From the NCBI RefSeq assembly GCF_002584535.1, contig NZ_NUOT01000024.1, positions 146,398-210,397 on the forward strand: a stretch of 64,000 bases of DNA, read 5' to 3'. Positions 1-64,000 of the stretch are shown in pieces. How positions within the stretch are numbered: the first letter of the stretch is position 1; every line of letters starts with the position of its first letter. Position numbers and translations under genes: made by a program. The notes below the pieces were generated by a model. The model did not search any database. It saw only the letters and a list, made by a program, of their open reading frames with translations, and was not told the origin of the DNA. Source of the stretch: Bacillus cereus (lineage in GTDB: Bacteria; Bacillota; Bacilli; Bacillales; Bacillaceae_G).

Positions 1-1
1 G

Positions 2-961
2 TCCTTTATTTCATTAGCAATGGGAACTTCAATGGGAACGATTGCTGCATTAGCACCAATTGCAGTCGGTATTAGCCAACAAACAGATATTTCTATTGCA
101 CTAGTAATGGCAACAGTTGTTGGCGGAGCGATGTTTGGTGATAATTTATCATTTATTTCTGATACAACAATTGCAGCGGTTCGCTCGCAAGGTACGGAAA
201 TGAAGGATAAGTTTAAAACAAACTTTTTAATTGTATTACCAGCTGCTGTTATTACCATCGTATTATTGGTTGTGCTTACACTTGGAAATGATGCAGAAAT
301 AAAAGCTCATGCATTCGATTGGGTGAAAATTTTACCGTATGCGGGTGTGTTAATAACCGCGTTACTTGGTTGGAATGTACTTATTGTATTAACGGGCGGA
401 ACGGTTTTATCAGGTATTATTGGTCTTATTGATGGGAGTTACACATTGGCAAGCTTCTTTAAAAGTGTAACAACAGGAATTAATGGTATGATGGAGCTAG
501 TACTTTTATCGATTTTAATCGGAGGAATGGTTGAAATCATTCAATATAATGGTGGTATTCAGTATTTAATGGACGTATTAACACGTAATATTCGTTCGAA
601 AAAAGGTGCTGAATTTGGAATTGCTGGTTTAGTAAGCATGACAAATATGTGCACAGCGAATAACACGATTTCTATCATATTTACTGGCCCTCTTGCAAAA
701 AACATTGCGGATCAATATGAAATTGATCCACGAAAATCAGCAAGTGTATTGGATCTTTTCTCATGTTGTATACAAGGGTTGATTCCGTATGGTGCTCAAA
801 TGTTAACGGCAGCAGGATTTGCAGCATTGTCACCGGTTGAATTGTTACCATATGCGTTTTATCCAATTTTGGTTGGGATTTGTGGTGTGATTTCTATCTT
901 AATAGGCTTTCCGCGATTTTCAAAAGTAGCAGAAAAAAAGCAATATCATAAAACAGCTTGA
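2..961 (+). CDS. NhaC-family Na+/H+ antiporter, C-terminal part
   Basis: The frame is open from the window edge, so only the last 319 or so residues are visible and the true start lies upstream. The product is a polytopic membrane protein with about seven hydrophobic segments. The glycine-rich stretches GGAMFGDNLSFISDT and SMTNMCTANNTISII resemble the NhaC/ArsB-type antiporter fold. The inferred role is exchange of Na+ for protons at the cytoplasmic membrane, possibly with a small organic acid as in malate/lactate antiporters of the same superfamily. A strong terminator follows the stop. Family assignment is good; substrate is uncertain. Confidence 0.85.
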   Translation, partial: SFISLAMGTSMGTIAALAPIAVGISQQTDISIALVMATVVGGAMFGDNLSFISDTTIAAVRSQGTEMKDKFKTNFLIVLPAAVITIVLLVVLTLGNDAEIKAHAFDWVKILPYAGVLITALLGWNVLIVLTGGTVLSGIIGLIDGSYTLASFFKSVTTGINGMMELVLLSILIGGMVEIIQYNGGIQYLMDVLTRNIRSKKGAEFGIAGLVSMTNMCTANNTISIIFTGPLAKNIADQYEIDPRKSASVLDLFSCCIQGLIPYGAQMLTAAGFAALSPVELLPYAFYPILVGICGVISILIGFPRFSKVAEKKQYHKTA

Positions 962-986
962 CCTTAATGTGAATCGTATAGGATAT

Positions 987-1021
987 AAAAACGCTCAGCC
1001 AATAAATGCTGGGCGTTTTTT
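987..1021 (+). terminator. Rho-independent terminator of the antiporter gene
   Basis: Inverted repeat AAAACGCTCAGC / GCTGGGCGTTTT with a T-run, immediately after the antiporter stop and before the convergent acetyltransferase. Confidence 0.9.
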
Positions 1022-1026
1022 GCTAC

Positions 1027-1449
1027 TTATAAATCCTTCTTTAAATAGTAATGCTTATAGTCTCTTCCTACATTATCAAGAATACCAAATTCTTGATAAC
1101 CGTGCTTTTTATAAAAGTCTAAGGCTTGAAAGCTTAAAGTATCAACTTTTATAAAATCACAACTTCTTTCTAAAGCAATTTTTTCTACTTCTAACAACAA
1201 TTTGGATCCATATCCTAATTTGCGGATGTCTTCATCAATCAAAAGAGTATGAATCTCTAACCAGTTCCAGCAAACTTCACCTAATAGTCCTCCGCGGACC
1301 TTGTCATTTTCATCTTTAAGAAATAAATGAATTTCTGAGTATCTTCCTCTTAAATCTGGTGGGAAATGTTTTAAATTATATTCGTAAAGAGCATTGTTGA
1401 TATAGTTTTTATCGGCAGTATTCATTTCTTTTACAATATGAAAATTCAT
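1027..1449 (-). CDS. GNAT family N-acetyltransferase
   Basis: A 140-residue single-domain protein, the usual length for this family. The acetyl-CoA binding motif is visible as RKLGYGSKLLLEVE (about residues 77-90), followed by the typical C-terminal FYKKHGYQEFG strand-helix. It should transfer an acetyl group from acetyl-CoA to an amine; the substrate cannot be read from sequence. The start ATG is preceded by GGGAG at good spacing. It is a single gene convergent with the antiporter and divergent from the lia operon. Confidence 0.85.
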   Translation of the reverse strand: MNFHIVKEMNTADKNYINNALYEYNLKHFPPDLRGRYSEIHLFLKDENDKVRGGLLGEVCWNWLEIHTLLIDEDIRKLGYGSKLLLEVEKIALERSCDFIKVDTLSFQALDFYKKHGYQEFGILDNVGRDYKHYYLKKDL

Positions 1450-1634
1450 AATATAAGTCTCCCTTTATTTGGATATAGCCTTCTTCCTCATTTTAACATA
1501 TTTTTCAAAGTTAATTTCTAAAAATTTTGATTTTGTGTAAACTTCACTATATTTAACTTTAAAGCGAATATTATCATTCAAAGTAGCAAAAAAGTCTTTG
1601 TTTCTATATATATGAGATTTGTAAAGGGCTGAAT

Positions 1635-1707
1635 GCGACTCAGTCTTAAGTCCGAGATGAAAACGGTTCTTAAGCTCGTTATGGAAAAACGAAAAAATAG
1701 TTAAGAT
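1635..1707 (+). promoter_or_regulatory. LiaR-type operator and promoter of the lia operon
   Basis: At 1635-1654 there is GCGACTcagtcttaAGTCCG, an inverted repeat of GACT and AGTC eight bases apart. It resembles the LiaR/VraR/CesR box of cell-wall stress regulons. A candidate -10 TAAGAT at 1702-1707 has a weak TTATGG 17 bases upstream, as expected for an activator-dependent promoter. It lies 34 bases before the first lia gene. The promoter elements are inferred. Confidence 0.6.
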
Positions 1708-1740
1708 AAGAGTATCAAATCGAAGGGAGGCAAGCACAAG

Positions 1741-2097
1741 ATGAAACAATTTCTAGCGTTTATCGCAGCTGGTATTTTGGCTTTAATTGCTCTTGGAAGT
1801 CTTGCTGGTATAGTAGGATTCGCAATTGGAGCAGGAATTGTGTATTGGAGCTATAAATCATTTGTGCGGGCACAATCATTTTTTGGGAAATTAGCTTGGG
1901 GTATTGGTGGTTTAATCGGCTTGTCAATCGCCCTATCTCATTCACCGGCATTAATCGGTATTGCGGCATTAGTAGTTCTATACTACGGATACCGTGAGTG
2001 GAAAAAAGAAAAACATGTAGTAGTTGATTCTGCTTCAGAAGGTTCTAAACCATATAGTAACTTTGAAGATGAATGGAATAAGTTAATGAAAAACTAA
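1741..2097 (+). CDS. LiaI-like small membrane protein (lmo0954-type)
   Basis: A 118-residue protein with three or four closely spaced hydrophobic, glycine-rich segments (about residues 5-35 and 48-85), then a charged cytoplasmic tail. It occupies the LiaI position: first gene of the stress operon, directly before the PspA-like gene. In the B. subtilis system the small membrane protein recruits LiaH to the membrane; the same role is inferred here. The sequence matches the Gly-rich family often annotated lmo0954 better than B. subtilis LiaI itself. The ribosome site GGGAGG lies ten bases before ATG. Confidence 0.8.
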   Translation: MKQFLAFIAAGILALIALGSLAGIVGFAIGAGIVYWSYKSFVRAQSFFGKLAWGIGGLIGLSIALSHSPALIGIAALVVLYYGYREWKKEKHVVVDSASEGSKPYSNFEDEWNKLMKN

Positions 2098-2142
2098 TAT
2101 AAAACAACTTAAATCATAAAATAAAAGAGAGGAAGATTTATA

Positions 2143-2805
2143 ATGAAACAATCTTTATTCGGACGTGTGCGCGATGCAATTTTAGCAGATTTTCATAATG
2201 TATTAGATGAGAAAGAAAGAAAGAATCCAATCGCTATGTTAAACCAATATTTACGCGATAGTGAGCGTGAAGTAACAAAAATTGAAAAGTTAATCCAACG
2301 TCATAAAACATTAAAATCTAACTTTGCTCGTGAACTTGAACAGGCTCGTTACTTCGTAAATAAGAGATCAAAGCAAGCTGTAATTGCGCAAGAAGCAGGA
2401 GAAATGCAATTGCATGAACGTGCATTAGAAGAAGTAGCATACTACGAAGGGCAAGTGGCTCGACTAGAAGAAATGTATGCAGGTGTAGTGGAGCAAATTG
2501 ATGAATTAGAACGCCGTCTTTCTGAAATGAAAAATAAGCTAAAAGAAATGAATGCAAAGCGTATGGAATTAATGGCACGCGAAAATATGGCTCATGCGAA
2601 CCGTCGTATGAATACAGCTCTTCATAAAATGGATGAGAATAATCCGTTCTTACGATTTGAAGAAATTGAAGATCACATTCGTGATTTAGAGCTTCGTATG
2701 AATGAGGATCATGAGCGTGATACATTTGATATGAAAATTGCAAAACTTGAACGCGAAATGAAAGAAAAAAATGAAGTATCTTTAGACAAAGAAGTAATAA
2801 AATAA
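2143..2805 (+). CDS. liaH: PspA/IM30 family protein LiaH
   Basis: A 220-residue, almost wholly helical and highly charged protein that begins MKQSLFGRVRDAILADFHNVLDEKE, the characteristic PspA/Vipp1/LiaH N-terminus. Long coiled-coil heptads run from about residue 25 to 215. The family oligomerises into rings or rods at damaged membrane. Here it should be the main effector of the cell-envelope stress response, paired with the upstream membrane protein. Forty-five bases separate the two genes, so they are co-transcribed. A partial terminator follows, which would make this pair much more abundant than the downstream regulators. Confidence 0.92.
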   Translation: MKQSLFGRVRDAILADFHNVLDEKERKNPIAMLNQYLRDSEREVTKIEKLIQRHKTLKSNFARELEQARYFVNKRSKQAVIAQEAGEMQLHERALEEVAYYEGQVARLEEMYAGVVEQIDELERRLSEMKNKLKEMNAKRMELMARENMAHANRRMNTALHKMDENNPFLRFEEIEDHIRDLELRMNEDHERDTFDMKIAKLEREMKEKNEVSLDKEVIK

Positions 2806-2843
2806 TTGTAGTATATTATAAAATGAGCTTATGATATAGTGGT

Positions 2844-2881
2844 AGAAGAAAAGGTGTTGGAAAGCAATACCTTTTTCTTCT
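2844..2881 (+). terminator. Internal attenuating terminator between liaH and liaF
   Basis: The stem AGAAgAAAAGGTgTTG / CAAtACCTTTTtCTTCT has an interrupted T-run. It sits inside the operon, so it probably allows partial read-through into liaFSR. Confidence 0.7.
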
Positions 2882-2912
2882 ATTTATATGTAACAAGAAG
2901 GGGGGAGCTGAA

Positions 2913-3653
2913 ATGAAGAAACAATTTTCAAAAACACAATTATTGGGGATGCTCCTCATCGTATTTGGATTTGGTCTTTTTCTTGATATGGTTCTCGGAC
3001 ATTTTGAACCAGGGGCCCTTATTTTTGCGTTTATTATGATTATGTTCGGAAGGCATTATCGGAAAAAGAATCGTTATGTGAGAGGGAATGTGTTTTTATT
3101 TGTTGGGGGGATTGTTTTTTTATTCTTCCTGTTTTCATCAGCGGCCTTCGTGCTAGTTGTATTTGCTTGCATAGCTTTTATTGGTTATCAACTTATTCAA
3201 GGACAGCAGAAACCAAAAACTATACAAGTTGAAATTAAGGAAAAAGGATATATAGATGAAGAAAAACAAATTTATCGCACAGAACCATACCTTAAGAATA
3301 TAATGGTTGGTAACATAAGAATGATGGACCATATTTATGAGTTAGAAGATATTAATGTCCAGTACGGAGTCGGTGATGTTGAAATTGATTTGACAACGGC
3401 AATGATTCCCGAAGGAGAAACGGTCATTGTTATTCGTGGTGTTATTGGGAACATTCGTTTATATGTTCCGTATGATATCGAACTATCTTTAAACCATTCT
3501 GTCATCATGGGGAGAGTTTCGCTTCCGGGGCATGAAGAAACAGGTTTTAATCGAAATGTGACGTTTAGGACAGAACAGTATAAAGAAACTCCTCGCCGAA
3601 TTAAAATTATTTCTTCGCTTGTCGTAGGCGATACGGAAGTGAGGAAAGTATAA
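2913..3653 (+). CDS. liaF: Cell wall-active antibiotics response protein LiaF
   Basis: A 246-residue protein with four N-terminal hydrophobic segments (about residues 8-100) and a C-terminal beta-rich domain (about 125-246) typical of LiaF/VraT. In this family LiaF keeps the LiaS kinase off until cell-wall antibiotics or lipid II damage relieve it. A strong AAGGGGGG ribosome site precedes ATG. The stop overlaps the liaS start by one base (TAATG), so LiaF and LiaS are translationally coupled. Confidence 0.9.
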   Translation: MKKQFSKTQLLGMLLIVFGFGLFLDMVLGHFEPGALIFAFIMIMFGRHYRKKNRYVRGNVFLFVGGIVFLFFLFSSAAFVLVVFACIAFIGYQLIQGQQKPKTIQVEIKEKGYIDEEKQIYRTEPYLKNIMVGNIRMMDHIYELEDINVQYGVGDVEIDLTTAMIPEGETVIVIRGVIGNIRLYVPYDIELSLNHSVIMGRVSLPGHEETGFNRNVTFRTEQYKETPRRIKIISSLVVGDTEVRKV

Positions 3654-4705
3654 TGAAAAAGCAAGGAAATATTTCATGGATGTACATCCGTTATTCTATG
3701 TTATCTTCTGTTAGTATTGCACTTATTTGTACAGTTGTATATGTATGGAAAAGCGGACAGGATGTATATGATTTATTATGGAAAGAATCCATTGCTTCTG
3801 TTCCAATCGGCTTGTTAATTATAAGTACAAGTCTTCTTATGGGTGGAATTGTAGGATATGCGATTGGTTATTATATGCAGCAGCGTATTCAAGGCTTGAA
3901 TACTTTCTTGTTTGAAGTAGAGCGTGGGAACTTTCCAAAGGATGTTTCGTTTACTGCAGAAGATGAATTTCATGAAGTAGAACGAAAAGTAATTGCGCTT
4001 GCTCGAAGATTAGAGGAACAAGCTGGGTTATTTCAAAAGGTAACGAATGAACGAGCTCATTGGAATGAAGAAATGAGACAAGAAGCGATTTCTCAGGAAA
4101 GGCATCGACTAGCAAGGGAACTGCATGATTCAGTGAGTCAGCAGCTTTTTGCAATGTCTATGATGATGTCAGCGATTAATGAACAAGTAGATCATATGCC
4201 AGAAACAACGAAAAAACAATTACAACTTGTAGAAAATATGGTTGTCAATGCGCAATCGGAAATGAGAGCATTACTTCTCCATTTACGTCCTGTACAACTT
4301 GAAGGTAAAAAGTTAACAGAGGGTATAGAGGAGTTGTTAACAGAACTTTCTAGAAAACAACATATGAAAATTGAATGGTTGATTGAACCGATTCAATTAA
4401 AAAAAGGTGTAGAAGATCATTTATTCCGTATTGTACAAGAGGCATTGTCTAATACATTACGACATGCCAAAGCGAAGAAAACGGAGGTACGCCTTCGCCA
4501 AATTGATCAATATGCGATTTTGAAAATCATTGATGATGGTGTTGGATTTGAAGTAGGTGTCAATAAAGCTGGATCATATGGTCTAAGGTCCATTCAAGAG
4601 CGTGTTCATGAAATTGGTGGAACATTAAAGGTGCTAAGTTTTCCGAATAAAGGTACACAAATTGAAGTGAAAGTACCAATTATGATAGAGAGAGAGGAAG
4701 AGTAG
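3653..4705 (+). CDS. liaS: Sensor histidine kinase LiaS (VraS-like)
   Basis: A 350-residue NarL-class (HisKA_3) kinase. It has two membrane segments (about 13-32 and 45-70) separated by a very short outside loop, the intramembrane-sensing design of LiaS/VraS. A HAMP-like linker follows, then the phospho-acceptor motif [16 protein letters not shown] near residue 155 and an ATPase domain with DDGVGFE and [11 protein letters not shown]. It should phosphorylate LiaR, whose gene starts one base after the stop. Its activity is probably restrained by the upstream LiaF. Confidence 0.93.
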
Positions 4706-4706
4706 C

Positions 4707-5339
4707 ATGATTAAAGTATTGCTTGTTGATGATCATGAAATGGTGCGGATGGGTGTATCAGCATATTTATCCACTCAGCCGGATATTGAAGTTGTTGGGG
4801 AAGCTGAAAATGGAAGAAAAGGTTCAGAATTAGCATTAGCATTAAAGCCAGATATTATTTTAATGGACCTTGTTATGGATGAAATGGATGGTGTGGAGGC
4901 AACGCGTACGATTATTCAAGAATGGCCAGAAGCAAAAATTGTTGTCGTGACAAGCTTTTTAGACGATGAAAAACTATATCCTGTCATTGAAGCAGGGGCA
5001 ACGAGCTATTTATTAAAAACATCAAGAGCGAGCGATATCGCAGATGCAGTACGAGCGACTTATGATGGAGAAACAGTACTTGAGCCGAAAGTTACTGGAA
5101 AAATGATGTCTCGTATGCGTCAAAAGAAAGAACAGCCACTTCATGAAGATTTAACGGAACGAGAGTTTGAAATCTTATTATTAATTGCAGAAGGAAAAAG
5201 TAATCAAGAAATAGCAGATGAGCTATTTATTGCACTAAAAACTGTGAAGACACATGTAAGTAATATATTAAATAAATTGAATGTAAGTGATCGTACGCAG
5301 GCGGTTATTTATGCTTTTAGACATCAGTTAACGAAATAA
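4707..5339 (+). CDS. liaR: Response regulator LiaR (VraR-like, NarL family)
   Basis: A 210-residue regulator with a receiver domain (phospho-acceptor Asp54 in ILMDLVMDE, conserved Lys in YLLKTSR) and a LuxR-type helix-turn-helix ([20 protein letters not shown] to [15 protein letters not shown]) at about 145-205. It is phosphorylated by LiaS and should bind the GACT-N8-AGTC box upstream of the operon. It is last in the operon and followed by a strong terminator. Confidence 0.95.
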
Positions 5340-5344
5340 GATGG

Positions 5345-5387
5345 AGCTTCCACTGGATATGACTGGTTTCATTAGTGGAAGTTTTTT
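5345..5387 (+). terminator. Terminator of the lia operon
   Basis: The stem GCTTCCACT / AGTGGAAGT followed by six T residues, just after the liaR stop. Confidence 0.9.
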
Positions 5388-5394
5388 ATCTTAT

Positions 5395-5446
5395 GATTGG
5401 TGGACAGAAAGATCTCCACTTCCCACCGATTAAAGTTTCACTTTAT
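5395..5446 (+). repeat. Copy A of a degenerate intergenic repeat
   Basis: It begins GATTGGTGG and ends CCGATTAAAGTTTCACTTTAT. The same ends occur in other gaps of this window (34639-34670, 39075-39150 reversed, 48116-48180, 49728-49794 reversed). It probably belongs to a B. cereus group short interspersed repeat. Confidence 0.55.
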
Positions 5447-5640
5447 TGACGAATTCATTTGAGAGCGCTATCATTTGAGTAGAAACGAGTAAAAAAGAAA
5501 AGTTAGGAAATTACGTGAATGTATTGCAAGCACTTAAGGAACAATATGATATTGTAAAAGTGGAAACAGTTGATACGAACATTAAGTATTATACAAAAGC
5601 ATATAAAATAAGTAGTTTCAATCATACTTCTTATCAAATA

Positions 5641-5905
5641 AAAAAACTCCCGTTTAAGGGAGTTTTTTTATTTACCCGCGATACCACCCTAGTTCATACA
5701 TATAGAAATATATTTATATGTACGAAGCTTTGCAACGTACAACATGATACGTGTTCTTCGTAACGGGGGACGACAGGTAAGAACTTGCTACATCGTTCGG
5801 TTCTACTTCTTAGAGATGATTTTCGGTTACGCGCTGAGCATCGCCTTTCAGCAAGATGCCTACTCTTTGGGGAACAGCTGTATAACGTACACGTTCTCGT
5901 CGATG
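5641..5905 (-). ncRNA. Orphan T-box leader RNA, probably isoleucine-type
   Basis: On the minus strand the T-box core AGGGTGGTATCGCGG lies at about 5674-5691. It is followed by a terminator (ACTCCC / GGGAGT plus T-run) whose 5' arm CCCT can pair with the AGGG of the core, the expected antiterminator switch. Upstream are Stem I-like elements: AGAGTAGGCATC paired with GATGC, GTAACCGAAA, then ATCATCTCTAAG, GTAGAACCGAACG and CCCGTTACGAAG. By alignment with known leaders the specifier codon may be ATC (Ile), which is tentative. No gene follows on this strand before the convergent lia operon, so the element looks orphaned. A 42-codon reading frame across Stem I is probably fortuitous. Confidence 0.75.
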
Positions 5906-5954
5906 AATTTTGTTTAAGTATTCTGAAAGGACTTTCATATGTCTTATTTAAAAG

Positions 5955-7493
5955 TCAATATGTTTTTTGAATAGAATCTTGAGGAATTGTATCAATATGA
6001 GAAATGGAACGAATATAATTTGCAAAAGCTTCTTGATCTGTCGGGCCTTCTATACGATTTCTTCCTGATTTGAAAGTTATAAATTTATCTCCTCCGTTTG
6101 CTAAAAAAGAGTTGGCCACAACAGAGTATGTTTGATCATCTTGCAGAGGAGTTCCATTTTCTAATGAAATAGATTGGATTAAATTATTTTTCCAGCTATA
6201 ACGAAGGCCAGAAATTTGTAGCATGCGAGTTTCTTCTTTCCATTGTTCTTGCAAGATGTTTCGAATTTCTTTTCCTGACAACTCCATCTTGATTAATGGG
6301 TTACCGAATGGTTGTATGAGGAAGGCATCTTCCCACGTAATTGTTCCTTTTTGTAAATCGTGCCGAATGCTCCCGGGATTTACAAAAGCAATATCCGTTT
6401 GCATAGTTTGACGTTGAGCTATAGCAAGAAGGGCGCCTAATTTTGATTCGCCATGTTCGTTTCGATCACGGGTTAATTCGTAGTTTGCTATTCCTAATTG
6501 TTCTTCTATTTTAGAATGGATTTTAGATGTATAAGAATCTATCCATTTTCTTATATGAGAATCAGGAGAAAGCGTATTTTGGTAGACTGGGACAATAGTT
6601 GCATCTTTTCTTATAATGTCTTTGGTTTTACGATTTAATGTAACAGTGACGTTTGAAAAAGCTTTTCCATATGAATAAGCTTGCACAAGGAGTTTCCAGT
6701 TTACGTTTCCATTTACATAAGAATGGGTATGTCCACCAAAGATAATATCGACGTCAGTATCTAGGTTATTTGCTAAATTAACTAGAGCTCCAGTGGTATT
6801 ATCACCGGTTGTATTACCACCAAGATGAGCAAGAATTATAAATGCATGAATGCCTTTCTTTTGTAGTTGATGTACATAGGAATTAATGGAAGTAGCTTCA
6901 TCCAAAAAGAGGACAGAAGACATATTGGTATGCATTGTTAGAAATGGAGTATCTTTTGTGACGACACCAATGAATGCAATGGGAATACCATCGATCCATT
7001 TAATTGTATAGGGAGGAAAGAGTGCCTTTTTTGTTTTACTATCTAAAGCATTTGCACATACATAGGGGAATGAACTGCCTGAAAACGAATTTATTTGTGC
7101 AGTAGATTCACCACTAATGAGTTGCTGAAGAGCAACTGGTCCTCTATCAAATTCATGGTTTCCAATTGTACCAACATCAACTTGAAGCTTATTTAAAAAT
7201 TCCATCGTTGGTTTATCATGAAACAGTGCCGAAATCGGAGGACTCCCGCCAATCATATCTCCTGTATGAACAAGTAAGGTGTTGGGGGTTTTATCGCGGT
7301 AGGATTGAATGTAGGCGGATATGTAATCGGCGCGTCCTACAGCTTTACCATGCAATGTTGAAGTGGTATTTAATTGGCCGTGCAAATCATTGAGGCCAAG
7401 GATTTGCACGGATATGTCGGCAGGTAGAGAAGGAGAGAATAGCACGGGAAAAATCAGTTTGATAAGAAATGGGAATAATATGAAATAGTTCAT
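5955..7493 (-). CDS. Secreted bifunctional metallophosphatase/5'-nucleotidase
   Basis: A 512-residue UshA/YfkN-type protein. The N-terminal 25 residues are a hydrophobic export signal. The metallophosphoesterase domain shows the metal-ligand motifs LNDLHGQL, TGDMIGGSP, GNHEFDRG, AHLGG and GGHTHSY (about residues 33-260). The C-terminal 5'-nucleotidase domain includes NPGSIRHDL and NSFLANGGD. It should remove phosphate from nucleotides or related esters outside the membrane. There is no LPXTG-type sorting motif. It is a single gene with a GAGGAG ribosome site; an orphan T-box lies directly downstream. Confidence 0.92.
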   Translation of the reverse strand: MNYFILFPFLIKLIFPVLFSPSLPADISVQILGLNDLHGQLNTTSTLHGKAVGRADYISAYIQSYRDKTPNTLLVHTGDMIGGSPPISALFHDKPTMEFLNKLQVDVGTIGNHEFDRGPVALQQLISGESTAQINSFSGSSFPYVCANALDSKTKKALFPPYTIKWIDGIPIAFIGVVTKDTPFLTMHTNMSSVLFLDEATSINSYVHQLQKKGIHAFIILAHLGGNTTGDNTTGALVNLANNLDTDVDIIFGGHTHSYVNGNVNWKLLVQAYSYGKAFSNVTVTLNRKTKDIIRKDATIVPVYQNTLSPDSHIRKWIDSYTSKIHSKIEEQLGIANYELTRDRNEHGESKLGALLAIAQRQTMQTDIAFVNPGSIRHDLQKGTITWEDAFLIQPFGNPLIKMELSGKEIRNILQEQWKEETRMLQISGLRYSWKNNLIQSISLENGTPLQDDQTYSVVANSFLANGGDKFITFKSGRNRIEGPTDQEAFANYIRSISHIDTIPQDSIQKTY

Positions 7494-7717
7494 ATTGACA
7501 CTCCTCTATTAAACATATTTTAGGATGCGGAAGTTTCACTTTATTGTATGAGGAGTGAAAGGGAATCTTTTGTAAAAAAATCGTAAAGTATAGAGGGAAT
7601 GTAAATTTTTTGAGAAATATGACAATTGAGATGGAAAGGCAGGAATCTTTTTTATCAATAGCGAATAATACTACAATCCACTTACGGAAAAGAACAGACC
7701 AAAAAGAGGTGACGGAA

Positions 7718-7927
7718 ATGCTTGCGATGGGTATATTGTTTGGAATTGTAGTAATTTGTGGTTTCATATGGTTATATTATTCGCGTTCGTTTAAACAAGC
7801 AGAAGTGTTGCTCTTTCAAAAAGGAAGTTTGTTGACCAATCAATCTAGATACTTAGTGTGTCCAAAGTGTGGAAGTGCACAGGCTAGAAGTGGAGGATAT
7901 CAAGAGTGTTGCAAAATTAGGTTATGA
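7718..7927 (+). CDS. Small membrane protein with a cysteine-pair tail
   Basis: An upstream in-frame start is possible, but AGAGGTGA a few bases before this ATG marks the likely start, giving 69 residues. One membrane segment (about 4-22) is followed by a short cytoplasmic tail with CPKCGS and a later ECC, a possible minimal zinc ribbon. I do not recognise the family. It is divergent from the 5'-nucleotidase and convergent with the methyltransferase. Confidence 0.6.
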   Translation: MLAMGILFGIVVICGFIWLYYSRSFKQAEVLLFQKGSLLTNQSRYLVCPKCGSAQARSGGYQECCKIRL

Positions 7928-7932
7928 AAGGA

Positions 7933-7964
7933 GAAAGCCTCACAAAATTATGTGAGGCTTTCTT
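7933..7964. terminator. Bidirectional terminator
   Basis: The stem GAAAGCCTCAC / GTGAGGCTTTC between two convergent genes, with T-runs on both sides. Confidence 0.85.
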
Positions 7965-8739
7965 AAGATTTTGTGGCACTCCAAATGGTCCAACGATCTT
8001 GTTCGACAATGGGAGCTATGTTGTGTAGCTTAGAGCGGATATGGTGGAGTAATTGAGAAAGTTCTTCGTCTGTTAATTCGTATAAAATAGATCGGCCTGT
8101 CCGTGGTGATAAATCTTGTAGTAATGTTTCAATGGAATCATGGATTTTTCGAACTTCCCAAATTGTTTGAAGGGGAAGTGGATGCATACCGTTTTGTGTG
8201 ATTAATTGCTGTATATAGGTTGCTTTTGGTCTTCGCTTTTCCTCTATTGGAATGAGCTTAGGATAGACGGAGAAGAAATACCCACGAATATGTTCTGGGC
8301 TTCCTAGAATTGTACAATCTTCAATGGTACGATCTTGAAGAATAAGCATGCCATTTTTCTTTAAGATACGTGAGGCCTCTTGTAAAAACTTTGGGACGTC
8401 TTGTAAATGATGAACAACAGCACGAGAAATTACAATATCAAAAGTTTCATTAGCAAATGGCATATGGTGGGCATCACCGTGAATGAATGAGATGTTTTGG
8501 ATGGAAGCGCAATTTTCTATTGCTGCTTGTAGCATTTTTTTTGAGAAATCGAAACCAACGACATTGCTAGCTCCCATGAGAGCCAGTTCTTTCGTATAAA
8601 TACCACCACCGCATCCAATATCAATTATGCTTTTACCTTTTACATCAATTATATTTTGGATTATTTCACACCAAGAAATATCTGCTTTTCGTGTGGCATA
8701 AGTGTACCTATTATTGGCATCATGAAAATTAATGGACAT
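7963..8739 (-). CDS. Class I SAM-dependent methyltransferase
   Basis: A 258-residue protein with the complete methyltransferase motif series. Motif I is IIDIGCGGGIYTKELA (about 39-54), the acidic residue after strand 2 is in VVGFDFSKKML, and HGDAHHMPF and DIVISRAVVHHL follow. It belongs to the UbiE/Methyltransf_11 group. The acceptor is unknown and nothing in the neighbours points to one. A clear AGGAGG precedes the ATG. Confidence 0.88.
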   Translation of the reverse strand: MSINFHDANNRYTYATRKADISWCEIIQNIIDVKGKSIIDIGCGGGIYTKELALMGASNVVGFDFSKKMLQAAIENCASIQNISFIHGDAHHMPFANETFDIVISRAVVHHLQDVPKFLQEASRILKKNGMLILQDRTIEDCTILGSPEHIRGYFFSVYPKLIPIEEKRRPKATYIQQLITQNGMHPLPLQTIWEVRKIHDSIETLLQDLSPRTGRSILYELTDEELSQLLHHIRSKLHNIAPIVEQDRWTIWSATKS

Positions 8740-8850
8740 GTAAAAGCCTCCTTTCGTGTATAGTATATCTCATTTCATCATACATAGCGTTTTTGTTTCA
8801 TTTTCAAGGACAATAAGCTTTTCTTATTGTTCTATATAGGAGGGCGCGGA

Positions 8851-9702
8851 GTGAGTAAAAAATATTTGCTAATTATATTCATTTTTTTATTAGCATCGTG
8901 TAGTCAGTTTGAACAAAAAAAGGAGAAAAAACAAGTAGAAAAGACGGTGAATTCTGTGCAAGAAAGTATACAAGTAACAGTTATACAAAAAGGAAAGCTC
9001 GAGAAGGTTTTAAGCCAAGAGGAAGCAAAAGAAGTAGTGGAGATTATTAATAAGGCTGAGAAACAACAAATAACAGGGAGTTTTGGAGAGCCAGAGTATG
9101 AAATACAAATTGAGAAAAATGGAAAGAAGAAAACATATCGTGCATGGTTAAGAGGAGAAGATCGACGTGGTTGGTTACAAGATGAAAAGGGTGCGTATAT
9201 GCTCACAAAATCTGATACAGAACAACTGTTATCTATACTTCCGACTGTGCCTGAATCAACAAGTGATGATACGAAAGTAAATACATTAACAGAAGTGACA
9301 AAAAAGGATTTACAAATTACTGCTTTTCACATTAAAACAAATGAAAAAAGCATAAATTATACAGTATTTTATACGATTTCGGATTCTTTATATAAAACGT
9401 TGGAGAAAGATAGGGAGTACTATTTTCAATTGACGTTTCCTTCTAAAGTACAACAAGTGATTGGAAAGAAAACAAGTGAAATCATGCAAGGTGAGAAAGT
9501 GAAAGAGGGGTATAAACAATATGAAGTGAGTATCGTTGTACCAGTAGAGCATGTATCAACCTCTCAAATAAAAGCATTAGAAACTTATTACGATGAGTAT
9601 GATTTACAAGTATTAAATTACAAAAAAGAAAAAGTAGGAGCGTTTCAAAATATTATTCAGATTGTAAAAGATTATGGTGAAAAAATGAATTTGCAAAGAT
9701 AG
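8851..9702 (+). CDS. Putative lipoprotein of unknown function
   Basis: The start chosen is GTG, seven bases after GGAGGG; a longer frame exists but has no ribosome site. The 283-residue product begins with a lipoprotein signal ending in LLASC, so the mature protein should be lipid-anchored on the outer face of the membrane. The rest is lysine- and glutamate-rich with predicted beta structure. I do not recognise a domain. It is monocistronic, followed by a terminator shared with the convergent small gene. Confidence 0.75.
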   Translation: MSKKYLLIIFIFLLASCSQFEQKKEKKQVEKTVNSVQESIQVTVIQKGKLEKVLSQEEAKEVVEIINKAEKQQITGSFGEPEYEIQIEKNGKKKTYRAWLRGEDRRGWLQDEKGAYMLTKSDTEQLLSILPTVPESTSDDTKVNTLTEVTKKDLQITAFHIKTNEKSINYTVFYTISDSLYKTLEKDREYYFQLTFPSKVQQVIGKKTSEIMQGEKVKEGYKQYEVSIVVPVEHVSTSQIKALETYYDEYDLQVLNYKKEKVGAFQNIIQIVKDYGEKMNLQR

Positions 9703-9727
9703 CTAAACTCTTTCCTAGGAAATGAAA

Positions 9728-9760
9728 AATAGAGTGAACTAAAAGGTTCACTCTATTATT
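9728..9760. terminator. Bidirectional terminator
   Basis: The stem ATAGAGTGAAC / GTTCACTCTAT lies between the convergent lipoprotein and small membrane protein genes. Confidence 0.85.
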
Positions 9761-9953
9761 TTGTTTTTGCAGATGGTTCGTTCATTGATTTTCGTGTAAT
9801 AAGATAGGAAATCATAAGAGCAGAAAGGACAATAAGAGCGATAAACAAATGATTGGGTAACCAATCTAATAATAGTAAATAGCCAACTGTATAAAAAATT
9901 AGTGTTGAGGCTAAAAAGGATAAAGTGCCAATCATGAGAGATTGTAATGACAT
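9756..9953 (-). CDS. Small two-helix membrane protein
   Basis: 65 residues, starting MSLQSLMIG at the ATG that follows AAGGAGG; a longer frame upstream lacks a ribosome site. Two hydrophobic segments (about 6-26 and 31-50) are joined by a short loop, with a positively charged tail. No family was recognised. Codon use and ribosome site argue that it is expressed. Confidence 0.6.
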   Translation of the reverse strand: MSLQSLMIGTLSFLASTLIFYTVGYLLLLDWLPNHLFIALIVLSALMISYLITRKSMNEPSAKTK

Positions 9954-10138
9954 TTTATGTCTACCTCCTTCCGTTATTTTTCTGTTCTCAAGCAATCAAT
10001 CTTAGTATTGTATTGAAGAAAAAGAAGAATAACTGCTTGAAACATATTCTTTTCTTATTTTTGGCTAATTTTGGATTATATAAACGTCATTTCTGATAAA
10101 AGAAAAAATATGACATACATAGAAAGAGGGAGAGATAG

Positions 10139-10425
10139 GAATCATCTAGTGTAGAGGTTTCAAAAACGAGAACCGTTTTTAAAAGATATAATACCGGAAA
10201 TAAAAAAGAAGCAGATAAAACAAGATGTAAGGCGAAGTTTAAGGTTTTGAAAAAGGGGATAGAAGTCAGGAAGAGTGAATACGTCGTTTATGCTCATCGT
10301 GTTTACCACGACTTAATAGTATTATAAACAAATATACAGGTGAAACAAATATATGGGGATATACTGAGTTTGGGAACGGAAAAGGTATACAAGTAATCGA
10401 AGAATCTCTTCAAGCCCAGTCTTAA
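10139..10425 (+). pseudogene. Frameshifted gene relic
   Basis: Two consecutive open stretches in different frames read as one decayed protein. The first (10139-10327) is lysine/arginine-rich and includes SEYVVYAHRVYHD. The second continues through NKYTGETNIWGYTEFG to a TAA at 10423-10425. A one-base shift near 10313 would join them. There is no start codon or ribosome site. The parent family was not recognised. This explains much of the 690-base gap before hmp. Confidence 0.4.
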
Positions 10426-10563
10426 GTTGGGGAATTTTGGTTAGTTTGTTTTCTTTTAGAAAAGATAGGATGGGATATAAAGCAAAAATTTGTTTGGTTT
10501 AGCAGCAAATAACAGGATAAATCTAAATCGTTCATACATTTTTCACAAAAACACCGTGTTTAT

Positions 10564-10606
10564 AGTGATTAAAATCACAACATCCAGTGAACATTTCATT
10601 TACACT
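10564..10606 (+). promoter_or_regulatory. CRP/Fnr-type activator site and -10 of hmp
   Basis: The palindrome GTGATTAAAATCAC (10565-10578) matches the TGTGA-N6-TCACA class of CRP/Fnr sites. A -10 TACACT lies at 10601-10606. If transcription starts seven bases after it, the palindrome centre is at exactly -41.5, the class II activator position. No good -35 is present, as expected for an activated promoter. Confidence 0.65.
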
Positions 10607-10640
10607 AACAATAGTTAAAGAAATAAAGGAGTGGGATACA

Positions 10641-11849
10641 ATGTTAAGTGCAAAAACAATTGAAATTGTAAAATCAACAGTACCATTATTACAAGAAAAA
10701 GGCGTTGAAATTACGACACGTTTTTATCAAATTATGTTCTCGGAACATCCGGAATTATTAAATATTTTTAACCATACAAATCAGAAAAAAGGAAGACAGC
10801 AACAGGCGTTAGCAAGTGCAGTGTATGCAGCTGCTACATATATTGATAATTTAGAAGCTATTATTCCTGCTGTAAAACAAATTGGTCATAAGCATAGAAG
10901 TTTAGGAATTAAAGCAGAACACTACCCAATCGTCGGAAAATGTTTATTACAAGCGATTAAAGAGGTAGCAAATGCGCCACAAGAAGTGTTAGATGCTTGG
11001 GGAGAAGCGTATGGTGTAATTGCTGATGCATTTATTAGTATCGAAGCAGAAATGTATGATGAAGCGGCAAAAAAAGAAGGCGGTTGGAAAGATTTCCGTA
11101 ACTTTGTTGTTGTGAAAAAAGAGAAAGAGAGCGACGTAATTACATCGTTTTATTTCAAACCAGAAGATGGTGGAGAACTGTCAACATTCTTACCTGGTCA
11201 ATATGTAACGATCCAATTAAATATAGAAGGTGAAACATATACACATAATCGTCAGTATAGCTTATCAGACGCTCCTGGAAAAGGCTACTATCGTATTAGT
11301 GTGAAACGAGAAATAGCTGCAGAAACACCTGATGGAAAGGTATCTAATTATTTACACGATCATGTTCAAGAGGGAGATATCTTGCCACTAAGTGCACCGG
11401 CGGGGGATTTTGTATTAAATATGGATTCAAATTTACCGATTGTGTTAATCAGTGGCGGCGTTGGTATTACGCCGATGATGAGTATGTTAAATACATTAAT
11501 TGAGCGAGATTCAAACCGCAAGGTATACTTTATTCACGCAGCATTAAATAGCAAAGTGCATGCCATGAAAGAACATGTGCAGCAAGTAGAGAACGACCAT
11601 GAACAAGTAGAAGTATACACTTGCTATTCTTCACCAACAGAACAAGATTTACAAGCGAAAAACTTTGATAAAGAAGGTTTCATTGATTTAGATTGGTTAC
11701 AATCAATTATTCCTACAAATAAAGCGGACTTTTATTTCTGTGGCCCGGTACCATTTATGAAACATATTAATAAGGATTTAGTAGAATGGGACGTTTCACC
11801 TGAACACATTCATTATGAATTTTTTGGTCCGGCAGCAAGTTTATCATAA
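10641..11849 (+). CDS. hmp: Flavohemoglobin (nitric oxide dioxygenase)
   Basis: A 402-residue protein starting MLSAKTIEIVK, with AAAGGAG ahead of ATG. The globin domain (about 1-140) carries the proximal haem His85 in HRSLGI. The FAD domain follows, with RQYSLSD, then the NAD(P)H domain with SGGVGITPMMSML and FCGPVPFM. The length is standard for Hmp. It oxidises NO to nitrate using O2 and NAD(P)H in the cytoplasm. The CRP/Fnr-type site upstream and the adjacent Crp/Fnr gene suggest low-oxygen or NO control. Confidence 0.97.
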   Translation: MLSAKTIEIVKSTVPLLQEKGVEITTRFYQIMFSEHPELLNIFNHTNQKKGRQQQALASAVYAAATYIDNLEAIIPAVKQIGHKHRSLGIKAEHYPIVGKCLLQAIKEVANAPQEVLDAWGEAYGVIADAFISIEAEMYDEAAKKEGGWKDFRNFVVVKKEKESDVITSFYFKPEDGGELSTFLPGQYVTIQLNIEGETYTHNRQYSLSDAPGKGYYRISVKREIAAETPDGKVSNYLHDHVQEGDILPLSAPAGDFVLNMDSNLPIVLISGGVGITPMMSMLNTLIERDSNRKVYFIHAALNSKVHAMKEHVQQVENDHEQVEVYTCYSSPTEQDLQAKNFDKEGFIDLDWLQSIIPTNKADFYFCGPVPFMKHINKDLVEWDVSPEHIHYEFFGPAASLS

Positions 11850-11856
11850 GGCAAAC

Positions 11857-11888
11857 AAAAAACGAGGTGTTAGTTCCCCTCGTTTTTT
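11857..11888. terminator. Bidirectional terminator hmp / Crp-Fnr gene
   Basis: The stem AAAAACGAGG / CCTCGTTTTT overlaps the 3' end of the convergent regulator gene. Confidence 0.85.
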
Positions 11889-12382
11889 ACTTGTTCTCGT
11901 AACAAGCGATTTACTGTTTCACGACGTACACCGATCAGTTGTCCGATTTCTGTTTGTGTTAATATTTCATAGATTGGAATTTCCCCTAAATATAGTGAGA
12001 ACCACTCTTGTAAACGGTAGAGACGTTCTTTCGGAGAAACAGTTGTTAATTGATCGATTCGCTGCTGCATCATTCGTAATTTTGTTTGTAGTTGCATGGC
12101 GATATCAGCGTATAATTCTGGATTCTCCTGTAGTTTTTCGTACCATGTATTACATACAATGGGCTGGACCTCTGTTTTAATTAAAGCAATTGCTGTACCA
12201 TGATACTCCTTTGGTGAAATTAAAGAATGGTGAGGGATTGTCTCACCTGGAACAATAATGTTAAATAAAAATGGTGTTCCGTCTTCTTGTAATCGAATAA
12301 CTTTTAATAGTCCCGTTTTAATAAAATATAAGGGACCTTCTTCACCTTGACGAAATAATGTATCCCCTTTATGTAGAATCAA
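11870..12382 (-). CDS. Short Crp/Fnr-family transcription regulator
   Basis: TTG was chosen as the start because GAGGTG lies six bases upstream; a GTG three codons earlier overlaps that site. The product is about 170 residues, shorter than classical Crp (about 210). The cyclic-nucleotide-type beta-roll (about 3-90) and the C-terminal winged helix (LTQTEIGQLIGVRRETVNRL, about 140-160) are both intact. The recognition helix reads RRETVNR, like the RETVGR of CRP, which predicts TGTGA-type sites. There are no N-terminal cysteines for an Fe-S cluster. It is convergent with hmp, whose promoter carries such a site, so regulation of hmp is inferred. Confidence 0.85.
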   Translation of the reverse strand: MILHKGDTLFRQGEEGPLYFIKTGLLKVIRLQEDGTPFLFNIIVPGETIPHHSLISPKEYHGTAIALIKTEVQPIVCNTWYEKLQENPELYADIAMQLQTKLRMMQQRIDQLTTVSPKERLYRLQEWFSLYLGEIPIYEILTQTEIGQLIGVRRETVNRLLREQVKNEGN

Positions 12383-12579
12383 TGTTAGCACCTCATTTAA
12401 TCATTTCTATTCGTTCATTGTACCCGATTTATAGTCTGTTTGTATTAAAAAATAGATGAATAAAAGAAGATAAGCTTACAAAACAGCAATTTAATTGACG
12501 GAATGTATGCTATTACAGTAGTATACTATTTAGTGTGTAATAGTACTAGCAATAAATACGCTGTAGGGGGTTTACTATA

Positions 12580-12804
12580 TTGTTAGATGCGAAAATGACT
12601 GATATGAAAATTCCAGCTAATGCTGTAATACATGTGGAAGAGATGAAAGGTGGAGTCGTTCTATCAGTTGAAATAGATGGTCAAATTATCTATACAATGA
12701 CTTATGATGAAGAAACGGATAGCTACGCTGAATTGTATGATAGGAATGATAAACGAGCACGTCAAGTACATGAAGATTTTATGGGATGGTCACTCCTTCA
12801 CTAA
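12580..12804 (+). CDS. Small conserved-looking acidic protein
   Basis: 74 residues from a TTG start behind GGGGG; an ATG five codons later is the alternative. The sequence is acidic with beta-strand pattern (VIHVEEMKGG, VVLSVEIDGQ, IIYTMTYDEE), without signal or membrane segment. The family was not recognised. Good ribosome site, own terminator and typical codon use support a real gene. Confidence 0.6.
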   Translation: MLDAKMTDMKIPANAVIHVEEMKGGVVLSVEIDGQIIYTMTYDEETDSYAELYDRNDKRARQVHEDFMGWSLLH

Positions 12805-12831
12805 AAAGATGTCAATATGACATCTTTTTTT
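12803..12831 (+). terminator. Terminator
   Basis: The stem AAAAAGATGTC / GACATCTTTTT directly after the stop of the small acidic protein gene. Confidence 0.88.
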
Positions 12832-12982
12832 GTTGAATCGATAGATTATACAAGCAGATGCAATAAACTGATAAAATTTGTAATAATTGCTTTTGCATTG
12901 TTAGCGCTTTGTAACAGCACACCCTCTGTTTTTTCGCTATCATAAAGGTAATAGTCACAGCTATAGAAGTGGAGTGATCAAC

Positions 12983-13075
12983 TTGGGTAAATTGCATATT
13001 TCAAATTTGACGTTGTTTTGTATGTGTACGGTATTATGTTTTATTTTTGGGGTGTTTTTGTATTCCTGCGTATAA
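12983..13075 (+). CDS. Possible 30-residue membrane peptide
   Basis: TTG start with GGAG nine bases upstream, followed by 30 codons encoding one hydrophobic helix (LTLFCMCTVLCFIFGVFLY) with three cysteines and a final Cys-Val. It resembles the many single-helix peptides of bacilli in design, but there is no homology I can name. It ends at the terminator shared with the convergent permease. Confidence 0.35.
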   Translation: MGKLHISNLTLFCMCTVLCFIFGVFLYSCV

Positions 13076-13103
13076 AAAAACGCATTCTAAAAAGAACGCG
13101 TTA
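13074..13103 (-). terminator. Terminator of the TauE permease gene
   Basis: The stem AACGCgTTCT / AGAATGCGTT on the minus strand with a T-run. Confidence 0.8.
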
Positions 13104-13901
13104 CAAGAAAGAAATGATAATTAATCTAGTTCCAAGAATAATTAATGTGACACGCAATAATTTGATAATCGCATTACCGCTTAATTTTGTATTGATGAAA
13201 GCTCCAATTTTTCCGCCAATCCAAGCGCCTGGAATAAGAATCAATGCATAAATCCAGCTAACATTGCCAAGAGAAATATGAGTCATAGAACTTACGATTG
13301 CTGATAAAAAGACAATAAACATGGAAGTTGCGACAGCAATTTGTGCAGGGAATGCAAAAAGAAGCATCATCGCTGGAACGAGTAATGCACCGCCACCAAT
13401 GCCAAATAATCCAGATATAAAACCAACTACAAATGCGATAATAATCGAAAGAAACGGTGGGAATTGATAATGAACGGTGTTACCTTCAGCATCTGTGAAA
13501 GATCGTTTAATAACATTTGCATTTGAGAGGGAAAGAGGTTTCAATTTATCGCGTAACATGAGAAGGATAGATACGAAAATAAGGAAAATTCCAAAGTATA
13601 ATGAGAAAGAATCCTGATTCAAAAATTTGTTTGCCCACGATCCAATAATACCTCCAGGGCCGCTCCCTATAAATAAAATAAGTCCACTTTTATAATCTAC
13701 TCGCTTATGTTTCATATAAGTAAGAGTAGAGGAGAGACCAGTGAAAACTACGGTCACCATTGATGTACCAACTGCGAGTTGTGGTGATAAACTATGCAAC
13801 CCAATCAGTAAGGGGACGATAATAATTCCTCCACCAAGTCCTACTAAACTTCCGACTGTTCCTGCGATTAATCCAATGAAAAGTAACATGATGTATTCCA
13901 A
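13101..13901 (-). CDS. TauE/SafE family permease
   Basis: TTG start eight bases after GAGGAG gives 266 residues beginning LEYIMLLFIG; a longer frame has no ribosome site. The sequence has the two-fold repeat of the family, with the glycine motifs TVGSLVGLGGGIIIVPLL near the N-terminus and ISGLFGIGGGALLVPAMM near residue 170, and about eight membrane helices. Members export sulfite, sulfoacetate or related sulfur anions; the substrate is not deducible. It stands alone on the minus strand. Confidence 0.88.
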   Translation of the reverse strand: MEYIMLLFIGLIAGTVGSLVGLGGGIIIVPLLIGLHSLSPQLAVGTSMVTVVFTGLSSTLTYMKHKRVDYKSGLILFIGSGPGGIIGSWANKFLNQDSFSLYFGIFLIFVSILLMLRDKLKPLSLSNANVIKRSFTDAEGNTVHYQFPPFLSIIIAFVVGFISGLFGIGGGALLVPAMMLLFAFPAQIAVATSMFIVFLSAIVSSMTHISLGNVSWIYALILIPGAWIGGKIGAFINTKLSGNAIIKLLRVTLIILGTRLIIISFL

Positions 13902-13976
13902 AATTGCCAACTCCTCTGTATCACTAATACAACATTTATTATACATGCTTTTTGAAAAGAAATAAGATTGTTCACA

Positions 13977-14016
13977 AAAAAGTCGCCTTCCTAGAAAAAT
14001 AAGGAAGGCGACTTTG
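13977..14016 (-). terminator. Terminator of the phosphate transport pair
   Basis: A 12-base perfect stem AGTCGCCTTCCT / AGGAAGGCGACT with a T-run on the minus strand. Confidence 0.92.
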
Positions 14017-14018
14017 TA

Positions 14019-15017
14019 TTAGAAAATAAAATGTAATAGGTAATAGAATAAGGCTGCTAATGAAGCAGAAATTGGAAGTGTAATTACCCATGTAATTAAC
14101 ATACGTTGCGCAGTTCCCCATTTTACACCTTTTACACGATGGGAAGCACCTACCCCTAAAATAGAAGAAGAGATAACGTGCGTTGTACTAACTGGCAAAT
14201 GAATAAATGTAGCACCAAAAATAACAAGTGATGATGATAAATCGGCAGCTACCCCATTTACAGGACGAATTTTCATAATTTGTCCACCAACAGTTTTAAT
14301 AATTTTCCATCCACCGACAGAAGTACCAAGACCCATTGCAAGAGCACATGAGAATTGAACCCAGAAAGGAATATCTCCAGAACTATGAAGGCCATTTGTC
14401 ATTAAGGCCATTGTAATAATACCCATTGCTTTTTGAGCATCGTTTGTACCATGTGTATAAGCTTGTAGTGCCGCTGTAAACACTTGGAATAAACGGAAGT
14501 TTTGATTCGTTTTCGTTAAATTAAAGTTTTTAAAGACAACTTTAAAAATACTATATACGATAAACCCAATAACAAATGCAACGATTGGCGAAATAATTAA
14601 AGCTTCAAGAATTTTAATAAATCCTTTGAAATTAATTGAACTTAATCCAGCAGCAGCAATTGCAGCACCTGCGATTGCACCAATAATTGCATGCGAAGAA
14701 CTACTTGGGATTCCATAGTACCAAGTAATTAAGTTCCAAGCAATTGCAGCAAGCAGAGCGGCTAAAATAACATATGATCCATGTTCTAAAGCAAATGGGT
14801 CAACAATGTCTTTTGTAATTGTTTTTGCTACACCTGTAAATGTCATTGCACCTAAAAAGTTCATAATAGCTGCCATAATTATAGCTTGTCTCGGCTTTAA
14901 TGCCTTCGTTGAAACAGCCGTTGCAATCGCGTTTGCTGTGTCGTGAAATCCGTTAATAAAGTCGAAAGCTAAAGCACAAATGACTATTAAAACAGTCAAT
15001 ATCAAGAGTGTATCCAT
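14019..15017 (-). CDS. pit: Low-affinity inorganic phosphate transporter Pit
   Basis: A 332-residue PiT-family protein; ATG follows AAGGAG at seven bases. The duplicated family signature is visible as FDFINGFHDTANAIATAVST (about residues 16-35) and THGTNDAQKAMGI (about 190-202). Ten or so membrane helices are expected. It imports phosphate, usually as a metal-phosphate complex, driven by protons. The DUF47 gene begins just upstream and ends a few bases before this start, so the two form one operon. Confidence 0.93.
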   Translation of the reverse strand: MDTLLILTVLIVICALAFDFINGFHDTANAIATAVSTKALKPRQAIIMAAIMNFLGAMTFTGVAKTITKDIVDPFALEHGSYVILAALLAAIAWNLITWYYGIPSSSSHAIIGAIAGAAIAAAGLSSINFKGFIKILEALIISPIVAFVIGFIVYSIFKVVFKNFNLTKTNQNFRLFQVFTAALQAYTHGTNDAQKAMGIITMALMTNGLHSSGDIPFWVQFSCALAMGLGTSVGGWKIIKTVGGQIMKIRPVNGVAADLSSSLVIFGATFIHLPVSTTHVISSSILGVGASHRVKGVKWGTAQRMLITWVITLPISASLAALFYYLLHFIF

Positions 15018-15028
15018 GATCAAACTCC

Positions 15029-15649
15029 TTATGCGTTCTTCATAATAATTGTTTCTAATACGTTTGCAACGCTTTGACAGCTATCAGCTACTTCTTCTAG
15101 CTCTTCATAGATCTCTTTGAATTGAATGATCTTAATTGGATCTTTTTCACGAGAGAATAAGTTCTTAATAGCATGGCGACGGATATCATCACACTGTGAT
15201 TCGTAATCCTTAATTTTAATTGCATTTGTGCGAATATCCACTAATTTCTTATTCGACATAAGTTCAACGGAATTTGCAATCTCAATTGCACATTGATTAA
15301 TTGCCTCCACAAATTTAATCATGTATTCATCTGCTTCTGTAATAGAATACATTTCGAATAAACCTGCACTGTGGTCTAGTCCATCAAGTACATCATCCAT
15401 GCTCATCGCAAGTTGCAGGATGTCTTCACGTTCAATAGGAGTAATAAACGCTTTGTTTAGCTCCATAATGATTTCGTGAATAAATGAGTCACCTTTTGAC
15501 TCGTATTCTTTCATGCGCATAGAAAATTCTTTTAGATCGCTGGCATTTTTAATTTTATACTCCACGAAAAATTGCGCGCCTTCTTTTAAATTTTCGGAAA
15601 CATTCATTAACATTTCGGAAAATTTATCTTTTTTAGATTTAAAGACCAT
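15029..15649 (-). CDS. DUF47 / PhoU-like accessory protein of Pit
   Basis: 206 residues starting MVFKSKKDKF behind GGGGG; an ORF extension adds a hydrophobic stretch without a ribosome site. The protein is all-helical and charged with a PhoU-like three-helix repeat (for example DVLDGLDHSAGLFEMY and ESQCDDIRRHAIKNLF with acidic metal-binding motifs). Proteins of this family are encoded beside pit genes and are thought to regulate the transporter. It is the first gene of the operon. Confidence 0.9.
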   Translation of the reverse strand: MVFKSKKDKFSEMLMNVSENLKEGAQFFVEYKIKNASDLKEFSMRMKEYESKGDSFIHEIIMELNKAFITPIEREDILQLAMSMDDVLDGLDHSAGLFEMYSITEADEYMIKFVEAINQCAIEIANSVELMSNKKLVDIRTNAIKIKDYESQCDDIRRHAIKNLFSREKDPIKIIQFKEIYEELEEVADSCQSVANVLETIIMKNA

Positions 15650-15961
15650 TATTGTTACCCCCACGAAAAGTAATATATGTAAAATATATTGGCTAGTCAA
15701 TTCTAACAAAAAACTGTCGTTTTTTAAAACATTTTATCGAAAAGTTTACAAAAACTTAACATAACTCACATTGATGTATTAATAATATTAATAATCAATA
15801 ATGAATATCTTACTTGTAGAATGTCCTTTTCTTGTAAAAAGTATGAATGTAAAAGAAATGCTTTACACTTGAGGAACTAATACGTTATTATAATAAATTC
15901 AAAAAGAGGACATTTTTTCCTTTTTTAATCGAAAGTGTAGACTCATGGAGGAAGTGAATAA

Positions 15962-17980
15962 ATGAAATTGAACAACACTCATTTCAAAAAAATGCTTGAG
16001 TGGTTCAACAAGAGGAAGAAATTGCGCAACATATTATTAATTTTTTCCAGTTTTTTTGTTACCCTATTTATTGCAGTAAATATAATGATATCCATTCAAG
16101 ACATATCTGCATTAAAACAAGCTGTTCCGCAGCCGACACTTATTTATGATGCTAATAAAGAAGTGGCAGCAAAGTTATCTTCTTCCAAGGCGGAAGGAAT
16201 CAAAAGAAAAGATATTCCTGATATTATGATTCAAGCAGTTGTAGCAGTAGAGGATAAAGAATTTTTTAGCCATCATGGTATTGACTATAGTGGGATTATG
16301 AGTGCCTTGTTAAAAAATATTACTGCTGGAGAAGTAGTAGCTGGTGGGAGTACAATTACACAACAGCTTGCGAAAAATGTATTTTTAACACAAGAACGTA
16401 CATTTTCACGGAAGTTTAAAGAATATTTTTTAACAAAAAAGATAGAGCGTACGTATACAAAAGATGAAATTATTGAGATGTATATGAATCAAATTTATTT
16501 TGGTGAAGGAGCTTGGGGTGTAAAAAAAGCGGCTAAATCATATTTCAATAAAGAAGTAAAGGATTTAACAATAGCAGAAGCTGCGACAATTGCAGGGTTA
16601 ATTAAGGGGCCATCAATTTATTCACCATATAAAAATTTTAATAAATCAATCGAAAGACGTAACGTTGTTTTAGCATTAATGAAAGAGCAAGGATATATTT
16701 CAGAAGAACAGTACAGCAATGAGAAAGAAAAGGGCCTTGTATTACGCCGTGGCGTTGATGATAAGTATAAGGGCAAATACTCGCAATATGTAGATTACAT
16801 TGTCAGAGAAGCGATGGAGAAATATGAATTGACACAAAATGAAATTTTAGCTGGTGGATATCGTATTTATACAGAACTTGATCCGAAAAAACAACAAGCA
16901 GTGGAAGATGTTGTGAATAATGATAGTTATTTTCAAGGGAGTAATGCTGATCAACTTATGCAAACGGGCATTGTTCTAATGGATCCGAAAACTGGTGGTG
17001 TACCCGCACTAGTTGGCGGGAGGGGAACGTATCAATTTTTACAATTTAATCATGCAACACAATTAAAAAGACAGCCTGGCTCGACATTAAAGCCTCTCGC
17101 AGTATATGTACCTGCATTAGAACAGGGATATGAAGTATATGATGTTTTAAAGGACGAGCCACTTCATATAAAAGATTATACGCCTCAAAATAGTGATCAT
17201 ACTTTTCATGGCGATGTGACAATGTATGAAGCAATTGCTAAGTCTTATAATGTTTCAGCAGTTTGGTTGTTAGAACAAATTGGATTAGACAAAGGGTTGA
17301 AGTCATTAGAGCGTTTTGGTATTCCATTGCAAGAGGAAGATCGTACCCTTCCTATTGCTTTAGGGGGAATGCATACGGGAACTTCACCATTCATAATGGC
17401 TCAAGCTTATGCAACTTTTGCAAATGATGGAGTACAAGTTGAAGGGCATGCAATTCGTGAAATACAGAATGCTGAAGGAGAAATAGTAGGAAAGTGGTAT
17501 AAAAAAGAAACACGTGTAACAAGTGAAGAGGTTGCTCAAAAAATGACATATTTATTAAAAGGCGTTGTTGAAAAAGGAACAGGTGAAAAAGCAAAGGTAA
17601 AAAATATAGATACGGCTGGTAAAACAGGAACTACTCAGCTTGTAGACGGTCCGAGTAGCGGAGCGAAAGACTCATGGTTTGTTGGTTATACACCTGACCT
17701 TGTCGGTGCAATTTGGGTAGGGTATGATAAAACGGATAGAGAGCACTATATTCCAGGCGGTAGTCAAATTACAACAACAATGTTTCGAGATATTATGAAA
17801 AAAGCTGATGCCAACCCTAGTCAAAAAGCATTTCAATTATCACTAATATCAGAGACTGACTATGCAAAACAATTAAAGAAAATTGAAGAAGAAAAAAGAA
17901 GAAAAGAGGAAGAAAAAAAGCGTCAAGAACAACAAAAAGAGTGGATTGATAAAGTAAAAGAGTGGATTCCATTTTTGTAA
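15962..17980 (+). CDS. Class A penicillin-binding protein (PBP1A family)
   Basis: A 672-residue bifunctional peptidoglycan synthase. It has a short cytoplasmic tail, one membrane anchor (about 22-44), a GT51 glycosyltransferase domain (VEDKEFFSHHGID near 92-104, GGSTITQQLAKN near 129) and a transpeptidase domain with Ser374-x-x-Lys377 (GSTLK), Ser428-Tyr-Asn430 and Lys554-Thr-Gly556. The C-terminus is a highly charged Lys/Glu coiled tail. The closest B. subtilis counterparts by architecture are PbpF and PbpG; I cannot separate them. It is monocistronic. Confidence 0.95.
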   Translation: MKLNNTHFKKMLEWFNKRKKLRNILLIFSSFFVTLFIAVNIMISIQDISALKQAVPQPTLIYDANKEVAAKLSSSKAEGIKRKDIPDIMIQAVVAVEDKEFFSHHGIDYSGIMSALLKNITAGEVVAGGSTITQQLAKNVFLTQERTFSRKFKEYFLTKKIERTYTKDEIIEMYMNQIYFGEGAWGVKKAAKSYFNKEVKDLTIAEAATIAGLIKGPSIYSPYKNFNKSIERRNVVLALMKEQGYISEEQYSNEKEKGLVLRRGVDDKYKGKYSQYVDYIVREAMEKYELTQNEILAGGYRIYTELDPKKQQAVEDVVNNDSYFQGSNADQLMQTGIVLMDPKTGGVPALVGGRGTYQFLQFNHATQLKRQPGSTLKPLAVYVPALEQGYEVYDVLKDEPLHIKDYTPQNSDHTFHGDVTMYEAIAKSYNVSAVWLLEQIGLDKGLKSLERFGIPLQEEDRTLPIALGGMHTGTSPFIMAQAYATFANDGVQVEGHAIREIQNAEGEIVGKWYKKETRVTSEEVAQKMTYLLKGVVEKGTGEKAKVKNIDTAGKTGTTQLVDGPSSGAKDSWFVGYTPDLVGAIWVGYDKTDREHYIPGGSQITTTMFRDIMKKADANPSQKAFQLSLISETDYAKQLKKIEEEKRRKEEEKKRQEQQKEWIDKVKEWIPFL

Positions 17981-17984
17981 GAAT

Positions 17985-18023
17985 AAAAAGAGGCGAATGA
18001 TTATTATATTCGTCTCTTTTTTA
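17985..18023. terminator. Terminator of the PBP gene
   Basis: The stem AAAAGAGGCGAAT / ATTCGTCTCTTTT; it also serves the convergent gene. Confidence 0.88.
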
Positions 18024-18054
18024 TATGAATTGAAAACTTTTTCAGCGGGTGTAT

Positions 18055-18492
18055 TTACTGTTCAGTGAGGCGAATAATGATGTTAGAATGGGATTGTGAA
18101 TTATAAAAAATTGAAATTGTTGCTTTGCTAATTGGCTCAAAAGGTAAGTCATCTTCATATTTTCCAGTATTTTTATTGTGAATGGATAATGTAATTTCAT
18201 CGATTTTTTGGTTATTATATTGTTCTTTAATTCTTTTTGCAATCTGATTCAGGTCATGATGGGAAGAAGCTTCTGTAATAATCATTCCTTTAATAACTCT
18301 TTTTTCTTTAGATAAAGAAGATGAGAGAGGTACTATATTTTGGTTTGCATATAGCAGTTCGTATGAAGCAATGTTACTGTTTTCTGCTGCTTTTGATGCA
18401 GAGGTGCATTCTAAAGTCAAAAAGAGTGCTGAACATAAAATTATACATGACATAAGGACGATCCCAAAGCGTATTGACGATAAGGTGTTCAT
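18055..18492 (-). CDS. Secreted or anchored protein of unknown function
   Basis: 145 residues; the second of two close ATGs was chosen because GAGGG lies six bases before it. The N-terminal hydrophobic segment (about 6-28) contains a Cys (LTLECTSAS) but no clean lipobox, so it is probably a signal peptide or anchor. The mature part is a small alpha/beta domain (VIKGMIITEASSHHDLNQIAK and DEITLSIHNKNTG). The family was not recognised. Confidence 0.65.
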   Translation of the reverse strand: MNTLSSIRFGIVLMSCIILCSALFLTLECTSASKAAENSNIASYELLYANQNIVPLSSSLSKEKRVIKGMIITEASSHHDLNQIAKRIKEQYNNQKIDEITLSIHNKNTGKYEDDLPFEPISKATISIFYNSQSHSNIIIRLTEQ

Positions 18493-18602
18493 TTTCATCC
18501 CTCTTTCATATCATTGTCTTTGTTCTCTATCATACAGAATAAGCGTTAAGGTAGAGTAAATTTGAAGTAAAGAAACGTAAAGAAGGACATCTAACATTTA
18601 AG

Positions 18603-18779
18603 ATGGGAAGAATAGCCTCGAGTTCATTCTTACCGGAGTGTGTTGAGTTTGGAATGAAAGAAGAGACATTGAACTCATTAAGTTTTGTGGTATTTCTATA
18701 TGAAAGAGGAAAAAATATAGAAGACATGTGGATTAAGAGATTGAGTAGTGAAGAACTTGGGGCATGTGAAAAAACATAA
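18603..18779 (+). pseudogene. Small ORF or 3' gene relic with its terminator
   Basis: A 58-codon frame ending ELGACEKT, followed 34 bases later by a strong terminator that has no other plus-strand gene to serve. The same frame stays open upstream for about 14 further codons without a start. ATG lacks a ribosome site. It may be the surviving end of a lost gene or a short gene with a poor site. No family was recognised. Confidence 0.35.
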
Positions 18780-18812
18780 AATTGTATATTTTGAATATAT
18801 TTACGTAGTTAT

Positions 18813-18846
18813 ATCAGTGGGGCTTTATCCCCACTGATTCTTTTTT
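18813..18846 (+). terminator. Strong plus-strand terminator
   Basis: The stem CAGTGGGG / CCCCACTG followed by a T-rich tail. It is oriented for the small relic ORF, not for the convergent kinase. Confidence 0.85.
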
Positions 18847-18854
18847 AGAAGATG

Positions 18855-20108
18855 CTATAAGCCCGCTTCTTTTTGTGCCAATGGAATGGAGATGATAAAT
18901 GTTGTTCCATTTTCATTACTAGAAACTTTTAGAGTTCCATTGTGATTTTGAATGATTTTTTTTGTTACTGATAATCCGAGGCCAGTTCCGGTATCTTTTG
19001 TAGAAAAGAATGGATCAAATATATATTCTTGAATGGATGGAGGAATACCAAATCCATTGTCTTGGAAAGTGACGCGAGCAAAATTATCCAAACGATGACT
19101 AGTGATTTGAATGGATAAAGGTCTATCACTTTTTGCATCCACAGCATTTTGGAATAAGTTTAGGAAAACTTGAACGAGCTCATATCGATCAATATTTACT
19201 AATATGTTTTCTAAATCGGAAGATAAATTATATTCAATAGAAATGTTATGTAAAAATACTTCACTAGCTAGTAGCTGTTGGATATATTCACGTAAAAAAG
19301 TATTGATGGGAAATGGTTCTCTTTTAAATTCGTGTGCTTTTGAAATAGATAAAAATTTAGTGATGATACTATTTGCACGATCTAATTCAGGAATGAGCAG
19401 ATTTTGAAAGAGTTCTTTATTAGAAGGTGAAACACTTTCTTGTAAAAATTGTAAATAACCACGTACTGTTGTAAGTGGATTACGAACTTCGTGTGCAATT
19501 CCAGCTGCAATTCGACCAGCTAATGCAAGTTTTTCAGCATCACGCTCGGTATTTAAATAATGAAAAACACTGATAACACGGAAAATTTCTCCATTATAAT
19601 CACGAATAATGCGATTGTTTATAATACCATAGTTTAAGTCTAATACTTCTTCATTGTAAATTTCTTGCCCGCTGTGTAATGTTTCTAAAGCTTTAATTTT
19701 TTCTTCTGGTAAGTTTAATAACTTTTGGATTGGTTCACCAATTATATCATTTCGTAATACGCCAAGATCGTCTGCTGCAGATTGGTTGCATAATGTAATG
19801 ATACCTTTATTGTCAATGAAAGTGACATGATGTGAAAATGCATCAAATATATGAACAAAGTACTTTTCAAGTTGCTCAAATAGAAATAAGGAATCACAAG
19901 TTAGTACAAGATTTGATTCTATATCTTCTTTTGGGATGTGATGAATGAAATGAGAAGTTCCTTTTTTATGTAATTGTAAACCTAGTTGTGAATTTTCGTA
20001 TGTGAAATGATGGGGTAATTGATTTACCAACTGTTCATAAAACTGCACTTTCTTTTCTAATTCTTTTATTTGATTTTCATGAGATAAAGTAGTATCCTCT
20101 TGAATCAT
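18855..20108 (-). CDS. Soluble PAS sensor histidine kinase, possibly sporulation-type
   Basis: 417 residues from ATG ten bases after GAGGAG. There is no membrane segment. An N-terminal coiled coil is followed by a PAS domain (about 90-190), then the phospho-acceptor motif IAAGIAHEVRNPLTTVRGYLQFLQ, of the type shared by KinA/KinC/KinE, and an ATPase domain (NLFQNAVDA, DNGFGIPP, STKDTGTGLGLSV). No response regulator is adjacent, as for phosphorelay kinases feeding Spo0F. From memory of gene order it may correspond to the B. anthracis kinase BA1478, which I could not verify. Confidence 0.88.
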   Translation of the reverse strand: MIQEDTTLSHENQIKELEKKVQFYEQLVNQLPHHFTYENSQLGLQLHKKGTSHFIHHIPKEDIESNLVLTCDSLFLFEQLEKYFVHIFDAFSHHVTFIDNKGIITLCNQSAADDLGVLRNDIIGEPIQKLLNLPEEKIKALETLHSGQEIYNEEVLDLNYGIINNRIIRDYNGEIFRVISVFHYLNTERDAEKLALAGRIAAGIAHEVRNPLTTVRGYLQFLQESVSPSNKELFQNLLIPELDRANSIITKFLSISKAHEFKREPFPINTFLREYIQQLLASEVFLHNISIEYNLSSDLENILVNIDRYELVQVFLNLFQNAVDAKSDRPLSIQITSHRLDNFARVTFQDNGFGIPPSIQEYIFDPFFSTKDTGTGLGLSVTKKIIQNHNGTLKVSSNENGTTFIISIPLAQKEAGL

Positions 20109-20269
20109 AAATAAATAACTCCTCAATTTAAAAATTCTTCCATCTAGTATATCATATTTTTATAAGGATGCTCTTGAGGAAAGCTGAAACTTTTTTATCA
20201 GGCTGAACTATTTGTTTTCGTTAATTCAGTATGTATGGATTGACAAAAATAGGATAAGGAGGGATAAGG

Positions 20270-21115
20270 GTGATTTCTATTGGATTAACAGGATGGGGAG
20301 ATCACGATTCTTTATATACGGATTCCTATGGAAATAGAAATAAATTGCGAACATATAGTGAGTATTTTCCTATTGTAGAAGTAGATAGTTCGTTCTATGC
20401 GATGCAACCAGTTAAGAATTATATGAAATGGGCCGGAGAAACACCAAAAGATTTTTCATTTGTTGTCAAAGCCTATCAGGGGATGACAGGACATATGCAG
20501 GGAGAGATTCCATTCTCTAATTTCGATGAGATGTTTGAAATATTTAAACAATCTATTGTTCCGCTTCAAGAGGCACATAAATTAAAGGCGATATTATTTC
20601 AATATCCACCTTGGTTTGATTGTCAGAAGAAAAATGTCGATTTACTCCGTTATACAAAAGAAAAAATGGAAGGATTACCGTGTGCTATAGAGTTCCGAAA
20701 TCAAACATGGTTTAATCCACATATGCATGATAAAACATTACAATTTTTAGAGCAGGAAAAGTGGATCCATACGATTTGTGATGAACCACAAGCTGGAATT
20801 GGTTCAGTTCCAATTGTATTAGAAGCGACTCATTCTGAAGTGACATTAATACGCTTTCATGGCCGCAATTTTCATGGATGGCTTGATAAAGGAGAAAATT
20901 GGCGAGCTGTGCGCTGTTTGTATCGTTATAATAAAAAAGAGTTAGAAGAATGGGTAGAAAGGTTACAGGTATTGCAGAAAAAGACGAAGAACATATATGT
21001 GTTATTTAATAATAATTCCGGCGGGGATGCTGCTGATAATGCAAAACAGCTTATGACGATGATGCACATTACATACGGCGAACCAAAACCGGAACAACTC
21101 AATTTATTTGAATAA
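20270..21115 (+). CDS. DUF72 domain protein (YecE/YunF-like)
   Basis: 281 residues from a GTG start behind AAGGAGGG. DUF72 is a TIM-barrel-like family; the hallmark segments ISIGLTGWGDHDSLY, YFPIVEVDSSFYAMQ, AIEFRNQTWF and LFNNNSGGDAADNA are present. The biochemical function of the family is not established; a nuclease or sugar-processing role has been suggested. Own promoter region and terminator; monocistronic. Confidence 0.9.
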   Translation: MISIGLTGWGDHDSLYTDSYGNRNKLRTYSEYFPIVEVDSSFYAMQPVKNYMKWAGETPKDFSFVVKAYQGMTGHMQGEIPFSNFDEMFEIFKQSIVPLQEAHKLKAILFQYPPWFDCQKKNVDLLRYTKEKMEGLPCAIEFRNQTWFNPHMHDKTLQFLEQEKWIHTICDEPQAGIGSVPIVLEATHSEVTLIRFHGRNFHGWLDKGENWRAVRCLYRYNKKELEEWVERLQVLQKKTKNIYVLFNNNSGGDAADNAKQLMTMMHITYGEPKPEQLNLFE

Positions 21116-21124
21116 AATTAAAAA

Positions 21125-21167
21125 AGAAAAACACTGTACAAACAGGGGGAATGTACAGTGTTTTTCT
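21125..21167 (+). terminator. Terminator of the DUF72 gene
   Basis: The stem AGAAAAACACTGTAC / GTACAGTGTTTTTCT. Confidence 0.92.
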
Positions 21168-21237
21168 ATATGAAAAAGAGGGGTAACAATGTTACTGAGC
21201 GTTTGTTTGATTCATCAATTGTTGGCTTCATAATAAA

Positions 21238-21258
21238 TGATAATGGTTATCATTATCA
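21238..21258 (+). promoter_or_regulatory. Upstream overlapping Fur boxes
   Basis: TGATAATGGTTATCA (21238-21252) overlaps TGGTTATCATTATCA (21244-21258). Each is close to the 7-1-7 Fur consensus TGATAAT-N-ATTATCA. Confidence 0.8.
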
Positions 21259-21300
21259 TTGTCAATACTTTTCTTAATGTTTTTTGTGGAAAATTTAAAT

Positions 21301-21357
21301 TTTACAAAAAATTAATTTTATAATATAATGAAAACGTTTATTTGATAATAATTATCA
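21301..21357 (+). promoter_or_regulatory. Sigma-A promoter with a perfect Fur box
   Basis: TTTACA (21301-21306), a 17-base spacer and TATAAT (21324-21329) form a good promoter. TGATAATAATTATCA at 21343-21357 is a perfect 7-1-7 Fur box just downstream of the start point, where bound Fur-Fe would block transcription of the lipoprotein gene. Confidence 0.85.
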
Positions 21358-21382
21358 ATGTTAATTAAGGGAGCGGGAATGA

Positions 21383-23443
21383 ATGAAAAAGCCATGGAAA
21401 GTCATGACGACAGTTGCTGTTGTTTCTTCACTTCTACTATCAGTAGGGTGTGCAGGGAAAAAAGAAGAAACGTCAAAAGAAAAAAATACATATCGTATAC
21501 CAGTAACTGATTATTCGTTTGATACAGCAGCAAATATGTTTGCATATACGGAATTTGAATTGTCTGGGGAACCATTAGCAGAAGGACTTGGATTAGATTT
21601 AGACATATTGGATGCACAAAAACGAAATAAACCAACGAAATTTGATTACATGGCTGGAATTGAATCTTATGAGTACTCAGAAGAAGCAATGTATGAGGTT
21701 GTTGAGAAATCCGGTCTTGGACTGCATTTACTGCACGCACCAATTGTACAAAAAATGACAAAAGCAGAAAATAAAGATGTTCCTACTTGGTTAGAGAGTC
21801 GATTTTATACATTAGCTGATAGTGTAGGGTATCCACGTAAAGAAATATTTACAAATATGTACCCGACATTTATGGAATATGCTGGCGGTGATCCGCATTA
21901 TACACAAAAGGTGGATACTTCTGTATATGCAGAAAACGATGATAAAACATATGTACCAGCGTACCAAATGGATTTTAAAACATTACGCTGGGATCGTACG
22001 AAAATGAATAAAACGTTAACACCAGCAGCGTACGGTTCAACGTTTTTAAAACAAACATTATGGGCTGGGGACTTTTTAGGTGGTTTCCATACATTAGATA
22101 AAGATGAAGAGTTAGAGGCAACATCAAGCACACAAGATAAAGATGCAAATATTCGTCTTGGAAAAAGTAGTGCAGATGGTATGCAAGGAGTGATTTTAAC
22201 AGAAGAAATTTGGAATAAGCTTGCATATATTCGTGATGGATTATTTTATGATGCGAATGCAAAACAATTAACGAGCGGAATTGGAAGTAAATATAATCCA
22301 GATAACGGCCTTGTTTATTTACCACATGAGATTAAAGTAAATGAAGAAGAAAAAGGCGGAATTGCAAAAGCTGGCGGATTAGAAGTGAAAGATGCACGCA
22401 GTATGCTTCGTGATCAGTGGATGATGTTATGGCCAACAGCAGAATTTTTCGGAATGACGGATCAACGTCCCGATAATAAAAATGTAAATCCAGCCTTCCA
22501 AGCGACATTCGATGGTGCGCCATTTGCCAAAGCGGTAGCAGAAAATACAGATCTTGATGTAGTGAATGATGTAAAAGCAGATGACCCATATTCTTTAAAT
22601 CGTGATGTAATGCTACATGTATTTAAAAATATTGAAGCGATGCACTACAATAAAGAAACAGGAGCATTTGTTGCAGAGCATAGCGGAACAGAGCAAGGAA
22701 AACGAATTGATACATTTGATGCAAGTTATATGGTAGAAGCACTTCGTATGTTCCAGCGTGCGATTGATGGAATGCCAGTGGGATATGCCAGTGGTGCAGA
22801 GGCACAAGGGTTACAAACAGAAGAAGGAAAACGTGCACTTACTATGATTAAGACACAAGCAGACTTTTTGTTAAAAAATATGAAAACAAAAGATGGTTTC
22901 ATAGCAAATGGCTATACAATCGGTAAAGGGGTAGATGAGGAACCTGTAACACTAGAAGCACAACTAGGAGCAATTCGTGGGTTAACAGCGGCCTTTCTAG
23001 CAACGAAAGATGAAACGTATCGCGTGGAAGCACGTAAACTATATGATTTAGTTGATCGTAAAATGTGGAATAAAGAAGCTCGTGCATATGAAACGAAAAA
23101 AGGTGAAATGAAATATACACCATATACAGCTGGTAGCGTATCAGCAGTTTTACGCGTTGCATTACAAAACTTAAGTAACACAGATGCAGATAAAACGAAA
23201 TATGATTCATTGGAACAAAAAGTAATTACTTCTCGTTATGTTGATTTTTATGAGCAAGTAATCAATGGACCATCATTAAAAGAAGGAATGCAAACAAGTG
23301 AATTTTGGGATACTGGAGATGTTTATATAAAAGGAAAGCTTGGAAATGCTGATAAGGATAACGTACCACAAATTCAAGCTGGGCATGGTAAGAATGGTAT
23401 TGCTCCGGTTCTTGTAAATGTTGAAGTGAAAAAAGAGAAATAA
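21383..23443 (+). CDS. Iron-regulated lipoprotein, alpha/alpha-toroid-like
   Basis: A 686-residue protein with a lipoprotein signal (LLLSVGCAG, lipidated Cys23). The mature part is acidic and largely helical. Repeated helical-hairpin segments such as EALRMFQRAIDGM, TMIKTQADFLLKNM, EAQLGAIRGLTAAFLAT and YRVEARKLYDLVDRKMW suggest an (alpha/alpha)6 barrel like that of some glycosidases, but I see no recognisable catalytic motif. The two Fur boxes predict expression under iron starvation at the outer membrane face. The next gene encodes a di-heme lipoprotein, separated by a terminator. The family was not recognised. Confidence 0.8.
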   Translation: MKKPWKVMTTVAVVSSLLLSVGCAGKKEETSKEKNTYRIPVTDYSFDTAANMFAYTEFELSGEPLAEGLGLDLDILDAQKRNKPTKFDYMAGIESYEYSEEAMYEVVEKSGLGLHLLHAPIVQKMTKAENKDVPTWLESRFYTLADSVGYPRKEIFTNMYPTFMEYAGGDPHYTQKVDTSVYAENDDKTYVPAYQMDFKTLRWDRTKMNKTLTPAAYGSTFLKQTLWAGDFLGGFHTLDKDEELEATSSTQDKDANIRLGKSSADGMQGVILTEEIWNKLAYIRDGLFYDANAKQLTSGIGSKYNPDNGLVYLPHEIKVNEEEKGGIAKAGGLEVKDARSMLRDQWMMLWPTAEFFGMTDQRPDNKNVNPAFQATFDGAPFAKAVAENTDLDVVNDVKADDPYSLNRDVMLHVFKNIEAMHYNKETGAFVAEHSGTEQGKRIDTFDASYMVEALRMFQRAIDGMPVGYASGAEAQGLQTEEGKRALTMIKTQADFLLKNMKTKDGFIANGYTIGKGVDEEPVTLEAQLGAIRGLTAAFLATKDETYRVEARKLYDLVDRKMWNKEARAYETKKGEMKYTPYTAGSVSAVLRVALQNLSNTDADKTKYDSLEQKVITSRYVDFYEQVINGPSLKEGMQTSEFWDTGDVYIKGKLGNADKDNVPQIQAGHGKNGIAPVLVNVEVKKEK

Positions 23444-23479
23444 GAAAAACAAGAAAAAGCAATTCATGGTAGTATTAAG

Positions 23480-23511
23480 ACCGAACAAGTGTAGAAACTT
23501 GTTCGGTTTTT
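23480..23511 (+). terminator. Terminator after the iron-regulated lipoprotein
   Basis: The stem ACCGAACAAG / CTTGTTCGGT with a T-run; it separates the two lipoprotein genes into different transcripts unless read through. Confidence 0.9.
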
Positions 23512-23642
23512 GTGAAGTAAGGGTGTAGTAAGATGATACATTCATTGATGAGATTTTATAGACTAGTATCCACCAGTTTAATTGTCAATTTTTAAGTGGT
23601 AGGAATGTTGTCTAATGAGGGATAAGAAGGAAGGGTCAGATG

Positions 23643-25601
23643 ATGAAGCGCTTGTTTATTGCGGTTGTGTTGCTTCTATGCATTGGGGTGTTTGCGAGTT
23701 GCGAAGTGAAAATGTCAGGAAAAGAAGTAAAACGCGACGAAGCTGTTCATAGTAATAATATTATAGTAAGCAAAGATGGAAAATGGATTTATACTGCAAA
23801 TATTGATGTAAATACTGTAACGGTGACAGATGTAAAAAGTAGAAAAGTAGTATCGGAGATTCCAGTTGGAAAAGAACCGAGACAATTAACAATAAGTCCA
23901 GATGAAAAGACATTATATGTTTCTTGTATGTATGATAATAAGATAGATGTTGTATCATTGGAAAAGAAAAAAGTGATTGATCGAATTGTAACAGAAATAG
24001 AGCCATTTGGTATTGTTACAAATCCAGATGGGACAAAGTTGTACGTATCAAATTTCCGTTCAGGGAATGTATCAGTTATTGATATTGATAAGAAAAAAAC
24101 AATTCAAAAGATTCAAATTGGCGACCGTCCACGAACGTTAGCGATGACAAAAGACGGGAAAAAATTGTATGTGCCACATTATTTAGAGGGGAAAATTAGT
24201 GTTGTAGATACAGAGAGTAATAAAGTAAAGAAAGTAATTACGCTTGCTCCTTCCCCAGACAAAGAAGACCGTAAAAAGAGTCAAGGGGTTCCAAATACAT
24301 TAGAGCAATTTGTAATTGCACCAGATGGTAAGACAGCTTGGGTGCCACACATGCTGACGAATACCGATACACCAATTCAATTTGAGGAAACTGTGTTTCC
24401 AGCTGTTTCAATTATCGATTTAGAAAAAGATGAAGAAGTTACAAAACAACGTAAGCAATTATTTGAAGCGATGAATGTGAAAGATACAAAGAATGAAACA
24501 ATGATTGTGTCTAATCCATACGATGTAGTTTTTAATGAAAAAGGGACGAAAGTATTTGTTGTTATGTCAGGTAGTGAAGATCTTGTCATGTTTGATCTAA
24601 CTCGCGGTGGCAATGCGACACAAATTGTAAGACGCATTCCAGGAAGTAACCCGCGGGGGATTATTTTACTTCCAAAAGAAAACACGTTGGCTGTTCATAA
24701 TGCAATGAGTCATGACCTGGCATTTCTACAAACAGGTGGCGATGATTCATACGCAAAGGTGAAAGCTGATAAGAAGACAGTTAAATTAATTGAAAAAGAT
24801 TCTTTACCAAAACTAGTACGCGAAGGGAAAGAAATTTTTTATAGTGCAAATAGTGATAAGTATGCAACAACAATAACCGGAAACAACTGGATGAGTTGTG
24901 TGACGTGTCATAGTGATGGAGAAATTAATGGGTTATCATTGATGACACCAAAAGGGAAACGAAATGTACCAAGTAATGTTTTAACTACTCAAACAGGTTT
25001 ATTTATGTGGGATGGATCACGTGATGATTTCACAGATTATATTCACACTGTACAAGGTGAAATGGGGGGGATGATGGAATTAGATCCAGGAAAAGAGATT
25101 CCAAAAGATGCCCAGCATATGTATGATGCGCTGCAGGCATTTTTAGATGATCCTAATTCATTCCCAGTACCAAAGAGCCCGTATCGTCAAGCTGATGGCT
25201 CGTTAACTCCTACGGCCAAAGACGGAGAGCAATTGTTTAAAGGAAAGGCAAATTGCTTAACATGCCACGGCGGAGAGAATTTGACCAATAGTACAAAAGC
25301 GATAGATGAAAATGGAAAGTTGACAACGAATAATACAAATTTCCTTTATAATATTGGAACTGCGAATGAAACAGATACAGGCTATGAGGGTGACGCACGC
25401 GGTGGTTTTCAAAATAAGCGGCAAAAAGGATTTTTTGATCCACCAACACTTCGTGGTGTAGGGGCAACAGCACCATATTTACATGATGGTAGTGCAAAAA
25501 CAATTGAGGAAGCAGTAGAGAAGCATCAATATGAAGAAAAGCCGCAGTTATCTAAACAGGAAGTTCATGCAATTGCAGAATATGTAAAAGCGATTCAATA
25601 G
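23643..25601 (+). CDS. Beta-propeller lipoprotein fused to a di-heme MauG/CCP-type cytochrome c
   Basis: 652 residues; the second of two ATGs gives better spacing to AAGGAAGGG. A lipoprotein signal (VFASC, Cys20) is followed by a YVTN-type beta-propeller (about 35-390; repeated units such as DEKTLYVSCMYDNKIDVV and DGTKLYVSNFRSGNVSVI). The C-terminal domain has two haem c motifs, C419-VTC-H423 and C538-LTC-H542, and the peroxidase/MauG signatures MWDGSRDD and APYLHDGSAKTIEEA. It should sit on the outer face of the membrane and need the cytochrome c maturation genes resABC found later in the window. Substrate unknown; electron transfer or oxidative modification of a partner is inferred. Confidence 0.9.
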   Translation: MKRLFIAVVLLLCIGVFASCEVKMSGKEVKRDEAVHSNNIIVSKDGKWIYTANIDVNTVTVTDVKSRKVVSEIPVGKEPRQLTISPDEKTLYVSCMYDNKIDVVSLEKKKVIDRIVTEIEPFGIVTNPDGTKLYVSNFRSGNVSVIDIDKKKTIQKIQIGDRPRTLAMTKDGKKLYVPHYLEGKISVVDTESNKVKKVITLAPSPDKEDRKKSQGVPNTLEQFVIAPDGKTAWVPHMLTNTDTPIQFEETVFPAVSIIDLEKDEEVTKQRKQLFEAMNVKDTKNETMIVSNPYDVVFNEKGTKVFVVMSGSEDLVMFDLTRGGNATQIVRRIPGSNPRGIILLPKENTLAVHNAMSHDLAFLQTGGDDSYAKVKADKKTVKLIEKDSLPKLVREGKEIFYSANSDKYATTITGNNWMSCVTCHSDGEINGLSLMTPKGKRNVPSNVLTTQTGLFMWDGSRDDFTDYIHTVQGEMGGMMELDPGKEIPKDAQHMYDALQAFLDDPNSFPVPKSPYRQADGSLTPTAKDGEQLFKGKANCLTCHGGENLTNSTKAIDENGKLTTNNTNFLYNIGTANETDTGYEGDARGGFQNKRQKGFFDPPTLRGVGATAPYLHDGSAKTIEEAVEKHQYEEKPQLSKQEVHAIAEYVKAIQ

Positions 25602-25630
25602 AAAAAGAACAGCTTAGCGCTGTTCTTTTT
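25602..25630. terminator. Bidirectional terminator
   Basis: The stem AAAAAGAACAGC / GCTGTTCTTTTT between convergent genes. Confidence 0.9.
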
Positions 25631-25808
25631 CATTTACATATTGTTGTAAATCAAATGGAGTTATTTCTTGAATAAACTCTCTTGAGATAAGTGATTGAAC
25701 AAGAGTGCTTTCTGAAATTGTAGCACCTGTTTTCTTTTGATATGCTTGTTTTAATAAGCCGAGTTTTTCTGCTGTTTCTTTTGGTAATTCAATTGTTAGT
25801 GTGTTCAT
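25614..25808 (-). CDS. Small ribbon-helix-helix-like protein
   Basis: 64 residues starting MNTLTIELPKETAEKL, the beta-strand plus helix pattern of Arc/CopG-type DNA-binding proteins, followed by a second helix (ISESTLVQSLISREFIQE). GGGGGAG precedes the ATG. A toxin partner is not visible next to it, so a plain regulator is as likely as an antitoxin. Confidence 0.65.
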   Translation of the reverse strand: MNTLTIELPKETAEKLGLLKQAYQKKTGATISESTLVQSLISREFIQEITPFDLQQYVNEKEQR

Positions 25809-25877
25809 AATTTCTCCCCCTTATTACTAGAGTACCACTACGAAATAAGAGAAACAAGAAAAGAGAAAATGAAACAT

Positions 25878-25916
25878 AAAAAAGGTTACCAAGTTTAAAG
25901 TTGGCAACCTTTTTTA
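25878..25916. terminator. Terminator downstream of the recombinase gene
   Basis: The stem AAAAAAGGTTACCAA / TTGGCAACCTTTTTT, usable in both directions. Confidence 0.88.
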
Positions 25917-25938
25917 TGTATAAGAACCATGTTTGTTT

Positions 25939-26469
25939 TTATGCAATACCGATATATTTTAAAGTTTTTGATGGGGTACTGTGATCAAAGAAGTGTTGTA
26001 AGAATGCAATATCAACACCAGATTTGTATGCACAATATCCCCAAGTTTTTCGCAGTGTATGTGAGCTAATCCCTTCTAAACCAACTTCTTTTGCAGCTTT
26101 GTTTAAAATATACCATGCATGCTGTCTTGTAATGGATTTTGTTCCTTTTTGCGATTTTAATAATGGTTCATTTCGCTTCCATATTTTACGCTCTCTCATA
26201 TAATCTTCGATTGCATGCTGTAAATCTTCATTTACAGCAAACCATTTATGTTTTTTTACTTTTTCATTGTAAAATAAAATGGAGTGACGAACATTTTCAT
26301 TTTCATCGATGACATCACCGACTTTTAATTGTAAAATCTCACTTACTTTTAGACCGGAATTTACAGCTAGTACGAATAGTAAGCCATCACGTTTCGAAGA
26401 TTGTAAAAGTATATTTTTGATTTTTTCTAATTGTGTTTCGTTTTGAATAGGTTGTCCTGCTTGTTTCAT
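25939..26469 (-). CDS. Short tyrosine recombinase
   Basis: 176 residues; ATG chosen with GGAGAG eight bases upstream (a GTG three codons earlier overlaps that site). It is only the catalytic domain of the phage-integrase family: HTLRKTW gives the H-x-x-R pair, FDHSTPSKTLKYIGI the second His and the Tyr nucleophile. The first catalytic Arg is replaced by Lys (SGLKVSEIL instead of GLRxSEL). The N-terminal core-binding domain is absent or very short. There is no att site or prophage next to it, so it is a stand-alone recombinase-like gene of unknown target. Confidence 0.85.
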   Translation of the reverse strand: MKQAGQPIQNETQLEKIKNILLQSSKRDGLLFVLAVNSGLKVSEILQLKVGDVIDENENVRHSILFYNEKVKKHKWFAVNEDLQHAIEDYMRERKIWKRNEPLLKSQKGTKSITRQHAWYILNKAAKEVGLEGISSHTLRKTWGYCAYKSGVDIAFLQHFFDHSTPSKTLKYIGIA

Positions 26470-26576
26470 TTCACGCACTCTCCTCTGTTATGTGTGTAAA
26501 GGAAAGGATTAACTTGTTTATAACTATAAAGGGAGAGTGTGAATTTCATGTGAACTCCTGGTGAAGTTAAGACAAA

Positions 26577-28391
26577 TTATTTGACTTCTTTTATTTTTTG
26601 TAAATCAAAATAAAAAACGACGCTATCATTAGTATTATACACACCGTATTCGGCATGATGAAGTTCTAAAATGTTTTTTACGATTGATAGACCAAGTCCA
26701 GTTCCTCCAGTATGGCGGCTACGGGAAGCATCTAGACGATAGAAGCGATCCCATATTTTTTCTAAACTTTCATTTGGGATTGGATTACCAGTGTTTTCAA
26801 TTTCCACTTTTACTTTTTCTTCATTTTCTATGATGCGAATACGAATCTCTTTACCATCAGGTGTATAGCGAATTGCGTTACTGAGTAAATTTACAACAAC
26901 TTGCTCAATTCGATTGCGATTTGCTTCAACATGTATAGAAGGATTTGCATCAATTTCTACTTGTAAGTGTTTTTCCTCCATACTAAATAATAGCTTTGTA
27001 TACACTTGGTGAACAAGTTCACCGATTGAAAAAGTATTCATTTCTAGTTTATACGTACCAGATTCTAGTTTTGCTAATTCTAACATTTCGACGATGAGTC
27101 GATTCATGTTTTCTGTTTCCTCTAAAATCACATCTGTATAGTAAGTAGTATCTTTGCTGACACCATCTTTAATTCCTTCAGCAAAGCTTCTAATCACACT
27201 AAGTGGCGTTTTTAATTCATGAGATACACCAGAAATGAATTCTTTTCTCGTCTTTTCTAATTGACGTTCTCGCTCGATGTCTTGCTGTAATTTTGTATTT
27301 GCAACGTTTAATCGATCTATTCGATCTTTTAGGTTTACGGATAACGTATTAATACTACTAGATAAACCAGCGATTTCATCATCCGCTGAAACAGGTAATT
27401 TTTCACTGAAATCGAAGTTAGCCATTTTTTTGGTCACTCGATTTATTTTAATAAGCGGTTTGACAATCATCTTTGAATAATAAAAAGATAATAAAATAAT
27501 AACGAGAAATACGATAATTAATGCATAGACATAATAATCTTTTAAAACAAGCATTGCTTCATTTACAGGTTGTAAGGAGGTCGTTGCAAAAGCAAACTCT
27601 TTAATTTTACCGTTTTCCATGACTGGCTTTACAAAAATTTGGCTTTTTCCATTCTCCTCTTCTCCGATTGTAAATGTTGTCAATTCATTGGAATTGGTTT
27701 TACCTAGTATTACAGATAACTCCCAATGTTGAATCCCTTGTAATGTCTCTAAATTATTTGCGAGACGAAGGTCGTTTTTAGAAGGAAGATGTATTTTTGA
27801 TACAATTCCTTCAAATGTATGAATGCCAAGTCTTGTGTCTTTTGCGTATTTGTTTTTCTTAGCGTTTGTCCAATCAATATTGAATAATTTAAAGTCAGAA
27901 ATGATATTATCATTTTTCCATGAATTATAACGAGTCGTAATCGTAACGGGTATAATTACGTCTTTTTTTAAAATTCCATCTATGAGAATAACATCATTAT
28001 TTTTTAACTGTAAATTCATAAACTTGGTATATTCATCAATTGTTAAAATATTGTTGAGTGGAATGGAATACGTTTTATTGGATTTATCGACAATCTCAAT
28101 ATAGTAATTATTTTCATCTTTTATAATTCCATTTGGATCTAATAAAACGACATCAGCGTTTGTTTTTTCGTGAAAGTCTTGTTTGAGCTTCCTTATTTCC
28201 TCAAATGTCCTGTCACTTTTTTCATAATTTGATAAAAACTTTTCAAAAGCAGTTTGAACGGTTTGAACTTTTTTATTAATATAAAATTTTTCTAAAAACA
28301 ACGATTGCCCAAGGAAAAAAAGGAGGAAGGTAACAGTAAATAATGTTGATGTTAATAAAAATAGTTTAAAGACAATACTTCTCTTTTTCAC
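26577..28391 (-). CDS. Orphan membrane sensor histidine kinase
   Basis: 604 residues from GTG behind GAGGTG. Two membrane helices (about 8-30 and 288-308) enclose a 255-residue extracytoplasmic sensor domain. A HAMP domain (about 310-362), a HisKA domain with FISGVSHELKTPLSVIRSF and an ATPase domain (NLLSNAIRYTPDG, RHTGGTGLGLSIVKN) follow. All catalytic boxes are intact. Unusually for this HAMP-HisKA architecture, no response regulator lies on either side, so its partner is elsewhere or lost. Confidence 0.9.
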   Translation of the reverse strand: MKKRSIVFKLFLLTSTLFTVTFLLFFLGQSLFLEKFYINKKVQTVQTAFEKFLSNYEKSDRTFEEIRKLKQDFHEKTNADVVLLDPNGIIKDENNYYIEIVDKSNKTYSIPLNNILTIDEYTKFMNLQLKNNDVILIDGILKKDVIIPVTITTRYNSWKNDNIISDFKLFNIDWTNAKKNKYAKDTRLGIHTFEGIVSKIHLPSKNDLRLANNLETLQGIQHWELSVILGKTNSNELTTFTIGEEENGKSQIFVKPVMENGKIKEFAFATTSLQPVNEAMLVLKDYYVYALIIVFLVIILLSFYYSKMIVKPLIKINRVTKKMANFDFSEKLPVSADDEIAGLSSSINTLSVNLKDRIDRLNVANTKLQQDIERERQLEKTRKEFISGVSHELKTPLSVIRSFAEGIKDGVSKDTTYYTDVILEETENMNRLIVEMLELAKLESGTYKLEMNTFSIGELVHQVYTKLLFSMEEKHLQVEIDANPSIHVEANRNRIEQVVVNLLSNAIRYTPDGKEIRIRIIENEEKVKVEIENTGNPIPNESLEKIWDRFYRLDASRSRHTGGTGLGLSIVKNILELHHAEYGVYNTNDSVVFYFDLQKIKEVK

Positions 28392-28538
28392 TTCTTCACC
28401 TCACAAAAGAATACCCGTATAAATATTTTCTTTATTATAACAAACGAAAAAAGAAAGAAGAGACTAAAAATCTGTCTCTCTTTGAAGCAGTTTTTTTTAA
28501 AAAGTCATATAAAGTAATTCTTTAATTTAGAAAATGAC

Positions 28539-28575
28539 AAAAAAGAACTCGCCAGACGTATGACAAGTTCTTTTT
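28539..28575 (-). terminator. Terminator of deoD
   Basis: The stem AAAAAAGAACTTG / CGAGTTCTTTTTT on the minus strand, with an imperfect upper stem. Confidence 0.75.
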
Positions 28576-28581
28576 GCATTA

Positions 28582-29286
28582 TTATTGAATCGCCGCGTCT
28601 AAAGCAATTTCAATCATTTCGTTAAATGTAGTTTGACGTTCTTCAGATGTTGTTTCTTCTCCAGTGAAGATGTGGTCACTTACTGTTAATACAGATAATG
28701 CATTTACACCGTATTTCGCCGCTAATGTATAAAGTGCAGTTGTTTCCATTTCTACAGCTAATACGCCGTATTCACCAAGTTTTTTTACCATGTCCATGCT
28801 CTCACGGTAGAACACATCTGCTGTTAAAACATTACCAACGCGAACGTGTAATCCCTTTTCTGTTCCAGCATCATATGCTTTCTTTAAAAGATCGAAGTTT
28901 GCAGCTGGTGCAAAGTCAAATCCAGGGAATGTTAAACGATTCATGTTAGAGTCTGTACAAGCCGTCATTGCAATAATTACGTCGCGAACTTTTACATCTT
29001 TTTGAATCGCACCACATGTACCTACGCGAATTAAGTTTTTCACTCCATAGCTTTGGATTAATTCGTTAACATAAATAGAAATAGAAGGTACACCCATGCC
29101 TGTTCCTTGAACAGAGACACGTTTCCCTTTGTAAGTTCCCGTGAATCCTAACATACCACGTACATTGTTATAGCAAGTTACATCTTCTAGAAATGTTTCT
29201 GCGATATATTTTGCACGTAATGGATCGCCAGGTAGTAAAATAGACTCAGCAATTTCACCCTGTGTTGCTTCAATATGAACGCTCAT
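28582..29286 (-). CDS. deoD: Purine nucleoside phosphorylase DeoD
   Basis: 234 residues starting [14 protein letters not shown] behind AAGGAGG; a 40-codon upstream extension of the frame runs through promoter DNA and is not coding. It shows the hexameric PNP signatures [37 protein letters not shown] and [12 protein letters not shown]. It cleaves purine (deoxy)nucleosides with phosphate to base and sugar-1-phosphate in the cytoplasm. It is monocistronic with a sigma-A-like promoter. Confidence 0.96.
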
Positions 29287-29331
29287 AAAAATCCTCCTTG
29301 TTATGTATCGATATAAATCAACATCATTTGC

Positions 29332-29360
29332 ATTATATACTAGGAATTCTATCAAGTGAA
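29332..29360 (-). promoter_or_regulatory. Promoter of deoD
   Basis: On the minus strand TTCACT, a 17-base spacer and TATAAT. The -35 overlaps the end of the transposon-like relic immediately upstream. Confidence 0.6.
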
Positions 29361-29580
29361 CTACTCGCCACGCTAATGCGTAAAGTTGGGAGTTTCTCAG
29401 TTCCAAGCCGAAAGTAACCTTTTATCTGCTTAAGCGCTACTTTCCGTAGTCTCTACGGTAGATAACTGACGATTGGAGATTCTTTCTGGTGCCTGGATTA
29501 TTTCACGAGTAGAAGCGTTCGCTTTTTTTCGCATTTTATTTGTCCACTTAACTGTATATAATCAATTGTCAAAGAACACT
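29351..29580 (-). mobile_element. IS200/IS605-like relic or non-autonomous element
   Basis: The minus strand ends GCATTAGCGTGGCGAGTAGTT then CACTTGA, with AACTCCCAACTTTACGC just before it. This hairpin-rich terminus looks like the right end of IS200/IS605-family elements of bacilli. Other hairpins (CCGTAGagaCTACGG) lie inside. A short frame (ATG at about 29533 on the minus strand) resembles a broken transposase tail but is not convincing. The right end of such elements can encode the guide RNA of TnpB. No intact tnpA or tnpB is present. This accounts for the gap upstream of deoD; recognition is from memory. Confidence 0.45.
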
Positions 29581-29922
29581 TCATAATTAGAGTATAACAA
29601 TAAAAGATATGCTTTGCTACGTAAAAAGTCAATACATCCTCCGTCTATTTGTTTGGATAATGCACCTTCACATGAGTTACAGAAGAAGACTTTAAGTTTG
29701 TTGAAAAATTTTACTTGTTTGTAGTATATAAGATACCCTATTTTCAATAATTGGCTATGTAATTTGCAATTTGGCGATATTTTTCTTCTAATAGGAACTT
29801 TATTGTATTTCATAGAGGATTTTTATAAAAAAAATAGAATGAATTTTTTTATAATATTCTGTTCAGAAAGATAGTTGTATGAATTGCGTCACGATTTATA
29901 AAATAGTATGGCAGGTGATTGT

Positions 29923-30699
29923 TTGAAAAATCTTGTCATTGGGCTAATTGCTTTACTACTTATTGTAGTTGGTGGATTCTACATGCAAAAGTATAAAGGA
30001 ACGAAAGAAACAGCAGGAGACATTCGAGAAGTAAAATGGGATATGAAAAATGGAGAGGGAACTGAAAAGGTAGATATTACATTTCAATTGTTTAATAAGA
30101 ATAACAACGAAATTCGTGGAGTAAATGATCGTATTCGGGCTATTATTGTAGATGAGCAGTTAAAGGGAATTCAGCACATTAAACCTGCATTTGCTGGAAA
30201 TGGCTCTTATAAGCTATCGGCAAGTGGGGCGAAAGGTAAAGCTTATACGGTTTTCTTATATGAGGATCATAGTAAAACAGAACAGTCCTTTTCTAAGAAA
30301 AATTTTGGGGGAGAGGAAAAAGAGAAGAAACAAAAGAAACAAAAGGATTTAATAGAAGACACAGTACTTACAAAAAAAATTGGTGATTACCAAATGTCAC
30401 TTTTATTTGAAGCGTTACACCCAAATGAAGCTGCTACACTGACATTTCAGCTGCAAATGAAAAAAGGAGAAAGTGTGAAATTTAGTTCAGGTACTGGAGA
30501 AAATGCTGCACTTTATATCGTAGATGAAAAACGTGAACATTTCTTATATGCATTCCCTGTAAATGAAGAAGAGCAGCTGCAATATCGTATTACATTTCCA
30601 GAAGAAGGGACATATAAAATGTGGGGCACATTTTATATAAATGGAAAAAAGTATGAAAAGGAATTTATAATAAGAGTTCAGAAACGAAAAAACAGCTAG
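29923..30699 (+). CDS. Membrane-anchored protein of unknown function
   Basis: 258 residues from a TTG start behind GGCAGGTGA. One N-terminal membrane helix (about 3-20) anchors an exported region rich in beta strands, split by a Lys/Glu-rich linker (EEKEKKQKKQKD, about 130-141). The two halves could be Ig-like or FixH/YtkA-type domains, for example KMWGTFYINGKKYEKEF near the end. It is convergent with mprF. Function not recognised. Confidence 0.7.
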   Translation: MKNLVIGLIALLLIVVGGFYMQKYKGTKETAGDIREVKWDMKNGEGTEKVDITFQLFNKNNNEIRGVNDRIRAIIVDEQLKGIQHIKPAFAGNGSYKLSASGAKGKAYTVFLYEDHSKTEQSFSKKNFGGEEKEKKQKKQKDLIEDTVLTKKIGDYQMSLLFEALHPNEAATLTFQLQMKKGESVKFSSGTGENAALYIVDEKREHFLYAFPVNEEEQLQYRITFPEEGTYKMWGTFYINGKKYEKEFIIRVQKRKNS

Positions 30700-30718
30700 T
30701 ATCTCTAGCTGTTTTTTC
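30686..30718. terminator. Bidirectional terminator
   Basis: The stem AAAAAACAGCTAG / CTAGCTGTTTTTT between the convergent anchored protein and mprF. Confidence 0.9.
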
Positions 30719-33287
30719 GTTTTCCTATTAATTTTGTTACGGCAAGCATTGTAATTGGTAAGGAATGATTTTTTCGGAATGCTAAATATTTCCCACTCCA
30801 AGTTGGTTTGTATTTCTCTTTAAAATGTCGTAATCCACTAAAGCTATACGTATAACGAACATTATTGAAAATTGCTGCAGCGACACGCTCAGACCAAAAG
30901 GATTGTGTAGATAAACCAACATTAGAAAGTGGAGCCATACCAATGTTAAAGGAATGATAATCGTTTTCTTTTGCCCATTGGAATAAATGGATAAAGATTG
31001 TATCCATAATCCCTCCAGGTGCATCAGGGTAATAGCGCATTAAATCAACAGAAAGTTTACCAGGTTGGTAAACGGGCATAAACGTTGTAAATGCAATGAT
31101 TTTTCCCTCAGTATCAGATAAAGTTGCAATAGGGGCACGATTTATATACTCACGATCAAAGTATCCAAGAGAAAAGCCCTTTTCTTTTTTTCCTCCAAGC
31201 CAAGCGTCTGAAACTATTTTTAATTCCTCATATAACTCATCTGAAAATGGTGGTTGATGGATGGAAAATGTATAACCTTCCCGTTCAAAACGGTTAAAAG
31301 TTGCACGTAATCCAGCACGTTTTTTCCCTGATATAGTAAACGTATTTAAATCAACAACAGCCTCTTCACCAAGTTTAAAGAAGTTATAGCCAAAGTCATG
31401 ATATAAGCTCATCCATTTGCTTTCAATTTGATAGAAAACGCAAATATATCCGAATCGATCTGCTTCAGCTAAAAATTCTTGTAGTACTATGCGGAATGAA
31501 GACGGATTCCCAATTGGATCGCCAAGTACAACAAGTCTTTTCCCTGTTGTTGAAAATAAAAGAAGTGCTTTTCCATCACTACTAAAGAAGAATTGCTTAT
31601 CTCCTAGAAAACCGAGATGACTTAGTACATTTCCGCCATATTCATCTAAGAAGTTTTGCAAACGTTTAGCGCTTGCTGGTTGCCCAGGAAATACGCTACG
31701 GTACCGATTCGCGATAAGAGAAGCGATGAGTAAAAAGGTTGGAACAAAGAAAGCAGCTGCAAGTGCACTTTGCTTTACTTGTGTAATGTTACGAACGACA
31801 AAATCAGGTTTGAAAGCTTCTTTTGCTCCTGCAAATAGGATACCTAAATTTTTATATAAGTATAATGTTAGCAGTAAAAATATAAATACTTTTACTACAT
31901 CAGAAAGTGAAACTTCCATTTTCTCACGCACAAATCTTTTGCGAAGCATATATAATACGGCAAGTACGATTAGTAAAATAAAAGTCTCTTCAATGTCGAT
32001 TCCTTTTAGCGTATTAAAAATGGCTGCTCCAATTAAAGAAATAATCGTCATATAGTAGGAACGTTTTGTCCCATAATAAATACCTCTTGATAGAATAAGG
32101 AGTAGAATTCCAAATGTTAATGATAAGCTAAAAGAAAATTGAATGAGATATTTTGGAGCTAAAATATGTAATGCATGAGCACGATTTACACTCGTCGGTA
32201 AAATGGTTGATAAGATAACCATTAAGCCAGCAAAAACTGTTAAAGCAGCGGATGCCCATGAGCCTAGCTTTCCTAAAAAATCACGTTGCAATGTCCAAAT
32301 GACACCTGTTGTTTCCAGGGCAGGTGCAATAAATGGTTTATCTTCAATCTTTTTTAGAGCAGCTCCAGTCATTTCGAAAGCCGCAAAAATTAAACCGAGG
32401 CAAAATGGTAAAATATAGTATACAAGTCGGTATAATAACATGGCAGGTAACAGTACACCTGTATCAATACCGTATTGACCCATCCCAGATAGAAAGACAA
32501 GGTCAAATGAACCGAGACCACCTGGTACAAGACTGACCACCCCTGCTAAAGCAGCAATAACATAAACACCTAAAAACTTTCGGAAATCAATGTCAATTCC
32601 AAATAAAATTAAAATAACATACATGACGATGCCGGCAGAAACCCATTCCATTAACGAAACAAGTGAATATAGAACGGTTGGATTCTTTTCCTTTGTTTCT
32701 TCTTGTCCTTCTATGTGTTGCTTTTTTCGATTTTTAATTTTGGAGAACCCAATATAAAGCGGTACAAAAAGAGCAAAAAAGATGAGGACAGGCCATAGCC
32801 AAGGTTTTTCATGTAATATAAAGGTTGTATCTAGTATTCCTATAAGACCGAGGAATGAGAGAAGGGATAATCCATTTATAAAAGCAGTTGTCATCCAAGC
32901 AATGCTTTTGATAAGTTTACCATTCTCTTTTACGTGAGGGCGATATAACATTGTCCGTATACCTGCTCCAACAAGTCCACCAAAACCGATAAATCCATTC
33001 AAGGTGTTAGCAATCCAAGAAACACGGAAGATCTTTTGAACAGGCACATCTGCTTTTAAATAGCGGAGCATAACAAAGTCATAAAAGAACATTGTTGAAA
33101 CAGCAAATGCACCGAGCGTAATAGCTAAAAAGACTCCTCCAGTCGGAATGTTTTTAATTGTTTCAATAGCTTCTTGAAATGAAATACCTGACAATTCTTT
33201 CTTAGCTTGAAAGAATACAATTGTCAAGACAACAAATGGGAAAATGATTTTTCCAATTTGTAAGAAACGTTTCCACGAAAACGACAT
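30705..33287 (-). CDS. mprF: Phosphatidylglycerol lysyltransferase MprF
   Basis: 860 residues starting MSFSWKRFLQIG behind AAGGAGAG. The N-terminal flippase part has about 14 membrane helices (LVPGGLGSFDLVFLSGM is typical). The C-terminal cytosolic synthase domain (about 530-860, DUF2156-like) includes VVLGDPIGNPS and FNIGMAPLSNVG. It transfers lysine from Lys-tRNA to phosphatidylglycerol and flips the product outward, which reduces membrane negative charge and protects from cationic peptides. Length matches the full two-domain enzyme. Confidence 0.95.
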   Translation of the reverse strand: MSFSWKRFLQIGKIIFPFVVLTIVFFQAKKELSGISFQEAIETIKNIPTGGVFLAITLGAFAVSTMFFYDFVMLRYLKADVPVQKIFRVSWIANTLNGFIGFGGLVGAGIRTMLYRPHVKENGKLIKSIAWMTTAFINGLSLLSFLGLIGILDTTFILHEKPWLWPVLIFFALFVPLYIGFSKIKNRKKQHIEGQEETKEKNPTVLYSLVSLMEWVSAGIVMYVILILFGIDIDFRKFLGVYVIAALAGVVSLVPGGLGSFDLVFLSGMGQYGIDTGVLLPAMLLYRLVYYILPFCLGLIFAAFEMTGAALKKIEDKPFIAPALETTGVIWTLQRDFLGKLGSWASAALTVFAGLMVILSTILPTSVNRAHALHILAPKYLIQFSFSLSLTFGILLLILSRGIYYGTKRSYYMTIISLIGAAIFNTLKGIDIEETFILLIVLAVLYMLRKRFVREKMEVSLSDVVKVFIFLLLTLYLYKNLGILFAGAKEAFKPDFVVRNITQVKQSALAAAFFVPTFLLIASLIANRYRSVFPGQPASAKRLQNFLDEYGGNVLSHLGFLGDKQFFFSSDGKALLLFSTTGKRLVVLGDPIGNPSSFRIVLQEFLAEADRFGYICVFYQIESKWMSLYHDFGYNFFKLGEEAVVDLNTFTISGKKRAGLRATFNRFEREGYTFSIHQPPFSDELYEELKIVSDAWLGGKKEKGFSLGYFDREYINRAPIATLSDTEGKIIAFTTFMPVYQPGKLSVDLMRYYPDAPGGIMDTIFIHLFQWAKENDYHSFNIGMAPLSNVGLSTQSFWSERVAAAIFNNVRYTYSFSGLRHFKEKYKPTWSGKYLAFRKNHSLPITMLAVTKLIGKRKNS

Positions 33288-33504
33288 AAATACAACTCTC
33301 CTTGCATAAGAAAACTGAGACAATATTCTTATTATGACAAACTTCATGGAAAATAAAAAGGTAAATTGCAGGATATATAAACTATTTTTTATATAAATAT
33401 AAAAATATCATATATTTTTTACTAAGAATGAATAATGAATTAAAATTTGTTTGTTCAGAAAAATAAGTTAAAATGAAACAAAATAAGGAAGAGGGGGAAA
33501 GTGG

Positions 33505-33894
33505 ATGGTTATTATAGGTTACGCAGGCTATGAGCTAGAAAAAGCACAACCTAATACATCAGAAGATTTCTTTAATCGATCTGAAGTAACGTATATTTTG
33601 GGTGAACAAGAAAAAACATTTTCTGTCTTATATGTGCGTTATTTTGAAGAAATTTTGCAAGAAATTACTCCGTTTGAAGGAAATCCAGTTTTTAAAATAG
33701 AAGAACAAGACATATATTTACGTGATATCGTTGCTTTAGCTTGCTTTATTAAGAATAAAGAACTTCGTGGACAAAAGCGTGTATATATTAATGGAATAGA
33801 GGAGTTTCAAAAATATTTTGATGATGAAACAGTGGTAAAAGTACAAGACATAATGATTCAGTTACATAAAAATAAAAAAGTAGAAATAGCGTAA
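33505..33894 (+). CDS. Small cytosolic protein of unknown function
   Basis: 129 residues, ATG after GAGGGGG. It has no signal or membrane segment; mixed alpha/beta with an acidic character (VYINGIEEFQKYFDDE). It lies 23 bases before ypuI and is probably co-transcribed with it. No family recognised. Confidence 0.7.
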   Translation: MVIIGYAGYELEKAQPNTSEDFFNRSEVTYILGEQEKTFSVLYVRYFEEILQEITPFEGNPVFKIEEQDIYLRDIVALACFIKNKELRGQKRVYINGIEEFQKYFDDETVVKVQDIMIQLHKNKKVEIA

Positions 33895-33917
33895 AATGGC
33901 AAAGGAGAGAAAAGGAT

Positions 33918-34409
33918 ATGTCTAATTCAATGGTTGAAAATCAAACGCATCAAGTTTCTGAATTTTTAGAAGAAGTTGTTGATTTAATGACGGATTTTGT
34001 TAATTATCATACATTACCTTCTTTATTAGAAGAGTCACCAGAAGGGAATAAACATTATTATGAAGGTTTATTATCATCATTAAGACGACTCCTTGTATTT
34101 TGTGAAGAAGGCTTGGATGCGTGTCTTGTTTTATTGAGTAGTCAACCATTTCGAAAAATGGCTGCCGAGAAAACATTATATAAAATTTATCATCAAGTAA
34201 TTGCTGAATTCTTTTCACCAAAAAGTGATCAGTGGTATGAAAATAGTCGGTCGGCATATACAGGGAAAAATTCCATTGCATTTCAACAAATACCACCTCG
34301 CTCAATCGAAAAGGTAATGCAAGAATTAGAAAGTAAGTTCCAAACAATGCGTGAGGAGCTGGAATATTACGAAACGGACTATCAAACAAAGATGTTACAC
34401 AAGTATTAG
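33918..34409 (+). CDS. ypuI: DUF3907 family protein YpuI
   Basis: 163 residues, helical and acidic, matching the YpuI/DUF3907 family (VVDLMTDFVNYHTLPSLL, PRSIEKVMQELESKFQTMREE). In B. subtilis ypuI lies just before scpAB and dacB. Here scpAB is absent and a superoxide dismutase gene sits in between. Function of the family is not known. AAAGGAGAG precedes the ATG. Confidence 0.82.
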   Translation: MSNSMVENQTHQVSEFLEEVVDLMTDFVNYHTLPSLLEESPEGNKHYYEGLLSSLRRLLVFCEEGLDACLVLLSSQPFRKMAAEKTLYKIYHQVIAEFFSPKSDQWYENSRSAYTGKNSIAFQQIPPRSIEKVMQELESKFQTMREELEYYETDYQTKMLHKY

Positions 34410-34638
34410 TATAAGATTGGAAGGAAATTATTTTCATTAGGTGGGGGAGAGGATTTGGCCATGGATAGAGGCGGTCAGATCCTTTTTCAGCCTTATCCGA
34501 AGTGAGAACAAAAGAAGAACATCAGTAGGGCTTTCTTTTTATCTACATAGCAGTGATTTGCAGGTACAAAGCATTTCTGAATTGACGAACTGATAGAAAA
34601 TTATTTTTTAGATGGGGGTTGGGCTGAACGTAAACATT

Positions 34639-34670
34639 CGATTGGTGAGGGTTGATTAAAGTTTCAATTT
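34639..34670 (+). repeat. Copy B of the intergenic repeat
   Basis: CGATTGGTGAGGGTTGATT then AAAGTTTCAATTT: the left and right ends of the family with the central hairpin deleted. Confidence 0.55.
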
Positions 34671-34690
34671 ACATAAGTATTAGAGAATGC

Positions 34691-34724
34691 TAAAAGAAGC
34701 TAGCGAAAGACTAGCTTCTTTTAC
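34691..34724 (+). terminator. Terminator before sod15
   Basis: The stem AAGAAGCTAG / CTAGCTTCTT with a T-run. Confidence 0.88.
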
Positions 34725-34793
34725 TTTTTTGTAGGGTATATACAATGCGGACGCTGAATATAGTTAAAGTGGATAGCGTTGAGGGGGTGTCGT

Positions 34794-35708
34794 ATGAATC
34801 AGCAAGGGGTATTTACGGATTACTTTTATGAAGTAGAAAGTTGGTGTGAAAGTGTGTTACATGTATTAGATAGTCGTGCAACTGAAGTGTATGACGTCCA
34901 TATGCTTGCTTATAAAATTCAAACGCTGCTAGATCGTATGAAAGAAAATGAGTATGAAACAGATGCTGAATTACTGTATGAGATAAGTGATGATGTGGAA
35001 CATATTCAAAATCATTTACAAGAAGTATTTATGCAAGAAAGTGAACAATATGAATTGCATGAAAGAACGTATGCTGAACGATCTGTTCCAATAGGGGGTC
35101 ACACGCTTCCGCCACTACCCTATCCATACAATGCACTAGAACCATATATTTCTCGAGAAATTATGATGTTACATCATGATAAACATCATCGGAGTTATGT
35201 GGAAGGGCTGAATAAAGCGGAAAAAATGATGGAAGAAGCAAGGAAAACAAACCAATTTGATTTAATAAAGCATTGGGAAAGAGAAGCGGCTTTTCACGGT
35301 TCAGGCCATTATTTACACACGATATTTTGGAATAACATGAAAAAAGATGGGGGTGGAGGTCCAAGAGGGGCATTATCTCGAGAAATCGAGAATAATTTTG
35401 GAAGCTTTTTACGTTTTCAGAAGCACTTTACAGAAGCTGCATCGAAGGTAGAAGGATCTGGGTGGGCTATTCTTGTATGGGTTCCTCGTGCGGGAAGGTT
35501 AGAAATTCTACAAAGTACCCTTCATCAATTATTCACACAGTGGGATACAATACCGTTACTTGTGCTTGATGTATGGGAACACGCATATTACTTGCAGTAC
35601 CAAAATCGAAAAGATGAGTACATTAAAAATTGGTGGAATGTTGTAAATTGGCCGGATGTGGAAAAGCGCTATGAAAGTGCAAAACAGCTTGAGTGGACAC
35701 CGTATTAG
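34794..35708 (+). CDS. sod15: Fe/Mn superoxide dismutase with N-terminal extension (Sod15-like)
   Basis: 304 residues; ATG follows GAGGGGGTG. A helical, acidic N-terminal extension of about 95 residues precedes the SOD domain, which starts near HTLPPLPYPYNALEPYIS. The metal ligands are conserved: His in MMLHHDKHHRSYVEGL, His in FHGSGHYLHTIFW, and Asp and His in LDVWEHAYY. It dismutates superoxide. The architecture matches the unusual SOD called sod15 in B. anthracis, reported with the exosporium, and SodF of B. subtilis. The assignment to sod15 rests on architecture and neighbourhood. Confidence 0.9.
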   Translation: MNQQGVFTDYFYEVESWCESVLHVLDSRATEVYDVHMLAYKIQTLLDRMKENEYETDAELLYEISDDVEHIQNHLQEVFMQESEQYELHERTYAERSVPIGGHTLPPLPYPYNALEPYISREIMMLHHDKHHRSYVEGLNKAEKMMEEARKTNQFDLIKHWEREAAFHGSGHYLHTIFWNNMKKDGGGGPRGALSREIENNFGSFLRFQKHFTEAASKVEGSGWAILVWVPRAGRLEILQSTLHQLFTQWDTIPLLVLDVWEHAYYLQYQNRKDEYIKNWWNVVNWPDVEKRYESAKQLEWTPY

Positions 35709-35732
35709 ACGCATATTTGTGCGTCTTTTTTT
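35707..35732 (+). terminator. Terminator of sod15
   Basis: The stem GACGCA / TGCGTC followed by seven T residues. Confidence 0.85.
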
Positions 35733-35755
35733 GCTGGTAAAAAAGAATATTTCGT

Positions 35756-35783
35756 TCATATTTTAAAGGGCCAAGCATACACT
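35756..35783 (+). promoter_or_regulatory. Sigma-E-like sporulation promoter of dacB-spmAB
   Basis: TCATATT (35756-35762), a 13-base gap and CATACACT (35776-35783) match the mother-cell sigma-E consensus (ATATT and CATACA-T). The homologous B. subtilis operon is sigma-E controlled. Confidence 0.65.
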
Positions 35784-35818
35784 TGTACAAAAAGTGTCAA
35801 AAGGACGTGGTGGGGAAT

Positions 35819-36940
35819 ATGAGACGAATTTGGATTGTAATTGCACTTGTTTTAATGGGTGCAAGTATTATACCGGTTCATACATATGCACAAATGAATG
35901 ATGTAAGCGCCCATAATGCCGTATTGATGGAAGAACATTCAGGACGTGTTTTATATGGAAAGCTAGAACATGAACCACAAAAGATTGCTAGCATTACAAA
36001 AATTATGACTGCCTTACTTGCTGCTGAATCAGGAAGAATGAAAGAGGCTGTACCTATTAGCGATAAGGCTGTTCGAGTAGAGGGTTCGGCCATTTATTTA
36101 AAACCTGGAAATAAAGTACCGTTAGAGGATTTAGTGTATGGCCTAATGCTTCGTTCAGGTAATGATGCGGCACAAGCAATTGCTGAAAATGTTGGAGGGA
36201 GTATAGAAGGATTTGTTTATTTGATGAATGAAAAAGCGGAACAAATCGGAATGAAAGATACACATTTTTCAAATCCACATGGTTTAGATGGGGACGGTAC
36301 GCACTTTTCATCTGCATATGATATGGCCCTTTTAACACGTTATGCAATGGGAAATGAAACGTTTCGGAAAATTTTCGGAACAAAAACATATCAATCGAAA
36401 GCATGGGATTATCCATGGAAAAACAAGCATAAACTTGTAACTTCTTATTATGAATTTGCAACAGGAGGAAAGACGGGATTTACAAAGAAAGCTGGTCGTA
36501 CACTTGTTACAACAGCTTCGAAAGATGGTTTAGACTTAATTGTAGTGACGCTTAATGCATCTAATGATTGGGACGACCATATGTCGTTATTTAATCAAGG
36601 ATTTGAACAGTATGAGTCAACGAAAGTTCTAGGAAAAGGGGCGCTTCCTGGACTACAGGAAAAGAAATATATAAATCATGTTTATATAAAAAATGATTTC
36701 TCAGTGCCGCTAAGGAAAGAGGAGAAGAAGCAAGTTAGGCTAGAGCTTGAACTTGATAGAAATGCAACATTAGTAGATGGAGAAAAAGTGGGTAAGACAA
36801 TTGTGTATATTAATGAAGAGAAAGTAGGAGAGCGTAACTTATTTTATAGCAAGCGCAAGTTGGTTGCTACAACCGGAGTATATTGGAATGACGTGAGAGA
36901 AATCTTTTCTCATATGTTAGGTGTTGGAACAGATGGTTAA
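35819..36940 (+). CDS. dacB: D-alanyl-D-alanine carboxypeptidase DacB (sporulation PBP5*)
   Basis: 373 residues; ATG after GTGGGGAAT. A signal peptide (about 1-25, ending ...HTYAQ) is followed by the peptidase S11 domain with Ser58-Ile-Thr-Lys61, Ser113-Gly-Asn115 and Lys218-Thr-Gly220, then a C-terminal beta-rich domain. It removes the terminal D-Ala from spore cortex peptidoglycan and so controls cross-linking. The stop overlaps the spmA start. The operon order dacB-spmA-spmB identifies it as the sporulation enzyme. Confidence 0.95.
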   Translation: MRRIWIVIALVLMGASIIPVHTYAQMNDVSAHNAVLMEEHSGRVLYGKLEHEPQKIASITKIMTALLAAESGRMKEAVPISDKAVRVEGSAIYLKPGNKVPLEDLVYGLMLRSGNDAAQAIAENVGGSIEGFVYLMNEKAEQIGMKDTHFSNPHGLDGDGTHFSSAYDMALLTRYAMGNETFRKIFGTKTYQSKAWDYPWKNKHKLVTSYYEFATGGKTGFTKKAGRTLVTTASKDGLDLIVVTLNASNDWDDHMSLFNQGFEQYESTKVLGKGALPGLQEKKYINHVYIKNDFSVPLRKEEKKQVRLELELDRNATLVDGEKVGKTIVYINEEKVGERNLFYSKRKLVATTGVYWNDVREIFSHMLGVGTDG

Positions 36941-37529
36941 CATCGTATGGGTAGCAATGGCGGTTATTGGGATCGTATATGCGATGGTGAACGGTACGAT
37001 GGAGGAAGTAAATAAAGCGGTCTTTGAAGGGGCGAAAGATGCGGTAACAATTTGTATTGGGCTGATTAGTGTTTTAGTCTTTTGGCTAGGTTTAATGAAG
37101 ATTGCTGAAGAGGCTGGCTTATTAAAGAAATTGGTCTCGTTTTTTATGCCAGTTGTAAAGAGACTATTTCCAGAAATACCAAAGGATCATCCCTCGATGG
37201 GATTTATTTTATCAAATATGATGGCAAACTTTTTTGGACTAGGAAATGCAGCGACACCACTTGGTATTAAGGCTATGGAACAGCTCAAGGAATTAAATGG
37301 AGGAAAGGATTCTGCAAGCCGTTCTATGGTAACGTTTCTGGCGTTAAATACATCTGCCATTACATTAATCCCAACTACTGTAATTTCAATTCGGATGACG
37401 TATGAATCGGCAAACCCGACAGAAATTGTTGGGGTTACGTTTATCGCACAAGTATTATCGATGATTGGAGCGATTTGGATTGACCGCTATTTTTACCGAA
37501 GACGGAGTAGAAAGGGGCGGAAAAAGTGA
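36933..37529 (+). CDS. spmA: Spore maturation protein SpmA
   Basis: 198 residues from an ATG that overlaps the dacB stop. Nucleoside-recognition (Gate) domain membrane protein with about five helices; the GNAATPLGIKAMEQL motif is characteristic. In B. subtilis SpmA and SpmB are needed for spore core dehydration. It is translated in a coupled fashion with dacB and spmB. Confidence 0.94.
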   Translation: MVNIVWVAMAVIGIVYAMVNGTMEEVNKAVFEGAKDAVTICIGLISVLVFWLGLMKIAEEAGLLKKLVSFFMPVVKRLFPEIPKDHPSMGFILSNMMANFFGLGNAATPLGIKAMEQLKELNGGKDSASRSMVTFLALNTSAITLIPTTVISIRMTYESANPTEIVGVTFIAQVLSMIGAIWIDRYFYRRRSRKGRKK

Positions 37530-38056
37530 GCGTTGTGAATACAATTTCATTATGGGTGATTCCGTGTGTTATTGGTTTTATTTTATTATATGGAACGATA
37601 AAAAAAGTTCCAACGTACGAATCGTTTGTAGAAGGTGGAAAAGAAGGGATTCAAATTGCTGTCTCTATTCTACCATTTATGGTAGGAATGCTTGTATCTA
37701 TTTCTATTTTTAGATCATCAGGTGCACTAGATGCGATGATATCAGTAATGAAGCCGATGTTAGATATGATTCATGTACCAGCAGAAATTGTCCCGCTCGC
37801 ACTTATACGCCCGATTTCTGGGTCGGCCGGTTTAAGTATTACGACAGATTTAATCGCTACATATGGACCGGATTCATTTATTGGAAGGTTAGCGTCTACG
37901 ATGCAGGGTAGCACAGATACAACATTTTATATTTTAACGGTATATTTCGGCGCTGTTGGAATTCGTAAAATGGGAGATGCATTAAAGGTTGGATTATTTG
38001 CAGATTTAATAGGTATCATTTGTTCAATCGTATTTGTTTCCCTATTGTTTCGTTAA
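37526..38056 (+). CDS. spmB: Spore maturation protein SpmB
   Basis: 176 residues starting at a GTG that overlaps the spmA stop by four bases. Second Gate-domain membrane protein of the pair; LIRPISGSAGLSITTDL and GSTDTTFYILTVYFGAVGI are typical. It acts with SpmA in spore core dehydration. A terminator follows. Confidence 0.94.
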   Translation: MSVVNTISLWVIPCVIGFILLYGTIKKVPTYESFVEGGKEGIQIAVSILPFMVGMLVSISIFRSSGALDAMISVMKPMLDMIHVPAEIVPLALIRPISGSAGLSITTDLIATYGPDSFIGRLASTMQGSTDTTFYILTVYFGAVGIRKMGDALKVGLFADLIGIICSIVFVSLLFR

Positions 38057-38099
38057 ACCTATTCATTTTTTGCTTTCATTCGCTTATAATACGTATACG

Positions 38100-38135
38100 A
38101 CCACTATTAAGGTGTAGCTTAATAGTGGTTTTTTT
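38100..38135 (+). terminator. Terminator of the dacB operon
   Basis: The stem ACCACTATTAAG / CTTAATAGTGGT with a long T-run. Confidence 0.92.
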
Positions 38136-38343
38136 GTGGGGTGTTTTTGACAAAATAATGAACTTTTGTTGTAAGCAGTGAGTAGCAGGTAAACAATAAT
38201 AAAGGATAAAAGTAGCATTTGACCTTTAAAAGTTTGCACTATAGCTATGTGGTTTACGGTGGAAGAGGAAAAACGCTGTAAACCTTAGGCGGTTGCCAAC
38301 TCTTTCTAATGAAGGTAAGATAAATTTGAGGTGAATTAAGGAA

Positions 38344-39072
38344 ATGGAACGATTACAAAAAGTGATTGCGCAAGCTGGAATTGCGTCAAGAAGAAAAGCT
38401 GAAGAACTTATTCAGCAAGGAAAAGTGAAAGTTAACGGTAAAGTAGTGTCTGAGTTAGGAACGAAGGTAACTCCTCAAGATAAAGTAGAAGTAAATAATA
38501 TCCCTCTTGAAAAAGAAGAACCGATTTATTTCTTACTATATAAACCAACGGGTGTTATTTCGAGTGTATCAGATGACAAAGGAAGAAAAGTTGTCACAGA
38601 CTTTTTCCCTGAAATTACGCAACGTCTATTCCCAATTGGTCGTTTAGATTATGATACGTCTGGCGTACTCCTTATGACAAACGATGGAGAGTTTGCAAAT
38701 ATATTAATGCATCCGAAATATAAAGTTGAGAAAACATACGTTGCGAAGGTGAAAGGTCCATTAACAGGAGAGAAAATTCGCATGTTAGAAAAAGGTGTTG
38801 TATTAGAAGATGGAAAGACAGCGCCAGCACGTGTGAAAATCCTTTCTTGGGATAAACGTAAAGAGATGGCAATTGTGCAATTAACAATCCATGAAGGACG
38901 TAATCGTCAAGTTCGTCGCATGTTTGAAGCTCTTGGCTGTAAAGTAATGAAATTAAAACGTGAACGTTATGCTTTCTTAGAAGCAGGAAGCCTACGCCCA
39001 GGTGATGCAAGAGAGCTATCACCTCATGAAGTGAAACAATTACGTGCGCTTGCCTCTACAAAACCGAGATAA
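38344..39072 (+). CDS. rluB: 23S rRNA pseudouridine synthase RluB
   Basis: 242 residues with an N-terminal S4 RNA-binding domain (about 1-60, MERLQKVIAQAGIASRRKAEELI) and an RsuA-type catalytic domain. The catalytic Asp is in GRLDYDTSGVLL, and HEGRNRQVRRM is the second signature. It isomerises a uridine in 23S rRNA. Located between spmB and resA exactly as in B. subtilis. Confidence 0.95.
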   Translation: MERLQKVIAQAGIASRRKAEELIQQGKVKVNGKVVSELGTKVTPQDKVEVNNIPLEKEEPIYFLLYKPTGVISSVSDDKGRKVVTDFFPEITQRLFPIGRLDYDTSGVLLMTNDGEFANILMHPKYKVEKTYVAKVKGPLTGEKIRMLEKGVVLEDGKTAPARVKILSWDKRKEMAIVQLTIHEGRNRQVRRMFEALGCKVMKLKRERYAFLEAGSLRPGDARELSPHEVKQLRALASTKPR

Positions 39073-39074
39073 GC

Positions 39075-39150
39075 GATAAAGTGAAACTCCCATCCGTGGG
39101 GTACTTTATATCCCTCGGATGGTTAATTAAATCGCCCGTTTTGGTGAGTG
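39075..39150 (-). repeat. Copy C of the intergenic repeat, reversed
   Basis: On the minus strand CACTCACC begins it and GAGTTTCACTTTAT ends it, with the hairpin ATCCGAGGG / CCCCACGGAT between. It lies in the gap between rluB and resA. Confidence 0.5.
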
Positions 39151-39244
39151 GTTATGGCAACATAAATACTAAAGTGAACGAAGGACAAGTCATTAGTTAC
39201 AGAAATTGTTTACATATAAATTCATCAAAGAGAGGAGAGAGAGT

Positions 39245-39766
39245 ATGAAGAAGAATCGCTTAATATTCCGTATTTTCATTTTGCTTATTTTGAGCGTGGC
39301 AGTAGGATTTACACTCTATCAAGGTTTTTTTGTTGATAAGGAAAAAATGCAAATTGGGAAACAAGCGCCTAACTTTGTTGTTTCAGATTTAGAAGGAAAG
39401 AAAATCGAGTTACATGATCTAAAGGGAAAAGGTGTGTTTTTAAACTTTTGGGGAACATGGTGCAAACCGTGTGAAAAAGAGATGCCTTATATGAATGAGT
39501 TATACCCTAAATATAAAGAAAAGGGCGTTGAAATCATTGCATTAGATGCCGATGAAACGAATATTGCAGTGAAAAATTTTGTGAATCAATATGGATTAAA
39601 GTTCCCTGTTGCAATTGATAAAGGGCAAGAAATAATCGGTACATATGGCGTTGGGCCACTCCCGACAACATTTTTAATTGATAAAGAAGGAAATGTAATC
39701 GAGAAAATTACTGGTACGCAAACGAAGGAGCAAATGGAGGAATACTTAAAGAAAATTACTCCTTAA
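39245..39766 (+). CDS. resA: Membrane-anchored thiol-disulfide oxidoreductase ResA
   Basis: 173 residues; ATG after GAGAGGAGAGAG. An N-terminal anchor (about 7-27) is followed by a thioredoxin fold with Cys73-Lys-Pro-Cys76 in [11 protein letters not shown] and the cis-proline segment [11 protein letters not shown]. It reduces the haem-binding cysteines of apocytochrome c outside the membrane. It opens the res cluster, separated from resB by about 140 bases. Confidence 0.95.
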
Positions 39767-39905
39767 TAAAGAAAGTTTTTATATAATGTGATAGTAAGTT
39801 TGATAGATGAAGGTGCTTTGCTTCGTCTTAGTGCCTGTTTTGAAAATTCTGAGTATTGAGGTAACTTGTGCTTTGACGGTACAATAGAAACAAGAGGCGG
39901 TGAGG

Positions 39906-41531
39906 ATGTTGGAACAAATTAAGTGTGAATGTGGGCACGTAAATCCAATAGGCACAATTTTTTGTGAAGCTTGTGGGAAACCTTTTGAAAACAAAGAAGG
40001 TACAAGATTATTAGATATGCGATATGAGGGGAGTGCTAGGCGCTCTATTACTCATACAAAAACGATAGTCGATAAAGTTTGGAGTTTTTTTTCTTCTGTC
40101 AAAGTAGGGGTATGGCTCATTGTTATCACTCTGTTAGCATCAGCAGTTGGAACTATATTTCCACAAGAAATGTACATACCTCCGGGTGTTACGCCGAGTG
40201 AATATTATGAACAGGAATATGGTTTTCTAGGACAACTATATTACCAATTAGGCTTTAATAAGTTATATAGCTCATGGTGGTATATGATTTTAATTGCTTC
40301 AATTGGTGTATCACTTGTGATATGTAGTCTAGATCGAGTAATTCCACTTTATAAAGCTTTAAAAAAGCAGGGAGTAAAAAGACACCCAAGTTTTTTAAAG
40401 AGACAAAGGTTGTATGGGACAGGTTCTCCGAAAGAGGGGGATCTAGAACAGCTTCAAACTAATTTAAAGAAGAGAAATTATAATGTAAGAGTCGAAGGCG
40501 AAAATATTTTAGCGGAAAAAGGAAGATTTTCTCGTTGGGGTCCATATGTGAATCATATTGGTCTTATTATTTTTTTATTTGGAGCAATGCTACGATTTCT
40601 TCCAAGTATGTATGTGGATGAATCGCTATGGCTACGTGATGGAGAAACAAAAGAAATACCAGGAACAGATGGGAAATATTATTTGAAGAATGAAAAGTTT
40701 ATAAAAGAGGTTTATGACAAAGGTAAAGATGATAAAGTATTCAATGATGCAATTGATCGTGTAGGCGATAAAATGATTGCTAAAAACTTTCAAACAAATG
40801 CCGTATTATATAAAACGGTAGGAGAAAATGTTGCAGGGCAGAAACCAAAGTTAGAAAAGGTAAAAGAAAGTGAAATTAGAGTAAATGAACCACTCAAATT
40901 TGATCAGTTTGCTATATACCAACTTGATTTTAAAGAGAATGAGTTTAGTAGCATGTCGTTTACTCTGCAGAAAAAAGATAATAATCAAAAACGGGGACCT
41001 ATTAAAGTTAACTTAGAAAACCCAAAAGAAACCTATGATTTAGGGGATGGATATTCTATAAAATTATTAAGTTATTTTCCTGATTTTTATTTTGATGAGA
41101 ATGGTCAGCCAAATACAAAAACAAAGATTCCAAACAACCCAGCTTTCGTTTTTAAAATGTTTACACCAGAGACGCCAGAAGGAGAAGTGAGTTTTGTAGG
41201 TATACAACAAAATATAGAACCTGAAGGAAATAATCAATATAAAATGACCTTTGCAGGAGTAGAAATGCGAAATGCAACAGGGCTTATCGTAAGAAAAGAT
41301 TTGACACTGTGGATTCTTGGTGTTGGCGGATTTATCTTCATGATTGGTGTGATTCAAGGAATGTATTGGAATCATCGTCGTATCTGGATACAACGTGTTA
41401 AAGATGAATGGTGGATTGCTGGCCACACAAATAAAAATTGGTTTGGCTTGCGGAAAGATATTGAAAAAGTACTTGAAGGAACAACAATTCCACAACCATA
41501 CGACAAAGTAAATGATCAAAAAATTAGTTAA
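39906..41531 (+). CDS. resB: Cytochrome c biogenesis protein ResB
   Basis: 541 residues. The N-terminus has a zinc-ribbon-like set of four cysteines (CECG and FCEACG, residues 7-24), then four membrane helices and a large outside domain (about 225-460). It is the ResB/Ccs1 partner of ResC in System II haem delivery. GTG two codons upstream is a weaker alternative start. resC begins 15 bases after the stop. Confidence 0.94.
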
Positions 41532-41545
41532 GGTGGGGAGAATAT

Positions 41546-42703
41546 ATGGTGCAAATAAGTAGTAATTTCCTATTTGCTGCTTTCATCTTGTATTTAATTG
41601 CAACACTGTTCTTCGGGGGAGCAATTAAAGAAAAAGGCCGGAAGTGGGCGAGTATAGGTATAACGATAACAATTTTAGGATTTGCCGCTCAGATTGTATA
41701 CTTTGTAACGAGATGGATCGCTTCAGGGCATGCGCCAGTAAGTAATTTCTTTGAGTTTGGTACATTCTTCGGCATGATGCTTGTTGGTGCTTTTATTGTT
41801 ATGTATTTCATGTATCGTGTAAGTATAGTGGGATTATTCGCTTTACCAGTGGCACTTTTATTAATCGCATATGCAAGTATGTTTCCGAGAGAAATTTCAC
41901 CGCTTATTCCGTCGTTGAAAAGTAACTGGCTACATATTCATGTAACAACAGCGGCAGCCGGACAAGCTATTTTAGCAATTAGTTTTATTACAGGTGTCAT
42001 GTATCTGCTTAAAAATGTAGATCAGTCAAAAAGGACTAAACGAACATTTTGGCTAGAAACAGTTGTGTTTACGCTCGTTTGTACTGTCGGGTTCATAGCG
42101 ATAACAACAGTTTATTCAACAACGAAATATGAAGCGACGTTTCAATGGGTGGATAAAAATGAACAAAAAGCCGAGATGAAATATAACCTTCCTGCGCTTG
42201 TTGGACCTCATGAAGGGAAGTTAATAACTACCGGAAAACTTGAACCTATTGCAGAAATGCCAGCTATCATTAATGCAAAGAAATTAAATACAGTAATCTG
42301 GTCACTACTTATTGGGACGGGATTATATATTGTATTAAGATTAATTTTACGAAAAAGAGTATCAGCCGCCCTTCAGCCAGTGGTTAAAAATGTTAACAGT
42401 GATTTGCTTGATGAAATTGGATACCGATCTATTGCAATTGGATTCCCAGTCTTTACGTTAGGAGCCTTAATTTTTGCGATGATTTGGGCGCAAATTGCAT
42501 GGACGCGCTTTTGGGGATGGGATCCAAAAGAGGTATGGGCACTCATTACATGGCTCTTTTACGCTGCTGTTTTACATTTACGGTTATCTAAAGGTTGGCA
42601 TGGCGAAAAGTCGGCATGGCTTGCAGTAATTGGATTTGCTATTATCATGTTTAACTTTATAGCCGTGAATTTAATCATTGCTGGTTTACACTCATATGCG
42701 TAA
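41546..42703 (+). CDS. resC: Cytochrome c biogenesis protein ResC (CcsA/CcsB type)
   Basis: 385 residues with about eight membrane helices and the tryptophan-rich WWD haem-handling motif [14 protein letters not shown] near residue 325, plus conserved histidines in [11 protein letters not shown] and [11 protein letters not shown]. With ResB it exports and ligates haem to cytochromes c such as the di-heme lipoprotein encoded at about 24 kb. ATG follows GGTGGGGAG. Confidence 0.95.
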
Positions 42704-42751
42704 GGTATTATCTCTATTTTAGAAGAGACATACTGTTTAGTTGCACATGAT

Positions 42752-42790
42752 AAAATAGGAAAGTGGTTGTCACTTTCCTATTTTATTTTT
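42752..42790 (+). terminator. Terminator after resC
   Basis: The stem AAAATAGGAAAGTG / CACTTTCCTATTTT; it separates resABC from resDE, which then need their own promoter. Confidence 0.92.
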
Positions 42791-43056
42791 GTCAATTTCT
42801 TTTCTTTTTTGAGAAAAACATGGCAAAATAAAGGTTGGTTTTGTAAAATGATGTCGAGGCCTAAATGCCCTGGTCAAAAAAAATACATATTTTTGGAAAA
42901 GAAATGAACAAACTTTATTATTCTTGTGAAGTATAATTGTTAAAGTGGAAATTTAACACTTTAGAATTGTCTATTATGAGATAAGAGTAAAAACAGTATT
43001 ATATTGTAGAAAGGTAGGTGTGAACCGTTGTCATGTTTTTGAGGCAGCGGGAAACA
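42791..43056 (+). promoter_or_regulatory. resDE leader region
   Basis: It contains a TATAAT at 42932-42937 but no convincing -35, so regulation by an activator is possible. I see no other motif here. Confidence 0.35.
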
Positions 43057-43773
43057 ATGGAAAATGAACCGAGAATTTTAATTGTGGATGACGAAGATCG
43101 TATTCGTCGTTTATTGAAAATGTATTTAGAAAGAGAACAATATACAATCGATGAGGCTGATAATGGTGATACAGCTTTAGAAAAAGCATTGCAAAATGAC
43201 TATGATTTAATCTTATTAGATATCATGATGCCTGGAATAGATGGAATTGAAGTGTGTAAAGGGATTCGTGAGAAAAAAGCAACGCCAATTATTATGCTTA
43301 CAGCTAAAGGTGAAGAAGTAAACAGGGTGCAAGGATTTGAAGTTGGCTCGGATGATTATATCGTAAAGCCGTTTAGTCCACGTGAAGTGGTTCTTCGTGT
43401 AAAAGCGGTCCTGCGACGTTCTGTGCCAACAACATTCTTTACACAAGATACAACAACAAAAGATGTTATTGTATTCCCGCATTTAACAATTGATAACGAT
43501 GCACATCGCGTTACAGCTGATGGTGATGAAGTCAATTTAACACCAAAAGAATATGAATTGTTACTATTTTTAGCGAAGGCTCCTGATAAAGTATTTGATC
43601 GTGAGCAATTGTTAAAAGAGGTATGGCAATATGAATTCTTTGGAGATTTACGTACAGTAGATACGCATGTAAAGCGTTTACGAGAAAAATTAAGTAAAAA
43701 ATCATCTGATGCAGCGAAAATGATCGTAACTGTATGGGGTGTTGGTTATAAGTTTGAGGTTGTGAACGACTGA
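43057..43773 (+). CDS. resD: Response regulator ResD
   Basis: 238 residues from the ATG that gives MENEPRILIVDDEDR; an ATG eight codons upstream is possible. OmpR-family regulator with phospho-acceptor Asp55 (LILLDIMMPG), the conserved switch Lys (DDYIVKPFSPRE) and a winged-helix domain (about 140-235). In bacilli it controls respiration, fermentation and, in B. cereus, enterotoxin expression. The stop overlaps the resE start. Confidence 0.95.
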   Translation: MENEPRILIVDDEDRIRRLLKMYLEREQYTIDEADNGDTALEKALQNDYDLILLDIMMPGIDGIEVCKGIREKKATPIIMLTAKGEEVNRVQGFEVGSDDYIVKPFSPREVVLRVKAVLRRSVPTTFFTQDTTTKDVIVFPHLTIDNDAHRVTADGDEVNLTPKEYELLLFLAKAPDKVFDREQLLKEVWQYEFFGDLRTVDTHVKRLREKLSKKSSDAAKMIVTVWGVGYKFEVVND

Positions 43774-45548
43774 TGCTTTGGAGAAGTGTAGTAGGAAAGC
43801 TATGGATGACAATATTGCTTCTTGTTTCATTTGTTCTAGGTTTTGTTTCCATTTTGCTTTCACAGTTTTTTGATAATTACTATATTGAAATGAGTGAAAC
43901 AAGGCTTACAAAAGTAGCGACAAGCGTTTCGGAATTAATTGAAGAAGGTGCAGACGAAAAGACGATTGAGAATATCGCATATAAGTTTGCCGATCCACTC
44001 TCCCGTATTATTGTTGTGAAAGAGGATCGTGAGGCTTCTTCTTCACCGAAACAAGAAGGATTAGTAGATCTTACAATAGAGGACTTGAAAAAAGATAAAG
44101 ATTTGGCTGCAGTTTTTATAGATAAAAAAGAAAATAAAGAAAAAATAAAAAAAATGTCTGATAACAAAACGAATAAAAATTCCGAAAATGATATTATGAT
44201 TGTTGGCAAACCACTGCAATCATCAAAGCATAGTGCGGTGTTCGTGTATCAGTCATTGCAAGTTCCGAAACAAGGTATGGAAAAAGCGACAGATTTTATT
44301 TTTCTATCAGCGGGAATTGCAATTATTTTAACAACGTTCTTTGCATTTTTCTTATCGACACGAATCACAGCCCCACTTCGTAAAATGCGTGAAGTGGCGT
44401 TTGAAGTAGCGCGTGGGAAATTTGATACGAAAGCCCCTATGGTTTCACAAGATGAAATAGGGGAGCTAGCAACGGCCTTAAATCAAATGGGGAAACAATT
44501 AAAGTTTAATATTAATGCACTGCAGCAAGAAAAAGAGCAACTTTCTAGTATTTTAAGTAGTATGGCTGACGGGGTTGTAACGCTGAATCAAGAGGGTGAG
44601 GTTGTTGTTATTAATCCGCCGGCAGAACATTTTTTACAAGTTTGGCAAGAAGAAAAAGAATTAGAATTAAGTAGGAATTTACCACCTGAACTTGTAGAGT
44701 TGTTCCACCTTGTAGTAGAAAGTGAGCAACAGCAAGTTATTGAAATTAACTTACAAAAGGGTAATTACGTTGTCCTTATGACGCCGCTATATAATCAAAC
44801 GAAAATTCGTGGTGCTGTGGCGGTACTTCGAGATATGACAGAAGAACGTCGTCTTGAAAAAATGCGTAAAGATTTTATTGCGAACGTGTCTCATGAATTG
44901 CGCACACCGATGGTTATGCTACAAGGGTATAGTGAGGCAATCTTAGATGATGTTGTTCAGTCGAAAGAAGAAATAAACGAGTTTGTACAAATTATTTATG
45001 ATGAGTCCGTTCGTTTAGGTCGTCTTGTGAATGAACTTTTAGATTTAGCCCGAATGGAAAGTGGTCATGTAGAGCTGCATATATCTGAAGTGGATATTCA
45101 TCCATTTGTTGAGAAAATTGGGCGGAAATTTCAAGGGATTGCGCAGGATAAAGAAGTGCAGTTAACGGTTGAGTTCTGTAATCCAATTGTAGAGCATTCG
45201 TTTGATCCAGATCGTATGGAACAAGTATTAACAAACTTAATTGATAATGCGATTAGACATACAAATGCAGGTGGTCATGTTAAGCTTGTAATTGATACGA
45301 AAAATAATGGTTTAGTTTTTGAAGTACAAGATTCAGGTGCCGGTATTCCGAAAGAAGATATTCCGTTCTTGTTTGATCGTTTCTATAAAGCTGATAAAGC
45401 AAGAACACGTGGGAAAACAGGTGGGACTGGTCTAGGTCTTGCGATTGCTAAAAATATTGTTCAAGGTCATGATGGGAAAATCTCTATATCAAGTACCGTT
45501 GGAGAAGGGACAACATTCTCCGTATATTTACCAGGTCAATCAATATAA
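43773..45548 (+). CDS. resE: Sensor histidine kinase ResE
   Basis: 591 residues. Two membrane helices (about 8-30 and 172-192) flank an outside domain. HAMP, PAS (about 255-355), HisKA with FIANVSHELRTPMVMLQGYSE and the ATPase domain (NLIDNAIRHTNAGG, KTGGTGLGLAIAKN) follow. It phosphorylates ResD in response to redox state. ATG overlaps the resD stop. In B. subtilis sigX follows; here it does not. Confidence 0.95.
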   Translation: MLWRSVVGKLWMTILLLVSFVLGFVSILLSQFFDNYYIEMSETRLTKVATSVSELIEEGADEKTIENIAYKFADPLSRIIVVKEDREASSSPKQEGLVDLTIEDLKKDKDLAAVFIDKKENKEKIKKMSDNKTNKNSENDIMIVGKPLQSSKHSAVFVYQSLQVPKQGMEKATDFIFLSAGIAIILTTFFAFFLSTRITAPLRKMREVAFEVARGKFDTKAPMVSQDEIGELATALNQMGKQLKFNINALQQEKEQLSSILSSMADGVVTLNQEGEVVVINPPAEHFLQVWQEEKELELSRNLPPELVELFHLVVESEQQQVIEINLQKGNYVVLMTPLYNQTKIRGAVAVLRDMTEERRLEKMRKDFIANVSHELRTPMVMLQGYSEAILDDVVQSKEEINEFVQIIYDESVRLGRLVNELLDLARMESGHVELHISEVDIHPFVEKIGRKFQGIAQDKEVQLTVEFCNPIVEHSFDPDRMEQVLTNLIDNAIRHTNAGGHVKLVIDTKNNGLVFEVQDSGAGIPKEDIPFLFDRFYKADKARTRGKTGGTGLGLAIAKNIVQGHDGKISISSTVGEGTTFSVYLPGQSI

Positions 45549-45730
45549 ATGATATTGTTATGAGTGAATATTGAAGTTCTAGTATTTTTTATTCTTTTTG
45601 AGTTTATAATATTTTCTCAATGGAATGAAGAATATTAGAGCTTTTTGTTTTATTGTGCTATTTGTAGATGATAGTCTCTTTATGAAAGTTGATTGAAGGA
45701 TAAATAGAATAAAGAATAAATCCATGTTGA

Positions 45731-45910
45731 TTTGCTGGCATATCAGTCGCGGCTATGAAAATAAAAGGAGATTATCACTTATTTACTCCTGTTGTTTCAC
45801 ATGGCATGGTGCTGAAAAAAGGATTTGACCGTTTCTATACAGGTCGGATGCTCTCTTCCATCAAAAAGAAAGGTTTAGGTCGTTTTTTCAATGTATACTT
45901 ACATTTGTGA
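45731..45910 (+). pseudogene. Gene relic upstream of the adenosyltransferase
   Basis: An open stretch of about 59 codons after a TGA, including an ATG (45755) and the protein-like text GFDRFYTGRMLSSIKKKGLGR, with no ribosome site. It reads like the C-terminal piece of a lost protein. I do not recognise the family. It fills most of the 400-base gap after resE. Confidence 0.35.
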
Positions 45911-45944
45911 TGGAATAAAAGTTGAAAAGAGAGGTGTAGAATAT

Positions 45945-46526
45945 TTGAAACTATATACAAAAACAGGAGATAAAGGACAAACGAGTATTATTGGTGGGCG
46001 AGTTGATAAAGATCATATTCGTGTAGAAGCATATGGAACCATTGATGAGGCGAACTCTTATATTGGATATGCGATGACTATGATTCAAGAAGAACGCTTT
46101 CAAGACATATGTGATGAGCTTGAAAAGATTCAGCATGAGTTGTTTGATTGCGGTGGGGATTTAGCAATTGTACAGCAAAAAATGCCGTATACAGTAACGG
46201 AAGAGATGGTGGTGTATTTAGAAGAACGAATTGATCGCTACATAGAAGAGGCTCCGCCACTAGAGCGTTTTATTTTGCCCGGCGGGAGCTCGGCATCCGC
46301 CATGATTCATGTTGCACGTACAGTAACGAGAAGAGCTGAGCGTCATATTGTATCGTTAGGAAAGCAAGAAGAAATAAATGAAATTGTCTTGCGATATGTT
46401 AATCGATTATCCGATTATCTATTTGCAATTGCTAGAGTGATAAACGCCCGACTTAATGTGAACGACGTCGAATATAAACGAAGTGCAATTGTTTTTCGTA
46501 GTAAGGAAGAGGAGGAAGTGGAGTAA
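45945..46526 (+). CDS. pduO: ATP:cob(I)alamin adenosyltransferase, PduO type
   Basis: 193 residues from a TTG start behind GAGAGGTG, beginning LKLYTKTGDKGQTSIIGG, the PduO N-terminal nucleotide-binding signature. The conserved RRAERHIVSL and NRLSDYLFAIAR are present. It transfers the adenosyl group of ATP to cob(I)alamin to make coenzyme B12. The equivalent B. subtilis gene is yvqK. No B12 riboswitch is visible upstream. Confidence 0.93.
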   Translation: MKLYTKTGDKGQTSIIGGRVDKDHIRVEAYGTIDEANSYIGYAMTMIQEERFQDICDELEKIQHELFDCGGDLAIVQQKMPYTVTEEMVVYLEERIDRYIEEAPPLERFILPGGSSASAMIHVARTVTRRAERHIVSLGKQEEINEIVLRYVNRLSDYLFAIARVINARLNVNDVEYKRSAIVFRSKEEEEVE

Positions 46527-46610
46527 TTCACTTTCTTTTTTTGTATACTTTTTTCCGAGATATACAACAATAGAGAAAGTGTGACGGTTATTAAAAAATG
46601 GAGGATGTAT

Positions 46611-47225
46611 ATGAAAGGCTTAAAAATCGTGGTACTTGTCTTTGGATTGTTTTTTAGTTCTCAAGCATATGCTTATGCCGAGGATGGGAGATGGATATGG
46701 CCTGTAGACGGAAGAATTAGTGACTATTTTGGAACAAGAAATGGAAAACACTATGGTATTGATATAGCAGCGTCAATTGGTACGCCGGTTGCAGCGATTC
46801 GAGGTGGAACAGTAACAAAATCCTATTTTTCCAATAGTTATGGACATGTAGTGTTTATTAAACATGGAGAATATGAGGCTGTGTACGCTCATCTAAATAA
46901 GAGATATGTATTTCAAGGGGATCAGATTGCAAGAGGTGAGATAATTGGTGAAGTGGGAAACACAGGTGAATCACGCGGGGCACATTTGCATTTAGAAGTT
47001 CATAAAGGTACTTGGACATTTGGGAAAAGAAACGCAATGAATCCATTGCTTGTTTTAAATGAAGAAAGAGATCAAGTAGCCTCAGTATCAATGTATATTG
47101 TACAAAAAGGGGATACATTGGTCAGTATCGCACGGAAGTTTGGCATGACTGTTCATGAGATAAAAGTGAAAAACACACTGCAACAAGATCAAATTTATCC
47201 AAATCAAAAGTTATATATAAATTAA
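46611..47225 (+). CDS. Secreted M23 endopeptidase with C-terminal LysM
   Basis: 204 residues; the third of the close ATGs has GGAGG six bases upstream. Signal peptide (about 1-22, cleavage after AYA). The LytM/M23 domain (about 30-140) has the zinc motifs HYGIDIA and HLHLEVH, followed by one LysM repeat (MYIVQKGDTLVSIARKFG, about 158-203). It should cut peptide cross-links in peptidoglycan. Having the LysM after the peptidase is less usual than before it. Related to sporulation or germination wall enzymes, but the stage is not deducible. Confidence 0.92.
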   Translation: MKGLKIVVLVFGLFFSSQAYAYAEDGRWIWPVDGRISDYFGTRNGKHYGIDIAASIGTPVAAIRGGTVTKSYFSNSYGHVVFIKHGEYEAVYAHLNKRYVFQGDQIARGEIIGEVGNTGESRGAHLHLEVHKGTWTFGKRNAMNPLLVLNEERDQVASVSMYIVQKGDTLVSIARKFGMTVHEIKVKNTLQQDQIYPNQKLYIN

Positions 47226-47257
47226 AAAAGAGCTAGCAAAACTAGCTCCTTTTTTAC
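47224..47257. terminator. Bidirectional terminator
   Basis: The stem AAAAAAGAGCTAG / CTAGCTCCTTTTTT between convergent genes. Confidence 0.9.
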
Positions 47258-47940
47258 CAAAAAATAAAGACACATATAAATCCGGAAATGACTAAATAGC
47301 TATAATAATAAAAGACCTTTGTCCTCGTTTTTTCCTTCGTTCGAAATAATACAATAGTTGGTTCGATTAGCCCAATTGTAAAGCAAAGTAGACCAAGGAG
47401 CATACAACCGATAGAAAAAGAATACAAGGCAACTTGTATTTTGTGGAATGGAATAATCCATTTTAATAAAAATGCAATAAGTACGGTATAACATATGCTA
47501 CCAATGTATTTGTTTAAAGTTGTATTAGAACGAAAACCAGGAAGCTTTTTCAAAAAGGATCGGGAAACAACTTCTGTCTGTAAAGAAGTATGCTCTTCTA
47601 TTATTTTTTGTGCTTCTTTTCCTTTATGAAAGAGAGAAAGAATCCAATTACGCTTTCCTTGGAAAATAAATTGCGATGTTGTTAAATAGTGATCAATTTT
47701 CACTTTATCCCAACTGCTCCATGGATGACGCTCACATAGCTTTAGTTTACTTTCTGTTGTTTTATCATACTGATAAACACTAATTCCTTCTTCATCAAAA
47801 GTAGCATAGTATGTTTCTCTTGAAAATGCGCCTAAATCAATTGGACAGTAGAAAAGTAACACCTTTTTTAAATAAAAGTATTCTTTTCTAAGGTTTTTTT
47901 TCATCGTTTCTTGAATAGAGTGTCTTTTTTCTTTTTTCAT
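47254..47940 (-). CDS. Membrane protein of unknown function
   Basis: 228 residues; GGAGGAAATGTC precedes the ATG. A cytosolic N-terminal domain of about 135 residues (beta-rich, ATFDEEGISVYQYD, resembling a PH/YcxB-type fold) is followed by three C-terminal membrane helices (about 142-165, 168-190 and 203-227). Family and role are not established. Standalone. Confidence 0.7.
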   Translation of the reverse strand: MKKEKRHSIQETMKKNLRKEYFYLKKVLLFYCPIDLGAFSRETYYATFDEEGISVYQYDKTTESKLKLCERHPWSSWDKVKIDHYLTTSQFIFQGKRNWILSLFHKGKEAQKIIEEHTSLQTEVVSRSFLKKLPGFRSNTTLNKYIGSICYTVLIAFLLKWIIPFHKIQVALYSFSIGCMLLGLLCFTIGLIEPTIVLFRTKEKTRTKVFYYYSYLVISGFICVFIFW

Positions 47941-48115
47941 GACATTTCCTCCGTATTAAGAAAATGCTCTTATCTTAACAATTCAATATCTTATCATTTT
48001 TCTGTATAGATGACTAGGGAGTAGCGTAGGGAAAAGTCGGATTGTAAAAAATATGGGTTAAGTTGTCAAATAATTCGACGGATGCTTTATCCTAAAATTT
48101 GTAGGCAGTAAGGCT

Positions 48116-48180
48116 CGATTGGTAAGGGTTAATAATCAGTAGGATGAAGAATAAAGCTACTGAGTAAATTTTCACTTTAT
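48116..48180 (+). repeat. Copy D of the intergenic repeat
   Basis: CGATTGGTAAGGGTTAATAA, then the imperfect hairpin around CAGTAGgatg...GCTACTG, then TTTTCACTTTAT. Full-length family member; with copy H it defines the consensus. Confidence 0.6.
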
Positions 48181-48234
48181 ATGGTCTTCAAAATAAAAAG
48201 TGCACTTACTATTTGTAAGTTATAAACGTTTTTG

Positions 48235-48263
48235 TTCACAATTGTATGATGATGTTGTATAAT
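48235..48263 (+). promoter_or_regulatory. Promoter of the FMN riboswitch and ribU
   Basis: TTCACA, a 17-base spacer and TATAAT, about 26 bases before the riboswitch. Confidence 0.8.
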
Positions 48264-48288
48264 AGTGAAGAAAATAGAATATCGGTCT

Positions 48289-48420
48289 ATCTTCGGGGCA
48301 GGGTGAAAATCCCGACCGGCGGTGATGAACAGTTGTTTTTCGTTCTAAGCCCGCGAGCCGTTAAGGCAGGATTTGGTGAGATTCCAAAGCCGACAGTACA
48401 GTCTGGATGGGAGAAGATGG
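48289..48420 (+). ncRNA. FMN riboswitch (RFN element)
   Basis: The conserved RFN blocks are all present: TCTTCGGGGCAGGGTGAAAA, TCCCGACCGGCGGTGAT, AGCCCGCGAGC, GGCAGGATTTGGTGAGATTC and CCGACAGTACAGTCTGGATG, closing with GAGAAGA. FMN binding should favour the downstream terminator (48482-48510) and reduce ribU expression. Confidence 0.97.
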
Positions 48421-48481
48421 AGGTTCAAGCGTTCAAAAAAGATAGTTCTTTGAACGTCTGTTTGATGTGCCTAAAAATTCT

Positions 48482-48510
48482 CCCTTTGTGTAAAACACAA
48501 AGGGTTTTTT
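48482..48510 (+). terminator. Riboswitch-controlled terminator
   Basis: The stem CCCTTTGTG / CACAAAGGG with six T residues between the riboswitch and ribU. Confidence 0.92.
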
Positions 48511-48585
48511 CATGAGATGAAAAAATAGGCATAGCAGAACCTTTCCACTTTCCATGAGATGATCGATGGAAAAGGAGAGAGAAGG

Positions 48586-49164
48586 ATGAAACAAAAAAAC
48601 AGTGTAGTACAAATGGTGAGTGTAGCAATGCTTAGTAGTATTGCATACTTACTTATAATGTTGGATTTCCCATTTCCAGGACTTCCGCCGTTTTTAAAAA
48701 TTGACTTTAGTGATGTGCCAGCTTTAATTGCAGCGATTATTTTTAGTCCGATTGCAGGTGTAATTGTAGAAGCAATAAAAAATATTCTTCACTACGGAAT
48801 TCAGGGGAGTTTAACGGGGGTTCCAGTTGGAGAAATAGCGAACTTTATTGCGGGATGTTTATTTATTGGACCAGCAGCTTTCTTATTCCGAAAGTATCGT
48901 ACAGTAAAAAGCTTAACAACAGGGTTAATGTTAGGGACGGTTACAATGGCGGTAATTATGAGTGTGTTAAATTATTTTATCATTTTACCAGCTTACACTT
49001 GGTTTTTAAATCAGCCTGCTATGTCTAGTAGTGGTATGCGACAAATGATTGTAGCGGCAATTTTACCATTTAATTTAATTAAGGGAATTGTTGTAACAGT
49101 TGTATTTGTAGCACTGTTTTCACGTTTGAAAGTGTGGGTATTTGCAAAAATGAAAAATGCATAG
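48586..49164 (+). CDS. ribU: Riboflavin ECF transporter S component RibU
   Basis: 192 residues; ATG after AAGGAGAGAGAAGG. Five or six membrane helices, with the S-component motifs SSIAYLLIMLDFPFPGLP and FLKIDFSDVPALIAAIIF that form the riboflavin site. It binds riboflavin and works with the shared EcfA/EcfT energising module encoded elsewhere. Controlled by the FMN riboswitch directly upstream. Confidence 0.96.
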   Translation: MKQKNSVVQMVSVAMLSSIAYLLIMLDFPFPGLPPFLKIDFSDVPALIAAIIFSPIAGVIVEAIKNILHYGIQGSLTGVPVGEIANFIAGCLFIGPAAFLFRKYRTVKSLTTGLMLGTVTMAVIMSVLNYFIILPAYTWFLNQPAMSSSGMRQMIVAAILPFNLIKGIVVTVVFVALFSRLKVWVFAKMKNA

Positions 49165-49171
49165 AAACTTT

Positions 49172-49207
49172 GGCCATCAGCGGGAGCGTACCGCTGATGG
49201 TCTTTTT
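49172..49207 (+). terminator. Terminator of ribU
   Basis: The stem GGCCATCAGCGG / CCGCTGATGGTC with a T-run. Confidence 0.92.
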
Positions 49208-49228
49208 ATTTGTGAGTTAGATGAATAA

Positions 49229-49266
49229 CAAAAAATCCCCCTCATTTTATGAGGGGGGATTTTTTG
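49229..49266. terminator. Terminator of fer
   Basis: The stem AAAAAATCCCCCTC / GAGGGGGGATTTTTT, oriented for the minus-strand ferredoxin. Confidence 0.9.
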
Positions 49267-49281
49267 AAGTTAATAAAAAGA

Positions 49282-49587
<306 letters not shown>

Positions 49588-49589
49588 TT

Positions 49590-49659
49590 ATTGTAAAACG
49601 GTTTTTCGAACTTTTCAACATAAAATTATAATGATAATGCTTATCAATTAGAGTGTCAA
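49590..49659 (-). promoter_or_regulatory. Two fer promoters, the distal one with a Fur box
   Basis: On the minus strand, P1 is TTGACA (49654-49659), 17 bases and TATCAT (49631-49636). P2 is TTGAAA (49613-49618), 17 bases and TACAAT (49590-49595). The Fur-like box TGATAATGCTTATCA (49632-49646, one mismatch to the 7-1-7 consensus) lies between -35 and -10 of P1. Confidence 0.7.
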
Positions 49660-49727
49660 CTTATTTTTGATTTATTTCACAAGATTTTCAAAATGCCTAA
49701 ATGGTGTACAGTTTGATACAATAGACA

Positions 49728-49794
49728 ATATAAAGTAAAGCTTCCATCAATGGAAGCTTTTCATCCCTAGCTGATGGCGAACCTTCACCAATTA
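49728..49794 (-). repeat. Copy H of the intergenic repeat, reversed
   Basis: On the minus strand it reads ATTGGTGAAGGTT, ATCAGCTAGGGATGAAAA, the hairpin GCTTCCAT / ATGGAAGC, then TTTACTTTATAT. It sits between the divergent fer and ypbB genes. Confidence 0.6.
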
Positions 49795-49849
49795 GGCTAT
49801 TACTGTCAGCGCATAACAAGATAAATGTAATTGAAAGGTGGAAGCGGTG

Positions 49850-50911
49850 ATGCAGTTACAATATACTTTATTGTATTGTATAAAACAATTAGATGGTGAA
49901 CGAACTGTTTCTTCCATTTATCACCTTTTAAAAGGAAAACGTTCTTCACAAACGTTACAAGATGGAAATATATTTCACATTTCTTTTTTATTTGGAATAT
50001 ACAAACCATTACAACGTTCTGATTATGATCAGGAAATTGAAAATGTATTACATAAGGGTTGGATTCAAATTGTAAATGAAAATACATACATATTAACTAA
50101 TGCTGGGAAGAACCAACTAGGAATTTTTGAAAAAACACTTCCTTTTCCGCAGTATTTACACGGTTTGAACTATGGAGATATTGGTGAAATCTTTTGGAAA
50201 CGACTTTCATTAATTATCCAAACTGTGTCAAATTTACAACAACAGAATGCGAAATTTCTTCCAATTCAACAAGATACAGAGGTAATGATGTGGGTCAAGC
50301 AGTTTCTCACCAAGATACCATATGCAAGAAGTAAACTTGCGGAAGGTTTATGGAAAGAGGTACATATGCTGTTGAAAGATACCTTGCCAATAGAAGCAAC
50401 AATTTTTACATATCGACTAACAGGATATGAACGAATTGGATATACAGTAAAACAACTTGCAGAAATTACAAACCAAGATGTATTTCGTGTATATCTTTTA
50501 TTTTGGGGTACCATTCATTTCTTTATTCAATCCGTTCGAGATAATGAAAAAGATTTTCCATTATTAACAAAGATTATTTCTTATCCGAATGAAAGGGCAG
50601 ATTTGTTTAGTTTATCAACAAAGAAAACATATCAGCTTTGGAGACAAGGGCGTTCTTTAGACGAGATTGCAACAATTAGAAATTTAAAGGTTGCAACAAT
50701 AGAAGATCATTTTGTTGAAATTGCATTAAGAGAAAGAGACTTTTCTATTGAAATATTTATGGGAAAAAATAAAATCAAGCATGTACAGCGCATTATTGAG
50801 ACATTGCAAACACGTAAGTTACGTGTATTAAAGCAAGCTGTAGGAGAAGAGATTTCTTATTTTGAGATCCGTCTTGTGTTAGCGCAAATGGAGGTTGTAA
50901 ATGAGTCTTGA
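49850..50911 (+). CDS. ypbB: RecQ-associated helix-turn-helix protein YpbB
   Basis: 353 residues; ATG after AAGGTGGAAGCGGTG. The C-terminal part (about 255-350) has an HTH_40/RQC-like segment (YQLWRQGRSLDEIATIRNLKVATIEDHF) seen in proteins linked to RecQ. The rest is helical. It overlaps the recQ start by 11 bases, so the two are coupled. The precise biochemical role is unknown; a helper of RecQ is inferred from the conserved pairing. Confidence 0.9.
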   Translation: MQLQYTLLYCIKQLDGERTVSSIYHLLKGKRSSQTLQDGNIFHISFLFGIYKPLQRSDYDQEIENVLHKGWIQIVNENTYILTNAGKNQLGIFEKTLPFPQYLHGLNYGDIGEIFWKRLSLIIQTVSNLQQQNAKFLPIQQDTEVMMWVKQFLTKIPYARSKLAEGLWKEVHMLLKDTLPIEATIFTYRLTGYERIGYTVKQLAEITNQDVFRVYLLFWGTIHFFIQSVRDNEKDFPLLTKIISYPNERADLFSLSTKKTYQLWRQGRSLDEIATIRNLKVATIEDHFVEIALRERDFSIEIFMGKNKIKHVQRIIETLQTRKLRVLKQAVGEEISYFEIRLVLAQMEVVNES

Positions 50912-52448
50912 GGATTATCTGTATAAGTGGTTTGGTTATAGCGAATTTCGGCCTGGGCAGAAAGAAGTGATTGCAGATTTATTGCAAGGAAAAGATGTTG
51001 TAGCGATGCTTCCAACTGGAAGGGGAAAATCAATGTGTTACCAGCTGCCTGGTCTGATGCAAGATGGAACAGTACTAATTGTTTCTCCATTACTGTCCTT
51101 AATGGAAGATCAGGTAGGACAGCTGAAATATGTAGTAAAGAATCGTGTGATTGCGCTGAATAGTTTTCGCACATTAAACGAAAAAAAGGAAGCGCTAAGG
51201 AAATTATCTACTTATAAATTTGTCTTTGTCTCACCTGAAATGTTGCAATCTGAAGTAATAGTAAGAGAACTAAGAAGGATTCATATTTCGCTATTTGTCG
51301 TAGATGAAGCACATTGTATTTCCCAATGGGGTTATGATTTTCGAACGGACTATAAAAAACTAGATCAAGTTATAGTGGCTATTGGACATCCTCCGGTATT
51401 AGCATTAACAGCTACTGCAACAAAAGAAGTATTACAAGATATTATAAAAACTTTAAAACTTACGAATGTAGCAGAGCATTTGTATTCGATTGATCGCCCC
51501 AATATTGCAATGGAAGTACAATTTGTACAAACGATAGAGGAAAAAAAGGAAGCACTTCTCACTCAAGTGATTAATTTACAAGGACCAGGAATCATTTATT
51601 GCTCTAGCAGGGCTTGGACGGAGCGCTTAACAGAATATTTAGGGAGTAAAGGTATAGCGGATGTTGCATTTTATCATGGTGGAATGGAACATGAAGAGCG
51701 AATGCTAATTCAACAGCAATTTATGAATGATCAACTGCAACTTGTTATATGTACAAGTGCATTTGGTATGGGGGTAAACAAGCCAAATACAAGGTATATT
51801 ATTCATTTTCATTATCCAACAAATATTGCTTCTTATTTGCAAGAGATTGGTAGGGCGGGAAGAGATGAAGAGGCCAGTATTGCGATTCTACTTTGTAGTC
51901 CAATGGATCATGATCTACCAGTTTCTATTATTGAGGATGAATTACCAAATAAACAGCAAATTCAATTTTTGTTTTCCTTACTACAAGAAAAGATGTACCA
52001 AACGAAAGCTTTGCCAATAGAAGATGTGAAAGAAATTTGTTATAATGCTGCAAGGTTTAGTGAACAACATTGGCGTTTTGTACGATATCATTTAGAAAAG
52101 ATGAAAATCATACAAGGGAAGAAGCTCATTATGGAATCCTTGTCAGATGAGATAATGAAAAGATTAATGTTAGAAGTGGAAGGGCGTCTTCGGAATAAAT
52201 ATAGTCAATTAGAAAATATGAAATCCTGGATACAGTTTAAAGGGTGTAGACGTGAAAAAATGCTACAGCAATTTGGTTATAGGAAGGAATTTGAGATAAA
52301 AAACTGTTGTGACTATTGTGGTATTTCAAAAGAAGAGTATAAAAAAAGACGAGCAAGACAACCAATTTTCGACTATAATTGGGAAACAGAGTTACAGTTG
52401 CTCTTTGGTATGAGAGAACGGAGGAATGATGAACATTCAAAGGCGTAG
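50901..52448 (+). CDS. recQ: ATP-dependent DNA helicase RecQ (short form)
   Basis: 515 residues. SF2 helicase core: Walker A with Lys43 in LPTGRGKS, DEAH box at 135-138 (VVDEAHCISQWGYDFR), and motif VI in EIGRAGRDEEAS. The zinc-binding region has KGCRREKML and CCDYC. There is no HRDC domain, so it matches the shorter B. subtilis RecQ/YpbC rather than RecS. It unwinds 3'-5' at forks and recombination intermediates. Coupled to ypbB and overlapping ypbD. Confidence 0.95.
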   Translation: MSLEDYLYKWFGYSEFRPGQKEVIADLLQGKDVVAMLPTGRGKSMCYQLPGLMQDGTVLIVSPLLSLMEDQVGQLKYVVKNRVIALNSFRTLNEKKEALRKLSTYKFVFVSPEMLQSEVIVRELRRIHISLFVVDEAHCISQWGYDFRTDYKKLDQVIVAIGHPPVLALTATATKEVLQDIIKTLKLTNVAEHLYSIDRPNIAMEVQFVQTIEEKKEALLTQVINLQGPGIIYCSSRAWTERLTEYLGSKGIADVAFYHGGMEHEERMLIQQQFMNDQLQLVICTSAFGMGVNKPNTRYIIHFHYPTNIASYLQEIGRAGRDEEASIAILLCSPMDHDLPVSIIEDELPNKQQIQFLFSLLQEKMYQTKALPIEDVKEICYNAARFSEQHWRFVRYHLEKMKIIQGKKLIMESLSDEIMKRLMLEVEGRLRNKYSQLENMKSWIQFKGCRREKMLQQFGYRKEFEIKNCCDYCGISKEEYKKRRARQPIFDYNWETELQLLFGMRERRNDEHSKA

Positions 52449-52992
52449 TATTGAAGACATAGGTCCGAAAGAAATACGGCTTAATCTCTATATAACACAA
52501 TTAATAATTATAGGTGTTGGCTGCGCGTTGGCCTATATACTATTTCCAAATAGGAATGAATTTTATGATTTGTGGAAATGGGAGCCTGTTTCCATTCTCG
52601 TAATAGGCAGTGTGGTTGCAGGCGGTGTTGTCTTACTTGATTATATTGCAATGCAAATACTACCAGAATCCTGGTTTGATGATGGTGGAATTAATGATCG
52701 AATGTTCAAAGGAATTTCTGTAATACAATTATTCGTTATTACGTTTGTTATTGGCTTTGCTGAAGAGTTTTTATTTCGAGGGGTATTGCAGACTCAGTTT
52801 GGACTTGTAATTGCAAGTGTTATTTTTGCTGTGTTACATGTTCGGTATGTGAAGAAGCCATTTTTATTTTGCTTTGTATGTATGATCAGTTTTGTGTTTG
52901 GGTATGTGTTTCAATGGACAGGAAATTTGTTTATAACAATCTTTGCACATTTTCTTGTTGATTTTATAATGGGTCTTCAATTAAGGAGATAA
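52429..52992 (+). CDS. ypbD: CPBP family membrane metalloprotease YpbD
   Basis: 187 residues; overlaps the recQ 3' end. Two ATGs are adjacent and the second has more usual spacing to GGAGG. The CAAX/ABI domain is clear: AEEFLFRGVLQT (E-E-x3-R), then AVLHVRY and FAHFLVDFIMG, giving the metal-binding Glu and His residues. About five to six membrane helices. It is an intramembrane protease-like protein of unknown substrate. Confidence 0.92.
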   Translation: MNIQRRSIEDIGPKEIRLNLYITQLIIIGVGCALAYILFPNRNEFYDLWKWEPVSILVIGSVVAGGVVLLDYIAMQILPESWFDDGGINDRMFKGISVIQLFVITFVIGFAEEFLFRGVLQTQFGLVIASVIFAVLHVRYVKKPFLFCFVCMISFVFGYVFQWTGNLFITIFAHFLVDFIMGLQLRR

Positions 52993-53013
52993 ATGGAAGG
53001 TGGGGTGAACATC

Positions 53014-53508
53014 ATGAGAAAACAAATTCCTGATTTTGAAGAAGAACTTGAAGAAACGTTAGAAGACGAGCAGACGGAAGAAGGTTTACCGCCGCGAAGT
53101 GAAATTCATCAAAATAAAGAAAAGAAAAAATCTAAATTTAAGATTAACCATTTTTTTGTTCGGATTTTAACATTTCTATTTATTTTGTTGCCACTTAGTA
53201 TTTTATGGTATACGGATAAGTATATCGAGGTAAAAAGTGCAAAAGAGAATAATGCCCCTGGAAAAAATGCATTTGATGTGATTTTTTTCGATTCAAATAA
53301 ACATGGAGAAGGAGAAAAGAAGCACTCAGAAAAATTTGAAACGCATATTGTAAAGAAAGGCGAGACATTCGAAAGTATTGGGAAACAGTATTTTCCGAAT
53401 AAAGATGGGGCTACAATCATTAAAAATTATAATAATTTACAAGATAATCAGTTAGAAGTGGGAAAAGAATTAAAAATTCCTATTAAAGAAAAGAACGGGA
53501 AAGAATAG
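53014..53508 (+). CDS. ypbE: LysM-domain membrane protein YpbE
   Basis: 164 residues from the ATG behind GGTGGGGTG. An acidic cytosolic N-terminus (DFEEELEETLEDEQTEE) is followed by one membrane helix (about 48-68), a charged linker and a C-terminal LysM (HIVKKGETFESIGKQYF, about 107-155). It should be anchored in the membrane and bind peptidoglycan. Position in the recQ operon matches B. subtilis YpbE. Confidence 0.9.
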   Translation: MRKQIPDFEEELEETLEDEQTEEGLPPRSEIHQNKEKKKSKFKINHFFVRILTFLFILLPLSILWYTDKYIEVKSAKENNAPGKNAFDVIFFDSNKHGEGEKKHSEKFETHIVKKGETFESIGKQYFPNKDGATIIKNYNNLQDNQLEVGKELKIPIKEKNGKE

Positions 53509-53616
53509 AGGTAAAACAGTTTTAATATGAGTGAATTGAAAAAATGAATGAAGCATTCAATTTTATAGCAATATGATTTAAAGAGATTCTATTACATTTT
53601 GTTGAGAGGGAAGTAT

Positions 53617-54405
53617 ATGGTATGGATTTTAGGTGGTATGTTCATATGTATAGGCTTTATTTGTCTTTTTATGATGTATAGAGAAGCATTACGTGATACA
53701 TTGCTAGAACACACTTTCTCATTTATGAATTTCCCGGAAAGCTTTGGAAAAGTTAGGATATTCTTTATTTCAGACATTCATAGGAGAGTTGTTTCTCCTT
53801 CTTTAATTGAAAATGTAAAAGGAAAAGCTGATCTTGTTATTATTGGTGGGGATTTAGCAGAGAAAGGTGTATCGTTATCACAAATTGCGGCTAATGTTCA
53901 AACGTTAAGTGAAATTGGTCCCGTATATTTTGTATGGGGAAATAACGATTATGAAATTGACTATCATGAATTAGATGCGTTATTACTAGAACATGGTGTC
54001 AAAATTTTAGATAATACAAGAGTACTATTTGAATCAGAGTGCGGCGACAAGCTTTGTCTATTAGGAGTGGATGATGTTGGATTAGAAAGGGATCGTTTAG
54101 ACTTGGCGCTAGCAGATTGTCAAGAAAATGGCTTTCGTATTCTTATTAGCCACAATCCTGATATTGTGAACAAAATGTCTGGACAAGAACAAATTTCGCT
54201 CGTATTAAGTGGTCATACACATGGAGGACAAATTCGTATATTTCATTCTAAACGTTATTTAAAAGGTGGTGTGTATGAGTATCCGAATACAACTTTGTTT
54301 GTGAGTAACGGATATGGAACGACATTTATACCGCTACGTTTTCGGGCTCCATCTCAAACGCACTTAATTACGTTGCAAGGGGAAATTAGGAGATGCTCGG
54401 TTTAA
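53617..54405 (+). CDS. ypbG: Membrane-associated metallophosphoesterase YpbG
   Basis: 262 residues; ATG after GAGGGAAG. An N-terminal membrane helix (about 1-22) precedes a calcineurin-like domain with the metal motifs FISDIHRR, IIGGDLAE, WGNNDYE, SHNPDIV and GHTHGGQI. It hydrolyses a phosphoester of unknown identity (family members act on lipids or nucleotides). Position matches B. subtilis YpbG. Confidence 0.92.
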   Translation: MVWILGGMFICIGFICLFMMYREALRDTLLEHTFSFMNFPESFGKVRIFFISDIHRRVVSPSLIENVKGKADLVIIGGDLAEKGVSLSQIAANVQTLSEIGPVYFVWGNNDYEIDYHELDALLLEHGVKILDNTRVLFESECGDKLCLLGVDDVGLERDRLDLALADCQENGFRILISHNPDIVNKMSGQEQISLVLSGHTHGGQIRIFHSKRYLKGGVYEYPNTTLFVSNGYGTTFIPLRFRAPSQTHLITLQGEIRRCSV

Positions 54406-54457
54406 AGGATAGAACATACGCCAACTTTAAAAGGGAAATATAAAAATTGTTTCGAAT

Positions 54458-54706
54458 ATGCACGGAATTCAGCCAAGTACGCTGTGAGCTTGGGAGAGGT
54501 CATATCATATTATCGATCAAGCAGTCCAGCTATCAGAGAACAATCGGTTGCAAAATCATAATTTAGTTGAGAGGGCGTACAGTCAAGAAGTGTTTTTAGT
54601 AGACGATATCCTACAGTATTTGCTAGAATTTGATGAAATACATGCCCGTGAATTATTAAACGTGGCATTTGTTATTTATACAATAAAAAATGAAATAGGT
54701 GGTTAA
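54458..54706 (+). pseudogene. Broken small gene in the position before mecB
   Basis: From ATG 54458 the frame has nine codons, then an in-frame TGA (54485-54487), then 72 more codons of helical, acidic, protein-like sequence (YSQEVFLVDDILQYLLEFDE, then IHARELLNVAFVIYTIKNE). A competing frame in the first part is also open for about 40 codons (CFEYARNSAKYAVSLGEVIS). This suggests a decayed or frameshifted gene. A GGGAGAGG site (54490-54497) could also start translation at a rare ATT codon. B. subtilis has ypbF hereabouts; similarity is not evident. Confidence 0.4.
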
Positions 54707-54797
54707 AACTGCCGGAATAGTTGTTCGAAAAGAACCATCTATTTTCTATTTCATATAATAAAAATTAGATACAATGGTTACGTAGGGAGGTTACAAG

Positions 54798-55400
54798 ATG
54801 AGGCTGGAACGTTTGAATTATAATAAAATCAAAATTTTCATAACGTTTGATGATTTATCTGAGCGAGGGTTGACGAAGGAGGATTTGTGGAAAAATGCTC
54901 CAAAAGTGCAACAGTTATTTCGCGATATGATGCAAGAAGCAAATAAAGAACTTGGGTTTGAAGCAGATGGTCCAATTGCAGTTGAAGTATTTTCTTTACA
55001 GGCGCAAGGAATGGTTGTGATTGTTACAAAAGAAAATCATGAAACAGATACAGAAGATGAGTTTCGTGATGAGTATATTGAGATGCAAGTAACTCTAGAT
55101 GAGAGTGAGCATATATTATATGAATTTGCAACGTTTGAAGATGTGATTACTTTGGCAAAACGTTTGTATCATCTCGGAGTAACCGGAGGCAAACTTTACA
55201 CATGGGATGGACGTTTTTATCTTTGGATGGAAGAGGAAACACCATTATTAAAGGCAGATATCATTGCGATTTTAGCGGAATATGGTAATTCTTCAACGGT
55301 GACAATTTATCGCATTATGGAATATGGAAAAGAGTTAATGGATTCTCAAGCAATTCAGCAAATATACAAGTATTTTGTCTCAAAACAAAACCTCAGCTAA
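54798..55400 (+). CDS. mecB: Adaptor protein MecB (YpbH, MecA paralogue)
   Basis: 200 residues, MecA family. The N-terminal substrate-binding part starts MRLERLNYNKIKIFITFDDL, then an acidic linker (about 80-100) and the C-terminal ClpC-binding domain (ATFEDVITLAKRLYHLG). It targets proteins to the ClpCP protease. Position between ypbG and gudB as in B. subtilis supports MecB rather than MecA. GGGAGG precedes the ATG. Confidence 0.93.
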   Translation: MRLERLNYNKIKIFITFDDLSERGLTKEDLWKNAPKVQQLFRDMMQEANKELGFEADGPIAVEVFSLQAQGMVVIVTKENHETDTEDEFRDEYIEMQVTLDESEHILYEFATFEDVITLAKRLYHLGVTGGKLYTWDGRFYLWMEEETPLLKADIIAILAEYGNSSTVTIYRIMEYGKELMDSQAIQQIYKYFVSKQNLS

Positions 55401-55420
55401 TATGAATAGCTTGAGGTTTT
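55387..55420 (+). terminator. Terminator of mecB
   Basis: The stem AAAACCTCAAGC / GCTTGAGGTTTT (one bulge) with a T-rich tail. Confidence 0.85.
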
Positions 55421-55518
55421 ATTAGTATTTTGTGATATTGGAGAGACTAAAATACAGTATGGTATAAAAAACATTTAAATATTTAAGTATTTTACTTTTC
55501 TAAAAGCAATAAAAGGAC

Positions 55519-55586
55519 TATAATAATAGTGAAAACGCTTGCAATAAAAAATAGTTTGTATACATTTGTTAGCGTTTTCTATTGCA
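55519..55586 (+). promoter_or_regulatory. gudB control region: cre site and long inverted repeat
   Basis: TATAAT (55519-55524) is followed at the start point by TGAAAACGCTTGCA (55530-55543), a full match to the CcpA cre consensus TGWAANCGNTNWCA. GAAAACGCT (55532-55540) pairs with AGCGTTTTC (55570-55578), and TGCAATA with TATTGCA (55580-55586), so the leader can also fold. Carbon catabolite control of gudB is inferred. Confidence 0.7.
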
Positions 55587-55659
55587 TTCCAAATTTAACG
55601 GTGTATACTAGGCAATGAAGGTTTACTAAACAAGTGAAATTACAGGGGGTTTACTTACT

Positions 55660-56943
55660 ATGGTAGCCGAAAAGGGAGCTCAAACACAAACACAACAGAG
55701 GGAACAACATTTTGAATTATTAAATTCAACACAAATTGTTATTAATGAAGCCCTAGAAAAGTTGGGTTATCCAAACGAGGTATATGAATTACTTAAAGAA
55801 CCAATTCGTATGATGACAGTGAAAATTCCAGTTCGTATGGATGACGGGACTGTTAAAATATTTACAGGATATCGCGCGCAGCACAATGATGCTGTTGGTC
55901 CAACGAAAGGTGGAATTCGCTTCCATCCAAACGTAACAGAAAACGAAGTGAAAGCACTTTCTATTTGGATGAGTTTAAAATGTGGTATTGTAGATTTACC
56001 ATACGGTGGAGGTAAAGGTGGTATCGTTTGTGATCCGCGAGAAATGTCTTTCCGTGAATTAGAAAGATTAAGTCGTGGGTATGTACGAGCAATTAGCCAG
56101 ATTGTTGGTCCAACAAAAGATATTCCTGCTCCAGATGTATTTACAAACTCGCAAATTATGGCATGGATGATGGATGAATATAGCCGCATCGATGAATTTA
56201 ATTCACCTGGATTTATTACAGGTAAACCGCTTGTATTAGGTGGATCTCATGGGCGTGAAACAGCGACTGCGAAAGGTGTAACAATCTGTATTCGCGAAGC
56301 TGCGAAAAAACGTGGCATCGAAATTAAGGGCGCTCGCGTTGTTGTTCAAGGATTTGGGAACGCGGGTAGTTTCCTAGCTAAATTTATGCATGATGCTGGT
56401 GCGAAAGTAATTGCAATTTCTGATGCTTACGGTGCATTACATGATCCAAATGGATTGGACATCGACTACTTGCTAGATCGCCGCGACAGCTTCGGAACGG
56501 TAACGAAATTGTTTAATAATACAATTTCAAACAAAGAGCTGTTAGAACTTGATTGTGATATTTTAGTTCCAGCTGCAATTGAGAACCAAATTACAGAAGA
56601 GAACGCTGCAGATATTAAAGCGAAAATTGTTGTAGAAGCAGCAAATGGTCCAACTACATTAGAAGCAACTAAGATTTTAACAGAACGTGGTATTTTACTT
56701 GTTCCTGACGTATTAGCAAGTGCTGGTGGTGTTACTGTATCATACTTCGAATGGGTACAAAATAACCAAGGTTACTACTGGTCAGAAGAAGAAGTAGAAC
56801 AACGTTTAGAAAAAGTAATGGTAAGATCATTCGATTCTATTTATGAAACATCACAAGTTCGTAAAGTGAACATGCGTTTAGCAGCGTATATGGTTGGTGT
56901 ACGCAAAATGGCAGAAGCTAGCCGCTTTAGAGGTTGGGTATAA
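55660..56943 (+). CDS. gudB: NAD-specific glutamate dehydrogenase GudB/RocG
   Basis: 427 residues. Catalytic domain with GPTKGGIRFHP, the lysine motif LPYGGGKGGIVCDP and APDVFTNSQ; Rossmann domain with VVQGFGNAGSFLAKF. It deaminates glutamate to 2-oxoglutarate. The segment NEVKALSIWMSLK has a single VKA. The laboratory B. subtilis GudB is inactive because this short segment is duplicated, so the enzyme here should be active. AGGGGG precedes the ATG. Confidence 0.95.
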   Translation: MVAEKGAQTQTQQREQHFELLNSTQIVINEALEKLGYPNEVYELLKEPIRMMTVKIPVRMDDGTVKIFTGYRAQHNDAVGPTKGGIRFHPNVTENEVKALSIWMSLKCGIVDLPYGGGKGGIVCDPREMSFRELERLSRGYVRAISQIVGPTKDIPAPDVFTNSQIMAWMMDEYSRIDEFNSPGFITGKPLVLGGSHGRETATAKGVTICIREAAKKRGIEIKGARVVVQGFGNAGSFLAKFMHDAGAKVIAISDAYGALHDPNGLDIDYLLDRRDSFGTVTKLFNNTISNKELLELDCDILVPAAIENQITEENAADIKAKIVVEAANGPTTLEATKILTERGILLVPDVLASAGGVTVSYFEWVQNNQGYYWSEEEVEQRLEKVMVRSFDSIYETSQVRKVNMRLAAYMVGVRKMAEASRFRGWV

Positions 56944-56963
56944 TAGAACGGAAAGTTTAGAGA

Positions 56964-56999
56964 GAACGTGGTTTCCTTTTGAGGGAACCACGTTTTTTA
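56964..56999 (+). terminator. Terminator of gudB
   Basis: The stem GAACGTGGTTTCC / GGGAACCACGTTT with a T-run. Confidence 0.92.
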
Positions 57000-57065
57000 T
57001 TGGAATATATAATAGGGATTAAAATATTATTTTCAAAATGGATGTACGATTATAAAAAATAAAAA

Positions 57066-57101
57066 AGAACACTTGTTCCTACAGAACGTTTGTGCTATAC
57101 T
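57066..57101 (+). promoter_or_regulatory. Promoter with a LexA/DinR-like box
   Basis: TTGTTC (57073-57078), 17 bases and TATACT (57096-57101) form a sigma-A promoter. AGAACACTTGTTCC (57066-57079) overlaps the -35 and has the perfect half-sites GAAC-N4-GTTC of the bacillus SOS box CGAACRNRYGTTYC. A weaker half-match, AGAACGTTTGTGCT, follows at 57083-57096. Confidence 0.6.
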
Positions 57102-57146
57102 TTCCTTAGATAAACAAAACGGAAACAAAATAAGGAGAGATAAATA

Positions 57147-57380
57147 ATGAAAATCATAGCAGACCAAAGACTTATGATGCCAACAGATGTTATGAAACGG
57201 GTAGAGGTTTTACGAAAAAAAGATGTGAAACGTTCATCTTTGTTACAATCTGTGAATAAATTTTTCGGTTTAGATACTAAAGAAGATCGTGTTTGGTTTT
57301 ATGGGTTTTATGGAACAGCTGTAAGTATTTTATTATTTATGGTGTTTACTTCAAACATTTTTGATTTTCTCTTTGCGTAA
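57147..57380 (+). CDS. Small single-helix membrane protein, possibly SOS-controlled
   Basis: 77 residues; AAGGAGAG precedes ATG. A basic cytosolic N-terminus (DVMKRVEVLRKKDVKRSSLL) and one C-terminal membrane helix (about 55-74) ending just inside the stop. No family recognised. Located between gudB and the amidase gene, where B. subtilis has no counterpart that I know. The LexA-like promoter suggests induction by DNA damage. Confidence 0.7.
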   Translation: MKIIADQRLMMPTDVMKRVEVLRKKDVKRSSLLQSVNKFFGLDTKEDRVWFYGFYGTAVSILLFMVFTSNIFDFLFA

Positions 57381-57459
57381 AGAAATGTGCTATATAGATA
57401 TTGAGGTCGAATACATATATAAGGAAGAAAGGTAATTTTCTAGAGCGGAGTTGATAGAC

Positions 57460-57990
57460 ATGGTTATGTTCCCTATAGAGCGGAATTATATTGGGTACGG
57501 AAGCTCACGGCCAGGAATTCGCCTTTCGAAGGTGAAATTTATTGTAAGTCATGATACGGGGAATCCTGGGAGCAACGCGATAGGAAATCGTGATTACTTT
57601 AACGAAGTACAACCAAAGGCATCGGCGCATACTTTTATAGATGATAGGACCATTTTAGAAATTATCCCAATTGATGAGGTAGCGTATCACGTAAGATATA
57701 GTGTACCAACGGATAATGATTTGTTTGGTTATGATGCGAACAAAGCAGCGATTGGTGTTGAAATGTGTTATGGAGGTAATGTTAATTTTTGGGATTCTTA
57801 CACGCGGTTTACATGGTACCATGCCTATTTATGTCATACATTCAATCTAAATCCTAAAAAGGATATTGTATCTCATAAAACGCTTGATCCTACGAGAAAA
57901 ATTGATCCAGAAAATGTATTAGGGCAACAAGGAATAAGTTTTAGACAGTTTTTAGCGGACGTCTATCGAATGTACGTATCGTATAGATGA
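57460..57990 (+). CDS. N-acetylmuramoyl-L-alanine amidase (Amidase_2)
   Basis: 176 residues; ATG chosen with CGGAG ten bases upstream. Zinc-ligand motifs of the T7-lysozyme/PGRP fold: FIVSHDTGNPGS, VGVEM-like IGVEMCYGG and VSHKTLDPTRKIDP. It lacks a signal peptide and any wall-binding domain, as phage-type or CwlA-type catalytic cores do. It should cut the amide bond between MurNAc and L-Ala if it reaches the wall. It could be a domesticated phage gene. Confidence 0.88.
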   Translation: MVMFPIERNYIGYGSSRPGIRLSKVKFIVSHDTGNPGSNAIGNRDYFNEVQPKASAHTFIDDRTILEIIPIDEVAYHVRYSVPTDNDLFGYDANKAAIGVEMCYGGNVNFWDSYTRFTWYHAYLCHTFNLNPKKDIVSHKTLDPTRKIDPENVLGQQGISFRQFLADVYRMYVSYR

Positions 57991-58026
57991 CAAATATATG
58001 AAAAATGAATACAATGAAGATAGGTG

Positions 58027-58052
58027 CCTACTGCTGAAAGTAGGTTTTTTCT
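58027..58052 (+). terminator. Terminator of the amidase gene
   Basis: The short stem CCTAC / GTAGG followed by six T residues. Confidence 0.7.
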
Positions 58053-58102
58053 TGTTTTATAATAAATAGAGATTGAAGCAGAAGACTAGGAGTGAACCGG
58101 GT

Positions 58103-59086
58103 ATGCAAAAAGAAACAGCTATTATAATCGGGGGCGGACCGTGTGGATTAGCAGCAGCGATTTCACTGCAGCAAGAAGGAATCAATCCACTAGTAATTGA
58201 AAAAGGAAATATTGTGAATGCAATTTATCATTATCCAACTCACCAAACTTTTTTTTCTTCTAGTGAAAAACTAGAAATTGGTGATGTTGCTTTTATTACA
58301 GAAAATCGTAAGCCAGTTCGTAATCAAGCGCTTGCTTATTATCGTGAAGTGGTAAAGCGTAAAGGAGTACGGGTAAATGCCTTTGAACGCGTAGAACAAG
58401 TGCAAAAAGATGGGAACTTTTTTAGAGTAAATACGACGAAGCGTGATGGGAACAAGGAGATATATACCGCAAAATATATTGTAGTGGCAACAGGGTATTA
58501 TGATAATCCAAACTATATGAACGTTCCTGGAGAAAACTTAGATAAAGTTTCCCATTATTTTAAAGAGGCACATCCATATTTTGATCGTGATGTAGTTGTA
58601 ATAGGAGGGAAAAACTCAAGTATAGATGCAGCGCTAGAACTTGTAAAAGCTGGAGCGCGTGTAACGGTGTTGTATCGTGGGGGGGAATATTCACCGAGTA
58701 TTAAGCCGTGGATATTACCTGAATTTGAAGCATTAGTACGTAATGGTGCAATTCAAATGCAGTTCCATGCTCACGTGAAAGAAATTACCGAACATACACT
58801 TACGTATACAAGTAAAGGAGAGGCATTTACAATTCAAAATGATTTTGTATTTGCGATGACAGGATACCACCCAGATCATAGTTTCCTAACAAAAATGGGA
58901 GTAGAAATTGATAAAGAAACAGGGCGTCCGATATTTACAGAAGAAACAATGGAAACGAATGTTGAGAATATCTTTATTGCGGGTGTTATTGCAGCGGGCA
59001 ATAATGCAAATGAAATTTTTATTGAGAATGGAAGATTTCATGGTGGAGCAATTACACAAACAGTTGTATCAAGAGAACAAAAATAA
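58103..59086 (+). CDS. ypdA: Bacillithiol disulfide reductase YpdA
   Basis: 327 residues; ATG after AGGAGTGAACC. FAD-binding GGGPCGLAAAIS at the N-terminus, NADPH-binding VVVIGGKNSSIDAAL in the middle and the C-terminal FAD motif ENIFIAGVI. No CxxC redox pair, as expected for this family. It reduces bacillithiol disulfide with NADPH in the cytoplasm. Position after gudB is conserved in bacilli. Confidence 0.92.
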   Translation: MQKETAIIIGGGPCGLAAAISLQQEGINPLVIEKGNIVNAIYHYPTHQTFFSSSEKLEIGDVAFITENRKPVRNQALAYYREVVKRKGVRVNAFERVEQVQKDGNFFRVNTTKRDGNKEIYTAKYIVVATGYYDNPNYMNVPGENLDKVSHYFKEAHPYFDRDVVVIGGKNSSIDAALELVKAGARVTVLYRGGEYSPSIKPWILPEFEALVRNGAIQMQFHAHVKEITEHTLTYTSKGEAFTIQNDFVFAMTGYHPDHSFLTKMGVEIDKETGRPIFTEETMETNVENIFIAGVIAAGNNANEIFIENGRFHGGAITQTVVSREQK

Positions 59087-59114
59087 GCTGTCGAATTTCG
59101 ACAGCTTATTTTTT
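59080..59114. terminator. Bidirectional terminator ypdA / ansA
   Basis: A near-perfect stem AAAATAAGCTGTCGAA / TTCGACAGCTTATTTT. Confidence 0.92.
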
Positions 59115-60087
59115 AATCCTGCATAAACATTTGTTGGATTTTGTCTTTAGAATCAGTACATTCTAAAGCAACAAGTAGTTTAATACGAGCTTTTTGGGCG
59201 TTTAAACCATATGTGAAAACAATACCCATATCTTTTAACTGTTTTCCCCCACCTTCATAGGAATATACATCTTGGACAATTCCGTTAAAGCATCGGGAAA
59301 CAAGAACAATTGGAATTCCTTTATTTATTAAGCGTTGCAAACTAGAGAGCGTTCGTGGTGGTAAATTACCTTGACCAAGTGCTTCAATTATGATCCCATC
59401 TACCGGTAGGCTTTCAATTGCTGTTAATAATGTATCATCCATACCAGCGTAAGCTTTTAACACAACGACATTTTTAGAAACTTGTCCGACTTCGTATGTT
59501 TCATGATGTACGAGAGCGTGATGGAAGACAACCCCGCGCTTTGTTACCATACCGATTGGTCCGTATTGAGGGCTTTGGAATGTTGCGACATTACTTGTAT
59601 GTGTTTTTGTTACATTTGTTGCACAGTGGATTTCGTCGTTCAACACGACAAGAACACCTTTTCCAAGTGCTTCGCTACTACTTGCAACCTTTACAGCGGA
59701 TAAAAAGTTATATAAACCGTCAGCGCCTAATTCGTTGCTAGAGCGCATTGCCCCCGTTACAACAATTGGAATGTTCGCTTGTACAGTTAAATCTAAAAAA
59801 TATGCAGTCTCTTCTAATGTATCTGTACCATGTGTAATGACAACACCATGGATGTCTTCATTTTTTACTCTTTCGTCAATGATGACTTGTAATTGTAACA
59901 TCTCACTAGGAGTCATATGAGGTGATGGAAGATGAAAGACATCTTCAACAATTAAATCAATATTACCCTCTAAATCAGGAATGAACTTTAAAAGAGGATT
60001 TTGTTTTCCAGGTTGTACAACCCCAGTTTCTTTATCTTCTTCCATTGCAATTGTTCCACCTGTGTGTAAAACTAGGATTTTTTTCAA
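59113..60087 (-). CDS. ansA: L-asparaginase
   Basis: 324 residues from a TTG start behind AAAGGGG. Both catalytic threonine motifs are present: LHTGGTIAM near the N-terminus and ITHGTDTLEET (about 83-93). There is no signal peptide, so it is a cytoplasmic AnsA-type enzyme. It hydrolyses asparagine to aspartate and ammonia. No aspartase gene is adjacent. Confidence 0.94.
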   Translation of the reverse strand: MKKILVLHTGGTIAMEEDKETGVVQPGKQNPLLKFIPDLEGNIDLIVEDVFHLPSPHMTPSEMLQLQVIIDERVKNEDIHGVVITHGTDTLEETAYFLDLTVQANIPIVVTGAMRSSNELGADGLYNFLSAVKVASSSEALGKGVLVVLNDEIHCATNVTKTHTSNVATFQSPQYGPIGMVTKRGVVFHHALVHHETYEVGQVSKNVVVLKAYAGMDDTLLTAIESLPVDGIIIEALGQGNLPPRTLSSLQRLINKGIPIVLVSRCFNGIVQDVYSYEGGGKQLKDMGIVFTYGLNAQKARIKLLVALECTDSKDKIQQMFMQD

Positions 60088-60291
60088 TGCTTATACCCCT
60101 TTCTAGTCGAAAAATACATTAAGAACATACCACGTTTTTGCTAGATTCGACAATGGAAATGTATAAAAGTTTGTATTAAAAATGAAAATAAAGTTAGCTA
60201 CTTTATATTTGAGATATATAGAAGTGAGAGGATTTTTAGTTTTGTATTGTAGGTTGTTGAAATGAATAAAAAAATGAGAAGAGGACATTTT

Positions 60292-60465
60292 TTGAAAAAA
60301 ATTGAGGGAGTTTTAATTCGTATAGTATTAGTTCAATTTATTTGTCTTTGCATTATTCAATTGCTTTTTATGCAAGAATCTACAGTGAAATATTTATCGA
60401 AAATTGTTTATTATGAAGGTGTTGTAGATAAAGGTATAACGAATGTTTTACAAGTGAATAAGTAG
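60292..60465 (+). CDS. ypfB: Small membrane protein YpfB (DUF5359)
   Basis: 57 residues from TTG behind GAAGAGGAC; an ATG ten codons earlier is possible. One membrane helix (about 8-26) with FLIxRxLxxQFxxL-like spacing, then an extracytoplasmic tail ending VDKGITNVLQ. Position and size match B. subtilis YpfB, next to cmk. Function unknown. Confidence 0.75.
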   Translation: MKKIEGVLIRIVLVQFICLCIIQLLFMQESTVKYLSKIVYYEGVVDKGITNVLQVNK

Positions 60466-60535
60466 TTTTCATTTTCTTCTAGTAAGGATTGTGCTACAAT
60501 AATTGAGGATTTAATCGACATGAAACAAGCGCAGA

Positions 60536-60565
60536 GAAGCAGGGGATTTGTACCTGCTTTTCATT
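60536..60565 (+). terminator. Terminator before cmk
   Basis: The stem GAAGCAGG / CCTGCTTT with a T-rich tail. Confidence 0.65.
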
Positions 60566-60597
60566 TTGTTTTACAAGTGAAAAAATGAGGTGTTACA

Positions 60598-61275
60598 ATG
60601 GATAAACGAATTTCAATTGCGATAGATGGTCCAGCGGCTGCTGGAAAGAGTACAGTTGCAAAGATTGTTGCGAAAGAACTTTCTTATGTGTATATTGACA
60701 CAGGTGCAATGTATCGTACACTTACATACGCTGCTCTTCAGCAAAATGTAGATATTGAGAATGAAGAAAGTTTAATGGAAGTTTTAAAAAATGTAAATAT
60801 AGAGTTTCAACAAGGTGAAAATACACAGCTAGTTTTCTTAAACAACCAGGATGTATCCGACGCGATTCGTACACCGGACGTAACAAATCGCGTATCAATT
60901 GTTGCTAAGCATCGTCTTGTTCGTGAAGAGATGGTACGTCGTCAACAAGCTCTAGCAGAAAAGGGCGGCGTAGTAATGGACGGGCGTGATATTGGTACGC
61001 ATGTGCTACCTAATGCGGAAGTGAAAATTTTTATGCTTGCTTCTGTTCAAGAAAGAGCTGAGCGGAGACATCTTGAAAACACGAAGAAAGGTTTCGCTTC
61101 TAGTTTAGAGCAACTGAAAAAAGAGATTGCTGAGCGTGATAAGTTGGATTCAGAGCGTGAAGTTTCTCCACTGAAAAAAGCGGATGATGCATTGGAATTA
61201 GATACAACTTCTTTATCAATTGAAGAGGTTGTCCGAGAAATCATGGATATTGTTTCTGTAGCATTTTCAAAATAA
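60598..61275 (+). CDS. cmk: Cytidylate kinase
   Basis: 225 residues with the P-loop [12 protein letters not shown] (about 11-22), [16 protein letters not shown] and the lid/CMP-binding [12 protein letters not shown]. It phosphorylates CMP and dCMP to the diphosphates. ATG follows GAGGTG. The order ypfB-cmk-ypfD-fni is as in B. subtilis. Confidence 0.97.
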
Positions 61276-61305
61276 AGAAAGGGGGAATCCTCTTTCTTTT
61301 TTATT
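61275..61305 (+). terminator. Terminator of cmk
   Basis: An imperfect stem AAAGAAAG / CTTTCTTTT followed by T residues. Confidence 0.65.
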
Positions 61306-61618
61306 TTGAAAATATCAGTATAGTGAGACGCTTTCCTTGACAAATAAGTCAATTTGTAAGAAGTTAGTAAAAGAAGAGGAACTGTCAGAATATATTCGCT
61401 ATTATATTTTAAAACATACTTTATTCAAGGAGATTTTGCTGTATACTATTTATATAGGTTACTATATCTTCTATAAAGTGTAGGATAAACAATAGGTTGT
61501 TGTATGTATTAGAAGCGAGTATATGCTAAAACATTCTTATAACATGCAAATGAAAGCATTTGTTTTCATTTCGTGTATACATAAAAAAGCTTTGTCAATT
61601 CTGTAGGGAGGTATTTCC
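61306..61618. other. Leader region of ypfD
   Basis: A 310-base AT-rich gap. It has several promoter-like words (TTGACA at about 61338, TATACT at about 61442) but none pair at proper spacing. I see no RNA motif I can support. Confidence 0.4.
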
Positions 61619-62767
61619 ATGGTAGAGAAAATGAATGAAGAAGTTATGGATTCAAAAGTATTACAAGTGGGTGACGTTGTTACGGGTTCTGTAACAAAGG
61701 TTGAAGAAAAACAAGTTCTTGTAAATGTTGGATACAAAACAGATGGCGTTATTCCGATTAGTGAATTAGCTAACGTTCATATTGAAAAAGCGAGCGATGT
61801 TGTAGAATTAGACCAAACTCTGGAATTAAAAGTTATTAAATTAGAAGATGATGATCTTGTGTTATCGAAACGTGCTATTGATGCAGAAAAAGCATGGGTA
61901 GAGTTGCAAGAGAAATTCACTTCAGGTGAAGTGTTTGATGTTACTGTAAAAGATATTGTGAATGGTGGTTTAGTTGTGGACCTCGGTGTCCGTGGATTTA
62001 TTCCAGCTTCACTTGTAGAAATGCACTATGTAGAAGATTTTACTGATTATAAAGGAAAAACATTAGCGGTGAAAATCGTTGAATTAGATCGTGAAAAGAA
62101 TCGTGTTATTCTTTCACATAAAGCAGTTGTCGAACAAGAATTAGATTCGAAGAAAAAAGAAGCAATTTCTTCTTTAAAAGAGGGGGACGTTGTGGAAGGT
62201 ACAGTTCAACGATTAACTGACTTCGGTGCTTTTGTGAATGTTGGTGGCGTAGATGGTTTGGTACACATTTCACAAATTTCTCATGATCGTGTTGCACAGC
62301 CTTCTGATGTGTTAACACAAGGACAAGGTGTTAAAGTTAAAGTGTTATCAGTTGATGCAGATACGCAGCGTATTTCTTTATCGATTAAAGCAGCACAGCC
62401 AGGACCTTGGGAAAACGTTTCTGCTGAAGTTAAAGCAGGTGATATTCGAGAAGGTGTAGTGAAGAGAATTGTTACCTTCGGTGCTTTCGTTGAAATTTTA
62501 CCAGGTGTAGAAGGCCTTGTGCATGTATCACAAATTGCAAATCGTCATGTGAAAAACCCAAATGAAGTACTGGAAATGGGACAACAAGTGAAAGTGAAAA
62601 TACTTGAAGTGCATGCGGCAGAAAAACGAATTTCTTTAAGTATAAAAGAAGCTATTGAAGAAAATAATGAAACAGAAGATTATAGCCAATATGAGCCGAC
62701 TTCTGAATCTGCAACTTTCCAATTTAGTGATATTATTGGTGAACAACTGAAAAAATTAAAAAAATAA
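61619..62767 (+). CDS. ypfD: Ribosomal protein S1 homologue YpfD
   Basis: 382 residues with four S1 RNA-binding repeats (about 18-87, 105-170, 190-260 and 275-345; GAFVNVGGVDGLVHISQIS and GAFVEILPGVEGLVHVSQI are classical). Shorter than the six-repeat E. coli S1, as usual in Firmicutes. It may help translation initiation or mRNA handling, and is not essential in B. subtilis. GGGAGG precedes the ATG; fni follows by 12 bases. Confidence 0.95.
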   Translation: MVEKMNEEVMDSKVLQVGDVVTGSVTKVEEKQVLVNVGYKTDGVIPISELANVHIEKASDVVELDQTLELKVIKLEDDDLVLSKRAIDAEKAWVELQEKFTSGEVFDVTVKDIVNGGLVVDLGVRGFIPASLVEMHYVEDFTDYKGKTLAVKIVELDREKNRVILSHKAVVEQELDSKKKEAISSLKEGDVVEGTVQRLTDFGAFVNVGGVDGLVHISQISHDRVAQPSDVLTQGQGVKVKVLSVDADTQRISLSIKAAQPGPWENVSAEVKAGDIREGVVKRIVTFGAFVEILPGVEGLVHVSQIANRHVKNPNEVLEMGQQVKVKILEVHAAEKRISLSIKEAIEENNETEDYSQYEPTSESATFQFSDIIGEQLKKLKK

Positions 62768-63829
<1,062 letters not shown>

Positions 63830-63882
63830 TACACTCTTACATCAGGATTTTTCCATGGGCTATTTGTTAATTATAAGGTGAA

Positions 63883-63966
63883 ATGATTAATATATACACG
63901 AAACTTCAAGTTTCTAATCGTGTAGAAGCAATTAAGAAAGCGATGAAAATTGGTTTAATAACATAA
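63883..63966 (+). pseudogene. Truncated LuxR-type response regulator tail
   Basis: Only 27 codons: INIYTKLQVSNRVEAIKKAM, then KIGLIT and TAA. This is the recognition helix and C-terminus of a NarL/LuxR-family regulator. The frame has a stop just upstream, so the rest of the gene is missing. A chance AAGGTG precedes the ATG. Confidence 0.7.
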
Positions 63967-64000
63967 TGAACTTTGAGACGATGAAATGAAAAAACAGCCA

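What the first reader, a model, noticed from the sequence alone, without database searches (positions are those of the whole stretch)
21238..25601. Fur-controlled lipoprotein next to a beta-propeller/di-heme MauG-type lipoprotein
Seen: two Fur boxes (one perfect 7-1-7) around a good promoter, a 686-residue lipoprotein with toroid-like helical repeats, then a lipoprotein joining a YVTN-type propeller to a cytochrome domain with two CxxCH motifs and APYLHDGSA. Known: MauG/CCP enzymes oxidise protein or peptide partners, and Fur genes usually serve iron acquisition. Inference: a surface redox-plus-binding pair used in iron limitation, perhaps for iron or copper handling or oxidation of a carrier. 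It is odd that iron starvation would favour a haem protein. A terminator separates the genes, so joint control is not proven.
Basis: partly seen in the sequence, partly recalled or inferred. Interest (0 to 1): 0.75.

Follow-up and report, generated by a model that had tools for sequence, protein, structure and literature searches.

The report
Iron-starvation redox lipoprotein pair
Two neighbouring predicted surface lipoproteins, one a haem-containing propeller protein and one a ring-shaped helical protein of an unnamed family, form a conserved pair under probable iron control; every genome checked for both carried them together with an iron permease or its usual partner, so they are probably an undescribed helper module for taking up iron.

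Summary
Two Fur boxes (one perfect) flank a good promoter before a 686-aa lipoprotein (A); a 653-aa propeller/di-haem lipoprotein (B) follows, after a terminator-like hairpin. A has no Pfam or NCBIfam match and is predicted to be an (alpha/alpha)6 toroid. B lies directly behind A in all 33 Bacillales-type loci examined, window included (gap 6-114 nt in 32, 196 nt here); 21 of 33 have a Fur box with 0-2 mismatches before A. In a 150-genome sample A occurs in 19, full-length B in the same 19, and all 19 carry an FTR1-type iron permease (66 of 150) with an unnamed secreted partner, here 'AYSY' (50 of 150). In a second order the AYSY result repeats (4 of 4; 5 of 39 overall). EfeO and EfeB were found in none of the 19. 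In Aeromonas caviae a B-like multihaem gene overlaps an FTR1 gene, with an AYSY gene two genes on. Best reading: A-B is the extracytoplasmic redox/binding module of an FTR1-dependent iron importer, analogous to EfeO/EfeB but not of those families. The tie to iron uptake rests on comparative evidence; the chemistry is inferred. B has His, not the MauG tyrosine, at the sixth-ligand position, so 'MauG-type' is too narrow.

The parts
21238..21264 (+). Fur box 1, extended: TGATAATGGTTATCA (1 mismatch) with overlapping 2- and 3-mismatch boxes
21301..21329 (+). sigma-70-like promoter TTTACA-17-TATAAT
   Evidence: 11 of 12 matches; the scan as a whole is not above chance, 21 found against 23.1
21343..21357 (+). 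Fur box 2, perfect 7-1-7 TGATAATAATTATCA, 40 nt before A
   Evidence: box with 0-2 mismatches in 21 of 33 loci, window included
21383..23443 (+). A: 686-aa lipoprotein, unnamed family, predicted (alpha/alpha)6 toroid
21449..21451 (+). codon of lipobox Cys23 of A, invariant in 15 Bacillales-type rows (absent in the two Aeromonas rows)
21551..21706 (+). acidic conserved segment of A (residues 57-108: 11 Asp/Glu invariant in 33 sequences); candidate metal site
   Evidence: inference
23477..23510 (+). terminator-like hairpin between A and B
23640..25601 (+). B: 653-aa lipoprotein, YVTN-type propeller plus di-haem CCP-like domain
23757..24719 (+). propeller part of B (about residues 40-360; boundaries approximate, my reading)
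24897..24911 (+). first haem motif CVTCH (420-424)
25059..25061 (+). Glu474, invariant in 13 rows, in VQGEMGG; suggested counterpart of the catalytic Glu of bacterial CCP (recalled)
   Evidence: inference
25254..25268 (+). second haem motif CLTCH (539-543)
25524..25526 (+). His629 at the sixth-ligand position of the second haem (ligand role inferred)

Best explanation
A and B are the extracytoplasmic redox and binding module of an FTR1-dependent iron uptake system. Shown by sequence: the two lipoprotein genes form one conserved unit, usually with a Fur box before A, and every genome in which both were sought and A was found also has a separately located AYSY locus, with FTR1 wherever FTR1 was sought; that locus mostly has its own Fur box. 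Inferred: when iron runs short Fur leaves both loci; B, held on the outer face of the membrane, uses its two c-type haems, with peroxide or oxygen as electron acceptor, to oxidise Fe(II) (or to reset the oxidation state of iron bound elsewhere); A, a helical toroid with a conserved acidic segment, receives or docks the iron and passes it with AYSY to the FTR1 permease. B would thus play the part of EfeB or of the yeast ferroxidase Fet3, and A/AYSY that of EfeO, without being members of those families. The direction of electron flow and the ligand of A are not shown. In the window the hairpin between the genes probably gives more A than B (inference).
For: B directly downstream of A in 15 of 15 Bacillales-type loci, 19 of 19 A-positive genomes of a 150-genome sample and 4 of 4 of a second order. 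Full-length B in exactly those 19 of 150 (up to eight candidates scored per genome). Fur box with 0-2 mismatches within 200 nt before A in 21 of 33 loci, 3 mismatches in 9, against 1 of 113 (0-2) and 9 of 113 (0-3) control ORFs. FTR1 in 14 of 14 A genomes and in 19 of 19 with 66 of 150 overall; AYSY in 19 of 19 with 50 of 150 overall and 4 of 4 with 5 of 39 overall; hypergeometric P 3e-8, 5e-11 and 6e-5, not corrected for kinship. A. caviae: a B-like protein (30% over 584 aa, 6 CxxCH) whose stop overlaps the FTR1 start, with an AYSY relative two genes on (AYSY homology E 1e-26 with a profile built without it). Box with 0-1 mismatch before the AYSY/FTR1 genes in 13 of 14 AYSY loci inspected. 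EfeO/EfeB found in 0 of 19. Precedent: EfeB haem peroxidases proposed to oxidise Fe2+ (PMC8197335, passages).
Against: A-B is not next to FTR1 in the Bacillales-type genomes (nearest seen 11 kb, G009). 31 of 50 AYSY-positive genomes lack A, so the permease can work without it. In the two Aeromonas loci examined A has no B within 12 kb, no lipobox and no Fur box by this consensus (best 5 mismatches), and in A. caviae it lies about 80 kb from the B-like/FTR1 locus. Three of 33 loci lack a convincing Fur box before A. The absence of EfeB is not significant by itself (P 0.10). A has no demonstrated metal site; A and AYSY show no usable homology to EfeO. No expression data; the 50 most induced iron-starvation genes of B. 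anthracis Sterne, as seen in passages, include none annotated as cytochrome or peroxidase, though whether that species carries these genes was not tested. The window's own genome is not held, so its FTR1 is untested.
Confidence: 0.5

Rival explanations
1. Enzyme-substrate pair like MbnH-MbnP or MauG: B oxidises tryptophan or tyrosine side chains of A, creating a cofactor or metal site; A is the working protein.
For: One-to-one pairing and adjacency; correlated divergence, r 0.91; di-haem relatives of B include the MbnH family model, 6e1c (recalled as MbnH; the record says 'Di-heme enzyme') and MauG; A has invariant Trp/Tyr (W203, W227, W277, W350, W642, Y96, Y98).
Against: The tyrosine of 6e1c is replaced by His629; scores lie far below the MauG and MbnH family cut-offs (40.6 of 443.85 and 69 of 362.85 bits); A has no Pfam or NCBIfam hit; it does not by itself explain the tie to FTR1.
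Confidence: 0.2
2. B is a surface peroxidase or electron sink that protects the iron-starved cell, and A is a scaffold; the tie to FTR1 is indirect (shared aerobic, iron-poor niches).
For: CCP-like di-haem domain; scattered occurrence of A, 2 of 398 genomes of the phylum and 19 of 150 of the order.
Against: Nesting inside AYSY genomes in two orders and the Aeromonas B-like/FTR1 gene overlap; the best box fits Fur better than PerR in 15 of 16 Bacillales-type loci scanned, window included, one tie.
Confidence: 0.15
3. A acts on a surface or extracellular carbohydrate or glycosylated siderophore (its fold is that of GH105 enzymes and sugar epimerases) and B oxidises the product or the freed iron.
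Against: A shared fold shows no function; catalytic residues could not be mapped; no Pfam hit at all.
Confidence: 0.1
4. Co-occurrence is an accident of shared ancestry and A-B serves another metal such as zinc or copper.
For: In L015 and L077 a ZnuA-like binding protein lies next to B, in L078 two genes further on; a GTP-binding protein (L015; in L078 a similar one, both COG0523-type by my reading) follows in two of the three.
Against: The best box matches Fur better than Zur in 16 of 16 Bacillales-type loci scanned, window included; the AYSY association holds in two orders.
Confidence: 0.05

Closest known systems
EfeUOB / YwbLMN (FTR1 permease + EfeO + DyP peroxidase EfeB)
   Same: Fur-linked, FTR1 permease, extracytoplasmic haem peroxidase-like protein and a lipoprotein or binding protein
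   Different: B is a c-type di-haem propeller protein, not DyP; A is predicted a toroid; A-B is unlinked to its FTR1 in Bacillales-type genomes; the FTR1 is of the short type with AYSY
Fur-regulated imelysin operons with an EfeB homologue (P. aeruginosa PA4370-4373; PMC3143127, passages; that paper calls EfeB a likely di-haem peroxidase, later papers a DyP)
   Same: Fur-regulated pairing of a helical surface lipoprotein with a haem protein
   Different: A shows no profile similarity to 12 imelysin-domain sequences of related genomes beyond the signal peptide; B has a propeller
MbnH-MbnP / MauG
   Same: di-haem CCP-like oxidase paired with one partner protein
   Different: His instead of Tyr at the sixth-ligand position; propeller fused; scores far below the family cut-offs
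Hydrazine synthase beta and gamma subunits (5c2v; fused form NF052342)
   Same: propeller (beta) and di-haem (gamma) parts, in one chain in B; gamma is the best PDB match of the cytochrome part
   Different: scores far below family cut-offs (105.4 of 1250 bits for the fused form)
Fet3-Ftr1, P19-cFtr1, FtrABCD, FetMP (FTR1-type iron transporters; PMC9174327, passages)
   Same: redox or binding partner serves an FTR1 permease
   Different: Fet3 is a multicopper oxidase and P19 a small periplasmic protein; a propeller/di-haem partner did not appear in the listings of three paper searches

Membership tests
Bacterial di-haem cytochrome c peroxidase / MauG (PF03150) | Two CxxCH haem motifs and a CCP_MauG domain | tested here: met
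   PF03150 30.4 bits over cut-off 25.6; CxxCH at 420 and 539
Bacterial di-haem cytochrome c peroxidase / MauG (PF03150) | Sixth ligand of the second haem: Met (CCP) or Tyr (MauG, MbnH) (roles recalled) | tested here: not met
   His629 aligns with Met of 3o5c and 1iqc and Tyr of 6e1c; His at that place in 12 of 16 loci shown, six residues later in 4; 17 of 33 loci end before it
MbnH-MbnP pair | MbnH-type score of B and an MbnP partner | tested here: not met
   TIGR04039 69 bits against cut-off 362.85; A has no NCBIfam hit. Whether the library holds an MbnP model was not checked
EfeUOB | EfeO (M75) and EfeB (DyP) together with FTR1 | tested here: not met
   neither found in 19 A-positive genomes of 150; FTR1 present in 19 of 19
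Imelysin / EfeO (PF09375) | Sequence relationship of A or AYSY to M75 | tested here: inconclusive
   hhalign probability 15 (AYSY) and 44, signal peptide only (A), on shallow alignments; weak M75 matches inside AYSY proteins below the cut-off
(alpha/alpha)6 toroid (GH105, AGE epimerases) | Fold (of the predicted model) | tested here: met
GH105 or AGE enzyme | Catalytic residues and activity | not tested
   no residue-level structural alignment or coordinates were available
Fur regulon | Fur-type operator at the promoter, conserved in orthologues | tested here: met
   control
Fur regulon | Derepression in low iron or a fur mutant | not testable with these tools
   needs expression data
Oxidase-dependent FTR1 iron transporter | Redox partner that functions with the permease | tested here: inconclusive
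   co-occurrence and the Aeromonas gene overlap; function not tested

The most novel reading that the evidence does not exclude
A, B, AYSY and FTR1 together are an undescribed class of oxidase-dependent iron importer, in which a membrane-tethered c-type di-haem propeller peroxidase with a histidine in place of the CCP/MauG sixth ligand replaces the copper or DyP ferroxidase and a helical-toroid lipoprotein replaces the imelysin; Aeromonas carries a multihaem version next to its permease.
Probability: 0.35. Interest if true: 0.8.

Novelty: new variant of a known kind. Interest (0 to 1): 0.62.

Why it matters
It would give FTR1 permeases, whose redox partners differ from system to system, a new type of partner based on c-type haem, and assign a role to two unnamed protein families (A and AYSY) of Gram-positive bacteria. 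It makes a testable point about why iron-starved cells would spend haem: to gain iron. The pairing also offers a clean system for asking whether a di-haem enzyme oxidises iron, a partner protein, or both.

Tried and rejected
Zur or PerR control: the best box is closer to Fur than to Zur in 16 of 16 and than to PerR in 15 of 16 Bacillales-type loci, one tie. A as a known family: no Pfam or NCBIfam hit, no PDB sequence relative except weak toroid hits. A in viral contigs: 14 stretches matched a pattern, none encodes a relative. A or AYSY as imelysin, or AYSY as a split-off N-terminal domain of long EfeU: no usable similarity. Single-sequence structure of A: useless, pLDDT 32.5. AYSY on plasmids: no match (one Bacillales-type query, which did not find the Aeromonas one at E 1e-3; the profile does). 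Near-identical DNA on plasmids: none. B as a generic YVTN protein: 88 of 150 genomes have some match to the B profile, but only the 19 A-positive ones a full-length one among the matches listed. Two other B-like plasmid hits have no gene annotated as FTR1 nearby. Other FTR1 relatives on plasmids are mostly annotated EfeU; their surroundings were not examined. In the fold comparison no imelysin appeared among the 50 rows shown; that does not exclude one.

The window is Bacillus cereus-group-like by my reading of its genes (recalled, not tested by a call); no such genome was among the loci returned by name.

Full report
Observation. The two genes, the two Fur boxes, the promoter, the lipoboxes, the propeller, the two CxxCH motifs and the hairpin are as described. 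The exact 7-1-7 box is unique in 64 kb and has a chance expectation near zero; at up to 3 mismatches the window is not enriched.

The pair is a unit. A scan of one genome per species with A returned 14 loci, all Bacillales in the broad sense by their titles; an Anoxybacillus plasmid adds one, and four Aeromonas records carry A at 43-44% identity. B follows A at once in 15 of 15 Bacillales-type loci and is absent within 12 kb in the 2 Aeromonas loci fetched. A occurs in 2 of 398 genomes of the phylum of G001, 5 of 19 of its family and 19 of 150 of its order. All 19 have B directly downstream, and a separate search with the B profile found full-length B in those 19 and, among the matches listed (up to eight candidates scored per genome), in no other; 88 of 150 have some match, the other listed ones to the propeller region except two. 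Those two, in the A-negative genomes G547 and G478, are C-terminal ends of B; in G547 it stands right behind a stretch resembling the first 23 residues of A (weak, E 0.029), which looks like the scar of one deletion. A and B distances correlate at 0.91 (many B sequences there are cut short by the locus end), which co-inheritance alone explains.

Fur control is conserved. In 200 nt before A the best box has 0, 1, 2, 3, 4 and 6 mismatches in 9, 6, 6, 9, 2 and 1 of 33 loci. Control: upstream stretches of 113 ORFs of 150 aa or more, all six frames, spurious ones included and first possible start taken, in L001-L014: 1 of 113 has a box with 0-2 mismatches, 9 of 113 with 0-3; of 50 such ORFs in the window none has 0-2 and 4 have 3. 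Three loci (L045, L051, L053) lack a convincing box before A. B has no strong box of its own in the window (6 mismatches); one locus (L045) has a 2-mismatch box there.

The tie to FTR1. In an A. caviae record a 989-aa protein resembling B (30% over 584 aa, E 3e-70), with six CxxCH, ends on the start codon of an FTR1 permease (PF03239, E 2.7e-42); an FAD amine oxidoreductase and a 186-aa secreted protein follow. The last belongs to a family which I call AYSY from its likely mature start: a profile built from ten Bacillales-type members without it finds it alone among 489 open frames of three Aeromonas loci, E 1e-26 (pairwise E 2e-17, 28% identity). AYSY lies beside FTR1, or one gene away, in all 14 A-bearing genomes; no Pfam family reaches its cut-off. 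In the 150-genome sample FTR1 occurs in 66 and AYSY in 50, all 50 of them FTR1-positive; all 19 A-positive genomes carry both. In a second order A occurs in 4 of 39, AYSY in 5 of 39, and all four are among the five (FTR1 was not searched for there, though two of the four are). Not tested for either: the A-positive genomes G411 and G426, and the hosts of the plasmids. Hypergeometric P values of 3e-8 (FTR1), 5e-11 (AYSY) and 6e-5 (second order) ignore kinship and overstate the strength. EfeO (17 of 150 over the cut-off) and EfeB (16 of 150) are absent from all 19, but for EfeB alone this would happen by chance with P 0.10. In 13 of 14 AYSY loci inspected a box with 0-1 mismatch stands before the AYSY/FTR1 genes; L058 is the exception. 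These loci also hold glycan-type genes; in L065, the one checked by Pfam, an epimerase, an LPG-synthase-type membrane protein, a phosphodiesterase-type and a PMT-like protein.

B. The cytochrome part is closest in the PDB to hydrazine synthase gamma and to 6e1c, 'Di-heme enzyme', which I recall as MbnH. The alignment puts His629 at the place of the CCP methionine and the 6e1c tyrosine; that these residues are haem ligands is recalled. Four of 16 loci shown have the His six residues later, so the ligand is a prediction. Glu474 in VQGEMGG is invariant in 13 rows and may be the counterpart of the CCP catalytic Glu (recalled), which would speak for a peroxidase.

How it may work. FTR1 permeases work with partners that oxidise or hold iron: EfeB/EfeO, Fet3, P19 (PMC9174327, passages). 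In B. [quoted passage not shown] EfeB homologues are proposed to oxidise Fe2+ (PMC8197335, passages). Fur-regulated pairing of imelysin lipoproteins with an EfeB homologue is on record (PMC3143127, passages). By analogy A-B supplies the extracytoplasmic redox and holding steps for AYSY-FTR1. Since 31 of 50 AYSY genomes lack A, the module would be optional, or replaced there by something I did not identify.

Against. No expression, biochemical or genetic data; A-B and FTR1 are unlinked in Bacillales-type genomes; the Aeromonas A lacks box, lipobox and B neighbour; the window's own genome could not be searched; Pseudomonadota genomes could be reached only through plasmid-collection records. The B. 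anthracis Sterne iron-starvation study, read in passages, shows no gene annotated as cytochrome or peroxidase among its 50 most induced; whether it carries A-B was not tested, and its supplement was not read.

Literature. In an open-access library six searches aimed at the pair or at such a partner of FTR1 listed no paper whose title or abstract start describes it; the listed papers were mostly not opened, and subscription papers are mostly not held. Four further searches had other aims.

On the second look I added the AYSY homology test, corrected the shift of the sixth-ligand His in four loci from five to six residues, placed ZnuA in L078 two genes from B, and narrowed several statements to what the calls saw.

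Noticed in passing
window 49632-49646: Another strong Fur box (1 mismatch) between a ferredoxin-like 82-aa ORF on the minus strand (49282-49530; named by its cysteine pattern, recalled) and an HTH_40/DEAD-helicase gene pair.
   Followed up: partly
L075 4953-5277 and L076 5331-5561: Genomes G547 and G478 keep only C-terminal remnants of B; in G547 it lies right behind a possible start of A (E 0.029), as if one deletion removed most of both genes.
   Followed up: partly
L015, L077, L078: Similar neighbourhood: a DUF2325-type protein, an unnamed protein, A, B, then a convergent ZnuA-like binding protein (next to B in L015 and L077, two genes further in L078); a GTP-binding protein, COG0523-type by my reading, follows in L015 and L078 (DUF2325 by Pfam in L077 and by annotation in L015, by resemblance in L078).
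   Followed up: partly
L058-L065, L067-L070, L072, L073: AYSY: a secreted protein family, mostly with a C-terminal hydrophobic stretch, with a conserved GNPGLFGVG motif and no Pfam family over its cut-off, beside or one gene from a short-type FTR1, in clusters with glycan-type genes.
   Followed up: partly
L066 and L071: FTR1 genes of 288 and 282 aa in genomes where no AYSY, EfeO or EfeB was found, each with a perfect Fur box just upstream.
   Followed up: no
window 21237-21265: A minus-strand promoter-like site (11 of 12) overlaps Fur box 1, although the neighbouring DUF72 gene runs on the plus strand.
   Followed up: no
L016: An Aeromonas plasmid carries A beside glgC and an EAL-domain gene amid several IS elements.
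   Followed up: no
window 25939-26478: A 179-aa protein on the minus strand that matches the phage integrase family over nearly the whole Pfam domain.
   Followed up: no
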